This document shows positions 1 to 48,648 of a DNA stretch of 48,648 nucleotides, piece after piece. The position numbers and the translations under genes were made by a program. Each line of letters starts with the position of its first letter. Positions within the stretch are counted from its first letter, which is position 1. This stretch comes from an uncultured Gammaproteobacteria bacterium (GTDB lineage Bacteria; Pseudomonadota; Gammaproteobacteria; GCA-002705445; GCA-002716945), in NCBI GenBank assembly GCA_902605525.1, contig CACLCV010000005.1, positions 1 through 48,648 on the forward strand. The letters run 5' to 3'. The notes under the pieces were generated by a model. That model did not search any database. It was not told the DNA's origin and worked only from the letters and a program-made list of their open reading frames with translations.

Positions 1-289
1 TAATATTATTATATCCAATAAAAATCGCAGGAGACCACGAGGCTAATTTTATATGTACTCTATCCATAAATTCATAAAAGGATTGTTCACGACTTAGTTG
101 TTCTAAGTCAGTTTTTGTGATGAGCATTGCAACAGGTGATGGAATAACACCGTCTCTTAATCGACATTTTTCGTTGAACTCATCGATAATATTAAAATTC
201 TCATCAACTAGTTTTGCTGCAAGTTGAATGGGCTGATCAAAGTACCAACTTAATCCAGAAGTTTCAAAATCATAAAAAACATAATTCAT
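1..289 (-). CDS. sbcB: Exodeoxyribonuclease I, N-terminal part (runs off the window)
   Basis: Only the first 96 codons lie in the window; the rest is beyond the left edge. ExoI is a 3'-5' single-strand DNA exonuclease of the DEDD family, acting in mismatch repair and recombination. The translation opens with FYDFETSGL (residues 5-13), the first DEDD motif with acidic residues D7 and E9, followed by the family-typical CRLRDGV, SPVAMLITK and a GYNN stretch near residue 92. Start is the ATG at 289-287; the gene is divergent from parE with a 42-nt gap, so the two share a very small promoter region. Identification rests on these motifs recalled from the E. coli protein (about 475 residues). Confidence 0.85.
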   Translation of the reverse strand, partial: MNYVFYDFETSGLSWYFDQPIQLAAKLVDENFNIIDEFNEKCRLRDGVIPSPVAMLITKTDLEQLSREQSFYEFMDRVHIKLASWSPAIFIGYNNI

Positions 290-331
290 TTATATTATAT
301 GTTGGATAGTGTAATCTTATTATACACAACA

Positions 332-2233
332 ATGGTAAAAAAGACATACACCGCATCTGATATTGAAATTCTAAAAGGAATAGAGCCGGTTCAAAAAAGA
401 CCTGGTATGTATACCGACACATCTACACCTAATCATTTACTACAAGAGGTATTAGATAATTGTGTTGACGAATCTATTGCAGGATTCTGTAATAATATTG
501 ATATTACTCTAAACACTGATGGGTCATATACAGTCAAAGATGATGGACGGGGTATGCCAGTAGATATTCATCCAGAATACAAAAAATCTGGAGTAGAGGT
601 TATTATGACCAATTTACATTCTGGTGCTAAATTTAGTAATAAAAATTACAAATATTCTGGGGGACTTCACGGGGTAGGTGTATCTGTAGTGAGTGCATTA
701 TCTGAATCTCTTATTGTTGATATTGAACGTACAGGTGATCAAAATCTTCATCAGATTTCATTTAAAAATGGAATAATCAGCAAAAAATTGTGCGCTATTG
801 CTAAAACTACAAAAAATTCTCATGGTACCTGTATAACTTTTAAGCCAAATAAAAAATATTTTGATAGTGAAGACATTCAAATTACTAGATTACATAAGCT
901 TGTAGAAGCGAAAACTATATTGAAGCCGGGCTTAAAGATAATAATTAATGATTTAAAGTACAAAACTGGTAATAAAGTATATTGTCATACTGGATCCTTA
1001 GATTTATATTTAAAAAATAACCTAAAATCTCAAACTCTACTTCCAATAGACCCAATTCTAATAGAACTTGATGATGATTTATTTGAAGTCTCTTCAACCG
1101 TTTGTTGGATAGAAGACATTGAGGAAATTATTCAAGATAGTTATGTAAACCTAATACCAACTTCTGATGGTGGTACCCATGTAAACTCTTTAAAGTCTGC
1201 AGTTGCTGATTCTTTACGAGATTTCATGATTACACACAAAATTATGCCAAGAAACTTAAAAATTATCCCAGATGATATATGGAAAAATACATCTTATTTG
1301 ATCTCAATTAAAATTTCTGACCCTCAGTTTGTTGGTCAAACAAAAAATAAATTACAATCCACATCTATTGGATCGAAACTATCATCTCAATTAAAGGACA
1401 GATTAGAATTGTGGCTCAATAACCATTCTGATACTGCTGAAGAAATATCAAACCTTGCTATACAGAATGCTTATCAAAGGTTATCTAATAATAAAACGAA
1501 GAAGGTAAAGGCTTCAACAAAGAGTATTATAATGCCAAGTCGTTTATCGGACTGTTCTAGTAAAGACAACAATGTGAATGAATTATTTCTCGTAGAAGGA
1601 GACTCTGCTGGAGGTTCTGCAAAACAAGCCAGAGATAGAACCTTTCAAGCTATATTGCCTTTGAGGGGAAAGATACTTAATACATGGGAAGTTAGTTCAT
1701 CAAAGATACTTGAATCAAAAGAAGTTCAGGATATATCGACTGCAATAGGTGTAAAACCTGGTGAAAGTAACCTTTCGTCATTGAGATATGGAAAAATTTG
1801 TATATTGGCTGATGCAGATTCTGATGGTTTGCATATCGCAACATTACTTATTGCTTTGTTTGTTAAGCATTTTCCTGATCTTATACTTAATGAACATATC
1901 TACGTTGCTCTTCCACCCCTCTACCGCTTAGATTATAAAAATAAAACCTACTATGCTATTTCTGATGCTCATTTAAATAAAATACTTAGTCAATATAAAA
2001 TTAAATCTACAGATAGTAATTTAAGTATAACTAGATTTAAAGGATTAGGTGAAATGAACCCATCTCAGCTTAGAGATACAACTCTGACTCCAGCATCAAG
2101 AAAACTTATCCTATTATCCCTCGACCATAAAAGTAAAGATATAAAGAAATTAAATATGATGCTATCGAAGAAAACAGCTCCCGACAGAAAAGTATGGTTA
2201 GAAAAAAAAGGTAACCTTGCTCAAACAAGCTAA
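332..2233 (+). CDS. parE: DNA topoisomerase IV subunit B
   Basis: ATPase subunit of topoisomerase IV, which decatenates daughter chromosomes together with ParC. The 633-residue protein has a GHKL ATPase domain (E39 as general base, N43, DDGRGM at 70-75, GGLHGVG at 110-116), the transducer domain, and a TOPRIM domain with [10 protein letters not shown] (421-430; E422) and DADSD (494-498). The end carries the [10 protein letters not shown] motif. The open frame extends back to 299, but the ATG at 332 gives the usual ParE start ([12 protein letters not shown]) and the usual length (about 630). ParE rather than GyrB is supported by the compact TOPRIM region without the GyrB insertion and by the adjacent parC, which overlaps its stop by one base. 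Confidence 0.95.
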
Positions 2234-4485
2234 TGACAAAAAATAGAGATTTATTTTCATCAAATATAGAAAAAGTATCAATAGGAGACTTTAGTGAAGA
2301 TGCGTATTTAAATTATTCTATGTATGTAATTTTAGACCGAGCGCTTCCTAGTTTATTAGACGGCCTAAAACCTGTTCAGAGGAGGATAATTTATGCTATG
2401 AGTGAATTAGGGTTAAAACACTCTACCAAACATAAAAAATCCGCTAGAACAGTTGGAGATGTATTAGGAAAATTTCATCCTCATGGAGATACTGCATGTT
2501 ATGAAGCAATGGTGATAATGGCACAATCATTTGCTTATAATATGCCGTTGGTTGACGGACAAGGTAATTGGGGTACACAAGATGACCCTAAGTCTTTTGC
2601 AGCTATGAGATATACAGAATCAAAGCTCACACAATATTCAGAATTATTACTTAACGATTTAAAAAATGGTACATCAGATTGGATACCCAACTTTGATGGC
2701 ACATTAAATGAACCTAAATTTTTACCATCTCAAATTCCTAATATTCTTATAAATGGAAGTTCAGGTATAGCTGTAGGTATGTCTACCGATATTCCACCGC
2801 ATAATCTTGGCGAGATTATATTGGCGGTTCAATATATTATTAATAACCCTAAGTGTAGTATTAAGGAACTTATGGAATTCATCCCAGCACCTGACTACCC
2901 AACTGGTGCAGACTTATTGCAAGATGAATCCGATATAGTTGCTATCTATAATGAGGGTACGGGTAACATTAAATTGAGAGCCGAATACAGTCATCATGGG
3001 AAGACTATAGAAATAACATCCTTACCTTATCAAGCCTCGACTACAAAAATTATTGAACAAATTCAGTCACAAATCATTGATAAAAAGATTAGTTTTATAA
3101 ACTCAATCGAAGATCAATCTGACGAGAAAAATCCTGTAAAAATCATTATAAAAATTAAAGGAAATAGTCATAACTCAAATGATGTTATGAATCATTTATA
3201 CTTCACGACTGATCTAGAGAGAAGTTATAGAGTAAATCTAAATATGATTTCAATGGATGGTAAACCGAAGGTTATGAATTTGAAAGAAATCTTAACTGAA
3301 TGGGTCTCATTTAGAATCAATACATATAAAAGAAAACTTAATCATGAGAACAACAATATACTTGATAGACTTCATATTCTTGAAGGGTTTTTAATTGTAT
3401 ATAAGCATCTAGATATGATTATAGAAATACTGAGGAATGAAGATAATCCAAAACTAAAGATAATGAAAATAGGAAAGTTTTCTGAAAAACAATATGAATC
3501 TATTATTAATATGCGATTAAGAAATATAGCTAAACTTGAAGAAGATAAAATAAAAGATGAGTATAAAAAACTTCAAAAACGAAATAAAGAGATAAACTCT
3601 ATTCTTAAATCTAAAGCAAAACTCAATAAATTAATCATTCATGAACTTGATGTTCTTAGTGAAGAGTATGCACATGATAGAAGAACAAATATTTTGTATA
3701 ATACAGATTCATCTAAACAAATCATACAAGAAATAAAAATATCAAGTGAGCCTGTATCTCTGATTTTATCAAGTAATGGATGGGTCAAAACTAACAAAGG
3801 CAGTTCTGTATCAATCGATAATTTAACATTCAAATCAGGTGATTCATATCTTGCTCATTTAGATATAGAAAATAATAAGCAAGTATCTTTTTTAGATCAA
3901 AAAGGATTTATATATTCAATGATGGTCAATGATATTCCTTCTGGAAGAGGTTATGGTGAATCTTTAAAAAAATATTTCAATATTGATGACGGAGTACATA
4001 TCACTGGAATGTTGGATACCTCTAATGATTTACAGACCCTGTTTACCTCTGGGTCAGGTTATGGGTTCTTGTGTAAGAATAAGGAACTTTTATCTTCAAA
4101 CCGAAACGGTAAATCAATTGTAAAAAATAAACAATCAAAAATTATTAAGCCACTTGAAGTTGATGCGAAAATTTTTGATTATTATTTACTTGTGACTAAC
4201 AACCAATATCTTATCTTATCTAAGATTGATGATATTCCAATCTTGACAAAAGGTAAGGGTGTGAAATTAATTAACATCCCTAAATCCGAAGATAGCGAAA
4301 AGGTTATATTTTCTGGGGTAATTAGAGCAGGTCAAAGACTTGAAATATCTGCAGAAAATAAAAGAAGTAAATATATTGAATTTAAGGAACTTCAATCATA
4401 TATTATGAGTAGAACAAGGCGTGGAAAGAAAATTGAGCAAAAATTTATCCACAAGAATATGAAATTAAATTATAATATAGGATAA
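2233..4485 (+). CDS. parC: DNA topoisomerase IV subunit A
   Basis: DNA cleavage subunit of topoisomerase IV. The 750-residue protein shows the winged-helix active site AAMRYTES with catalytic Y127 and neighbouring R126, and the quinolone-determining segment [12 protein letters not shown] (82-93), with T87 where E. coli has Ser80 and E91 where E. coli has Glu84. [17 protein letters not shown] is the ParC rather than GyrA version of this region; no GyrA box is seen. The ATG overlaps the parE stop (TAATG), consistent with coupled translation of the two subunits. The C-terminal part beyond about residue 500 is diverged. Confidence 0.95.
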
Positions 4486-4487
4486 CC

Positions 4488-5402
4488 ATGAAAAGAATTT
4501 TTTATTTTATTGTAGTCAATATCGCAATACTATTTGTTTTAAGTATCTTTTTATCACTCACAGGCTTTACCGGCATTCTTCAGTCGAATGGTGTGGATCT
4601 TGATTACGATTCACTTATGCTATTTTCACTTGTTTTTGGTATGGGCGGTTCATTCATATCCCTATACATGTCTAAGTGGATGGCTAAATCCATGGCAGGT
4701 GTCAAACTAATTACTAATCCATCAAATGAATTTGAAAGATGGTATTTAGATGTCGTAAAAAAACAATCAGCACAACTCGGATTAAAAATGCCAGAGGTTG
4801 GAATGTTCAATTCCCCCCAACCGAATGCTTTTGCTACTGGCTCATCCAAAAATAGTTCATTAGTTGCACTAAGCACAGGGCTTGTTAGCGCAATGAGTAG
4901 GGATGAAATCGAAGCTGTAATAGGTCATGAAATGAGCCATGTTGCAAATGGTGATATGATAACGCTCACACTTATACAAGGAATAGTTAATGCCTTTGTA
5001 ATATTTTTCTCCCGAGTAATCGGTCATTTTGTAGATAGAGTTATCCTAAAAAATGAGAGAGGATATGGTATAGGTTATTTTTTCACTGTAATATTCGCAC
5101 AAGTGGTACTAGGGATCCTTGCATCAACTATAGTATGTTGGTTCTCAAGAATGAGAGAATTTAGAGCAGATATTGGCGGTGCTCAACTAACTTCTAAAAC
5201 TAAAATGATTAATGCTCTTAAAGCACTTGAGCGCCAAGTAGCTGCACCATTACCAGATCAAATGTTAGCATTCGGTATATCTAATAAAGGACAATCTAGT
5301 ACGTTAAAAAAATTATTTTCTACTCATCCACCTTTAAGAAAAAGAATAGAAGCTCTAGAAACTTCTGATATAGAATCTGTGCGACAAGAACAACTTAATT
5401 AA
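4488..5402 (+). CDS. htpX: Membrane zinc metalloprotease HtpX
   Basis: Inner-membrane M48 protease that degrades misfolded membrane proteins alongside FtsH. The 304-residue sequence has two N-terminal membrane segments (about 4-25 and 43-62), the zinc motif HEMSH (147-151), two more hydrophobic segments (about 163-180 and 196-218) and the third ligand region REFRAD (E224). The conserved QPNAFATG (111-118) and STHPPL near the C-terminus are also present. It starts 2 nt after parC and its stop overlaps the efp start. In E. coli htpX is under Cpx control; here it sits in a topoisomerase IV / EF-P run with no visible promoter of its own. Confidence 0.93.
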   Translation: MKRIFYFIVVNIAILFVLSIFLSLTGFTGILQSNGVDLDYDSLMLFSLVFGMGGSFISLYMSKWMAKSMAGVKLITNPSNEFERWYLDVVKKQSAQLGLKMPEVGMFNSPQPNAFATGSSKNSSLVALSTGLVSAMSRDEIEAVIGHEMSHVANGDMITLTLIQGIVNAFVIFFSRVIGHFVDRVILKNERGYGIGYFFTVIFAQVVLGILASTIVCWFSRMREFRADIGGAQLTSKTKMINALKALERQVAAPLPDQMLAFGISNKGQSSTLKKLFSTHPPLRKRIEALETSDIESVRQEQLN

Positions 5403-5968
5403 TGGTCGATCATTCACTTCTTAGAAATGGCAACAAAGTACTTGTTGATAATCAACCCTATGTAATTATGGATACAGACTTTGTTAATCCAGGTAAAGGC
5501 CAAGCGTTTACAAAAATTAAGATAAAAAATCTGCTTAATAAGAAAACTATTGAAAAGACTGTTAAAATTGGCGAAGAACTCAATGAAGCAGATGTTCTTA
5601 ATACCTCAATGCAATTTCTCTATCAAGAATCAAACACTTTATTTTTTATGAATCTTGAATCTTATGAACAGATTGAATTAAATGTATCATCAATAGATTT
5701 CGATCCTAGATGGTTGAATGATGGTGATGAATGTAACGTAACAATCTGGAATGATGCTATTATTGATGTAGAGCTTCCTAATTTTGTTGTATGTGAAGTT
5801 ACATCGACAGAAAGTGTTGCAAAAGGAGATACTGTATCATCCACACTTAAAGATGCAGAATTAGATAATGGCATCACTGTAAAAGTTCCTGCATTCATCA
5901 AACAAGGTGAGGACATTAAAATTAACCCAAGTACATGTGAATATTCGTCTAGAGCAAAAAATGACTAA
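5402..5968 (+). CDS. efp: Elongation factor P
   Basis: EF-P binds between the ribosomal P and E sites and relieves stalling at polyproline stretches. The 188-residue length matches the family. The exposed loop reads NPGKGQAF, with K32 at the position of E. coli Lys34, the residue that receives beta-lysine from EpmA/EpmB, so this is a lysine-type EF-P rather than an EfpL/YeiP or arginine-type form. The KOW-like N-domain is followed by two OB-fold domains ending in GEYxSR-like CEYSSRAKND. The start overlaps the htpX stop by one base. No epmA/epmB is in the window. Confidence 0.92.
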   Translation: MVDHSLLRNGNKVLVDNQPYVIMDTDFVNPGKGQAFTKIKIKNLLNKKTIEKTVKIGEELNEADVLNTSMQFLYQESNTLFFMNLESYEQIELNVSSIDFDPRWLNDGDECNVTIWNDAIIDVELPNFVVCEVTSTESVAKGDTVSSTLKDAELDNGITVKVPAFIKQGEDIKINPSTCEYSSRAKND

Positions 5969-6341
5969 AGCGCAAGAACGTAGAAAAGCTGTTGAACAAG
6001 CTATACAAGAACACAAAGCAAAAAAAAATAAATACATAATAGCTGCAGTATTTTGGTTTTTATCAAGTTTATATGTTTATTCAAATGATGCGGGCTTTTC
6101 TGATGTTTACTCATTAAAACCTTTTGTTTACTTTATAGTAGGTCCAGTCTTTGCATCTATTGTATTCGGTAACATCATGTTCTTCATGCAAAAAATAATA
6201 GAAAAAGGCGTAATTGGTTTTTTTGGACAGAATTCTCAAAACCTTGTTTTACCGGTGATCTCATTCATATTCTTTTGTGCACTAGTTGGAATGTTTATCG
6301 TAATATTCAAATTTGCAGAACTACTACAAACTATTATCTAG
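5961..6341 (+). CDS. Uncharacterised three-helix membrane protein
   Basis: I do not recognise this protein. It has 126 residues: a charged N-terminal helix (1-23, rich in Lys, Glu, Arg and Gln) followed by three hydrophobic segments at about 24-40, 54-76 and 95-117. The ATG at 5961 is preferred over the longer frame opening at 5907, because 5907 lies deep within efp while 5961 overlaps its stop by 8 nt, in line with neighbouring junctions. It is the last gene before a strong hairpin terminator, so it is probably co-expressed with htpX and efp. Nothing in the sequence indicates a function. Confidence 0.7.
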   Translation: MTKAQERRKAVEQAIQEHKAKKNKYIIAAVFWFLSSLYVYSNDAGFSDVYSLKPFVYFIVGPVFASIVFGNIMFFMQKIIEKGVIGFFGQNSQNLVLPVISFIFFCALVGMFIVIFKFAELLQTII

Positions 6342-6343
6342 AC

Positions 6344-6371
6344 AAAATCAGATAAAACTAATCTGTTTTTA
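6344..6371 (+). terminator. Rho-independent terminator after the parE-efp run
   Basis: An inverted repeat CAGAT (6349-6353) / ATCTG (6361-6365) with a 7-nt loop is flanked by AAAA on the left and a T run on the right, so the stem can extend through A-T pairs into the U tract. It lies 3-30 nt after the stop codon at 6341, the classic place for an intrinsic terminator. It closes the 332-6341 operon. Confidence 0.75.
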
Positions 6372-6417
6372 TTCATCAATTAAATTAATAGATACAATAA
6401 TATCATAATCATGTATT

Positions 6418-6747
6418 ATGATTTTTATGCCTATACTTATGAGAGACATATTATTGCCCGTACTTATATCAACTATCTATTGGCTAGCATTATATAATGG
6501 CGTCTTATTTCTTAACCTTATTGTCTTTGTTGTTTTATCTATTGTTTATGTTTATTACTGCAAATGGGTTAATGCAAATTATGAGCATATGTTTTCTAAA
6601 GAGTCTGTTGATGAAAAACTCAAAGACATGAATGGCTTCTCAAGACGTATTATTACAGGTATATGGGTATCACACTTTGCATTCTTCTTCTTCGGCGGGA
6701 TAAGCTTAGGTGTTTCAGTACCTTTTATCATCTACTTCAATTTGTAA
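6418..6747 (+). CDS. Uncharacterised small membrane protein
   Basis: A 109-residue protein of unknown function. Hydrophobic segments lie at about 10-26, 28-48 and 80-107, separated by a charged stretch (50-78) that includes KESVDEKLKDM. It begins 76 nt after the preceding gene, past a terminator, and is followed after 34 nt by the photolyase-like gene, so the two may form a transcript. Other in-frame ATG codons at 6427 and 6439 are possible starts; MRDILLP at 6439 would be a tidy N-terminus. Its coding status rests on the long open frame and amphipathic pattern only. Confidence 0.55.
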   Translation: MIFMPILMRDILLPVLISTIYWLALYNGVLFLNLIVFVVLSIVYVYYCKWVNANYEHMFSKESVDEKLKDMNGFSRRIITGIWVSHFAFFFFGGISLGVSVPFIIYFNL

Positions 6748-6781
6748 ATAATAGTTAATATTATCAATATCGTAATAAATC

Positions 6782-7927
6782 ATGACTGAAATTTATGAAC
6801 AAGCAAAAGACAAATTAAATAACTTTATAAAAAATGATATTCTTACTTACTCTAAAAATAGAAACTATGATTATGGACCTAAAAATAGATCCAATGTATC
6901 TCATTTATCAAAATACATAACCCATCGTGTCATCAATGAATATGATGTTATTAATTTAGCACTATCAGAGTACTCTTTATCAAAAATAGAAAAATATGTT
7001 CAAGAAGTATTTTGGAGAGTTTATTGGAAAGGATGGCTAGAACATAGACCACAGGTATGGAACGATTATTATGAATATTCAGACAACAAACTAAATAGTG
7101 AAGACTATAAAAAAGCAATCGAAGGAACAACAGGAATTGTATGCTTTGATGATTGGGTAGAGGAATTAGTAAATGAAAACTACTTACATAATCACACAAG
7201 GATGTGGTTTGCAAGCATATGGATATTTACGTTAAATCTACCATGGCAATTAGGTGCTAATTTTTTTATGAAACATTTACTGGATGGTGACAGCGCTTCG
7301 AATACTCTCAGCTGGAGATGGGTAGCAGGTCTTCAAACAATTGGAAAACATTATTTAGCAACAGCGTCTAATATAAGTAAATTCACGAATAATGTTCATA
7401 AACCACAAAACTTAAATGAAAATGCATCACCACTTAATGAAAACAAAATCTATGACTTAATAGATATTAATTATTCTAATGCAGAACAAAGTAGTGATAC
7501 TCTTTTAATGTGTGACAATGACCTTTCTTTTAAAGAAAGGGAAGGAATGTATGCAAAATATAAATACATCTATTTGGTAAAGCTTTCTAACGAATTCAGA
7601 CGTATTGAACTTAGTGATAATGTATTAAATTATAAATATTTAATACTCGAAGAATTTTCTAATAATTACCCACAATCCAAAATACTTAATGTAAATGATT
7701 TAAAAAAAGAAATTAATACAAATAAAAACTTTGATGTAATTTATCCATGTATTGGAGAAAATCTTTCATTTCTTGAAAATAACAAAAATAATTCAAAATT
7801 AAATTATATTTATAGACAAGAAGATTTATTCTGTTGGAAATATGCAAAAAAGGGATTTTTCAATTTTAAAAAGAATATACCATTAATTATTGAGAAAATT
7901 ATCAAAACAAAAGATTTTTTTATCTAG
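6782..7927 (+). CDS. Photolyase/cryptochrome-like flavoprotein, FAD domain first
   Basis: The N-terminal part (about 1-205) is the FAD-binding domain of the photolyase/cryptochrome superfamily. It includes NVSHLSKYITHRV (38-50; phosphate-binding loop region), RMWFASIWI (140-148), LPWQLGANFFMKHLLDGD and the FAD-pocket block SASNTLSWRWVAGLQ (171-185). The usual N-terminal antenna-chromophore Rossmann domain is absent: the protein starts directly at the helical domain. Residues about 222-381 form an alpha/beta-looking domain ending in a KGFFNFKKNIP motif, which I recall only from similar FAD-domain-first proteins of marine bacteria. Whether it repairs DNA, senses light or uses an antenna cofactor cannot be told. 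Length 381 against about 450-500 for classical photolyases. Confidence 0.8.
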   Translation: MTEIYEQAKDKLNNFIKNDILTYSKNRNYDYGPKNRSNVSHLSKYITHRVINEYDVINLALSEYSLSKIEKYVQEVFWRVYWKGWLEHRPQVWNDYYEYSDNKLNSEDYKKAIEGTTGIVCFDDWVEELVNENYLHNHTRMWFASIWIFTLNLPWQLGANFFMKHLLDGDSASNTLSWRWVAGLQTIGKHYLATASNISKFTNNVHKPQNLNENASPLNENKIYDLIDINYSNAEQSSDTLLMCDNDLSFKEREGMYAKYKYIYLVKLSNEFRRIELSDNVLNYKYLILEEFSNNYPQSKILNVNDLKKEINTNKNFDVIYPCIGENLSFLENNKNNSKLNYIYRQEDLFCWKYAKKGFFNFKKNIPLIIEKIIKTKDFFI

Positions 7928-7929
7928 CA

Positions 7930-8091
7930 CTATTTCAGCATCAATGTAAGGATAATCCCTGTAAACATCACAATGGATAATGACGCTAAAACAGGTAATT
8001 TTTTCATTATACCTTTTCTCCAAAAATCTGGCTCTTTTCTCCAGGTATCAGTGTCTTTCCAAAATTCTGAGTCTTTTTTCTTTAATGACAT
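7930..8091 (-). CDS. Small single-pass membrane protein (53 aa)
   Basis: A short minus-strand frame from ATG (8091-8089) to TAG (7932-7930) encodes 53 residues. The charged N-terminus contains a repeated pattern, EFWKDTDTW then DFWRKG, followed by one hydrophobic helix (about 33-51, PVLASLSIVMFTGIILTL). The bimodal layout, a cytoplasmic basic/aromatic head and one membrane anchor, is typical of a real small membrane protein, and the frame fits exactly between the convergent photolyase-like gene and the MazG-like gene (12-nt gap). No family is recognised. Confidence 0.5.
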   Translation of the reverse strand: MSLKKKDSEFWKDTDTWRKEPDFWRKGIMKKLPVLASLSIVMFTGIILTLMLK

Positions 8092-8103
8092 TACAATTAA
8101 TCC

Positions 8104-8406
8104 CTAGTTATCTCCTTCTTTAACAAATATCCCATCAATCATCTTACCTTTTCGATTTTTTATATCGTCATATGCAACCTGAAGGCAGTCTTTCATGGTT
8201 AGATTATTTCTTACCATTATATTGATTAAAACAACCATCATATCTCCAACATCGTCACGAATATCTTTGCCTTTACATAAACTATCAGATAATTCGCCTG
8301 CTTCTTGAATCAGCTTGAGATATTGATCTTTATCAGTACTGCCTTCTATAAGGTTTCTATCCTTATGCCACTGTGCAATTAAGTCTTCATAGTTTAATTC
8401 TTTCAT
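8104..8406 (-). CDS. MazG-like nucleotide pyrophosphohydrolase
   Basis: A 100-residue all-alpha protein of the MazG-like superfamily, which hydrolyses (d)NTPs to monophosphate and pyrophosphate. The metal-binding motifs are EAGE (E35, E38) and DVGD (D52, D55). WHKDRNLIEGST near the N-terminus and the RKGKMIDGIFVKEG ending are features I associate with the short phage and firmicute MazG-like proteins rather than with the 260-residue tandem-domain MazG of enterobacteria. It is first in a minus-strand pair with the 53-residue membrane protein. The natural substrate is unknown; house-cleaning of damaged nucleotides is plausible beside photolyases but is inference. Confidence 0.8.
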   Translation of the reverse strand: MKELNYEDLIAQWHKDRNLIEGSTDKDQYLKLIQEAGELSDSLCKGKDIRDDVGDMMVVLINIMVRNNLTMKDCLQVAYDDIKNRKGKMIDGIFVKEGDN

Positions 8407-8467
8407 AATATTTTTTTCTCTTCTGTCTGCTTATATTTATAATTAATAAAGCTCAAGTATACAATAT

Positions 8468-8917
8468 TTATACTATCAATGAGGAATGATGAATCTTAAT
8501 TTTTAAACCAGACTCCGTAGTTTTCAAAATAAAGGTAAATGCAACTCTCATATGTTCAGCTGGACTCAACAGTTTAAAATCTAGGATACCCATGATTGCA
8601 ATAAGATCATTTTCTATAATTGTATTTGTTTCATCAATAGTCACACTCTCAAATGCTTTTAAAGCAAAGCCAGTATCTTCTGAGTATTTGCCACCAATGA
8701 AATATGAGAGGGCATCATCAACTGAATTTCTAAATATTGTCTTATTGGTCAATGTAGGTTTAAATAAAACCAACTCTTCATTAAATAGATAATGTTTATT
8801 GATGAACTCAAGTGCCATATTCTTATAATCTTCGTTTTTTTCATAAGCAGTTCGAATCATTGAAAGACCATCTATCCATGATTTAATAAACTCAAATAAT
8901 TCTTGTTTTGTTGGCAT
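8468..8917 (-). CDS. NTF2/SnoaL-like protein
   Basis: A 149-residue soluble protein without signal peptide. Recalled relatives, sometimes mislabelled phosphoribosyl-AMP cyclohydrolase in databases, share the pattern VLFKPTL, FRNSVDDALSYFIGG and a terminal HHSS; here these appear at about 51-57, 62-76 and 143-146. The fold is expected to be an NTF2-like cone (SnoaL / CaMKII association-domain group). The biochemical function of this family is not established to my knowledge, and the hisI-type label should not be transferred. It is a single minus-strand gene with about 60-70 nt on either side. Confidence 0.65.
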   Translation of the reverse strand: MPTKQELFEFIKSWIDGLSMIRTAYEKNEDYKNMALEFINKHYLFNEELVLFKPTLTNKTIFRNSVDDALSYFIGGKYSEDTGFALKAFESVTIDETNTIIENDLIAIMGILDFKLLSPAEHMRVAFTFILKTTESGLKIKIHHSSLIV

Positions 8918-8986
8918 AGTTATTAATCTCAGTCCTTTAAGTATCAGTTATTAAAACATTTTCTTGATTCTTGGTATTGTCCATAC

Positions 8987-9148
8987 TCATTTTATTAGAA
9001 TCATAGTAAATAAATAAATCACTCCAATAACAAAGCTAAATGAAACAGCACCAGCAAGTATATAGCTAGTTCCTTTATTTAAATACTTATTATTTAATAA
9101 AGCAACAGCACTTATGAATATTAAAACTAAAATAAAAGCTAAAGTCAT
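8987..9148 (-). CDS. Small two-helix membrane protein (53 aa)
   Basis: A minus-strand frame from ATG (9148-9146) to TGA (8989-8987) gives 53 residues: two hydrophobic segments (about 2-18 and 28-52) joined by a short polar turn, NNKYLNKGTSY. It fits exactly between the outer-membrane-like gene at 9153 and the NTF2-like gene. The frame is short and its family is unknown, but the two-helix hairpin and the close packing (4 nt after the upstream gene's stop) argue for a true gene. Confidence 0.5.
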   Translation of the reverse strand: MTLAFILVLIFISAVALLNNKYLNKGTSYILAGAVSFSFVIGVIYLFTMILIK

Positions 9149-9152
9149 ATTT

Positions 9153-9521
9153 TTAAAATGTATATTTAGTGTTTATTACAATCCAGTTAAGATCTCTTCC
9201 AACTGATTTCATTTTACTACGATAGTTAACATTTAGCTTGAGGGAATTAAAAAATGTCCTTGTAACACCAAATCTCAGATAATCATATGAAGCACCGGAA
9301 CCAATTGGTGTTCCCTCATTAATATCTTCACCAAAGCCTACCTCACCAAATAATCTATAATTATCCAAAATAACACTTTTACCTACTTTGATATGATGTG
9401 ATGTTTTATAGTAGCTAGAGTCACTGAACCATAATTCTTGTCTTGTTGCTATGTAACTATCAGCACTTAGATTTGGTACTGAGACTACAAGCAAGAAAAA
9501 AATATATAATATATTACGCAT
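9153..9521 (-). CDS. Small exported protein, outer-membrane beta-barrel-like
   Basis: A 122-residue protein with a clear signal peptide (basic start, hydrophobic 4-17, likely cleavage after LSA at 18-20). The mature part has alternating polar/aromatic strands and ends in KYTF; a C-terminal Phe is the recognition signature of BamA-inserted outer-membrane proteins. Strand-like segments such as YRLFGEVGFG and YDYLRFGVTRTFF support a beta fold. At about 100 mature residues it is small for a barrel; it could be a short porin-like protein or a fragment of one. It lies 11 nt downstream of the PQQ dehydrogenase gene on the same strand, so both probably act in the cell envelope. Confidence 0.55.
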   Translation of the reverse strand: MRNILYIFFLLVVSVPNLSADSYIATRQELWFSDSSYYKTSHHIKVGKSVILDNYRLFGEVGFGEDINEGTPIGSGASYDYLRFGVTRTFFNSLKLNVNYRSKMKSVGRDLNWIVINTKYTF

Positions 9522-9532
9522 TTATTTCTCCT

Positions 9533-10615
9533 TTAATATTTATTTAGTTGCCATAGGCTTGCACTGCCACTTGAATTAATTAAGAATATTTCCCCTTTAC
9601 CATTGATTTCTATATCTCTTATTCTTCCAATGTCATCTTCAAATACAATATGCTCTTTTTTCACACTATTGTTTTCAAATTCCAACCTATAAAGAGTTCT
9701 AAATTTTAGTGATGTTATTAATACATCTCCATTCCATTCAGAAAAATCATCACCTTTATATATAGCAATATTGCTAACCGCAATAGAAGGCGTCCAAGTC
9801 CATATTGGTTTTGTGAATCCTGGTTCCCATGCATTTCCATTTCCTATCTGAGTACCAATATAGTTTTTTCCTCCCCATCCAATAATTTTCCAACCATAAT
9901 TTTCTCCGAATTTTACTTCACCAAAAAAATCTCCTCCTTTTGCTCCATGGTTTGATATATACACTTTCTTATCAAATGGTGAAAGATACATTCCTTGAGG
10001 ATTTCTCACCCCAATCTGATAGACCTCTGGAAGCCACGTAGGTTTATCTACAAATTTTGGATTATCTTCAGGTATTGATCCATCTAAGTTTATTCTTATA
10101 ATACTTCCTGGATGGTTAGTTATGTCTTGCGCAATCATTCCTTTGCCTCGTTCACCCACTGATGCAAAAAGATGTTTATCTTTTATAACAATCCGAGAGC
10201 CAAAATGGTATCCGCTGCTAATAGGCGGTTCTGCTTGAAATATGTTTTGAAAGTCTATTTTCTTTTCGTTATATAAGCCTCTAGCAATAGAAGTAGATGA
10301 ATTTCCATTCTCTCTATCCTCAGAATAGCTTACATATACATAACCATCTCTATAGAGAATGTCTAAGAGACCTCCTTGTCCATAGTAATAAAAATCAAGA
10401 TTATGTTCGATGATATATTTATTACCATTATTCATATCAATGCGAACTATATCACCGGTTTTCTCTGTTACAAGTAGAGTCTCATCATCAACAAAAGACA
10501 TTCCCCATGGCTCGCTAAGGTCGCTAGTAATTTTTAAAACTTTGAACTTTTCGTTTGAGGAAACACCTGTACTAAAATATATGAGAGACAAGAAAACAAA
10601 TATCAACCTAATCAT
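9533..10615 (-). CDS. PQQ-dependent soluble sugar dehydrogenase (aldose dehydrogenase type)
   Basis: Periplasmic six-bladed beta-propeller quinoprotein of the YliI/Asd group, oxidising aldoses with PQQ. The 360-residue protein has a signal peptide (1-20), the opening motif LSEPWGMSF (33-41), HFGSRI (137-142; the conserved His and Arg near PQQ), GERGKGMIAQD, PGSIIRINLDGS (169-180) and GVRNPQG (202-208). The length is normal for the family. No PQQ synthesis genes are in the window, so the cofactor may come from elsewhere in the genome or from the environment. The start ATG is at 10615-10613, with a 12-nt gap to the downstream small envelope gene. Confidence 0.88.
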   Translation of the reverse strand: MIRLIFVFLSLIYFSTGVSSNEKFKVLKITSDLSEPWGMSFVDDETLLVTEKTGDIVRIDMNNGNKYIIEHNLDFYYYGQGGLLDILYRDGYVYVSYSEDRENGNSSTSIARGLYNEKKIDFQNIFQAEPPISSGYHFGSRIVIKDKHLFASVGERGKGMIAQDITNHPGSIIRINLDGSIPEDNPKFVDKPTWLPEVYQIGVRNPQGMYLSPFDKKVYISNHGAKGGDFFGEVKFGENYGWKIIGWGGKNYIGTQIGNGNAWEPGFTKPIWTWTPSIAVSNIAIYKGDDFSEWNGDVLITSLKFRTLYRLEFENNSVKKEHIVFEDDIGRIRDIEINGKGEIFLINSSGSASLWQLNKY

Positions 10616-10645
10616 AAATATAATTATACAGCACGAATAGTATTA

Positions 10646-10669
10646 TTTCCTCCCCACCCGAATCATACC
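10646..10669 (-). pseudogene. Degenerate copy of the tRNA-Arg(CCT) 3' end
   Basis: On the plus strand, TTTCCTCCCC then A, then CCCG (10646-10660) matches 14 of 15 bases of the segment at 12712-12726, which covers three flanking bases, the discriminator, the acceptor strand and the start of the T stem of the intact tRNA-Arg on the same strand. Weaker similarity continues for about 9 more bases with one gap. The orientation is the same, so the 2.07 kb in between is bracketed by direct repeats of a tRNA 3' end, as expected for an old insertion at a tRNA. The match is short and could be chance. Confidence 0.35.
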
Positions 10670-10842
10670 TACCATTTTATATGATGCATTGAGTATATTT
10701 CTAAAATAGAAAGTGAATACTTGATTCAAATTAAGTATTATGTTGATTCATATTGAACTACTGCAGCAAGCATGCAGTGGAGGTCTCAAAATTTTATCAA
10801 TAGAAAATCAATAAACCATTATTTATATCATGTTAATATTAT
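10670..10842. promoter_or_regulatory. Intergenic control region with a 24-bp palindrome and a GC-rich hairpin
   Basis: This stretch separates the PQQ dehydrogenase gene (minus) from the photolyase group (plus). It contains an imperfect 24-bp palindrome at 10716-10739 with arms AATACTT / AAGTATT (20 of 24 positions symmetric). A direct repeat TTGATTCA occurs at 10721-10728 and 10743-10750, and a hairpin ACTGCA (10760-10765) / TGCAGT (10773-10778) with a 7-nt loop is not followed by a T run. The palindrome plus half-site repeat looks like an operator; the regulator is unknown. I see no coding frame here. Confidence 0.4.
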
Positions 10843-11034
10843 TTGTATAAGTGCTATTATTTTTTAGTGACTATTGGCTGTTTAAATTCTCTTATTCTGC
10901 TTAACAGCATTATAATTTACTATGGTGCTTATTATTACCATTTTAAAAATTTACCGATGGAATATCTCGCACTAATATTATTCCTTGCTTTGGGTAGCAG
11001 TTATGAATTGATATTGACAGGTAGGTGTCATTGA
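10843..11034 (+). CDS. Possible small membrane protein (TTG start)
   Basis: An open frame of 63 residues starting at a TTG; a GTG at 10867 or the ATG at about codon 39 are alternatives. The translation is hydrophobic and Tyr/Leu/Ile-rich with two likely membrane segments (about 7-26 and 40-55). No ribosome binding site is evident and no family is recognised. It is kept because it lies in line with the next small membrane protein and the photolyase, but it may be a chance frame in AT-rich DNA. Confidence 0.3.
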   Translation: MYKCYYFLVTIGCLNSLILLNSIIIYYGAYYYHFKNLPMEYLALILFLALGSSYELILTGRCH

Positions 11035-11050
11035 ATTAGAGATACAGAAA

Positions 11051-11227
11051 ATGTTTAATTATTTTTTATTTATTATTTTTATTATTGGGTTAGTTTTAGC
11101 TAGAAAACTTGCGGTAAGTAAATCAACCGTGGACATACCCAAACAAATGGATTGGGCGATTAAATATCTAATATCATCTATTATTTTTGTAGGAATTGTC
11201 ATTTTTATATATATGGTAGCTATCTAA
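11051..11227 (+). CDS. Small two-helix membrane protein upstream of photolyase (58 aa)
   Basis: ATG at 11051 to TAA at 11225-11227 encodes 58 residues with two hydrophobic segments (about 2-17 and 38-56) and a polar middle, ARKLAVSKSTVDIPKQMDWA. The stop is one nucleotide before the photolyase ATG at 11229, so translation is almost certainly coupled. No family is recognised; the tight coupling suggests a role with, or at least co-expression with, the photolyase/cryptochrome. Confidence 0.55.
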   Translation: MFNYFLFIIFIIGLVLARKLAVSKSTVDIPKQMDWAIKYLISSIIFVGIVIFIYMVAI

Positions 11228-11228
11228 C

Positions 11229-12677
11229 ATGACAGATATCTTATGGTTTAGGAATGATTTGAGATTATATGATAATGAGTCATTTTCGAGAGTTGTTAAA
11301 AGTAATTCTGTGATTTTAATTTACATATACGATAAAACTTTAATAAATAGAAATACCGTATCATTTTATCATTTAAAATTTATCGATGATTCTTTGAAAG
11401 ATTTGTCCAATGAACTTAATGAGAAATACAACGCTTCATTAAATATTTATTATGATCATACTTTAAATGTGTTTAGACATTTATCTGAAAAATATCAAAT
11501 TAAGAATATATTTTCGAATAGAGTTTATAAAGAGAGAGCAAGTCAGCTGATAGACAACGACTGTGAAAAATTATTTTTATTCAAGGGTATTGAATGGGTA
11601 AAGTCTAATCAATTTGGGATACAAATTAGCCACCGTAACAGGAAAACTTGGTCGAAAGATTGGAGAATGTTCACAAGTAAAAAAATTAAACCATTAATTA
11701 AATCTGAATGTAATTTTATTCATGATCATAATTTTGAGTTTATTGATGTAGGTCGAATTAAAAACGACGAGTCAAAATACAGACAGTCAGGAGGTACAAA
11801 GGCTGCAAAAAATTTGTTAAGTAGTTTTTTATCTTCTCGTCATCAAAATTATCAATTCTTAATGTCATCTCCGTCATCATCAGAGTCTTCATGCTCTAGA
11901 TTAAGTCCTCATATAGCTTATGGCACAATATCAATCAGAGATATTGTCACACGTCTAAATTTAAAAATTGAAAATGAAAATAATGTCGACAAGAAGTCAC
12001 TCACCTCATTTAAAAAAAGGTTAGCTTGGCACTGTCATTTTATTCAAAAATTTTATGATGAACCAGCTATTGAATACCAAAACATGAATCGAGCGTATGA
12101 TGGACTTAGAGAAGATTCTTTTAATGAATCAAAATTTAATGCCTGGAAGACAGGTTTAACAGGCTTTCCTTTTATTGATGCTTGCATGAGATTTGTCAGA
12201 TCTACTGGTTGGCTAAATTTTAGAATGAGAGCTATGCTTGTATCTTTTGCATCTTACCAATTATGGTTAGATTGGCGTTTAACCAGCAAACATTTATCAA
12301 AATATTTTACAGATTATGAACCTGGCATTCATTATTCTCAATTTCAGATGCAATCAGGTACAACAGGTATCAATACTATTAGAATCTACAACCCTATCAA
12401 ACAGTCATATGATCAGGATCCACATGGTGAGTTTATAAGAAAATGGATACCTGAATTAACTGATGTCCCAGATTCGCTGATTCATGAACCATGGCGCTTG
12501 TCTCCAGCAGAGGAATTAGATTTAGGCATTAAGTCAGGAAATAATTATCCAAGTCCAATTATAGATAATGGCTTAGAGACAAAACGCGCAAGAGATAAAA
12601 TTTGGGAAGTAAGAAAAAGTAAATATGCGAGAGATCTTTCAATCGCTGTAGTTAACAAGCATGCTAGTAATAAATAA
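11229..12677 (+). CDS. Deoxyribodipyrimidine photolyase / cryptochrome family protein
   Basis: Full-length (482 aa) flavoprotein that would use blue light to split UV-induced pyrimidine dimers, or act as a cryptochrome. The N-terminal antenna domain opens with WFRNDLRLYDN (6-16). The FAD domain shows SRLSPHIAYGTIS, TGWLNFRMRAM (about 325-335) and the block QMQSGTTGINTIRIYNP with QDPHGEFIRKWIPEL near 375-405. The GTTGINTIR version of the block is the one I associate with the cryptochrome-like bacterial group rather than with E. coli PhrB, so substrate (CPD or otherwise) is uncertain. It starts 1 nt after the small membrane gene and is followed by a convergent tRNA-Arg. Confidence 0.9.
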   Translation: MTDILWFRNDLRLYDNESFSRVVKSNSVILIYIYDKTLINRNTVSFYHLKFIDDSLKDLSNELNEKYNASLNIYYDHTLNVFRHLSEKYQIKNIFSNRVYKERASQLIDNDCEKLFLFKGIEWVKSNQFGIQISHRNRKTWSKDWRMFTSKKIKPLIKSECNFIHDHNFEFIDVGRIKNDESKYRQSGGTKAAKNLLSSFLSSRHQNYQFLMSSPSSSESSCSRLSPHIAYGTISIRDIVTRLNLKIENENNVDKKSLTSFKKRLAWHCHFIQKFYDEPAIEYQNMNRAYDGLREDSFNESKFNAWKTGLTGFPFIDACMRFVRSTGWLNFRMRAMLVSFASYQLWLDWRLTSKHLSKYFTDYEPGIHYSQFQMQSGTTGINTIRIYNPIKQSYDQDPHGEFIRKWIPELTDVPDSLIHEPWRLSPAEELDLGIKSGNNYPSPIIDNGLETKRARDKIWEVRKSKYARDLSIAVVNKHASNK

Positions 12678-12714
12678 ACTCAGATTATATAGGTAAGCAT
12701 CCATACTTGACTTT

Positions 12715-12787
12715 CCTCCCCGCCCGGACTCGAACCAGGAACTAAACCTTAGGAGGGTCCTGTTATATCCTGTTTAACTACGGGGAG
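12715..12787 (-). tRNA. tRNA-Arg (anticodon CCT)
   Basis: A 73-nt cloverleaf on the minus strand: acceptor CTCCCCG / CGGGGAG, D stem GTTA / TAAC, anticodon stem GGACC / GGTTT with loop CTCCTAA (anticodon CCT, reading AGG), a 4-nt variable region, T stem CCTGG / CCGGG with loop TTCGAGT, and discriminator G. The 3' CCA is not encoded (AAA follows). The T and anticodon stems use G-T pairs. It is oriented against the photolyase gene, and its 3' end faces the accessory block at 10646-12714. Confidence 0.93.
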
Positions 12788-12821
12788 ATATTTTTGTATA
12801 TTCTATAGTATAGTATGCAAT

Positions 12822-13457
12822 ATGAATATACTTTCAATTGACACATCAGGAAAATCATTTTCCCTAACTCTACTAAAAGATAATATAAAAACTTCATTTG
12901 TTGATACCACAGAGTCTGTTTCTAGCGAGTCTGTATTAGTTGAAATTGATAAATTAGTATCAGAATGTAAGATCACACCAAAGGATATTTGTAGTGTTGT
13001 CTATAACAATGGTCCAGGCAGTTTTACTGGCGTTCGTGTATCATCCGCTATAGTCCAAGCAATTGGATTCAGTAATAACTGTCCAGTTTATGGAATTAAT
13101 TCTCTAATGCTTATAGCTTATTCTCAGCATATGAAAAATAATATATCTAAAATTCAAGTTATCAAAAAAGCTTTTGGTGATCAGGTCTTCCATGGCCTAT
13201 TTCATCTGACAAGCGATTCATGTATATCGAATGATCCAATTAAAACATCTACATTTTCAGATGTAGAGATAGACTCTAATTATGTTTTAATAACTGATGA
13301 CAATAATATTATTGAAAATTCGAATGATGAACATCTACTAATAGATCATTTTGTTGGCTCAGAGCTTCTTATTGATTATTACAATATATACTGCGTGAAA
13401 AAAAATAATTTTGATTATAAAGATGCCTTACCAAGCTATGCTGGGCACACAATTTAA
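12822..13457 (+). CDS. tsaB: tRNA threonylcarbamoyladenosine biosynthesis protein TsaB
   Basis: Partner of TsaD and TsaE in making the t6A modification at position 37 of ANN-decoding tRNAs. The protein is an ASKHA-fold TsaD paralogue: it begins ILSIDTSGK (3-11), with the hallmark NNGPGSFTGVR at 62-72. At 211 residues it is slightly shorter than E. coli YeaZ (231). The usual HSE-type segment is SSES here (35-38), acceptable since TsaB is non-catalytic. It stands alone, its last 4 nt overlapping the end of the convergent psd gene, so no terminator fits between them. Confidence 0.9.
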   Translation: MNILSIDTSGKSFSLTLLKDNIKTSFVDTTESVSSESVLVEIDKLVSECKITPKDICSVVYNNGPGSFTGVRVSSAIVQAIGFSNNCPVYGINSLMLIAYSQHMKNNISKIQVIKKAFGDQVFHGLFHLTSDSCISNDPIKTSTFSDVEIDSNYVLITDDNNIIENSNDEHLLIDHFVGSELLIDYYNIYCVKKNNFDYKDALPSYAGHTI

Positions 13458-14320
13458 ATTTTAACGCCAATTTTTTGCCCCACTCTTATAGCTTGATTAA
13501 TTTTAAGGTCATCAGATAAGTTAATTTTATCCGTGAACAAAAGTATAACAGTAGAACCTGATTTGAACATTCCTATTTCATTGCCTTTATGGAAGCTAAT
13601 ATTTTTATTACCATATTTTGTAGAGATAACTTTTTTAGGCATGGGAGGGGACACTTCTCCTTTCCATTGAGTCTCTATTGATGATACATTAATTGCTCCA
13701 ACTAATATTACAGAAAAGAAAGAATCATTATTTTTAAAATGACAAACCAGTCGTTCATTTTTGGAGTAAAGGTTATTTATGCATTCAACTGCATGATCAG
13801 CTACACTAAATAATCTACCAGGTACATGAAGAGTCTTCATTAGTTTTCCAGTAAAAGGAATATGTACACGATGGTAATCTTTTGGTGAGAGATAAATTGT
13901 TAAAAAACTCCCATTATTATAGATGGATGACAATTCTTTATCATTAATCAGTAATTCTTTTATAGGAGTATTTTTACCTTTCACTTGTAATATAGATTCG
14001 TTTGTAATCTTTCCAAACTGTAGAATTCTTCCATCACAAGATGAAACAACAGAATTATTATCTAGATTAATCTTATGTACTCCTTTTTTGAGCTTACGTG
14101 TAAAAAAATCACAAAAGGTGTGATAGTTTTCAATATTTTCTTCTTCACATTCTTTAAGATTAATTTTAAAAATTCTTATATAAAGTTTAATCAGGTATTG
14201 AGTTAACGGATGATGTGTTCTAGTGATGATATAAGTAAAACGTGACATTAAATGATGTGGAACTAAATACAACCAATAGGAAAGTATCATTTTTTTTGCT
14301 TTTGAAAGGTAATTATCCAT
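13454..14320 (-). CDS. psd: Phosphatidylserine decarboxylase proenzyme
   Basis: Inner-membrane enzyme making phosphatidylethanolamine from phosphatidylserine, with a pyruvoyl group formed by self-cleavage. The 288-residue protein contains YHTFCDFFTR (65-74), SSCDGRI, SPKDYHRVHIP (the catalytic His region) and the C-terminal cleavage site FKSGSTVI with G255-S256-T257. In most family members this reads LGST, so Leu is replaced by Ser just before the cleavage triplet; the cleaved Gly-Ser bond itself is conserved. The length matches E. coli Psd (322) minus a shorter tail. It is divergent from aroC with 106 nt between. Confidence 0.92.
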   Translation of the reverse strand: MDNYLSKAKKMILSYWLYLVPHHLMSRFTYIITRTHHPLTQYLIKLYIRIFKINLKECEEENIENYHTFCDFFTRKLKKGVHKINLDNNSVVSSCDGRILQFGKITNESILQVKGKNTPIKELLINDKELSSIYNNGSFLTIYLSPKDYHRVHIPFTGKLMKTLHVPGRLFSVADHAVECINNLYSKNERLVCHFKNNDSFFSVILVGAINVSSIETQWKGEVSPPMPKKVISTKYGNKNISFHKGNEIGMFKSGSTVILLFTDKINLSDDLKINQAIRVGQKIGVKI

Positions 14321-14400
14321 TTATTCGTATGTTATCGTTATGCTTGGTACATTTATACATGCTCCAATCAAATTTATCAGCAAATATATGATATTTTGTC

Positions 14401-14406
14401 TATAAT
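14401..14406 (+). promoter_or_regulatory. Candidate -10 box for the aroC-purF run
   Basis: A perfect TATAAT lies 20 nt before the aroC start, predicting a transcript start near 14413 and a very short leader. No convincing -35 hexamer is present at 16-18 nt spacing. It lies in the only sizeable intergenic gap (14321-14426) upstream of the 14-kb gene run, so this is the most likely promoter location. Confidence 0.4.
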
Positions 14407-14426
14407 GCAATAAAAATATATTAATT

Positions 14427-15485
14427 ATGTCAGGAAACACATTCGGTAAAATTTTCAGAGTAACCACATTTGGTGAAAGCCATGGGAAAGCACTTGGTTG
14501 CGTTATAGATGGTTGTCCACCTAACATTAAAATAGATGAATCTGATATTCAAAAAGACTTAAACAGGCGCAAACCTGGACAGTCTAAATATACTACTCAG
14601 AGAAAAGAAGATGACAAGGTAGAAATACTCTCAGGTATTTTCAATGGAGTCACTACAGGCACACCAATCACTTTAATTATTTTCAATAAGGATCAAAAAT
14701 CTAAAGACTATTCTGAAATTAAAAATAAGTTTCGTCCAGGTCATGCTGATTTTACTTATCAGAAAAAATATGGCATCAGAGACTATAGAGGTGCTGGAAG
14801 GTCATCTGCAAGAGAAACAGTTGCAAGAGTAGCAGCTGGAGCTATAGCTAAGAAGTTTTTAAATAAGATTAATAAAACAAAAATATTTGGATATGTCTCA
14901 CAACTTGGTGAGATCACGCCAGATAAAATAAAACTTACTGATATAGAAAAGAACTCTTTCTTTTTTCCTGATGGAAAAAAAATATCTGAATTAGAAAAAT
15001 ATTTGATGGGTATTAGAAAGTCCGGTGACTCTATAGGTGCGAAAGTTACTATTGTAGGTAAGAATATTCCTATTGGTATTGGCGAACCAGTATTTGACAA
15101 ACTTGATGCAATACTTGCTCAAGCAATGATGTCTATCAATGCTGTAAAAGGCGTTGAGATCGGAGCAGGTTTTGATGTGGTTACCCAAAAAGGTTCAGAA
15201 GCTAGGGATGAAATTAGACCTAAAGGATTTTTGAGTAATTTCTCAGGTGGAACACTAGGTGGGATATCGACTGGGCAAGACCTTAAAGTTAATATTGCAC
15301 TTAAACCTACATCTAGCATTTTAGTTCCTGGCAAAACGGTGGATATTAAAAACAAGCCAACTACAATCAGAACGAAAGGTAGACATGACCCTTGTGTTGG
15401 CATAAGAGCGGTACCTATAGCCGAGGCGATGATGGCATTAACACTATGTGATTTATATCTTCGCCATAAAGCACAAAATCTATAA
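14427..15485 (+). CDS. aroC: Chorismate synthase
   Basis: Last step of the shikimate pathway: EPSP to chorismate with reduced FMN. The 352-residue protein begins [19 protein letters not shown] (2-20), the first family signature, followed by [22 protein letters not shown] and RPGHAD, and a C-terminal RGRHDPCVG-like [14 protein letters not shown]. The length matches the family (about 360). It opens the long plus-strand run and works with aroA, pheA, tyrA and the trp genes elsewhere in the window. leuC follows after 10 nt. Confidence 0.97.
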
Positions 15486-15495
15486 GTCATTTAAA

Positions 15496-16899
15496 ATGAA
15501 ACATACTCTATACGATAAAATATGGTCTGATCATTGTATTCATGAGAACGAGGATAAATCGTCTCTTATATATATTGATAGACATTTGATACATGAGGTG
15601 ACATCACCTCAGGCATTTGATGGTTTGGATATTAAAAAAAGAGATATCTGGAATAAGCAGTCTATTATGGCAACAACTGATCATAATGTACCCACTATCA
15701 ATAGAGACAGAGGTATCACAGATCCAGTATCAAAAATTCAAGTTGAGACATTAAGAGATAATTGTAAAAAGCATAATATTGAACTATATGATCTTGATAA
15801 CATCAAACAAGGTATAGTCCATGTTATTGGGCCCGAGCTTGGCATGACACAGCCTGGTATGACATTGGTTTGTGGTGACTCACATACTTCAACTCATGGT
15901 GCACTTGCATCTTTAGCTTTTGGAATAGGAACAAGCGATGTTGAACATGTTTTAGCAACACAGTGTCTTAATTTGACAAAAGATAAAAATTTTAAAATTC
16001 ACGTGAATGGAAAACTTAAGCCCTTTGTAACATCAAAAGATTTAATTTTATACATTATTGGCAAAATTGGGACATCTGGTGGAACAGGTTTTACGATTGA
16101 GTATGCAGGCGAAGCAATTACTGATTTATCTATTGAGTCAAGAATGACTATGTGCAACATGACCATAGAAGCAGGTGCAAAATCTGGTCTAATGGCTTTT
16201 GATAAAACTACACATGACTATCTAAAAGACAGAGAGTTTCTGCCCAGTAAAAAGCATTATGATAATGCCCTTAAGTATTGGGAATCATTAGTAAGTGATG
16301 AAAGTGCTCATTTTGATAGAACAGAAGTATTTGATGCTAATGATGTTGAGCCCCAAGTAACATGGGGAACGTCACCTGAGATGGTTACACCTGTGGATAG
16401 CAAGATCCCAACACCCGATACTGTGACCAATGAAGAGGAGTATATCGATACGCTAAATTATATGGGACTTGAACCAGGTGTAGAAATTAATTCAATACCT
16501 CTTGATAAAATATTCATAGGATCTTGTACTAATTCTAGAATAGAAGACTTGAGAGATGCCTCACAAGTAGTTAAAGGTGAAAAACTATCAAGCAGTATCA
16601 AACAGGCTATAGTTGTTCCAGGCTCAGGTCTTGTAAAAGCGCAAGCGGAAGCAGAGGGCTTAGATAAAGTATTCATTGATGCTGGCTTTGAATGGAGAGA
16701 TCCAGGATGTTCAATGTGCTTAGGCATGAATGATGACTTCTTACAACCATATGAAAGATGTGCCTCAACATCTAATAGAAATTTCCAAGGTAGACAAGGA
16801 GATAAAGGCCGAACACATCTTGTTAGTCCAGCCATGGCAGCAGTTGCTGGTATTAAAGGTCATTTTTATAATGTTAAGGAATTCATGAATGAAAAATAA
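15496..16899 (+). CDS. leuC: 3-isopropylmalate dehydratase large subunit
   Basis: Aconitase-family enzyme that isomerises 2- to 3-isopropylmalate in leucine synthesis, with LeuD. From the ATG at 15496 it is 467 residues, as in E. coli (466), starting [13 protein letters not shown]; the open frame extends 16 codons upstream into aroC but that is not family-like. Motifs: [15 protein letters not shown] near residue 30, [22 protein letters not shown], and the 4Fe-4S cysteines C344 (GSCTNSR), C405 and C408 (GCSMC). The stop overlaps leuD by 11 nt. Confidence 0.97.
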
Positions 16900-17527
16900 T
16901 AATTTTGAAGGGCAAGTTATTCCTATAAATAGAGATAATGTAGATACAGATTTAATCATTCCGAAGCAATACTTAAAATCTATTAAAAAATCTGGTTTTG
17001 GACCATTTTTGTTTGATTCACTTAGGTATACTACAACAGCTACGCTTGATAGTAACAGTGAAAGAATTGAAGTCTCATCTTTTATATTGAATCAGACACC
17101 TTATAAGAATGGCACAATATTAATTGCAAAATCTAACTTCGGGTGCGGGTCATCTAGAGAACATGCAGTATGGGCTATACAGAATTATGGAATTAATATT
17201 GTAATCGCTGAAAGTTTTGCAGATATCTTTACGAGAAATAGTTATGCAAATGGCCTTTTATTAATTTGCTTGGATAAAAATATCATTATTAAGATTATTA
17301 ATGATGCTTTGTCATCAGATTCTTATAAAATTATGGTTCATCTAGAATCTAATACTATAACTTTGCCAAACGAAGAAAATATATTATTTACTATTGATGA
17401 TTCTTATAAAGAGAGAATCTTAAATAACTTAGATGATATAGAATTAACCTTAAAATATAAAAATAAAATTACTGAATATGAGAATAAAATAAAACAAACT
17501 AAGCCTTGGCTATTTAATAATGAATAA
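16889..17527 (+). CDS. leuD: 3-isopropylmalate dehydratase small subunit
   Basis: Swivelling-domain partner of LeuC. The 212-residue protein (E. coli 201) shows [14 protein letters not shown] (12-25) and the substrate-binding [13 protein letters not shown], then the [16 protein letters not shown] block. Its ATG lies inside the last codons of leuC (11-nt overlap) and its end overlaps leuB by 8 nt, so all three leu genes are translationally linked. leuA is not in this window. Confidence 0.96.
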
Positions 17528-18596
17528 AAAAAATATACTAATTTTCCCAGGAGACGAAATAGGTCCTGAAATTACAACTGAAGCTATAAAGGTTATTGAT
17601 TATTTTAATGAGTCCAAGTTAACAAATATATCATATGATTTTGCAGATATTGGAGGTGCAGCTCTTGATAAATATGATACTCCTATTAAAACTGATGACT
17701 TAGATAAAGCAAAAAAGTCAGATGCAATTTTATTAGCAGCTGTGGGTACTCCCAAGTATGATAATAATCCTCGAGAGAAAAAACCAGAGCATGGTCTTTT
17801 AGCTCTTCGAAAGCATCTTAATTTATTTATAAATATTCGACCAATATTTGTTTTTAATTCTTTGTTAGGATATTCATCTTTAAAGTCAGAGCTTATAAGT
17901 GACTTGGATATTGTGATTATCAGAGAACTAATAGGTGATGTATATTTTGGAGAGCCTAGAGGATTTAAAGACATTAACGGAGAAAAAGTAGGTTATAACA
18001 CAATGTTATATTCAGAATCTGAAGTACAACGTATAACTCAATTTGCTATAGAAACTGCTAAAAAAAGGCAGAAACAGATTACATCAATTGATAAGGCCAA
18101 TGTTCTAGAGTGTTCACAATTATGGCGTCAGACTGTTGATCGCATGATGATTAATCATAGCGATATTGATCTACAACATATGTATGTTGATAACGCTGCT
18201 ATGCAAATTATAAAAAATCCTAAACAGTTTGATGTTATTTTGACACCAAATTTATTTGGCGATATCTTATCTGATGCCGCATCAATGTTAACTGGTTCTA
18301 TAGGACTATTACCTTCTGCTTCATTATCTAATGATACTGGAATGTTTGAGCCCATACACGGGTCAGCACCTGATATAGCAGGCCAAGGAATAGTAAATCC
18401 ATTAGCAATGATACTATCCTTAGCTATGATGTTTGAGTATACTCTCGATAAACCTGAGCTCTCTAAGATAATTAAAAAAGCTGTTGATGAAGTGCTTAAT
18501 GATGGATATTACACAAAAGATTTATCTTCTGAAGACTTTATCTCAACATCTCAAATGGGCGATATGGTTTTAGAGAGAATAAAAAAACAATGTTAA
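17520..18596 (+). CDS. leuB: 3-isopropylmalate dehydrogenase
   Basis: NAD-dependent oxidative decarboxylation of 3-isopropylmalate in leucine synthesis. The 358-residue sequence has the N-terminal FPGDEIGPEI, the substrate-arginine region RPIF / IIRELIGDVYFGEPRG, the metal-binding VDNAAMQI and DILSDAASML blocks, and the NAD-binding GLLPSAS and EPIHGSAPDIAGQG motifs. The phrase RELIGDVYFG marks it as LeuB rather than isocitrate dehydrogenase. It overlaps both neighbours (8 nt with leuD, 7 nt with asd). Confidence 0.97.
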   Translation: MNKKNILIFPGDEIGPEITTEAIKVIDYFNESKLTNISYDFADIGGAALDKYDTPIKTDDLDKAKKSDAILLAAVGTPKYDNNPREKKPEHGLLALRKHLNLFINIRPIFVFNSLLGYSSLKSELISDLDIVIIRELIGDVYFGEPRGFKDINGEKVGYNTMLYSESEVQRITQFAIETAKKRQKQITSIDKANVLECSQLWRQTVDRMMINHSDIDLQHMYVDNAAMQIIKNPKQFDVILTPNLFGDILSDAASMLTGSIGLLPSASLSNDTGMFEPIHGSAPDIAGQGIVNPLAMILSLAMMFEYTLDKPELSKIIKKAVDEVLNDGYYTKDLSSEDFISTSQMGDMVLERIKKQC

Positions 18597-19612
18597 AGAA
18601 AAAAGATAAATACAATATTGCAATAGTAGGTGCTACGGGAATAGTAGGAGAATCTTTATTAAGCATTCTAGATAGTAGAAGCTTTCCTATTAATGGCATT
18701 CATGCTGTTGCTAGTCAAAAATCTAAAGGAGTAAAAGTCAAGTTTGGCAATCATCTACTCACAGTCGAAGCATTAGATGAATTTGACTTCAGTAATATTG
18801 ATATATCGTTTTTCAGTGCAGGAGGGTCCATTTCAAAAGAGTATGCACCCAAAGCAGCCTCGCAAGGTTGCATAGTTATAGATAATACATCTGAATTTAG
18901 ATATGTTGATAATATACCCCTAATAGTTCCAGAGGTTAATCCGAATGATATCGATAAATATAAAGAAACTAATATAATTGCCAATCCAAATTGCTCGACA
19001 ATACAGATGCTTGTTGCACTAAAGCCGCTTCATGATGAATTTGGTCTAGATAATATTAATGTCTCCACATATCAAGCAGTATCAGGTTCAGGCAAAGACG
19101 GTGTAGAAGAATTACTTCAGCAATCATCATCTTATATAGATCAAAGAACCATTGAAAAAAATGTCTATCCTAAACAAATTGCATTTAATACAATACCTTT
19201 TGTAGATTGTTTTCTGGACAATGATTACACAAGAGAAGAGATGAAAATGGTATGGGAGACACAAAAGATTTTAGATAAAAGTATTAAAGTAAACCCTACA
19301 GCTGTAAGAGTACCTGTACTTGTAGGTCATGCAGAGAGCATTTATATTGAAACAAAAAAGGATATTAATATTGATATAGCAAAAGAGGTACTTAGAAATT
19401 TTAGTGGTATTAAACTTATTGATGATACTGAATCTATCGATTTTCCAACTCCTTTTGAGCATGGTCATGGTACAGATGATGTTTATGTTGGGCGTATCAG
19501 AAAAGGATTAGATAAAAATAATACTTTAAATTTATGGGTAGTAGCTGATAATGTAAGAAAAGGTGCTGCGCTTAATAGCATTCAGATTGCAGAATATTTA
19601 ACTAGGAGTTAA
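18590..19612 (+). CDS. asd: Aspartate-semialdehyde dehydrogenase
   Basis: Makes aspartate semialdehyde from aspartyl phosphate for lysine, threonine, methionine and diaminopimelate. The 340-residue protein has the NADP-binding GATGIVGES (15-23), the catalytic ANPNCSTIQ with C135, SGSGKDGVEEL, and RVPVLVGHAES with the catalytic His. This is the shorter Gram-positive/Pseudomonas-type form rather than the 367-residue E. coli type. The leuB-asd-fimV-truA order is the same as in Pseudomonas. A good AGGAG lies at its 3' end before the next gene. Confidence 0.96.
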   Translation: MLKKKDKYNIAIVGATGIVGESLLSILDSRSFPINGIHAVASQKSKGVKVKFGNHLLTVEALDEFDFSNIDISFFSAGGSISKEYAPKAASQGCIVIDNTSEFRYVDNIPLIVPEVNPNDIDKYKETNIIANPNCSTIQMLVALKPLHDEFGLDNINVSTYQAVSGSGKDGVEELLQQSSSYIDQRTIEKNVYPKQIAFNTIPFVDCFLDNDYTREEMKMVWETQKILDKSIKVNPTAVRVPVLVGHAESIYIETKKDINIDIAKEVLRNFSGIKLIDDTESIDFPTPFEHGHGTDDVYVGRIRKGLDKNNTLNLWVVADNVRKGAALNSIQIAEYLTRS

Positions 19613-19614
19613 TT

Positions 19615-20343
19615 ATGAAACTATTCTTATTTATAATTATTATACTTTCAGTTTTAGGAATATTGGAATACAAAGCTATAGTGCCAGCATCATCATTTGG
19701 TGTTTTATTAGCACTTGATACTATTGCTAACTTTATAAGATCTTTAGATATACATACATATTATTTAATACTTCCGGATATTACAATTACAGTTCAAGGA
19801 TTACTGTCAATATTTTTAGTATTATTTATAGTTGGCTATATTTCAGATAGATTTAGAACTCTTGATCTAAAGGTTAATTCATTAAATAAAGAAATTAAAA
19901 AACTCAATGCTATTAAAGAGGAAACTAAGATATCTGAGCCAGAATCAAATAATGAGATGCAACAAATTGCCTCCGATATTAAAGGCTTTTTAGAAACGCT
20001 GGCTAAATCTGTAACAGCTAATCCATCAATGCCAATACGTTCAAAAAAAATTAGAAGAGTATCTGCTGAATCAGTTCATGAAGGGATGGATCAAGATGAT
20101 AATGTACCTGAAGAGATTCCCGAAAATGAAAAAATAATAGAAAATAATGAAAATAAGCCACAAGAGATTAATCAAGAGACATCAATCGTATCTGATGATA
20201 ACCTGTCAAGTATTGATTTGGCCAAGGCGTTAATCCAAAGCAATGAAAAAGATAAAGCAAAAGAAGTATTGTTAGATATTATTAAAAATGGCTCAGCTAA
20301 CGATGCACACGAGGCAAGAGTACTAAATCTACAAATAAGTTAA
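19615..20343 (+). CDS. Reduced FimV-like membrane protein
   Basis: In Pseudomonas the large cell-pole hub protein FimV sits between asd and truA; this gene holds that position and ends with a FimV C-terminal-domain-like TPR motif, SIDLAKALIQSNEKDKAKEV (199-218). It is only 242 residues. Two N-terminal hydrophobic segments (about 2-17 and 54-77) are followed by a short coiled-coil-like stretch (80-105) and an acidic, Glu/Asn/Pro-rich linker (about 105-197). The LysM peptidoglycan-binding domain of full FimV is absent. It might still anchor polar or division proteins, but that is inference. Start by ATG at 19615 with a close AGGAG; the stop overlaps truA by one base. Confidence 0.65.
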   Translation: MKLFLFIIIILSVLGILEYKAIVPASSFGVLLALDTIANFIRSLDIHTYYLILPDITITVQGLLSIFLVLFIVGYISDRFRTLDLKVNSLNKEIKKLNAIKEETKISEPESNNEMQQIASDIKGFLETLAKSVTANPSMPIRSKKIRRVSAESVHEGMDQDDNVPEEIPENEKIIENNENKPQEINQETSIVSDDNLSSIDLAKALIQSNEKDKAKEVLLDIIKNGSANDAHEARVLNLQIS

Positions 20344-21125
20344 TGAGGCTTGCCTTATCAATTGAATATATTGGCAGCAAATATTATGGCTGGCAAAAAC
20401 AAAATACTAATTCTACTAACACTATTCAGTTTTATGTCGATGCCGCGTTAACGAAAATCGCAAATCATGAAATTAAAACCATTTGTTCTGGGAGAACGGA
20501 TACAGGTGTGAATGCGCTTAATCAAGTGGTTCATTTTGATACAACATCGAGAAGGCTTGATAAAAATTGGATTGATGGTGTGAATTCTAATTTACCAAAT
20601 GATATAAGAATCAAAAATATTTATCATGTCAATAAAGAATTTCATGCTAGATTCCAAGCACTGTCTAGGACATATCATTATTACATTAATAATAATGCTG
20701 ATAGTACAATCTTTAATAATTCTTATACATGGATAATAAAAGATAAGCTTTCAATTACTAAAATGAAATCATCATTGAAATATTTAAATGGATTACAAGA
20801 TTTTACAAGTTTTAGATCTTCAGGCTGCCAGGCTAACAGTCCATTAAGACATATTATAAATACATCAATAAAAAAAAATAAAAATATCATTAGATTTTCA
20901 ATCACTGCAAACGCTTTCTTATATCACATGGTAAGAAATATTATTGGGACTATTGTTGATGTTGGGACTAATAAAATTAGACCTAGTGATCTACGTAACA
21001 TTATTAATAAAAAAGATAGAAAATATTGCAGCAAAATGGCACCTGCAAATGGACTTTTCTTATGGAAAGTATCCTATCCTCGCAAATATAAAATTAATTA
21101 TAATAGTGAATCTATCTTGTTGTAA
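20343..21125 (+). CDS. truA: tRNA pseudouridine(38-40) synthase
   Basis: Isomerises uridine at positions 38-40 in the anticodon arm of many tRNAs. The 260-residue protein (E. coli 270) begins ALSIEYIGSKYYGWQKQ (4-20) and carries the catalytic CSGRTDTGVNAL with D53, then VNSNLP, ARFQALSRTYHY and the FLYHMVRNIIG block near residue 195. The ATG overlaps the preceding stop. Position between fimV and trpF is the conserved gammaproteobacterial order. Confidence 0.96.
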   Translation: MRLALSIEYIGSKYYGWQKQNTNSTNTIQFYVDAALTKIANHEIKTICSGRTDTGVNALNQVVHFDTTSRRLDKNWIDGVNSNLPNDIRIKNIYHVNKEFHARFQALSRTYHYYINNNADSTIFNNSYTWIIKDKLSITKMKSSLKYLNGLQDFTSFRSSGCQANSPLRHIINTSIKKNKNIIRFSITANAFLYHMVRNIIGTIVDVGTNKIRPSDLRNIINKKDRKYCSKMAPANGLFLWKVSYPRKYKINYNSESILL

Positions 21126-21134
21126 TATAAAGAT

Positions 21135-21761
21135 ATGACAACTCAAATTAAACTTTGTGGATTTAAAAACATTGAAGATATTATTTTTGCTTCTTCACTT
21201 GATATTGATTACCTAGGCATGATTTTTGTTCAGGATATGCCAAGAACGATTGATATCAAAACTGCAATTAGAGCTGTTAGTATTTGTAAAGATAATGATA
21301 TTAAATCTGTAGGAGTCTTCTTAAATCAGAGTGTGGAAGATATCTCAAGCATTATAAATAAAGTGGATTTAGATATTATTCAATTACATGGCAATGAGAA
21401 TATAGATGATTATACTATTTTTAATAAAGATATTATCAACACGATACATGCTTCAGAAAATATTCAATCTCAACTATCAAAAATAAATTTAAATAAACAT
21501 ATGCATCTTATTGATGCAACTGATAATCAAATGAGAGGTGGTTCAGGCACAACATTTGATTGGAATATTTTAAAAGACCTTAACTGTGAGAAGTTATTTA
21601 TTGCTGGTGGTTTGAAACCTGATAATATATTAGACTTACTCAGCAGATATACTCCAAGATGTGTTGATGTTAGTAGTGGAATTGAGCGTAAGGTTGGATA
21701 CAAAGACCATGAAATTATGAGTGATTTTGTAGAAACCATAAGAACATATTATGAAAAATAA
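21135..21761 (+). CDS. trpF: Phosphoribosylanthranilate isomerase
   Basis: TIM-barrel enzyme of tryptophan synthesis. The 208-residue sequence opens with IKLCGFKN (4-11), the motif holding the catalytic Cys (C7), and has [21 protein letters not shown] with a catalytic-region Asp near residue 130 ([14 protein letters not shown]), and a phosphate-binding GGLKPDN and VDVSSGIER near the end. It is a separate gene, not fused to trpC. It overlaps trpB by 11 nt. Confidence 0.95.
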
Positions 21762-22956
21762 AATCAATTTAAAAGACTATCCCGATAGATCAGGTCATTT
21801 TGACATTTTTGGAGGTGTCTATGTATCTGAGACATTAATTCATCCACTAAAAGAGTTATTCAGTGCATACAAGTCTATTGCAACCTCTGCAAGTTTTAGA
21901 AAAATACTTAAAGCTGAACTTAGAGATTATGTTGGGAGGCCAACTCCAATTTACTATGCTGAAGCTCTGAGCAAATATCTTGGTAAATCTCACATATACC
22001 TCAAAAGAGAAGATTTAAATCATACCGGTGCACACAAAATCAATAACGCTTTAGGACAAGCATTACTTGCAAAGAAGATGGGCAAAACAAGAATTATTGC
22101 AGAAACTGGTGCTGGACAGCATGGAGTAGCTACTGCAACAGCATGCGCAAGACTAAATTTAAAATGCGTTGTTTATATGGGAGAACAAGATATTCAAAGA
22201 CAGTCAGTGAATGTTTACAGAATGAAACTTTTAGGTGCTGAAGTTGTGTCAGTAAATTCTGGCACCAAAACACTCAAAGATGCACTTAATGAGGCACTTA
22301 GAGATTGGGTTACTAATGTTGATGATACACATTATATAATTGGTTCAGTTGCTGGGCCTCACCCTTATCCAATGATAGTACGTGACTTTCAGTCAGTAAT
22401 CGGTCACGAGGCAAGAGCTCAATTTAAGCGGGACTATAAATGCCTCCCTGATTACTTAATAGCTTGTGTGGGAGGTGGATCTAATGCTATAGGGTTGTTT
22501 CATCCTTTTTTGAACGATGATGTAAAAATTATTGGAGTTGAAGCTGGCGGTTCCGGAATTAAAACAGGTAAACATGCAGCACCATTAAGCGCGGGAACTC
22601 CTGGAGTGCTTCATGGTAACAAGACATATATTATGGAAGATAAGAATGGTCAAATTAAGAATACACATTCTATTTCAGCTGGTTTGGATTATCCAGGAGT
22701 TGGCCCTGAACATTCGTGGCTTAAAGATTTAAATAGAGTGGAATATACATCTGTAACAGATAAAGAAGCTTTAGATGCATTTTTTACATTAACTCAAAAA
22801 GAAGGAATTATCCCTGCTCTTGAAACAGCACATGCACTTGCATATGCATTTGAACTTGCAAAAAAATCTAAACATAAAAAGTTATTAATTAATTTATCTG
22901 GAAGAGGAGATAAAGATATTGATACTATTGCCAAATTAAAAAATATTAAATTATGA
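21751..22956 (+). CDS. trpB: Tryptophan synthase beta chain
   Basis: PLP enzyme joining indole and serine. The 401-residue protein has GGVYVSETL (21-29), [18 protein letters not shown] (87-104) with PLP lysine K96, [14 protein letters not shown], the phosphate-binding GGGSNAIG and [13 protein letters not shown]. All are textbook TrpB1 motifs and the length is normal. The trpF-trpB-trpA order and overlaps (11 and 4 nt) show one translational unit; trpE, G, D and C are elsewhere. Confidence 0.97.
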
Positions 22957-23759
22957 CCTCAAGAATCCCGTCTATATTTAGAGAAAACGCCAAGAAAAAT
23001 AAAAAAACATTTATTAGTTATTTAGTATGTGGGGATCCATCTAAAAATGACACTCTCACAGCTATGAAAATAATGGCTGATTCAGGAGTTGATGTAATTG
23101 AGTTAGGTATACCCTTTACTGATCCTATTGCAGATGGCCCAGTAATACAAAAAAGTATTGATAGAGCTTTAAAAAATAATGTCTCACTAAAAGATGTTAT
23201 ATCTGTTGTTGAGAAGTTTAGAAAAACTAATAAAAAAACTGCAGTTGTACTCATGGGTTATATGAATCCGGTGCATAAGATGGGTGTTGAAAAATTTACT
23301 AAATCAATTAATAAAAATGATATCGATGGAGTTCTGATTGTAGATTCACCACCTGAGGAATCCATAGACTTAAATTCATCTCTTAAAAAATATAATAAAT
23401 CTCATATATATCTTGCTTCACCAACTACGACTAACCAACGAATGAGAAGTATTACTCAGATGTCATCAGGCTATGTTTATTATGTCACTGTTAAGGGTAT
23501 AACTGGCTCAAAGTTGACTGATATATCAACGATTAAGAAAAATGTAGCTAAAATAAAAAAGTATTCTAAAAATAATATTCCTGTTGCTGTTGGTTTTGGA
23601 ATAAAAGATAGTAAATCAGCCAAACAGATGTCTAAGTTCTCAGATGGTATAATAATAGGGAGTTCTATAGTAGAATTAATTCATAAGCATTCGAATAATA
23701 AAAATGTTATGAAAAAAAATCTAACAAGCTACCTTTCATCAATCTCTAGAGCTATATAA
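22953..23759 (+). CDS. trpA: Tryptophan synthase alpha chain
   Basis: Cleaves indole-3-glycerol phosphate to indole, passing it to TrpB. The 268-residue TIM barrel carries the catalytic acids in [19 protein letters not shown] (E50 and D61), the alpha/beta contact MGYMNPV, and the C-terminal phosphate site [11 protein letters not shown] with IIGSSIVE. The start overlaps trpB by 4 nt (ATGA) and the stop overlaps accD by 1 nt. It is normal in length and residues. Confidence 0.96.
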
Positions 23760-24625
23760 TGAGCTGGTTAGATAAAATATTGCCTTCAAGAATTCGTGCC
23801 ACTAAAGATGATAAAGGTTCAGTGCCTGAAGGACTATGGCATAAGTGTAGTAATTGTGGCGCCGTACTCTACACTGCTGAATTTGATAAAAATTCCCATG
23901 TTTGTCCAAAGTGCAATCATCATGAGAGAATATCGGCGAGAAAAAGAGTAAGCATATTTCTTGATAAGGGTGATCATGAAGAAATGTTTAATAATCTCTC
24001 TCCAAGAGATATGCTCAAATTTAAAGATAAACAAAAGTATCAGGATAAATTCAAACAGTCTCAAGAGAAAACAGGTGAAAAAGATGCACTCTTAGTGTTT
24101 AAAGGAAACCTAAAAAAAATACCTGTGATAGTTTGTGCCTTTGAATACTCTTTCTTTGGGGGATCAATGGGGTCTGTTGTCGGTGAGAAGTTTATTAGAG
24201 CAGTAAAGCTGTCTATTGAATTAAATAGACCATTAATATGTTTCTCTGCAAGTGGTGGTGCAAGAATGCAAGAATCACTGTTCTCATTATTTCAAATGTC
24301 TAAAACAAGTGCTGCATTAGCAGAATTATCTGATCATTCGATACCATATATATCGGTTTTGACAGATCCAACCATGGGTGGTGTGTCAGCTAGTCTTGCA
24401 GTACTAGGTGATATAAATATTGCTGAACCTAATGCTCTCATTGGATTTGCTGGGCCAAGAGTTATAGAACAGACTGTCAGAGAAAAACTACCAGAGGGTT
24501 TTCAGCGTAGTGAATTTCTTCAAGAACATGGAGCAATTGACATGATTGTAGAAAGGAAGGAACAGCCAGATAAGATTGCTAATATATTAAGTATTCTTGG
24601 TTTCCCTTATGAAAAGAAGATTTGA
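23759..24625 (+). CDS. accD: Acetyl-CoA carboxylase carboxyltransferase subunit beta
   Basis: Transfers carboxyl from biotin to acetyl-CoA, making malonyl-CoA for fatty-acid synthesis, with AccA. The 288-residue protein has the N-terminal zinc ribbon (C30, C33, C49, C52; HKCSNCG and HVCPKCN), then the crotonase-like core with [24 protein letters not shown] and PTMGGVSAS. It lies between trpA and folC, the usual gammaproteobacterial position. Its last 17 nt overlap the folC start. Confidence 0.97.
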
Positions 24626-25904
24626 TACAGTTAATGAATGGTTAGAATGGCAACAAACTGTCCATCCTTTAAACATTGATTTTAAACTTGAGAGAATACT
24701 TAGTGTTTATGAAAAACTTGATGTCGCTAAGGTTGCTGAGAAAATAATTACAGTTGCAGGCACTAATGGAAAAGGATCAACGGTTTCTTTTTTAGAGTCT
24801 ATACTCTGCAAGAATAATATCAACGTTGGTACTTTCACTTCTCCTCATATATTAAAATACAATGAACGAATCAAGATAAACGGAAAGGAAATAGATGATG
24901 AATCGTTGTTAAATGTTTTTGAATTGATTGATCAAAAAAGAGGCAACACAACCTTAACATATTTTGAATTTGCGACATTAAGTGCTTTTTATCTATTTAG
25001 TAAAGCAGATCTAGACGTCGTGGTATTAGAGGTTGGTCTGGGTGGACGATTAGATGCAACTAACATTATTGACTCTGATATCTCCATTATCACATCCATT
25101 GGAATTGATCATACTGAATTTCTTGGAGACACCATTGACAGCATCGCTCTTGAAAAAGCAGGAGTCATGAGGCCATTTAAAAAGTGTATTTTTGCACAAG
25201 AAAACCCTCCCTCTGTATTGTATAAATATTCTAAAAATAAATCTGTAAATCTACTAACCCATAACAATGATTATACTGTTAATAGATACTCAGATTCCTG
25301 GTCTATAGTTTCAAAAGCTATAGAAATACATGATATTCCTAACTTAAAAATGATCGGAGATTACCAATATAATTATGCTACAGCATCTGTAATAGCTCTT
25401 AATAATATTTTACCCGAGGCATTATCTGATCAAGATCTCCTTAAAAATGCACTTTGTGAGACTATCATACCAGGAAGGTTTCAGTATCTTCAGCATTCTC
25501 CAGATATTATTCTTGATGTAGCTCACAACGAAGATGCAGCAAAAAGTCTTGCCACGAATATAAAACGACTAGGTTATAAAAACATCCATGTTGTTTTAGG
25601 AATACTCGCAGATAAAGATGTTTATAGTATTGTAAAACCATTTTCACTCCTTGTTGATCATTGGCATATTGGGACTATTAGTAGTGAGAGAGGTATGAAT
25701 GCTGAAGAAATCAAATTTCGTATAAAATCGTTATTCAAAAATAAATTCTCGATAGAAACATATGATTCTATTTCTGCAGCTTATCATAGAGCAGTAAATC
25801 AACAAGATGATAACACTATAATATTAGTCTATGGTTCCTTTTATACCGTATCTGAAGCATTGCAATCAAATAGCTATATATCAAGCAAAGAAGATGCGAT
25901 TTAG
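24609..25904 (+). CDS. folC: Bifunctional folylpolyglutamate / dihydrofolate synthase
   Basis: Mur-ligase-family enzyme adding glutate to dihydropteroate and glutamate tails to folates. From the ATG at 24609 it is 431 residues with the P-loop GTNGKGST (51-58), [30 protein letters not shown] and a [11 protein letters not shown] stretch. The open frame begins at a TTG 12 nt upstream, but the ATG is preferred. It overlaps accD by 17 nt and the following SPOR gene by 11 nt. Confidence 0.95.
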
Positions 25905-26298
25905 AATAATTCTATTTATTTTTTTATTAACATATGTATTTTCAGACATATTCTTAGGTTACTTTCAATCTACTGACTCCATATCTTTTAACGACATACA
26001 AGAACAAATTATTCTTGATGAAAATGAATTGAATGTTTTTGAAAAAAAATCATTAAATGATATTAGTGTTACTGAAAAAAGAGTAAAAGCATGGATTGTA
26101 CTAATTAATTATAATGAATCTAATGAATTTAGCATTAAATCTACATTAGATAAAAGTGGTTATAAAACTGATCATAATGAAAAAAAAATGTATTTCTCTT
26201 TAGGACCTTTTGCTGATATCTCTCACGCAAATAATGAGGCAAAAAAGTTAAAAAAAATATACAGCATAGATAGTAAAGTTGTAGACTTTATATTTTAA
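25894..26298 (+). CDS. SPOR-domain membrane protein (DedD-like)
   Basis: A 134-residue bitopic protein: one N-terminal membrane helix (about 4-23), a polar linker, and a C-terminal SPOR-like domain (about 64-134, AWIVLINYNESNEFSIKSTL then YFSLGPFADISHANNEAKKL). SPOR domains bind denuded glycan at the division septum. Its place between folC and cvpA is that of dedD in gammaproteobacteria, supporting a DedD equivalent, although E. coli DedD is larger (220 aa). The ATG at 25894 is chosen over the longer frame from 25831, which would lie well inside folC and hide the membrane helix. Confidence 0.8.
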   Translation: MRFRIILFIFLLTYVFSDIFLGYFQSTDSISFNDIQEQIILDENELNVFEKKSLNDISVTEKRVKAWIVLINYNESNEFSIKSTLDKSGYKTDHNEKKMYFSLGPFADISHANNEAKKLKKIYSIDSKVVDFIF

Positions 26299-26783
26299 TG
26301 GCCATAGTCGATTATATATTCATACTTATAACCACCATTTATTCGATTATTGGTCTTATGCGTGGTTTTTCTAAACAACTTATTTCATTCACAGTGTGGA
26401 TTATTTTTCTTTTTATTGTCTTTAATTATCTATCAGAACTTACAGATGTAATCTCGAACTATACTGCTCTTAGTTTGCAATATAATAGAATTATTGGCAT
26501 CACCACACTTGTATTATTCAGTCTATTTAGCATATTTATATTAAATCTGACACTAGCAAAAATTATAGCTTCTACATTATTTGAAAATTCTAATAGGATC
26601 CTTGGTCTACTCATGTCATTTGTAAAGGCACAAATTTATATATTGGTATTTATTCTTATTATAGTGGATACATCTTTTGCTAATGATATTCTAGATGAAT
26701 CATATATAACACCATATTATCTTTATTTTATTGAATATATTTCTAATTATGATGATTCACTCTTTAATACTTTTGAAATATAA
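26298..26783 (+). CDS. cvpA: CvpA family membrane protein
   Basis: A 161-residue inner-membrane protein with four hydrophobic segments (about 4-22, 28-46, 64-92, 101-124) and the family's GLMRGFSKQ motif at 19-27. CvpA is required for colicin V production in E. coli and is linked to envelope stress tolerance; its precise function is unknown. It lies directly before purF, as in E. coli, with a 15-nt gap, and its ATG overlaps the preceding stop. Confidence 0.9.
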   Translation: MAIVDYIFILITTIYSIIGLMRGFSKQLISFTVWIIFLFIVFNYLSELTDVISNYTALSLQYNRIIGITTLVLFSLFSIFILNLTLAKIIASTLFENSNRILGLLMSFVKAQIYILVFILIIVDTSFANDILDESYITPYYLYFIEYISNYDDSLFNTFEI

Positions 26784-26798
26784 ATATAATGTGCATAT

Positions 26799-28310
26799 AT
26801 GTGTGGCATTGTAGCTGTTTCTGGAAGTAAAGATGTGATTCATGACATCTATGAGTCCCTGACTGTATTACAGCATAGGGGTCAAGATGCTTCCGGAATA
26901 CTTACTAATCACAAAGGTAAAATTACACTACGAAAATCATTAGGACTAGTTAGAGATGGTTTCTCTAAAAAACACATTGATAGACTACGAGGATCTATAG
27001 GAATAGGACATGTACGTTATCCAACTGCAGGACATGCAGATAATTCTTCAGAAGCCCAACCTTTTTATGTAAATTCACCCTATGGTATAGCATTAGCGCA
27101 TAATGGAAATTTAATAAATTCTGATAAATTAAAATCTGATTTATTTAAAGAAGATCTGAGACATATTAATACAAAATCAGATTCTGAAATTTTGCTTAAC
27201 ATCTTTGCTCATGAGCTATATCTTCACAGTAAAGTAGCTTTTACGCCAGATAGTATATTCTATGCTGTAGCTGGTGTACACAGAAGAGTAAAAGGAGCTT
27301 ACGCTGTAGTATCTTTGATAACTGACAAAGGCGTAGTAGCTTTTAGAGACCCTCACGGTATACGCCCACTATGCTATGGCCACAGAATTGTTGATGGTAA
27401 AACTGAAACAATGATTGCTTCAGAATCAGTTGCACTTGATTCAGCTGGTTACACATTAGAGAGGGATGTTAAACCTGGTGAGGCAATATTTATTGATACG
27501 GATGGAAATATTCACACAAGATTATGCGCAAAAACAAATAGCTTCAACCCCTGTATATTCGAATATGTTTATTTTGCAAGACCTGATTCTATAATTGACG
27601 GAATCTCAGTTTACAAAGCTAGAATGAATATGGGAACAGCACTTGCGAATAATATCAAAAATGCATTCCCAAATAATGATATAGATGTTGTTATACCCAT
27701 TCCTGATACAAGCAGAATATCAGCTTTAGAATTATCTGCTAAACTTAAAATTCCATTTAGAGAAGGTTTTATAAAAAACAGATATATTGGAAGAACATTT
27801 ATTATGTCTGAGCAAAACGAAAGATCTAAATCTGTAAAAAGAAAATTAAATGCCATTAAATCAGAATTTAAAGACAAAACAGTTTTACTTGTAGATGATT
27901 CGATAGTTAGAGGCACAACGTCAAAACAAATTGTTGAAATGGCTAGAGAAGCTGGAGCAAAGAAAGTTTACATGGCATCCGCTGCACCTCCAGTCAAATT
28001 TCCTAATGTTTATGGTATTGATATGCCTGCTAGCAAAGAATTCATAGCAGATAATAGAACCATCGATGAAATAGCTCAATTTATTGGTTGTGATAAAATA
28101 TTTTATCAAGATATAAATGATCTTATTGAATCTGTAAAATCTGAAAGTAAAGAAATATCAAGTTTTGACTCATCATGTTTCAGTGGTAAATATATTACCG
28201 GGCATGTGGATAAGGAGTACTTAACTGCTCTCGATAAATTACGAAATGATGCTGAGAAAATAAAGAATAGTCAAGAAGAACAAACTTTTGACGAAGTAGT
28301 TGTTTATTAA
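26799..28310 (+). CDS. purF: Amidophosphoribosyltransferase
   Basis: First committed step of purine synthesis: PRPP plus glutamine to phosphoribosylamine. MCGIVAVSG gives the N-terminal nucleophile C2 exposed after Met removal, with no propeptide, as in E. coli. The glutaminase domain shows QHRGQDASG and GHVRYPTAG; the phosphoribosyltransferase domain has the PRPP loop [11 protein letters not shown] (364-374). Length 503 matches E. coli (505). It ends the long aroC-purF run. Confidence 0.97.
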
Positions 28311-28331
28311 TTTTGTTATTTTAATTATTGA

Positions 28332-28793
28332 ATGATATTTATAAATACAGTCAGACAAAAACTTTATCTCTTGGAGAGTAATAAAATTAAATATGAATTT
28401 CCTATATCTACTTCTTTCAATGGAACAGGTTGTCAAGTAGATTCATATAAGACTCCTATAGGTCTTCATACTGTAGTGTCTAAAATTGGTGCCGGTTTAC
28501 CACCTGGGACATTATTTAAAAATCGCAGGCCAACAAAAAGAATAGTTGATCCTTTACCACAAGATAAATATGATTATATTACATCAAGGATAATTAGGTT
28601 GAGTGGATTAGAAGATGACATTAATAAAGGAGGAAATGTAGATACATACAATAGATATATATATATTCATGGAACGCCACATATTCATAAACTAGGGGAA
28701 CCGGAATCACATGGATGTATTAGATTGTCTGATGATAATGTGATTACTCTTTTTAATTCTATAAAATATAAGACCCTTGTTCTGATTGATTAA
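28332..28793 (+). CDS. L,D-transpeptidase (YkuD) family protein, no signal peptide
   Basis: A 153-residue YkuD catalytic domain. The active site reads YIHGTPHIH (111-119; H113) and ESHGCIRLSDD (125-135; H127 and nucleophile C129). Such enzymes make 3-3 cross-links in peptidoglycan or attach lipoproteins. No N-terminal signal peptide or membrane helix is visible; the frame opens directly with the first beta strand (MIFINTVRQKLYLLE). Either it is exported by an unseen route, the true start is elsewhere, or it acts inside the cell. It lies 21 nt after purF and its stop overlaps the convergent gph end by 4 nt. Confidence 0.82.
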   Translation: MIFINTVRQKLYLLESNKIKYEFPISTSFNGTGCQVDSYKTPIGLHTVVSKIGAGLPPGTLFKNRRPTKRIVDPLPQDKYDYITSRIIRLSGLEDDINKGGNVDTYNRYIYIHGTPHIHKLGEPESHGCIRLSDDNVITLFNSIKYKTLVLID

Positions 28794-29455
28794 ATATAAT
28801 TTTTTAATTCTAATGCATTATAAATTATTAAGTCTGAGTTCCAAGACCTTACATTAATATCGGAACTTATGAAGCCAAAATCTGCTGCCACAGTAGTCAT
28901 TCCTGCATCTCTACCAGCAATAATATCTCTTTCGTCATCTCCTACATAAATGATTTCATTAACGTTACATTGAATCTCTTCAGCTGCTTTAACTAGACCA
29001 TCTATTGCTGGTTTAGCATTAAGAACCATATCGCCAGTTATTACACAACTTAATTTTTTGGTTAAACCTAGACCATCAATTATCTTATTAACGTATCTAG
29101 AATGTTTATTCGTTACTATACCAATTATTATATTTTTATTTATCAGATAATTCAGCAGAATATCCATGTCTTTATTTAATTCTGTTTTAATAAAGGGGTG
29201 ATGCTTATAGTCATCTAAAAATTCTGATCGCAATAGTGATGAGTCGATATCTCTACCATTAACATGAGATGCATATTCAATAACACCCAGAGCTCCTCTA
29301 GATATATGCTTTTTTAAATTCATACAGTCTACAGTTTTTAATTTATGAGAGACTAGTACTCTATTAAGAGATGCGCACATGTCTGGAGAAGTATCTGCAA
29401 GAGTACCATCTAAATCAAATAAGACAGCTTTAACTTTATAATTATTTTTCAGCAT
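28790..29455 (-). CDS. gph: Phosphoglycolate phosphatase-type HAD hydrolase
   Basis: HAD-superfamily phosphatase. From the ATG at 29455 it is 221 residues with motif I VLFDLDGTLADT (nucleophile Asp in DLDGT near residue 14), motif II IVTNKH, motif III Lys in NAKPA and motif IV VGDDERDI. The longer frame to 29527 starts with GTG and lies in ubiG; the ATG with a 14-nt ubiG overlap gives a family-like N-terminus. Next to ubiG, gph-like genes (also called mupP in Pseudomonas, a MurNAc-6-phosphate phosphatase) are known, so the substrate may be MurNAc-6-P rather than phosphoglycolate. Confidence 0.85.
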   Translation of the reverse strand: MLKNNYKVKAVLFDLDGTLADTSPDMCASLNRVLVSHKLKTVDCMNLKKHISRGALGVIEYASHVNGRDIDSSLLRSEFLDDYKHHPFIKTELNKDMDILLNYLINKNIIIGIVTNKHSRYVNKIIDGLGLTKKLSCVITGDMVLNAKPAIDGLVKAAEEIQCNVNEIIYVGDDERDIIAGRDAGMTTVAADFGFISSDINVRSWNSDLIIYNALELKNYI

Positions 29456-30128
29456 ACAGAAAATAATTAATATCAGTATTATTTGATAAAATAAATGATT
29501 CATCAATAGGATTAAAATCCAATCCACTTATACCGCTTAAATTATAATTACTATTTTCTAACATTTTTGTTAGTTCATACGGTGTAATAAATTTTGCATA
29601 CTGATGAGTTCCTCTTGGTACATAATTTAAGACATATTCAGCTATTATTTTAGCTAATACAAATGATTTTAGATTTCTATTAATTGTTGATAAAAATAAT
29701 CCAGATTTTTCTGCGCTTAGCTCATTAATTTTTTTGATTAATTCATTTGGTTTGTCTATGTGTTCAATCATTTCAAAGCAAACAATAAAATCAAAACTAT
29801 CACAGTCTGTAATGTCAAAAATTGATTTGTTAATATATTTTATATCATAATTTTGCTCTTCAGCATGTTGTCTAGCGATTGTAATTGATTTACTTGATGA
29901 GTCTATACCCGTTACTATAGCTCCTTGTTTATGTAATTGTTCAGAGAGAATCCCACCTCCACATCCAATATCTAAGACTCTTTTATCATGGATGTTACAT
30001 TTTGATAATATATATTCTAGTCTAACAGGGTTCAATCTATGAAGAAGTTTATAATGACCAGACTTATTCCACCAATCATAAGCAAATTCATCAAAATGGG
30101 ATTCTTGATTAGACTCTTTTTTATTCAT
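29442..30128 (-). CDS. ubiG: Ubiquinone biosynthesis O-methyltransferase
   Basis: SAM-dependent enzyme doing both O-methylations in ubiquinone synthesis. The 228-residue protein has HFDEFAYDWWNKSGHYKLLHRLNPVR-type N-terminus (begins at residue 11), SAM motif I VLDIGCGGGILSEQL (51-65), CFEMIEHI and the downstream PRGTHQY. This matches UbiG closely (E. coli 240). It overlaps gph by 14 nt and the upstream amidohydrolase-like gene by 1 nt. Confidence 0.94.
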   Translation of the reverse strand: MNKKESNQESHFDEFAYDWWNKSGHYKLLHRLNPVRLEYILSKCNIHDKRVLDIGCGGGILSEQLHKQGAIVTGIDSSSKSITIARQHAEEQNYDIKYINKSIFDITDCDSFDFIVCFEMIEHIDKPNELIKKINELSAEKSGLFLSTINRNLKSFVLAKIIAEYVLNYVPRGTHQYAKFITPYELTKMLENSNYNLSGISGLDFNPIDESFILSNNTDINYFLYAEK

Positions 30129-31204
30129 TAGATTTTATATTGTTCACCAGCTGACCATACATGAGTTAAGCTTTGCTTGTCAAGAATGCTTAGTTTGGGA
30201 TTACAATCCTTATTTCTAAGAAGCTGATTTGATGTAAAGTCAAATAAGTTAAAAGATGCCTTATTTCCTTTCTTTATAGATCCTGAAGATATGAAATTAG
30301 AAAAAAGGTTAGATGCATTTTCTGTAACACAGTTGATAATTTTATTTTTATCAAAAATATTATTTGGGTTAATATCTAGTTTCTCAATTATTTTAATAAT
30401 TTGGTATAAATCATATGAATTAAACGTTTCGGTTGTCAAAACACATTTAGTTTTCTTTTCAAGTAGATGTAGAAATTTCATTATATTATCAATACTTAAT
30501 AATTCCATATATGAAATTATAGCTGTGATATTCTTTTTTTTAATATTAGTTTTCCAATACTCACTTAAACTAAGAGCCCCATGCAAGTAACTATTATTAA
30601 TTAGATTTATTTCACTCCAAAAAGTTACTAGATCATTAATTTTCTTCTTGTCTGTTATATTTTGAAGACAACTTCCTTTGATATGTATATTAATATCAAT
30701 TTCATTTAAAATAGACGATAACTTTATAATAATATCTTGGTCAAAATCTATAATATTATTTAAACTTATACAAAACTGCTTACTTAAATCAGATTTATAA
30801 AAGTCCAATACATCAGTCATTTCCTTTATGTCTGTCTGCTGAATGATTTTTCCATCTAGTTCTATTATATGAACTATATCTAACTGACTAATATCAATAT
30901 TCATTATATCTTTATAATTTTTGCCATGTATGCATAATCTGGTGACACCGTTTTTTAATAATGACTTAATTTTTGTTTCAACATCTATTTTATTTAAACA
31001 ATTATTTGAATTAAGATAGCTTTCTGTAAATGTAGGCATTAATACGTGGTTTGGATATTCGATTCTTGATATTCCTTTGTACTTTTTTTCAACAGTTTCA
31101 TTTTTCAAAATTTCTGTAATTATAGGACCATCAATTAGTATAGATTTATCTATTTCTAGTCTAGTATTGTTCAAATAAATCCATTTTGGAGATACAATTA
31201 ACAT
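30128..31204 (-). CDS. Degenerate amidohydrolase (MtaD/TRZ-ATZ family relative) lacking metal ligands
   Basis: Its place (next to ubiG-gph, divergent from gyrA) is that of mtaD in Pseudomonas, a deaminase of methylthioadenosine. The termini fit the family: an N-terminal composite-sandwich strand region ending EYPNHVLMP (49-57) and a C-terminal TENASNLFSN ... SGSIKKGNKASF with a final THVWSAGEQ. But the catalytic site has gone. The H-x-H following this strand falls at about Y63-L64-N65, and the Asp of the LGTDG motif aligns near E259; H174 and H208 may remain. The protein is 358 aa, against about 440 in relatives. The frame is intact, so it is probably translated, as a pseudoenzyme with unknown function or a gene in decay. 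Confidence 0.7.
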   Translation of the reverse strand: MLIVSPKWIYLNNTRLEIDKSILIDGPIITEILKNETVEKKYKGISRIEYPNHVLMPTFTESYLNSNNCLNKIDVETKIKSLLKNGVTRLCIHGKNYKDIMNIDISQLDIVHIIELDGKIIQQTDIKEMTDVLDFYKSDLSKQFCISLNNIIDFDQDIIIKLSSILNEIDINIHIKGSCLQNITDKKKINDLVTFWSEINLINNSYLHGALSLSEYWKTNIKKKNITAIISYMELLSIDNIMKFLHLLEKKTKCVLTTETFNSYDLYQIIKIIEKLDINPNNIFDKNKIINCVTENASNLFSNFISSGSIKKGNKASFNLFDFTSNQLLRNKDCNPKLSILDKQSLTHVWSAGEQYKI

Positions 31205-31255
31205 TATAAAATTCTATCCTGTTCGTGACTCAATTTATATCGTTTATAACCACTA

Positions 31256-31280
31256 TTTATGCTAAAATAATGAGCATAAA
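31256..31280. promoter_or_regulatory. Inverted repeat in the gyrA leader
   Basis: TTTATGCT (31256-31263) and AGCATAAA (31273-31280) form an 8-bp inverted repeat with a 9-nt spacer, ending 22 nt before the gyrA ATG at 31303, in the 98-nt gap between divergent genes. A -10-like TAAAAT overlaps the left arm. No T run follows, so it is more likely an operator or leader hairpin than a terminator. Confidence 0.3.
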
Positions 31281-31302
31281 ATGCCTCAAAAATTAACCAT
31301 TA

Positions 31303-33831
31303 ATGTCTGAATATTCACAAATTAAACTTGACGATGAAATGCGTCATTCGTATATAGAATATGCGATGTCGGTCATTGTTGGTAGAGCATTGCCAGACGT
31401 GAGAGATGGGCTAAAACCAGTCCACAGAAGAGTACTTTATTCAATGCATGAACTAAACAATGGCTACAACAAGGCATATAAAAAATCAGCTAGAATTGTA
31501 GGTGATGTTATTGGTAAATATCACCCACATGGCGATACTGCAGTATATGACACAATTGTAAGATTAGCTCAGCCCTTTTCAATGAGATACCCACTGGTTG
31601 ATGGACAAGGTAACTTTGGTTCAATTGATGGAGATTCTCCTGCTGCAATGAGATATACGGAAGTAAGAATGTCTCGTCTATCTCATGAGCTTTTATCTGA
31701 TATAGATAAAAATACTGTGGACTTTAATCCAAATTATGATGGGTCTGAAAATGAACCTACTGTTTTACCCACTAGGATACCTAACTTACTTATAAATGGA
31801 GCATCTGGTATTGCAGTAGGCATGGCTACAAATATTCCACCTCATAACTTGAATGAAGTCGTTGATGGAGTCATAGCTATAATTAATGATCCAAAATTAG
31901 GTCAGGATGATTATATAGAACAATTTATAATTCAAACAGGATTTAAGGGTCCAGACTTTCCCACGGGAGCTGAAATTAAAGATAATGGAGGGATTAATGA
32001 TGCTATAAAAACGGGCCGTGGTTCTTTTAAAATTAGAGCCATTCATTCTATCGAAGAAAAAAAAGATAAAAGCTCTATAGTCATCAATGAACTGCCATAC
32101 CAAGTAAATAAAGCTAAGCTAATTGAATCAATAGCTCTATTAGTTAGAGATAAAAAAATCACAGGTATAAGTCATCTTAGGGATGAATCTGATCGAGATG
32201 GCCTAAGAGTTGTTATTGAACTAAAAAAGGGTGAACAACCTGATGTTATTTTAAGTAGTCTATACAAACAAACTAACTTACAAACTTCATTTTCAGTGAA
32301 TATGGTTTGTCTAGTTGATGGCGAACCTTGCACTATAAGTGTACCAAGAGCTCTGCAAGAGTTTATTAAGCATCGTAGGGAAATCATTACAAGAAGAACA
32401 TTATATCTTTTGAATAAGACATACAGCAAAGCTCATGTACTCGAAGGTCTAAGTATAGCCTTAGATAACATAGATGAAATGATTGATTTGATTAAAAAAT
32501 CAAAATCTACAGATGAAGCTAAGAATAAAATAATAAATAAAACATGGGAAACAGCTAATAACAAATGGGTTCTATCTAAACTAATAAATGACTGTAAAGA
32601 TTTTATGACAGTTGATAATAAAGTTGGATTAAAAGATGAAAAATATAAAATTAGCGAGGAGCAAGCCCAAGCTGTATTAGATATGAAACTTAACAAGTTG
32701 ACAAACTTAGAACAAAACACAATTTTAAATGATTATAATTCTGCTATCGCATCTATTAGAGAATATTTAAGTATCTTATCTAATCCTCAAGAGCTCAATA
32801 ATTTAATGATTGGTGAATTATTAGAGATTAAGGACACATATGGACAAGAACGAAAATCACAAATCTCACAAGATGAAGGTCTTTTAAATAGAGAAGACAT
32901 GATTAAAAAAGAAGATGTTATAGTTGTTCTTACAGATGCGAATTATGTCAAGCGTATGCCAATTACAGAATTTAGAAGTCAAAAACGTGGTGGAAGAGGT
33001 ATAAATGCTGCAAATTTTAAAGAAGGAGATAAGGCAAAGCTACTTGTGTGTGCTCATACCCATGATACGGTACTATGTTTTTCTACCAAGGGCAAAGCGT
33101 TTTCTATAAGGGTATTCGACATACCAGATACTAGTAGACAGGCTAGGGGAAAATCTATAAACAATATTATCCCTCTTGAATCTGATGAATCTATATCAGC
33201 AATATTAGCGATTAAAAATTTTGATGAGGATAGTTATTTATTCTTAACGACAAGAGATGGCATGGTTAATAGAATGTCATTATCGTCATTTAAAAAGGTA
33301 CGTAATAGCGGGCTTAAGGCTATTCTTCTAAAAAGCAGTGATTATTTATTTAACGCATTGCATACGACCGGAAATGATAAAATTATTTTGTCTTCAACAA
33401 GTGGTAAATCCATTATGTTCTCAGAGTCGCAAATAAGAGAAAGATCGAGAGGAACGCAAGGTGTCACAGGCATCAAACTTCCTAGAGGTTCAAAGATTAT
33501 TTCATCACTAAATGTACAATGTAGTCAAGTTATATTTGTTACAGAGAATGGCTTTGGTAATAAAATATCTGTTGATTCGTATAACGAACAAAATAGAGGC
33601 GGGCAAGGGGTCATTTCTATAAAAACTTCAGATCGAAATGGACAGGTTGTGGGTGCCGCAAATTTAGATAATACAGACCACATAATACTAATAACAAATA
33701 AAGGAAAAACAATTAAGATATCAGCCTCTGATATGAAAACAATTAATAGAAATACCCAAGGTGTGCGATTGCAAGATATGTCTGATGATGAGAAAATATC
33801 AGCTGTATCATCTGAACGCGCAAATGATTAA
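31303..33831 (+). CDS. gyrA: DNA gyrase subunit A
   Basis: Cleavage-religation subunit of gyrase, which introduces negative supercoils. The 842-residue protein has the active site [10 protein letters not shown] with Y118, the quinolone segment [10 protein letters not shown] with T79 and D83 (E. coli Ser83 and Asp87), and the GyrA box QKRGGRG at 560-566 needed for DNA wrapping, followed by a beta-pinwheel C-terminal domain. The GyrA box separates it from ParC. It is slightly shorter than E. coli GyrA (875). pheA follows after 3 nt; the serC gene that lies between them in Pseudomonas is not here. Confidence 0.97.
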
Positions 33832-33834
33832 ATA

Positions 33835-34905
33835 ATGCTAAAGAAATTTCGAGCCAATATAGATAAAATAGATAAAAAGTTACTAGATCTTTTGAATCAA
33901 AGAGCAAATATTGCTAAACAAGTTGCTGACTACAAAAAATCATCAAATAATAAAATTATATTTAGACCTGATAGAGAATCTCAAATTATTAAAAGTTTAA
34001 GAACTCTTAATAAAGGGCCTCTTAATGCAGATCATATTCATAATATATACAGGGAAATAATATCATCTTGTCTATCACTTGAAACAAATCTTAATGTCTC
34101 GTTCTTAGGACCAATAGGAACATATAGTGAAATTGCTATGACCAAATTTTTTGGTAGTAGCATTCAAAAAAATAGCAAAAATAATATTCATGAAGTATTT
34201 GATTCTGTTAAAAACAAAACATGTGACTATGGCGTTGTTCCTGTTGAAAACTCAAATCAAGGAAGTATAAAAAGTACTTTAGACTTTCTCATAAAATATA
34301 AAGTTAATATTTGTGGAGAGCAAAATATTCCAATTAAACACTGCTTAATGTCTAAGAGTAGCTCTGTATCTGGTATTAAAAAAATATATGCTCATAATCA
34401 GACTTTATCTCAGTGTAGCTCATGGTTATTAAAAAATTATCCAAATGCTGAATATATAGCCTCAGACAGTAATGCACAAGCTGCCCTTATTGCAAAAAAA
34501 AATAAGAATTCGTCATGCATAGCCAACGAAGTATGCAGTGAACTCTATAAGTTAAAAATCATAGCTAGAAATATCCATGATGTTCATAATAATACAACAC
34601 GTTTCCTAATAATTGGTAACACTGAGGTATCAAAATCTAAAAACGATAAAACTACCTTTATCATGTCGTTACAAAACAAAGCAGGGGCATTAGCAAAAGC
34701 ACTAGATATTTTAGCTAATAATCAGATATCAATGACAAAAATTGAATCTATACCAACAAAAGAGAAAAATTGGGAATACTTATTTTTAATTGATGTCTCA
34801 GGACATATCAGTGAAAAAAAAGTTTACAATGCTCTTACAAAAATTGAATCATTCTCTAGATTTTTTCAGCATCTGGGATCATATCCAAAGAGTATAGATA
34901 AGTGA
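33835..34905 (+). CDS. pheA: Chorismate mutase / prephenate dehydratase (P-protein)
   Basis: Bifunctional enzyme from chorismate to phenylpyruvate. The 356-residue chain has an N-terminal AroQ chorismate mutase (about 1-85; LRANIDKIDKKLLDLLNQR-like, KIIFRPDRE), a prephenate dehydratase domain (about 90-265) with GPIGTYSEIA, VPVENSNQGS and the catalytic NNTTRFLII, and a C-terminal ACT domain (about 275-350). In the ACT domain the canonical ESRP Phe-binding motif reads ESIP, and GALV reads GALA; feedback by phenylalanine may differ. The gene overlaps hisC by 4 nt. Confidence 0.95.
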   Translation: MLKKFRANIDKIDKKLLDLLNQRANIAKQVADYKKSSNNKIIFRPDRESQIIKSLRTLNKGPLNADHIHNIYREIISSCLSLETNLNVSFLGPIGTYSEIAMTKFFGSSIQKNSKNNIHEVFDSVKNKTCDYGVVPVENSNQGSIKSTLDFLIKYKVNICGEQNIPIKHCLMSKSSSVSGIKKIYAHNQTLSQCSSWLLKNYPNAEYIASDSNAQAALIAKKNKNSSCIANEVCSELYKLKIIARNIHDVHNNTTRFLIIGNTEVSKSKNDKTTFIMSLQNKAGALAKALDILANNQISMTKIESIPTKEKNWEYLFLIDVSGHISEKKVYNALTKIESFSRFFQHLGSYPKSIDK

Positions 34906-36005
34906 GGTTAAAAAATATAAAAAAATATACGCCTGGATTCAATATTCATGATATCCAAAAAAAATATAATTTAAAGAAAGTCATTAAGCTTGCTTCAAAC
35001 GAAAACCCTTTTATTTCAAAAGATGTTTTAACTTTTATTAAAAAATCAAATCATAAATTAAATCTTTATCCAGATAGTAATCCTGATGAGCTTCACAGAT
35101 TACTAGCAAATACAATTGGACATAGGATGACTTCAAACAATGTTATTCTGGGTAATGGTAGCAATGAAATTCTTGAATTTATTGTCAGAGCAAATGTGGA
35201 TAATAAATCTGAAGTGATTATTCCAAAACATTCATTTCTAGTGTATGAAATTATATCGAAACTTCAAAATGCAAAAATAATTATATCAAAACCAGATAAT
35301 GATAAAGCCTCAGAAAATTATTTAGGCATTAACTTGGAATCAGTTAAAGGAAAGATTACAAAAAAAACTAAATTAATATTTATTGCTAATCCTGCAAACC
35401 CAACTGGAACATACATTAAGTTATCAGAAATTGACAACTTTCTTCAGTTAGTACCTAAAAACATCTCTGTAATTATTGATGAAGCATACTATGAGTATTT
35501 AAATCCAAAAATTAATAAATCCGCGGTCAGTCTAATCAGAAAATATAAAAATTTATATGTAACAAGATCATTTTCTAAAATATACGGCTTAGCATCCTTA
35601 AGAGTTGGCTATGGTATCTCATCACAAGAAAACATATCTAAATTAAAAACTTATAAACAACCATTTAATAGTAATCTATTTGCGCAAAAGGCCGCACTAC
35701 TAGCCTTAAAAGATTTTATGTTTACGCGTGCAAGCAAGGAGAATAATGATATTGCTAGGATTAAACTCACCGATTTGTTCAATGAGTTATCGATTGATTA
35801 TTTAGGAACCTACTGTAATTTTATTACCTTTAGAGCCGGCAGACAATCTAAACAATTATTTGAATATCTGCTCAAAAAAGGAGTAATAGTTAGGCCTTTG
35901 ACTAATTATGGACTTACAGATTACCTTCGTGTTTCATTAGGAACTCCCATTGATAATAATGTTTTTATAAAACATATGAAGTCGTTTTATAGTGATAAAA
36001 TATAA
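34902..36005 (+). CDS. hisC: Histidinol-phosphate / aromatic aminotransferase
   Basis: PLP fold-type I transaminase of 367 residues, with LASNENP (30-36), YPDSN, GNGSNEI, FIANPANPTGT (160-170), IIDEAYYEY and the PLP lysine K226 in SFSKIYGLA, then RVGYG. It starts at GTG, overlapping the pheA stop (GTGA). In Pseudomonas the equivalent hisC2 between pheA and tyrA-aroA is thought to transaminate aromatic keto acids; the same place here suggests that role, possibly along with histidine synthesis. Confidence 0.92.
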   Translation: MRLKNIKKYTPGFNIHDIQKKYNLKKVIKLASNENPFISKDVLTFIKKSNHKLNLYPDSNPDELHRLLANTIGHRMTSNNVILGNGSNEILEFIVRANVDNKSEVIIPKHSFLVYEIISKLQNAKIIISKPDNDKASENYLGINLESVKGKITKKTKLIFIANPANPTGTYIKLSEIDNFLQLVPKNISVIIDEAYYEYLNPKINKSAVSLIRKYKNLYVTRSFSKIYGLASLRVGYGISSQENISKLKTYKQPFNSNLFAQKAALLALKDFMFTRASKENNDIARIKLTDLFNELSIDYLGTYCNFITFRAGRQSKQLFEYLLKKGVIVRPLTNYGLTDYLRVSLGTPIDNNVFIKHMKSFYSDKI

Positions 36006-36840
36006 CAATATACTTATTATAGGCCTTGGCATGATGGGAGCTTCATTATGCAAGTCAATTAAAAAAAATAAAATATCGAAGAAAATAACTGGTTTAGATA
36101 CTAACTCTAAATCTTTAGATTATGCTTTAAAAAATAAAATAATAGATAATGCTACATCTAAAATACGTCATATTGATCACCCTGATTTAATTATATTATG
36201 TACACCTATAAGTTCGTATGAAGAACTTACTTTGAAGTTGAGTAAGATAATAACAAAAAAATCTATACTTACAGATATTGGAAGTTCTAAGGGTAAGATG
36301 CATAATAATATTTATAAAATATTATCAAAAACAAAAATAAGTTATTTAAGTTCTCATCCGATGGTAGGATCTGAGAAATCTGGTGTTCGAAATAACCAAT
36401 TAGATATGTATAAAGATAAAATTATTTTTCTAATCGACAAACCTAAATGTAATGATTCTACATATAAATCATTAAATAACTTTTGGAAATCATTAGGAGC
36501 ATTTACCTATAACTTGACAAAGAATCAACATGACACTTTAATGTCACAGACAAGCCATATCTCACATTTAATGTCTTATATCTTTATGCAGTCATTACCT
36601 CAATCAATTATAAATAATAATTTATCATTACTCCTCGGAGGTGGTATAAAGGAGCATGTTAGGCTTAGCAAAAGTGACCCCAAGATGTGGACAGATATAT
36701 TTATAAATAATAAATCTAATTTAATAAAGTCTATCAACCGCATTGAAAAAAATATTTCAAATCTAAAAAAAATGATATCAGAATCGGATGTAAATAAAAT
36801 AAAACGTCTTTTAAGTAAAATACAAGCAAAAACTAAATGA
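35992..36840 (+). CDS. tyrA: Prephenate / arogenate dehydrogenase
   Basis: NAD(P)-dependent oxidative decarboxylation leading to tyrosine. The 282-residue protein opens with a Rossmann motif IIGLGMMGASL (9-19), and has TDIGSSKG, SSHPMVGSEKSGV (catalytic-region His) and SQTSHISHL. The start is GTG at 35992, overlapping hisC by 14 nt; no ATG precedes the Rossmann motif. In Pseudomonas this gene is fused to aroA; here they are separate but overlapping (ATGA, 4 nt). Confidence 0.93.
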   Translation: MIKYNNILIIGLGMMGASLCKSIKKNKISKKITGLDTNSKSLDYALKNKIIDNATSKIRHIDHPDLIILCTPISSYEELTLKLSKIITKKSILTDIGSSKGKMHNNIYKILSKTKISYLSSHPMVGSEKSGVRNNQLDMYKDKIIFLIDKPKCNDSTYKSLNNFWKSLGAFTYNLTKNQHDTLMSQTSHISHLMSYIFMQSLPQSIINNNLSLLLGGGIKEHVRLSKSDPKMWTDIFINNKSNLIKSINRIEKNISNLKKMISESDVNKIKRLLSKIQAKTK

Positions 36841-38141
36841 GCTCCTCGAATAATCTGATTGTTAACAAGTCTAAACCATTTCTCGGTGAGATAATTATTC
36901 CCGGTGATAAATCTATTTCACATAGAAGTATAATTCTAGGTTCCTTAGCTAAGGGAAAACTTACAATAACTAACTTTCTTAAATCTGATGACTGTCTTCA
37001 AACAATTTCTGCTATGAGAAGTCTTGGGGCTAAAATTACAAACTTTAATGAACAAATAATAATAGAAGGAATAGGTCTTGATAATATTAAAAAGCCAAAT
37101 AAAATTATAGATGCTGGGAATTCTGGAACTCTTATTCGACTGTTAACTGGTATTCTTTCTGTTCAAAACTTTAGTTCGACTATCACTGGAGATGAATCAC
37201 TTAATTCAAGGCCAATGAGGAGAATTATAAGTCCACTAGTTGCGCACGGAGCAATGATAGATTCGAATAATTTTAAAGCTCCTTTAAAAGTTATAGGTAA
37301 TACAAAACTTTCGCCTATATGTTATAAACAGGATGTAGCAAGTGCTCAGGTAAAATCATGCTTGATGTTAGCTGCCTTATTTATAAAGGGAGAATCAAAA
37401 TTTTATGAGGACATTGTTACACGTGATCATACTGAAAACTTACTTGAATATTTAGGCTATGATATTTACAAATCTGAACATGAAATTAGCTTTAAAGGTT
37501 GTCAAACTCTCTTAGCTAAAGATATAAATATTGGCTCTGATATTTCATCAGCTGCATTTTTTATTGTTGCTGCACTAATATTAAAAAATTCTGAAATCAA
37601 AATTCCTAATATAAACATAAATAAGTATAGAGTTGGTATTATAACTGTTCTAAAAAAAATGGGTGCTAATATATCTATAATCAATAAACGACTTGATTCA
37701 AATGAAGAAATAGGAGATCTAATAATTAAATCAAGTCATCTTAAATCCTTAAATATAGGTGGCGAAATAATATCAACATTAATAGATGAATTACCTATAC
37801 TATTTATTGCATGTGCTGTTTCGTCAGGAATTTCTAAAATATCTGGTATAGAAGAATTAAGATATAAAGAGAGCGATAGGATTAAATCAATGGAAGAAGG
37901 ATTAAATGCAGTGGGAATTAAAGCTACATCAACAATTGATTCAATCGAAATAAATGGCGGGGAAATATTGGGTGGTAAAATAAATAGTTACGGTGATCAT
38001 CGAATTGCTATGGCATTTGCGATAGCTGCACTAATCTCAAAAAAATCTATTACTATTATTGATACAAAAAATATCTCTACATCATTTCCGAACTTTATTG
38101 ATCTAATGAGAGAACAAAGAGCTGATATTTATGAACTTTAA
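36837..38141 (+). CDS. aroA: 5-enolpyruvylshikimate-3-phosphate synthase
   Basis: Sixth step of the shikimate pathway and the glyphosate target. The 434-residue sequence shows IPGDKSISHRSIILGSLAKG (21-40), DAGNSGTLIRLLTG, DESLNSRPMRRI, KESDRI and GDHRIAMAF. The PEP-binding region reads AGNSGT, without the extra Ala-for-Gly change of class II insensitive forms that I can judge by eye. cmk starts 11 nt before its end. Confidence 0.96.
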   Translation: MSSSNNLIVNKSKPFLGEIIIPGDKSISHRSIILGSLAKGKLTITNFLKSDDCLQTISAMRSLGAKITNFNEQIIIEGIGLDNIKKPNKIIDAGNSGTLIRLLTGILSVQNFSSTITGDESLNSRPMRRIISPLVAHGAMIDSNNFKAPLKVIGNTKLSPICYKQDVASAQVKSCLMLAALFIKGESKFYEDIVTRDHTENLLEYLGYDIYKSEHEISFKGCQTLLAKDINIGSDISSAAFFIVAALILKNSEIKIPNININKYRVGIITVLKKMGANISIINKRLDSNEEIGDLIIKSSHLKSLNIGGEIISTLIDELPILFIACAVSSGISKISGIEELRYKESDRIKSMEEGLNAVGIKATSTIDSIEINGGEILGGKINSYGDHRIAMAFAIAALISKKSITIIDTKNISTSFPNFIDLMREQRADIYEL

Positions 38142-38811
38142 TCCTACTTATATAATTACTATTGATGGTACTAGTAGTTCAGGAAAATCCACAATATCGA
38201 GATTACTTGCAAAAAAGCTAAACTTTAAATTATTAGATAGTGGTAAATTATATAGGTCAGCAGGTTATATTGCATGTGACATCTATGATTCACTTGACTC
38301 GATCAAAGACTACCCCGGATTAGTATCTAAAATTTCATTAAAACCAAATATCAACTCTCATGAATTTGAAGTCTATTATAAAAATAAAATAATTGACTCT
38401 CTTCTCTATGACGAAAATATTGGTTTAGCTGCATCAATAGTTTCAAAAGTGCCTCAAGTTCGGGAAAGTATGTATAACCTTCAACATTCTTGCGTTCAAG
38501 GCAATGGCCTAATTGCAAATGGTCGAGATATGGGTACGGAAGTATTTAAAGATGCACAATTGAAAATATACATTACTGCGGAAATTAATATAAGAGCAAG
38601 AAGAAGATTTGAAGAACTTATAGATAAAGGCGATGATGTCCACTATCAGGATATATATAATTCTCTCAAGAAAAGAGATGATAGCGATATAAATAGAGAC
38701 ATATCACCCCTTAAAATACCTAATAATGCACATATATTAGATACTTCTCACCTAAAACCTGATGCAATTGTTGATAAAATATTAAATTTGTATACTATTA
38801 CAAACAATTAA
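38131..38811 (+). CDS. cmk: Cytidylate kinase
   Basis: Phosphorylates CMP and dCMP, salvaging pyrimidines from RNA turnover. The 226-residue protein (E. coli 227) has the P-loop DGTSSSGKST (12-21), DSGKLYRSAGY and the catalytic-lid region ANGRDMGTEVF, ending RRRFEEL and RDDSDINRD. The aroA-cmk-rpsA order is widely conserved. A 13-nt gap precedes rpsA. Confidence 0.96.
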   Translation: MNFNPTYIITIDGTSSSGKSTISRLLAKKLNFKLLDSGKLYRSAGYIACDIYDSLDSIKDYPGLVSKISLKPNINSHEFEVYYKNKIIDSLLYDENIGLAASIVSKVPQVRESMYNLQHSCVQGNGLIANGRDMGTEVFKDAQLKIYITAEINIRARRRFEELIDKGDDVHYQDIYNSLKKRDDSDINRDISPLKIPNNAHILDTSHLKPDAIVDKILNLYTITNN

Positions 38812-38824
38812 TTGAATATAACAT

Positions 38825-40399
38825 ATGACTACAACATCAGAATTTGAACAACTACTAGAATCAAATATCTCACAACTAAATATGAATGTCGGAGAAATTA
38901 TTCCTGCAACCGTCATAGATATTAAAAATGACTTCGTTATCACAAATGCAGGTCTGAAATCCGAAGGTATAATTCCAAAAAGTCAGTTTATAAATTCGAA
39001 TGGAGAGTTGGAAGTTGCTATTGGAGATGTAGTTGAAGTTACTCTTGATTTAGTTGAGGACGGATATGGAGAAACAATCATGTCCAGAGATAAGGCTAAA
39101 CGGAAAAAAGTTTGGTCAACATTAGAAGGATTATTAAAAAGCCAAGAAATCGTTCCAGGTAAAGTTTGTGGAAAAGTCAAAGGTGGGTTTACTGTTGAGC
39201 TAATGGATGTAAAAGCATTTCTTCCAGGATCACTTGTTGATGTAAGGCCAACCAAAGAAACTGATTATCTAGAAGGTAAAACTTTAGACTTTAAAATTAT
39301 CAAAATGGACAAGATTAGAAATAATATCGTCTTATCAAGAAAGGCAGTATTATTGGATCAAAATTCAAGTTCTGAAGAAATAAAAGAAAAATACGCAGAA
39401 GGAAATGTTACCAAAGGGTTTGTTAAGAATTTAACAGATTACGGTGCTTTTATTGATTTGGGAGGCATGGATGGTTTACTTCATATCACTGATATATCTT
39501 GGAAACGTATTAATCATCCTCAAGAAATATTAAAAGTTGGGGATGAGATTGATGTTAAGGTTCTCAAATTTGATGATGAAAAAAACAGAGTGAGCCTTGG
39601 AATGAAACAACTTACTGATGACCCTTGGGATAAAGTTGAAGGAAATATTGAGCTTGATGCTACATACGAAAGTAAAGTTGTAAACATCGCTGATTATGGT
39701 GTATTCGTTGATCTTGGAGATAGTATTGAAGGATTGATCAGAACGTCTGAGCTTGATTGGACTAATAAAAATATAAGTCCTAAAAAAGTACTCAACCTCG
39801 GAGATAAGATAAATGTTAAGGTCATTGAGATTGATGATGAAAAAAGAAGATTGTCTCTGAGTTATAAACAATGCTTGCCAAATCCATGGTCAGATTTTTC
39901 GTCTCGACATAACAAAGACGATGTCATTAAAAGTGAGATTAAATCTATAACAGATTTTGGTATTTTTGTTGGTCTAGAAGGGGGCATTGATGGATTGGTT
40001 CACATATCTGATGTCACAAACCTTGGTAAACCTGAGGATTTTATTCGTACATATAAAAAAGGTGATGTGATAGAGACAATTGTTCTATCCATAGATGCTG
40101 AAAGAGAGAGGATATCTCTAGGGCTAAAGCAGTTTATTGAATCAAATTTTAATTCTCTCACGGATAGTATTGAAGTCGGTTCTGAGATGTCTGCTGATAT
40201 AGTTAGTATTTCTGATACTGGTGTATATCTGAAATTAAAAAATAATCTCAATGGTACACTTAAGCTTCTTCAAAAAGAACTTCGTGAAATATTAGAAAAT
40301 AATACGTTACAAGTAGCTCAATCTATAAAATGCAACATAAAATCAATTGATAAGAAAAGCTTTCAAGTGATTTGTACTTTATCAAGTGATAGTAAATAA
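38825..40399 (+). CDS. rpsA: 30S ribosomal protein S1
   Basis: mRNA-binding protein needed to start translation of leaders with weak Shine-Dalgarno sequences. The 524-residue protein (E. coli 557) has six S1/OB domains. The first two bind the ribosome (about 20-95 and 105-180), and three strong repeats (about 190-260, 275-350, 365-435) carry the YGAFIDLGG / YGVFVDLGD / FGIFVGLEG pattern. A shorter, diverged sixth repeat (about 448-520) contains SDTGVYLKL. ihfB begins 14 nt before its stop. Confidence 0.96.
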   Translation: MTTTSEFEQLLESNISQLNMNVGEIIPATVIDIKNDFVITNAGLKSEGIIPKSQFINSNGELEVAIGDVVEVTLDLVEDGYGETIMSRDKAKRKKVWSTLEGLLKSQEIVPGKVCGKVKGGFTVELMDVKAFLPGSLVDVRPTKETDYLEGKTLDFKIIKMDKIRNNIVLSRKAVLLDQNSSSEEIKEKYAEGNVTKGFVKNLTDYGAFIDLGGMDGLLHITDISWKRINHPQEILKVGDEIDVKVLKFDDEKNRVSLGMKQLTDDPWDKVEGNIELDATYESKVVNIADYGVFVDLGDSIEGLIRTSELDWTNKNISPKKVLNLGDKINVKVIEIDDEKRRLSLSYKQCLPNPWSDFSSRHNKDDVIKSEIKSITDFGIFVGLEGGIDGLVHISDVTNLGKPEDFIRTYKKGDVIETIVLSIDAERERISLGLKQFIESNFNSLTDSIEVGSEMSADIVSISDTGVYLKLKNNLNGTLKLLQKELREILENNTLQVAQSIKCNIKSIDKKSFQVICTLSSDSK

Positions 40400-40670
40400 A
40401 TCTGATATAATTAATCTTGTATCTGAGAAAAACAGTCTTAGTCTAGCTGATACTGAATATTCTATAAAAAAACTCATTGATTATATGGGTTCGAACCTAT
40501 ATTCGGGCAATAGAATTGAAATTAGAGGTTTTGGTACATTTTGTCTTCACACTCATAAGTCACGCATAGCTAGAAACCCTAAAACGGGTGATAAGATTGC
40601 GCTAGAGAGAAGGAACACTGTGCATTTCAAACCTAGCAAAGAACTCAAGTCTAGAGTTAATAATATATAA
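40386..40670 (+). CDS. ihfB: Integration host factor subunit beta
   Basis: DNA-bending HU/IHF-family protein acting as a heterodimer with IhfA in recombination, replication and transcription. The 94 residues include IEIRGFGTFCLHTH (44-57) and ARNPKTGDK (62-70) with the intercalating proline P65, the tip of the DNA-binding arm. The start is GTG inside rpsA; no in-frame ATG would keep the N-terminal helix. The rpsA-ihfB pairing is classic for gammaproteobacteria. It ends a stretch of tight overlaps; 37 nt follow before lapA. Confidence 0.94.
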   Translation: MIVNKSDIINLVSEKNSLSLADTEYSIKKLIDYMGSNLYSGNRIEIRGFGTFCLHTHKSRIARNPKTGDKIALERRNTVHFKPSKELKSRVNNI

Positions 40671-40690
40671 TCTATTCAATTTCGTTAAAT

Positions 40691-40704
40691 TACATTAGAA
40701 TGTA
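40691..40704. promoter_or_regulatory. Inverted repeat just before lapA
   Basis: TACATT-AG-AATGTA ends 3 nt before the lapA ATG, where a ribosome binding site would be expected, inside the only real gap (40671-40707) of the rpsA-pyrF part. A TATAAT lies at 40666-40671, so an internal promoter is possible. The repeat could be an operator or simply chance in AT-rich DNA. Confidence 0.25.
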
Positions 40705-40707
40705 GAT

Positions 40708-41004
40708 ATGGGTAGACTGTTTTTTCTAATATTCACATCTATATTGATTATAATTTCAGTTGTAATATCAACTTATAACTTTAAAGTTACAGAGATTAAC
40801 TTATATTTACAAACCTATGAACTACCTTTATCTATTATAATTCTATATTCTTTTATAGCGGGAGTAGTAACAACATCTATATATCTTATTGCTACAATCT
40901 TCTCATACAAAAAAAAATATCGTGAAATGAAGATTTCACTCCAGAATAACCAAGAGGAACTTGATAATCTTAGAAGAAATCCATTAAGAGATGGAACTGA
41001 ATGA
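40708..41004 (+). CDS. lapA: LPS assembly protein A
   Basis: Small inner-membrane protein that works with LapB to control LpxC degradation by FtsH and so the amount of lipopolysaccharide made. The 98 residues have two membrane segments (about 3-23 and 39-65) around NFKVTEINLYLQTYELPLS and a C-terminal basic coiled-coil tail, the LapA/DUF1049 layout. The gene is followed by lapB with a 4-nt overlap, as in E. coli. Confidence 0.9.
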   Translation: MGRLFFLIFTSILIIISVVISTYNFKVTEINLYLQTYELPLSIIILYSFIAGVVTTSIYLIATIFSYKKKYREMKISLQNNQEELDNLRRNPLRDGTE

Positions 41005-42158
41005 TAGAAATTTTTATTATACTTATTGTTATATTTTTGCTTTTTATTTTTCTAACAACCAGGAAATATCAAAAAGAAAGCTTATCAAATAACGTATATA
41101 GTGCGGAATACTATCGCGGACTTAACTACCTTTTAAATGATGAAGATGATAAAGCTCTAAAAATATTTACAGATCTTATAGATGTAGATAGCTCTACAAT
41201 CGAAACACACTTAGCATTAGGAGGTGTCTATAGAAGAAGAGGAGAATTTGACAAGGCCATCTTGATACATCAAAATTTATTATCAAGACCAAAATTAGAT
41301 AGAGGTATTAAAAATCAAACTCTTTATGAGCTTGGTAAAGATTTTTTCTCTGCAGGCCTTTATGATAAATCTGAAAAAATACTCCATAACTTACAAAATA
41401 ATAAATCATATGAAGAATCATGTTTAGAATATCTCTTGTTGATATATGAACTTTCAAAAGATTGGGACAGTGCTATTAAATTAACTAAAAATATTAAAAA
41501 GCAGAAAATAAGAAATATCTCAATTAATGATTTAATCTCACAATACTATTGTGAAAAAGCAAATGAGTATCAAAAAGATAATCAATTAAACAAAGCTATT
41601 ACGGTATTAAGAAAAGCAATTAATATTAATGATTCTAGTAGAAGACCATATTCAATGCTGTTTAAATTAAATGTTCAATCTAACCCAAGTAACGCTTTGG
41701 ATAATCTTCTTAGTCTTGTACGAATAGATTCGTCATTTCTAGTAATATTATCAAATGAGATAATTGAATTATCTACTATCCACCAAGACAAAGAGATTGA
41801 TAAAAGGATTTCTGATATTATTCTTCAATTCTCTAACGAAAATCAATTTTCACCTCAAATTTATGAATTTATGTTCAATATTAATGGTTATTCATCACCA
41901 GATGAATATATAAATAGAACTAGTAATAACGTATTTACAGATATATTTGATAATTTATACTCGCATAAGAGCATGATTAGTAATGAGTCGAAAACTAATT
42001 TAGATTTACTAAGCCTCATTAGCGAAAATTTCCTAACATATAACTGTAGTAATTGTGGGCACTCCGTAAGAAATCATATATGGCAATGTCCATCATGTAA
42101 TCATTGGGAAACATTTAAGCCTAATACAATCAGTGATAGGGTAGCTATTAATGATTGA
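41001..42158 (+). CDS. lapB: LPS assembly protein B (TPR + rubredoxin-like)
   Basis: Adaptor bringing LpxC to FtsH. The 385-residue protein has an N-terminal membrane anchor (about 2-18), TPR repeats through most of its length (for example YRGLNYLLNDEDDKALKIF and LGGVYRRRGEFDKA), and a C-terminal rubredoxin-like metal site with C349, C352, C363 and C366 (NCSNCG and QCPSCN). Length and layout match E. coli LapB/YciM (389). It overlaps pyrF by 8 nt. Confidence 0.94.
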   Translation: MIEIFIILIVIFLLFIFLTTRKYQKESLSNNVYSAEYYRGLNYLLNDEDDKALKIFTDLIDVDSSTIETHLALGGVYRRRGEFDKAILIHQNLLSRPKLDRGIKNQTLYELGKDFFSAGLYDKSEKILHNLQNNKSYEESCLEYLLLIYELSKDWDSAIKLTKNIKKQKIRNISINDLISQYYCEKANEYQKDNQLNKAITVLRKAININDSSRRPYSMLFKLNVQSNPSNALDNLLSLVRIDSSFLVILSNEIIELSTIHQDKEIDKRISDIILQFSNENQFSPQIYEFMFNINGYSSPDEYINRTSNNVFTDIFDNLYSHKSMISNESKTNLDLLSLISENFLTYNCSNCGHSVRNHIWQCPSCNHWETFKPNTISDRVAIND

Positions 42159-42828
42159 TGCTAAAAAAATTATTGTTGCTTTAGATTATAATGATATTGA
42201 AGAAGTATTAAAATTTATTGTTAATATAGATCCAAGACTTTGTAGGCTCAAAATTGGGAAAGAACTTTTTACAAAGTATGGTCCTAAAACTATACTGGAA
42301 CTCCATGATAAGGGTTTTGAAGTCTTTCTAGATTTAAAATTTCATGATATCCCAACTACAGTTTATAAAGCTTGCATATCTGCTCTTTCACTAAATGTTT
42401 GGATGTTAAACATCCATTTGTCTGGTGGTTGTGATATGGCTATTGCAGCGATGAATGCAAAAAAGGACTGTCAATCTGATTCAAAAGTGATAGGAGTTAC
42501 TGCATTAACTAGCTTAACTGATGATGATTGTATAAGAATTTATGGTTGCAAAAGATCTGAGCAATTAAAAAGATTAAAAAATATCGGCCTAGATGCAAAT
42601 GTAGATGGCTTTGTCTGTTCACCATATGATATTAATATTCTTAGAACAGATAATAAAGTATTTGTAACGCCTGGCATAAGGACTGGTGGTAATATCAACG
42701 ATCATCACAAAGTTATTACTCCACAAGAAGCACTAAAACTAGGCTCCAATTATTTAGTTATAGGAAGAAGTATCACAGAGAGTTCAAATCCAAATAAAGA
42801 GTTAGAGAAAATCATTGAATCTTTATAA
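42151..42828 (+). CDS. pyrF: Orotidine 5'-phosphate decarboxylase
   Basis: Last step of UMP synthesis. The 225-residue TIM barrel has IIVALDYND near the start, the catalytic tetrad region FLDLKFHDIPTTV with D61, K63 and D66, and the phosphate-binding VTPGIRTGG and GSNYLVIGRSIT at the end. Normal in length. It overlaps the convergent kinase gene by 6 nt, leaving no room for a terminator between them. Confidence 0.96.
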   Translation: MIDAKKIIVALDYNDIEEVLKFIVNIDPRLCRLKIGKELFTKYGPKTILELHDKGFEVFLDLKFHDIPTTVYKACISALSLNVWMLNIHLSGGCDMAIAAMNAKKDCQSDSKVIGVTALTSLTDDDCIRIYGCKRSEQLKRLKNIGLDANVDGFVCSPYDINILRTDNKVFVTPGIRTGGNINDHHKVITPQEALKLGSNYLVIGRSITESSNPNKELEKIIESL

Positions 42829-43815
42829 ATCTGAATAAAGCACCTTATACTCACCTTCACTATCAAACTTAGCACCATAATTTTGAATAATTTTGCCAGA
42901 ACATTTATTTGCAAACTTTATAGATTCAGTGATACTTTTATTTTTAGCTTTTGATAAAAGATACGCAGCTAAGAACATATCGCCTGCGCCTGTTAGATCA
43001 ACCGGTATAACTTCATCACAAGATACATGTGTAAGAGTATTATTATGATGCACATATGCACCATTACTGCCCGAAGTAATTATTATTTCATTAGAGAATT
43101 TATTAAGAAACTTTGCTGCAGCATCGATATTATCTGATGAAGAGATATTATATGCTTCTTGTTTATTACAAAATATAATATCAAATTTTTTATTAATTAA
43201 TTCCATCATATTATCTTTGAAAAAATTTACTACATTTGGATCTGATAAGGTAATAATTTTTTTAATATTATTTTCATTCGCTATATCGAGACAATATTTT
43301 GCAACATTATTAGTTTCATCTGAGGTAACCAAATAACCTTCGATTAACAGATATTCTGACTTTATAATTGCTTCTTTTGAGATATCCTCTATAGATAAAT
43401 TAGATGAAACACCAAGGTAGGTATACATTGTTCTCTCATGATCAGGTGTTATAAGCACTATACACTCTCCAGTGATTCCATTATCCACTTGTTTAATAGC
43501 AGATTGCATACCAACAAATTTAAGTGATTCTTCAAATGTTGCACCTATATTATCTTTTGAGACTCTTCCAGTGAAAGTAACATTTTGCCCAAATTGAGCA
43601 AGCGCATATAATGAATTTGCAACTGATCCTCCTGGCATCATTTTTACAATCCCATATTTTTTTTTGAGCTCGTTGCTTAATTTACTATGATTATCAATAT
43701 CATTAAGTTCCATACAGCCTTTTTCCAAATTAAGTTTTAAAAGCTCCTCATCAGTAATTTTATATTCACTATCCACAAGTGCGTTTCCAATACCATATAT
43801 AAATGTTTTATTCAT
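42823..43815 (-). CDS. PfkB-family sugar/nucleoside kinase (adenosine kinase-like)
   Basis: Ribokinase-fold kinase of 330 residues. It shows YGIGNALVDSEY (7-18), the substrate-loop MMPGGSVANSLY (59-70) and the ATP/anion-hole motif VDLTGAGDMF with D279 as catalytic base. The GNALVD and PGGSVAN patterns are those of the bacterial adenosine kinase-like branch of PfkB proteins, but specificity cannot be settled by eye. If adenosine kinase, it would salvage adenosine from S-adenosylhomocysteine breakdown. It lies 15 nt downstream of zapE on the same strand. Confidence 0.82.
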   Translation of the reverse strand: MNKTFIYGIGNALVDSEYKITDEELLKLNLEKGCMELNDIDNHSKLSNELKKKYGIVKMMPGGSVANSLYALAQFGQNVTFTGRVSKDNIGATFEESLKFVGMQSAIKQVDNGITGECIVLITPDHERTMYTYLGVSSNLSIEDISKEAIIKSEYLLIEGYLVTSDETNNVAKYCLDIANENNIKKIITLSDPNVVNFFKDNMMELINKKFDIIFCNKQEAYNISSSDNIDAAAKFLNKFSNEIIITSGSNGAYVHHNNTLTHVSCDEVIPVDLTGAGDMFLAAYLLSKAKNKSITESIKFANKCSGKIIQNYGAKFDSEGEYKVLYSDL

Positions 43816-43830
43816 TTTAATCCTCTTAAT

Positions 43831-44862
43831 TTATGTTAAATATTCTAGTGTCTGCATTTCATTAAGTCTGCTATTACATCTTCGCCAAAGTTCTATAAGT
43901 TTGTCACCCGAATAAAGATTGTTACATGAGCAGTCGTTAAAAAAAAATTTAATCTTTATTTTATTTCTATAGCAAATATCTATAAACGATATAAACCTTC
44001 TGATAATATCGGCTGAATCATCATTACAGATTATAAAATCATTTATAAAGATCCATTCTATATTTTCTGACATCTCAATATATTCTTTATCCCCACCAGG
44101 TTCTTTGAAGAAGTCTAAAAAAGAAATCCATAAAAAGTCACACGATCTTGCTTTACAACTAAAATTTCTAGAATTGACACAATACTCTTTATTAAAAGTT
44201 AAATTTTCAAAATTATTTTTTAGAAACTTTACAATATCTTTATCGTTATAATTTTGATTTGCATTATCATTATTCATATTAACAATATTTCTCGATCTAT
44301 AATCTACCAAACCTTCTATTTGATATAGATTAATTGATTCTTGCATAATCTTCATCTCATTAATAAATACTTCTCTCTGTAGACCATTTTTATATAATTT
44401 TTCTGGATGTTCGTTAGAAGTTAAATACAGAGTAACATTTAATTTAATGAGTTGATTTAGTAGACTTCCAATAATCATCGCATCTGATATATCCTCAACT
44501 TGAAATTCATCAATTAATATAACCTTACATTTTTTACTTAAAGATCTAGCTACAATATTCAAAGGATTTTTTTTACCTGACAAGCCAGCTAATTCATCAT
44601 GTATAATCTGCATGAGCTCCATGTAATGGAATGATGCTTTTCTTTCTGTTAATAAATTAATGAAGGTTTTTGTAATTAAAGTTTTACCAGTTCCAACGTT
44701 TCCCCATATATAGAAACCTTTCTTAGAATCTTTATTCTCTAATTTATTTGCTAAATCTTTATCAGGTTGAATAGATTCAATCAATTTATGAATCAAATCT
44801 GATTGTGATGAATCTAATTCAATTCCTCTTTTTTTTAAACTCTTTTCAATATACTCAAACAT
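43831..44862 (-). CDS. zapE: Cell division ATPase ZapE (AFG1-like)
   Basis: AFG1/LACE1-type ATPase that joins the Z ring late in constriction and under stress. The 343-residue protein (E. coli 375) has Walker A YIWGNVGTGKT (51-61), Walker B ILIDEFQVEDI (115-125), sensor-1-like LTSNEHPEKLYKNGLQR (147-163) and a C-terminal domain diverged from the model proteins. Its start is 8 nt from the tRNA-Leu fragment, so any promoter must lie within or beyond that fragment. Confidence 0.9.
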   Translation of the reverse strand: MFEYIEKSLKKRGIELDSSQSDLIHKLIESIQPDKDLANKLENKDSKKGFYIWGNVGTGKTLITKTFINLLTERKASFHYMELMQIIHDELAGLSGKKNPLNIVARSLSKKCKVILIDEFQVEDISDAMIIGSLLNQLIKLNVTLYLTSNEHPEKLYKNGLQREVFINEMKIMQESINLYQIEGLVDYRSRNIVNMNNDNANQNYNDKDIVKFLKNNFENLTFNKEYCVNSRNFSCKARSCDFLWISFLDFFKEPGGDKEYIEMSENIEWIFINDFIICNDDSADIIRRFISFIDICYRNKIKIKFFFNDCSCNNLYSGDKLIELWRRCNSRLNEMQTLEYLT

Positions 44863-44870
44863 TTTCTAAA

Positions 44871-44920
44871 TACCACTGATCGGACTCGAACCGATACTTT
44901 CTTGCGAAAAAGGGATTTTG
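44871..44920 (-). pseudogene. 3' half of a tRNA-Leu, candidate attachment site
   Basis: On the minus strand the fragment begins at the anticodon loop (CAAAA), then the 3' anticodon strand TCCCT, a long variable arm typical of Leu (TTTTCGCAAGAAAG), T stem ATCGG / CCGAT with loop TTCGAGT, acceptor 3' strand CAGTGGT and discriminator A; no CCA is encoded. The 5' half is missing: neither ACCACTG nor the 5' strand AGGGA occurs upstream. The long arm and discriminator A indicate tRNA-Leu with anticodon CAA or TAA. A cut at the anticodon loop is a known crossover point of tyrosine integrases. Confidence 0.7.
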
Positions 44921-44998
44921 AGAACTTCGAGTTCACCAACCCCACAATTTAATAATTTTAGCATATTAGAGAAAGGAATAATGTTACAATTAAGCAGA

Positions 44999-45017
44999 TG
45001 TTATACTAGTGAGTATA
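44999..45017 (+). promoter_or_regulatory. Extended -10 promoter overlapped by an inverted repeat
   Basis: TG at 44999-45000, one base, then TATACT (45002-45007) forms an extended -10 element for the restriction gene starting at 45049. The same TATACT pairs with AGTATA (45012-45017) across AGTG, giving a 16-bp inverted repeat over the promoter. Such placement suits a repressor or control protein. No clear -35 is seen. Between the tRNA fragment and this site (44921-44998) I see nothing else. Confidence 0.4.
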
Positions 45018-45048
45018 GTAGAGCACTTTAACATCGATGAGATAAGAA

Positions 45049-48000
45049 TTGACAAGTTTTCAAAATACAGTTTCTATTATCAGAAAAAAGTCAAAAAGTG
45101 ACTCTGCTCTAGGTAGTGCATTTGAGCAACTATCAAAAGTATATCTTCAAAATGATGCGACGCAAATCCAACAATACTCTAAAGTATGGACTTATACTGA
45201 ATGGGCAAAAGACCGAGAAGGTTATTCAAATAAAGATATTGGGATTGACTTAGTTGCAAAATTACGTGATCAAAACAGTTATTGTGCAATTCAATGTAAA
45301 TGTTATCAATCAAATCATTCAATATCTAAAAGTGACTTAGATTCGTTTATCTCCGCAGCATCAACATCAGACTTTTCCAGGTTAATGTTAATCGACACAT
45401 CTACAGAATCTATAGGCAGAAATGCACAAGTTGTCTTAGATAATCTGAACAAAGAGTATATTCGTATACAGTCATCTGAACTTGAGGAAAGTCGTATTGA
45501 TTGGATGACTTACATTAATGATGGTGATGTAAAATTACAACCCAAAAAAATAATTAGAGATCATCAAATTAAAGCATTGAGAGCAGTTAAAGAGGGGTTA
45601 TCAAAGGAAGATCGTGGAAAAATGATAATGGCATGTGGTACTGGCAAGACATTTACAAGTTTGCGTATTGCTGAAGAAATCGCAGGTGCAGGGAAAACAG
45701 TTTTGTATATGGTTCCATCTCTTTCGCTTATGTCTCAAACAGTTCGGGAATGGAAAAATGATGCAGATAATGATTTTACTGCTTTTTCTGCTTGTTCAGA
45801 TAAAAAAGTTGGAAAGAGAAAATCAAATGATGATCATATTGAAGTAAATCTAAATGATTTAGCATTTCCTGCAACAACTGACCCGAGAAATTTATCAGAA
45901 CAAATCAAATCTTCAGACAAGTCAAAAATGACAGTTGTATTTTCAACTTATCATTCTATTCATGTAATCTCCGACTCACAACATAAATATGACCTTCCTG
46001 AATTTGATCTTATTATTTGTGATGAAGCACACCGAACAACAGGTGCTACCCTTATTGATGATGATGAATCTAATTTTGTCAAGATACATAATAATGAAAA
46101 TGTCAAAGGTAAAAAGCGTCTCTACATGACTGCTACCCCAAAAATATTTGGTGAAACTGCAAAAAAAAGAGCAGATGAAGGTGAAGTCACGCTTGCATCA
46201 ATGGATGATGAAGAAACGTTTGGCAAAACTCTTTTCTACCGCGGTTTTGGATGGGCAGTAGAGAATAATCTTTTAACGGATTATAAAGTAATTGTTCTAA
46301 CAATGAATGAAAAAATTGTCTCAGATCGCATTCAGCGTAGTTTTACAGATGGATCAGAATTAAAACTTGATGATGCAACAAAAATGATTGGGTGTTACAA
46401 GGCGCTCGCTAAAATTGGTATTAAAGATTCTAATTCTGAAGAAATTATTAAAGACAGTAAACCAATGAAGAAAGCATTAGCATTCTGTCAAAATATTAAA
46501 ATATCACAAATTTTTTCTTCAGAATTCTCAAACGTCGTTAATGATTATCTTTCTCATGAAAATTCTTCTAAGCAAGAAAATTTAAATTTAAAAGTAGAGG
46601 TATCCCATATCGATGGTACATTCAATTCCGAGCAAAGGAGTGAGAAACTAAATTGGTTGAAAGATGAAACTGAGGAAAATACATGTAGAGTTGTTTCTAA
46701 TGTAAAATGTCTTTCCGAGGGTGTAGATGTACCTAGTCTAGATGCAATTATGTTTTTACATCCACGAAAAAGTCAGATAGAAGTTGTTCAGTCTGTGGGC
46801 AGAGTCATGCGGAAGGCAAGAGATAAAAAATTAGGTTATGTAATTTTACCTGTTACAGTTGCACCTGGAGTTTCTGCAGAAAAAGCACTTAATGATAATG
46901 AAAATTATGAGGTTGTTTGGCAAATTCTTAATGCACTTCGCTCTCATGATGAACGATTTGATAGCACTATTAATAAGATTGGTTTAGGTGAAGATGTCTC
47001 AAATCGTATTGAGATAGTTGATGGTGTTTCAGCAGAAGAACTTGAGGCAACTACAGCAGTCGTCGAAGATATCAAATCAAAACCAAAGAGGGACGAAGAT
47101 GTAGGTGAAGATAATAATACAGACATTAATATAATAAATGATGATGAAACTGAAAATACAAATATTAATGAGAATGAGCAATTATCATTTACTATCACAG
47201 ATCTTTCATCAGCAATAAAAGCAAAAATAGTTGAAAAGTGTGGGACTAGAGACTATTGGGAAAAATGGGCAAATGATATTGCAAAGATAGCACAAAATCA
47301 TATCACTCGAATTAACTCTATCGTACTTAATTCTGGTACGCCAGAACGCGACTCTTTCATGAAATTCTTGAATGAAATTAGAGATGATCTTAATCCTGAA
47401 ATTACTGAAACAGATGCTATTGAGATGCTTGCACAACATATTATCACTAGACCTGTTTTTGATGCTTTGTTCAAGGATAACAAATTTACTTCTCAGAATG
47501 CTGTATCTAAAGCGATGGACGGCATATTGTCTCATATATACAAAAAAAATATTGATAGTGAATCAAAATCGCTTGAGAAATTTTATTTAAGCGTTAAAAG
47601 ACGTGCTGCAGATATTGAAAGTTCACATGCAAGACAATCTCTCGTTCTAGAACTCTATGATAGATTTTTCAGAAATGCGTTCCCTATTACCACATCGAAG
47701 TTAGGAATTGTCTATACACCCATTCAGGTTGTTGATTTTATAGTCCACTCTGTAAATGACATTTTGAGAACAGATTTTAATATTTCTCTTAAAGACAAAG
47801 ACGTTCATATAATTGATCCATTCACTGGAACCGGAACATTTATAACAAGGTTATTGCAAACTGGCATAATGTCAAAGAAAGATATTAAACGTAAATTCAA
47901 CAGTGAAATTCATGCTAATGAGATCGTTTTATTAGCATATTATATTGCAAGTATAAATATAGAGTCAGTCTACCAAGAAATTATTAATCCTGAAAAATAT

Positions 48001-48648
48001 ACACCGTTCAATGGAATTGTATTAACTGATTCGTTTCAACTACATGAACAAGAAAAAGATCTAGTTGCAGAAATATTGCCTGATAATTCAAACAGAAGGA
48101 CTAAACAAAAAGAAATAGAAAAGATTAAAGTAATAATTGCTAATCCGCCATATTCATCAGGTCAGAAGTCGCAGAATGATGATGCAGCAAATATAAAATA
48201 TTCACATCTCGACAAGTCAATTTTAAATTCATACAGTAAAGAGTCTAAAGCAACAAGGAAATCTTCGAATTATGATAGTTTTGTAAGGGCGTTTAAATGG
48301 GCATCTCATAGAATTGGTGATGAAGGTGTTATTGGATATGTAACTAATGGCAGTTGGTTAGAATCTAATTCCGGTGATGGCATGCGTAAGGTTTTAAAGG
48401 ATGAATTTACTAAAATTTATATAGTTAACTTAAGAGGAAATGCGAGGACACAAGGTGAATTGCGTAGAAAAGAGGGAGGAACATTATTTGGGTCCGGTAG
48501 TCGTGCTCCAATAGCAATTACAATACTTGTTAAAAATAAAAAGTCTAAAAAGAATGGAGAAATATTTTATTATGATATTGGAGACTATTTAAGTAGAGAT
48601 GAAAAACTTAGCAGTATTTCCAATTTTAAATCTATCACGGGAATTTTG
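45049..48648 (+). CDS. Type ISP-like single-chain restriction-modification enzyme (incomplete at window end)
   Basis: An uninterrupted frame of 1200 codons open at the right edge. Domains in order: an N-terminal Mrr-like endonuclease (about 20-145) with D67 and QCK (82-84); an SF2 helicase/translocase (about 165-620) with Walker A ACGTGKT (195-201), DEAH (325-328), TAT (361-363) and motif VI QSVGRVMR (581-588); a coupler rich in acidic residues near 670-720; and an N6-adenine methyltransferase (from about 880) with DPFTGTGTF (923-931) and NPPY (1032-1035). The start of target recognition follows. This order is that of LlaGI/LlaBIII-type enzymes (about 1,570 aa). TTG at 45049 is the first possible start; an in-frame TAA lies 6 nt upstream. 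Confidence 0.88.
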   Translation, partial: MTSFQNTVSIIRKKSKSDSALGSAFEQLSKVYLQNDATQIQQYSKVWTYTEWAKDREGYSNKDIGIDLVAKLRDQNSYCAIQCKCYQSNHSISKSDLDSFISAASTSDFSRLMLIDTSTESIGRNAQVVLDNLNKEYIRIQSSELEESRIDWMTYINDGDVKLQPKKIIRDHQIKALRAVKEGLSKEDRGKMIMACGTGKTFTSLRIAEEIAGAGKTVLYMVPSLSLMSQTVREWKNDADNDFTAFSACSDKKVGKRKSNDDHIEVNLNDLAFPATTDPRNLSEQIKSSDKSKMTVVFSTYHSIHVISDSQHKYDLPEFDLIICDEAHRTTGATLIDDDESNFVKIHNNENVKGKKRLYMTATPKIFGETAKKRADEGEVTLASMDDEETFGKTLFYRGFGWAVENNLLTDYKVIVLTMNEKIVSDRIQRSFTDGSELKLDDATKMIGCYKALAKIGIKDSNSEEIIKDSKPMKKALAFCQNIKISQIFSSEFSNVVNDYLSHENSSKQENLNLKVEVSHIDGTFNSEQRSEKLNWLKDETEENTCRVVSNVKCLSEGVDVPSLDAIMFLHPRKSQIEVVQSVGRVMRKARDKKLGYVILPVTVAPGVSAEKALNDNENYEVVWQILNALRSHDERFDSTINKIGLGEDVSNRIEIVDGVSAEELEATTAVVEDIKSKPKRDEDVGEDNNTDINIINDDETENTNINENEQLSFTITDLSSAIKAKIVEKCGTRDYWEKWANDIAKIAQNHITRINSIVLNSGTPERDSFMKFLNEIRDDLNPEITETDAIEMLAQHIITRPVFDALFKDNKFTSQNAVSKAMDGILSHIYKKNIDSESKSLEKFYLSVKRRAADIESSHARQSLVLELYDRFFRNAFPITTSKLGIVYTPIQVVDFIVHSVNDILRTDFNISLKDKDVHIIDPFTGTGTFITRLLQTGIMSKKDIKRKFNSEIHANEIVLLAYYIASINIESVYQEIINPEKYTPFNGIVLTDSFQLHEQEKDLVAEILPDNSNRRTKQKEIEKIKVIIANPPYSSGQKSQNDDAANIKYSHLDKSILNSYSKESKATRKSSNYDSFVRAFKWASHRIGDEGVIGYVTNGSWLESNSGDGMRKVLKDEFTKIYIVNLRGNARTQGELRRKEGGTLFGSGSRAPIAITILVKNKKSKKNGEIFYYDIGDYLSRDEKLSSISNFKSITGIL

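What the first reader, a model, noticed from the sequence alone, without database searches (positions are those of the whole stretch)
44871..48648. Left edge of a genomic island in tRNA-Leu carrying a restriction system
A tRNA-Leu fragment that begins exactly at the anticodon loop and keeps the complete 3' half lies directly before a large restriction-modification gene. The long collinear housekeeping runs stop at this point (zapE is the last). Integration at a tRNA leaves one intact copy and one such 3' fragment; for a minus-strand tRNA the intact copy should be at the far right. This predicts an intact tRNA-Leu sharing about 50 nt with the fragment, and an integrase beside it, right of the window.
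Basis: partly seen in the sequence, partly recalled or inferred. Interest (0 to 1): 0.7.

Follow-up and report, generated by a model that had tools for sequence, protein, structure and literature searches.

The report
Defence islet splitting a tRNA gene
A small mobile piece of DNA carrying an anti-virus restriction enzyme has cut a leucine tRNA gene in two in an ocean bacterium; in its relatives such pieces bring their own spare copy of that tRNA but no integrase, a new twist on a known way of jumping into essential genes.

Summary
The half tRNA is real: 44871-44922 (-) is 52 nt identical to the 3' part of tRNA-Leu(CAA), starting at the 7-nt anticodon loop. Twelve relatives have the intact tRNA at this place (five beside zapE, seven beside the next gene), so the window shows one edge of an insertion. 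The contig ends inside the cargo, a LlaBIII-like type ISP restriction-modification enzyme. In G002 (a single-cell genome), G017 and G018 the element splits the native tRNA at the anticodon loop: 3' half on one side, 5' half on the other, the loop at both junctions. There is no second copy of the 50 nt; instead the element carries a complete, different tRNA-Leu(CAA). No complete element (2.4-5.8 kb) encodes an integrase. Right ends keep lambda-like arm sites in fixed geometry, 62-64 bp from the core. Cargo is restriction-modification in G000, G017, G018 and G020. G015 holds both empty and occupied alleles. This works like 'tRNA-dependent lysogeny' and Pasteurellaceae ICEs, but as integrase-less defence islets. 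That the window's own element carries a replacement tRNA is inferred, because the contig ends first.

The parts
44871..44922 (-). 3' half of native tRNA-Leu(CAA), the left junction of the insertion
   Evidence: 52-nt identity with the intact gene of G008; not called as a tRNA by itself
44916..44922 (-). 7-nt anticodon loop (CTCAAAA; TTTTGAG on +), the recombination core, found at both junctions of complete elements in relatives
44923..45048 (.). left end of the element; its first 24 bases are identical to the element side of the G001 junction
45049..48648 (+). cargo: type ISP restriction-modification enzyme, first 1200 aa, cut by the contig end (LlaBIII has 1578 aa)
   Evidence: PF13156, PF04851, PF00271, PF22240, PF02384; LlaBIII E=2e-272
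43831..44862 (-). zapE, last chromosomal gene before the junction
   Evidence: PF03969 E=5.6e-65; beside the intact tRNA in five relatives

Best explanation
The window shows the left junction of a small site-specific mobile islet inserted inside tRNA-Leu(CAA). A lambda-type tyrosine recombinase, supplied in trans because the islets carry none, exchanged strands in the 7-bp anticodon loop between a short-core attP and the tRNA gene. The native tRNA is left as two dead halves, one at each end. Because the shared core is only about 7 bp, no tRNA is rebuilt; the islet instead carries its own complete tRNA-Leu(CAA) beside its right attP arm. The rest is cargo, mostly restriction-modification. Shown in relatives: the split native tRNA, the core at both junctions, the replacement tRNA, the arm-site geometry, empty sites, and no integrase. 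Inferred: that the window's own element has the same far end, that the recombinase comes from outside, and that the islet tRNA supplies the lost function.
For: Empty sites with intact tRNA-Leu(CAA) in 12 relatives. In G002, G017 and G018 neither flank gives a tRNA call, but the joined flanks do, as tRNA-Leu(CAA). Complete element-borne tRNA-Leu(CAA) 57-76% identical to the native gene. Arm triplet AATGTTTGTG (reversed, +33, +11), 62-64 bp from the core, at the right ends of G002, G015, G017 and G018 and nowhere else in 1.74 Mb scanned or in 20 shuffles. G001 has the same left end as the window (24 nt identical) and its other contig ends in the native 5' half. Empty and occupied alleles in the G015 assembly. 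PF00589 finds at most two full-length genes of about 300 aa per genome (presumably XerC and XerD) apart from satellites in G002 and G004; no serine recombinase.
Against: The far end of the window's element is not assembled. Its left end lacks the arm decamer seen at the left end of G018 and G020, though G002 and G017 lack it there too. G020 shows the classical arrangement. tRNA-Leu(CAA) may not be strictly essential where a UAA-anticodon tRNA can read UUG (general knowledge). No helper recombinase was found.
Confidence: 0.72

Rival explanations
1. Classical tRNA-targeted island: the element carries the tRNA 3' half, so the far end holds an intact tRNA sharing the 50 nt, with an integrase beside it.
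For: G020 has this arrangement of fragment and intact tRNA at the same locus, with a 2.7 kb restriction-modification cargo.
Against: No integrase in G020 or any other complete element. The closest complete relative (G002, same genus) and G017 and G018 have the split-and-replace form.
Confidence: 0.2
2. Dead remnant: the islets are decayed relics of larger integrase-bearing elements and no longer move; occupied and empty alleles were shuffled by homologous recombination.
For: No integrase anywhere at the site; small size; G024 has an islet-like tRNA without cargo.
Against: Arm geometry is kept even in the diverged G017 element; native halves are almost undamaged; near-identical tRNA and arm modules occur in different genera, G002 and G015; both alleles in G015. 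Homologous exchange of alleles within a population is not excluded.
Confidence: 0.25
3. Intron or transposon in the anticodon loop.
For: Group I introns are known in tRNA-Leu anticodon loops (general knowledge); the 7-bp repeat looks like a target-site duplication.
Against: Rfam finds only tRNAs in the five loci; the islets carry a second complete tRNA; the insertion point is always the same loop.
Confidence: 0.02
4. Assembly artefact: the zapE and restriction-gene sides were joined wrongly.
For: The genome is fragmented and the contig ends inside the cargo.
Against: G001 independently shows the same left junction, and the single-cell genome G002 has a complete islet at the same place in a 268,632 b contig.
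Confidence: 0.02

Closest known systems
tRNA-dependent lysogeny of actinobacteriophages (Fionnbharth, Gaia and others; PMC10865867)
   Same: [quoted passage not shown] Gaia uses tRNA-Leu-CAA.
   Different: Those are whole phages with their own integrase; here 2.4-5.8 kb islets with defence cargo and no integrase. Requirement for the tRNA is proven there, inferred here.
Pasteurellaceae ICEs in tRNA-Leu (ICEPmu1/ICEMh1 kind; PMC6028734)
   Same: [quoted passage not shown]
   Different: Large conjugative elements with XerD-family integrases and resistance genes.
Tycheposons and other tRNA-site islands of marine bacteria (PMC10872708)
   Same: Small-genome marine hosts, tRNA sites, variable cargo.
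   Different: Tycheposons carry a tyrosine recombinase; these islets do not. The original tycheposon paper was not in the library.
Type ISP restriction-modification enzymes LlaBIII and LlaGI
   Same: Same domain order over 1200 aa; LlaBIII E=2e-272 and LlaGI E=8e-271.
   Different: Cut by the contig end; target recognition region not seen.

Membership tests
tRNA-dependent integration (as in tRNA-dependent lysogeny) | Common core too short to rebuild the tRNA; native gene left broken | tested here: met
   G002, G017, G018: only the loop is shared and the joined flanks restore the tRNA. In the window only the left half is seen.
tRNA-dependent integration (as in tRNA-dependent lysogeny) | Element carries a complete tRNA of the same isotype | tested here: met
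   tRNA-Leu(CAA) in the G002, G015, G017 and G018 elements. Not testable for the window's own element.
tRNA-dependent integration (as in tRNA-dependent lysogeny) | Element encodes a tyrosine integrase | tested here: not met
   None in the complete islets. So it works like this system but is not a member in the strict sense.
tRNA-dependent integration (as in tRNA-dependent lysogeny) | Element tRNA is required for survival of the integrant | not testable with these tools
   Needs an experiment; copy number of tRNA-Leu(CAA) in the relatives was not checked genome-wide.
Lambda-type tyrosine-integrase attP | Core with 7-bp overlap and repeated arm-type sites in fixed geometry | tested here: met
   Arm triplet in four elements only. 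Binding itself not tested.
Classical tRNA island | Intact tRNA at the far end with the same 3' half, plus integrase | tested here: not met
   Only the tRNA half of this is met, and in G020 only; no integrase anywhere at the site.
Tycheposon | Element-encoded tyrosine recombinase | tested here: not met
Type ISP restriction-modification | Nuclease, helicase, coupler, methyltransferase and target recognition domain in one chain | tested here: inconclusive
   First four found in order; recognition domain lies beyond the contig end.

The most novel reading that the evidence does not exclude
A family of integrase-less defence islets, mobilised in trans, that split a tRNA gene and carry its replacement. 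By repeated insertion and loss of cargo they have displaced the chromosomal tRNA-Leu(CAA) in several lineages, and one attP type carries two tandem cores (TTTTGAA-TCA-TTTTGAG, 10 bp apart) that match the two host loop variants.
Probability: 0.45. Interest if true: 0.72.

Novelty: new variant of a known kind. Interest (0 to 1): 0.57.

Why it matters
It would extend tRNA-dependent integration from phages and ICEs to minimal defence cargo, suggest how small-genome ocean bacteria swap restriction systems without carrying integrases, and give a concrete route by which a conserved tRNA gene is replaced by a mobile-element copy. It also shows that the usual tests for islands (a second copy of the tRNA 3' end, an integrase nearby) miss such elements.

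Tried and rejected
Searching the window's genome for the second copy, the right flank, the 5' half and the rest of the enzyme: absent from the incomplete assembly. Viral contigs with the enzyme, junction, arm and attP patterns and the tRNA 3' half: nothing. The idea that the element side of the window junction is a decayed tRNA 5' half (weak resemblance to the D arm) was dropped, because the true native 5' half lies at the other end in relatives. Phage hits of the islet tRNA are generic tRNA-Leu matches and name no helper. The satellites with integrase in G002 and G004 sit near other tRNAs and lack the arm triplet. Introns: Rfam finds none. G+C of the cargo (0.32-0.34 against 0.26-0.32 before it) is only a weak signal. 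Cargo proteins of 270 aa (G017) and 386 aa (G020) have no PDB relative by sequence; that they are nucleases is a guess from their place beside methyltransferases.

Full report
Observation. The minus strand of 44871-44922 holds the 3' half of a tRNA-Leu(CAA) gene, starting exactly at the 7-nt anticodon loop CTCAAAA. Neither ARAGORN nor Rfam calls it, as expected for half a gene. The window is a complete contig of a fragmented genome (753 kb, 30 contigs, 73% complete), so everything right of 48648 is out of reach in this genome. The match is unique in the genome, and neither the right flank nor the 5' half was assembled. Of the 21 tRNA genes found, the leucine genes seen have anticodons TAG and GAG, none CAA.

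Empty sites. In relatives the same place, beside zapE or, where zapE is missing or elsewhere, beside the adenosine-kinase-like gene, holds an intact tRNA-Leu(CAA), followed in most by a 66-aa ORF and then a 147-aa ORF, queA and tgt. In G008 the intact gene is identical to the window fragment over 52 nt, and identity ends at the last base of the loop. So the window fragment is a junction, not a leftover duplicate.

Complete insertions. G002 (a single-cell genome, AG-390-N19), G017 and G018 carry complete islets of 4.7, 2.4 and 5.8 kb, junction to junction. Each lies inside the native tRNA: the 3' half is on the zapE or kinase side, the 5' half on the queA side, and the 7-nt loop TTTTGAG or TTTTGAA is at both junctions, with one substitution on the left in G002. 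Neither flank is recognised as a tRNA; the joined flanks are, as tRNA-Leu(CAA). Just inside the right end each islet has a complete tRNA-Leu(CAA) of another sequence, 57-70% identical to the native gene it splits. The far end of a fourth islet is seen in G015, whose assembly also has the empty allele with the same 50-bp right flank; so the islet is polymorphic in that population, or the assembly mixes two strains. G001 has the same left junction as the window, with the first 24 element bases identical, and its right contig ends within the native 5' half. G020 is the exception: a 3' fragment, 2.7 kb of cargo and an intact tRNA with the same 3' half, which is the classical arrangement; how it arose is unexplained.

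Attachment sites. At the right ends of G002, G015, G017 and G018 three copies of AATGTTTGTG (one reversed, then +33 and +11) lie 62-64 bp from the first core. This triplet occurs at no other locus in 1.74 Mb scanned and not in 20 shuffles of the window. Such a layout is that of arm-type sites of a lambda-like tyrosine integrase (general knowledge). G018, G020 and G015 share an attP type with two cores ten bases apart (TTTTGAA-TCA-TTTTGAG). The two hosts with loop TTTTGAA were joined at the first and the host with loop TTTTGAG at the second. This rests on three cases only.

No integrase. No ORF of the four complete islets resembles an integrase. Across 25 family genomes PF00589 finds at most two full-length genes of about 300 aa per genome, presumably XerC and XerD, plus one extra in G002 and one in G004, which belong to small satellites near tRNA-Glu and tRNA-Arg. 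No serine recombinase was found. The recombinase must therefore come from outside or have been lost; the kept attP geometry and the G015 polymorphism favour supply in trans. No helper was found.

Cargo. The window gene is a type ISP restriction-modification enzyme (Mrr-like nuclease, helicase, coupler, methyltransferase; LlaBIII E=2e-272), cut by the contig end and not found in the other family genomes. G017 has a C5 methyltransferase and a 270-aa protein. G020 has an N4/N6 methyltransferase and a 386-aa protein. G018 has two methyltransferase-like genes (the second judged from its sequence only) and an 894-aa ResIII helicase. G002 has an AlbA_2/Schlafen protein, a MutS_I-like protein, DUF6994 and others.

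tRNA displacement. The tRNA at this place is nearly invariant in genera g1, g3, g4 and g6 but very different among g2 genomes. The G024 gene, which stands there without cargo, is 95% identical to the islet tRNA of G017. In G009, G016 and G022 a different tRNA-Leu(CAA) lies there in the opposite orientation. Replacement of the native gene by islet tRNAs over time is the simplest reading, but the direction of transfer was not tested.

Relation to known systems. Insertion into a tRNA without rebuilding it, with a same-isotype tRNA on the element, is known as tRNA-dependent lysogeny in actinobacteriophages (PMC10865867), is described for Pasteurellaceae ICEs in tRNA-Leu (PMC6028734) and was noted in Sinorhizobium (PMC11476347). 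Marine tycheposons use tRNA sites but carry a recombinase (PMC10872708). What differs here is the minimal, integrase-less, defence-loaded form and its recurrence at one locus across a marine gammaproteobacterial family.

Limits. The far end of the window's own element was not seen. The number of tRNA-Leu(CAA) genes in the relatives was not checked genome-wide. Function of the replacement tRNA, and mobility, are inferred.

Noticed in passing
L092 (3950-4400), L094 (3640-3990), L095 (4000-4390): In G009, G016 and G022 a different tRNA-Leu(CAA) sits between the kinase gene and the 66-aa ORF in the opposite orientation to all other relatives.
   Followed up: partly
L131 8800-13500 and L132 7283-11600: Two small satellite-like elements with integrase, AlpA-like and terminase-small-subunit-like genes, near tRNA-Glu (G002) and tRNA-Arg(CCT) (G004); both share a 76-79 aa cysteine-rich ORF next to the tRNA.
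   Followed up: partly
L085 9527-12356: G020 has the left end of the split-and-replace type but a classical right end with an intact native-type tRNA.
   Followed up: partly
L090 10920-10936 and L096 (minus strand) 664-680: attP type with two tandem cores 10 bp apart (TTTTGAA-TCA-TTTTGAG); the core used agrees with the loop of the host tRNA in three of three cases.
   Followed up: partly
L081-L084: Several same-genus genomes (G003, G004, G005, G007) have no zapE at this place or elsewhere in the assembly; the tRNA then lies directly beside the kinase gene.
   Followed up: no
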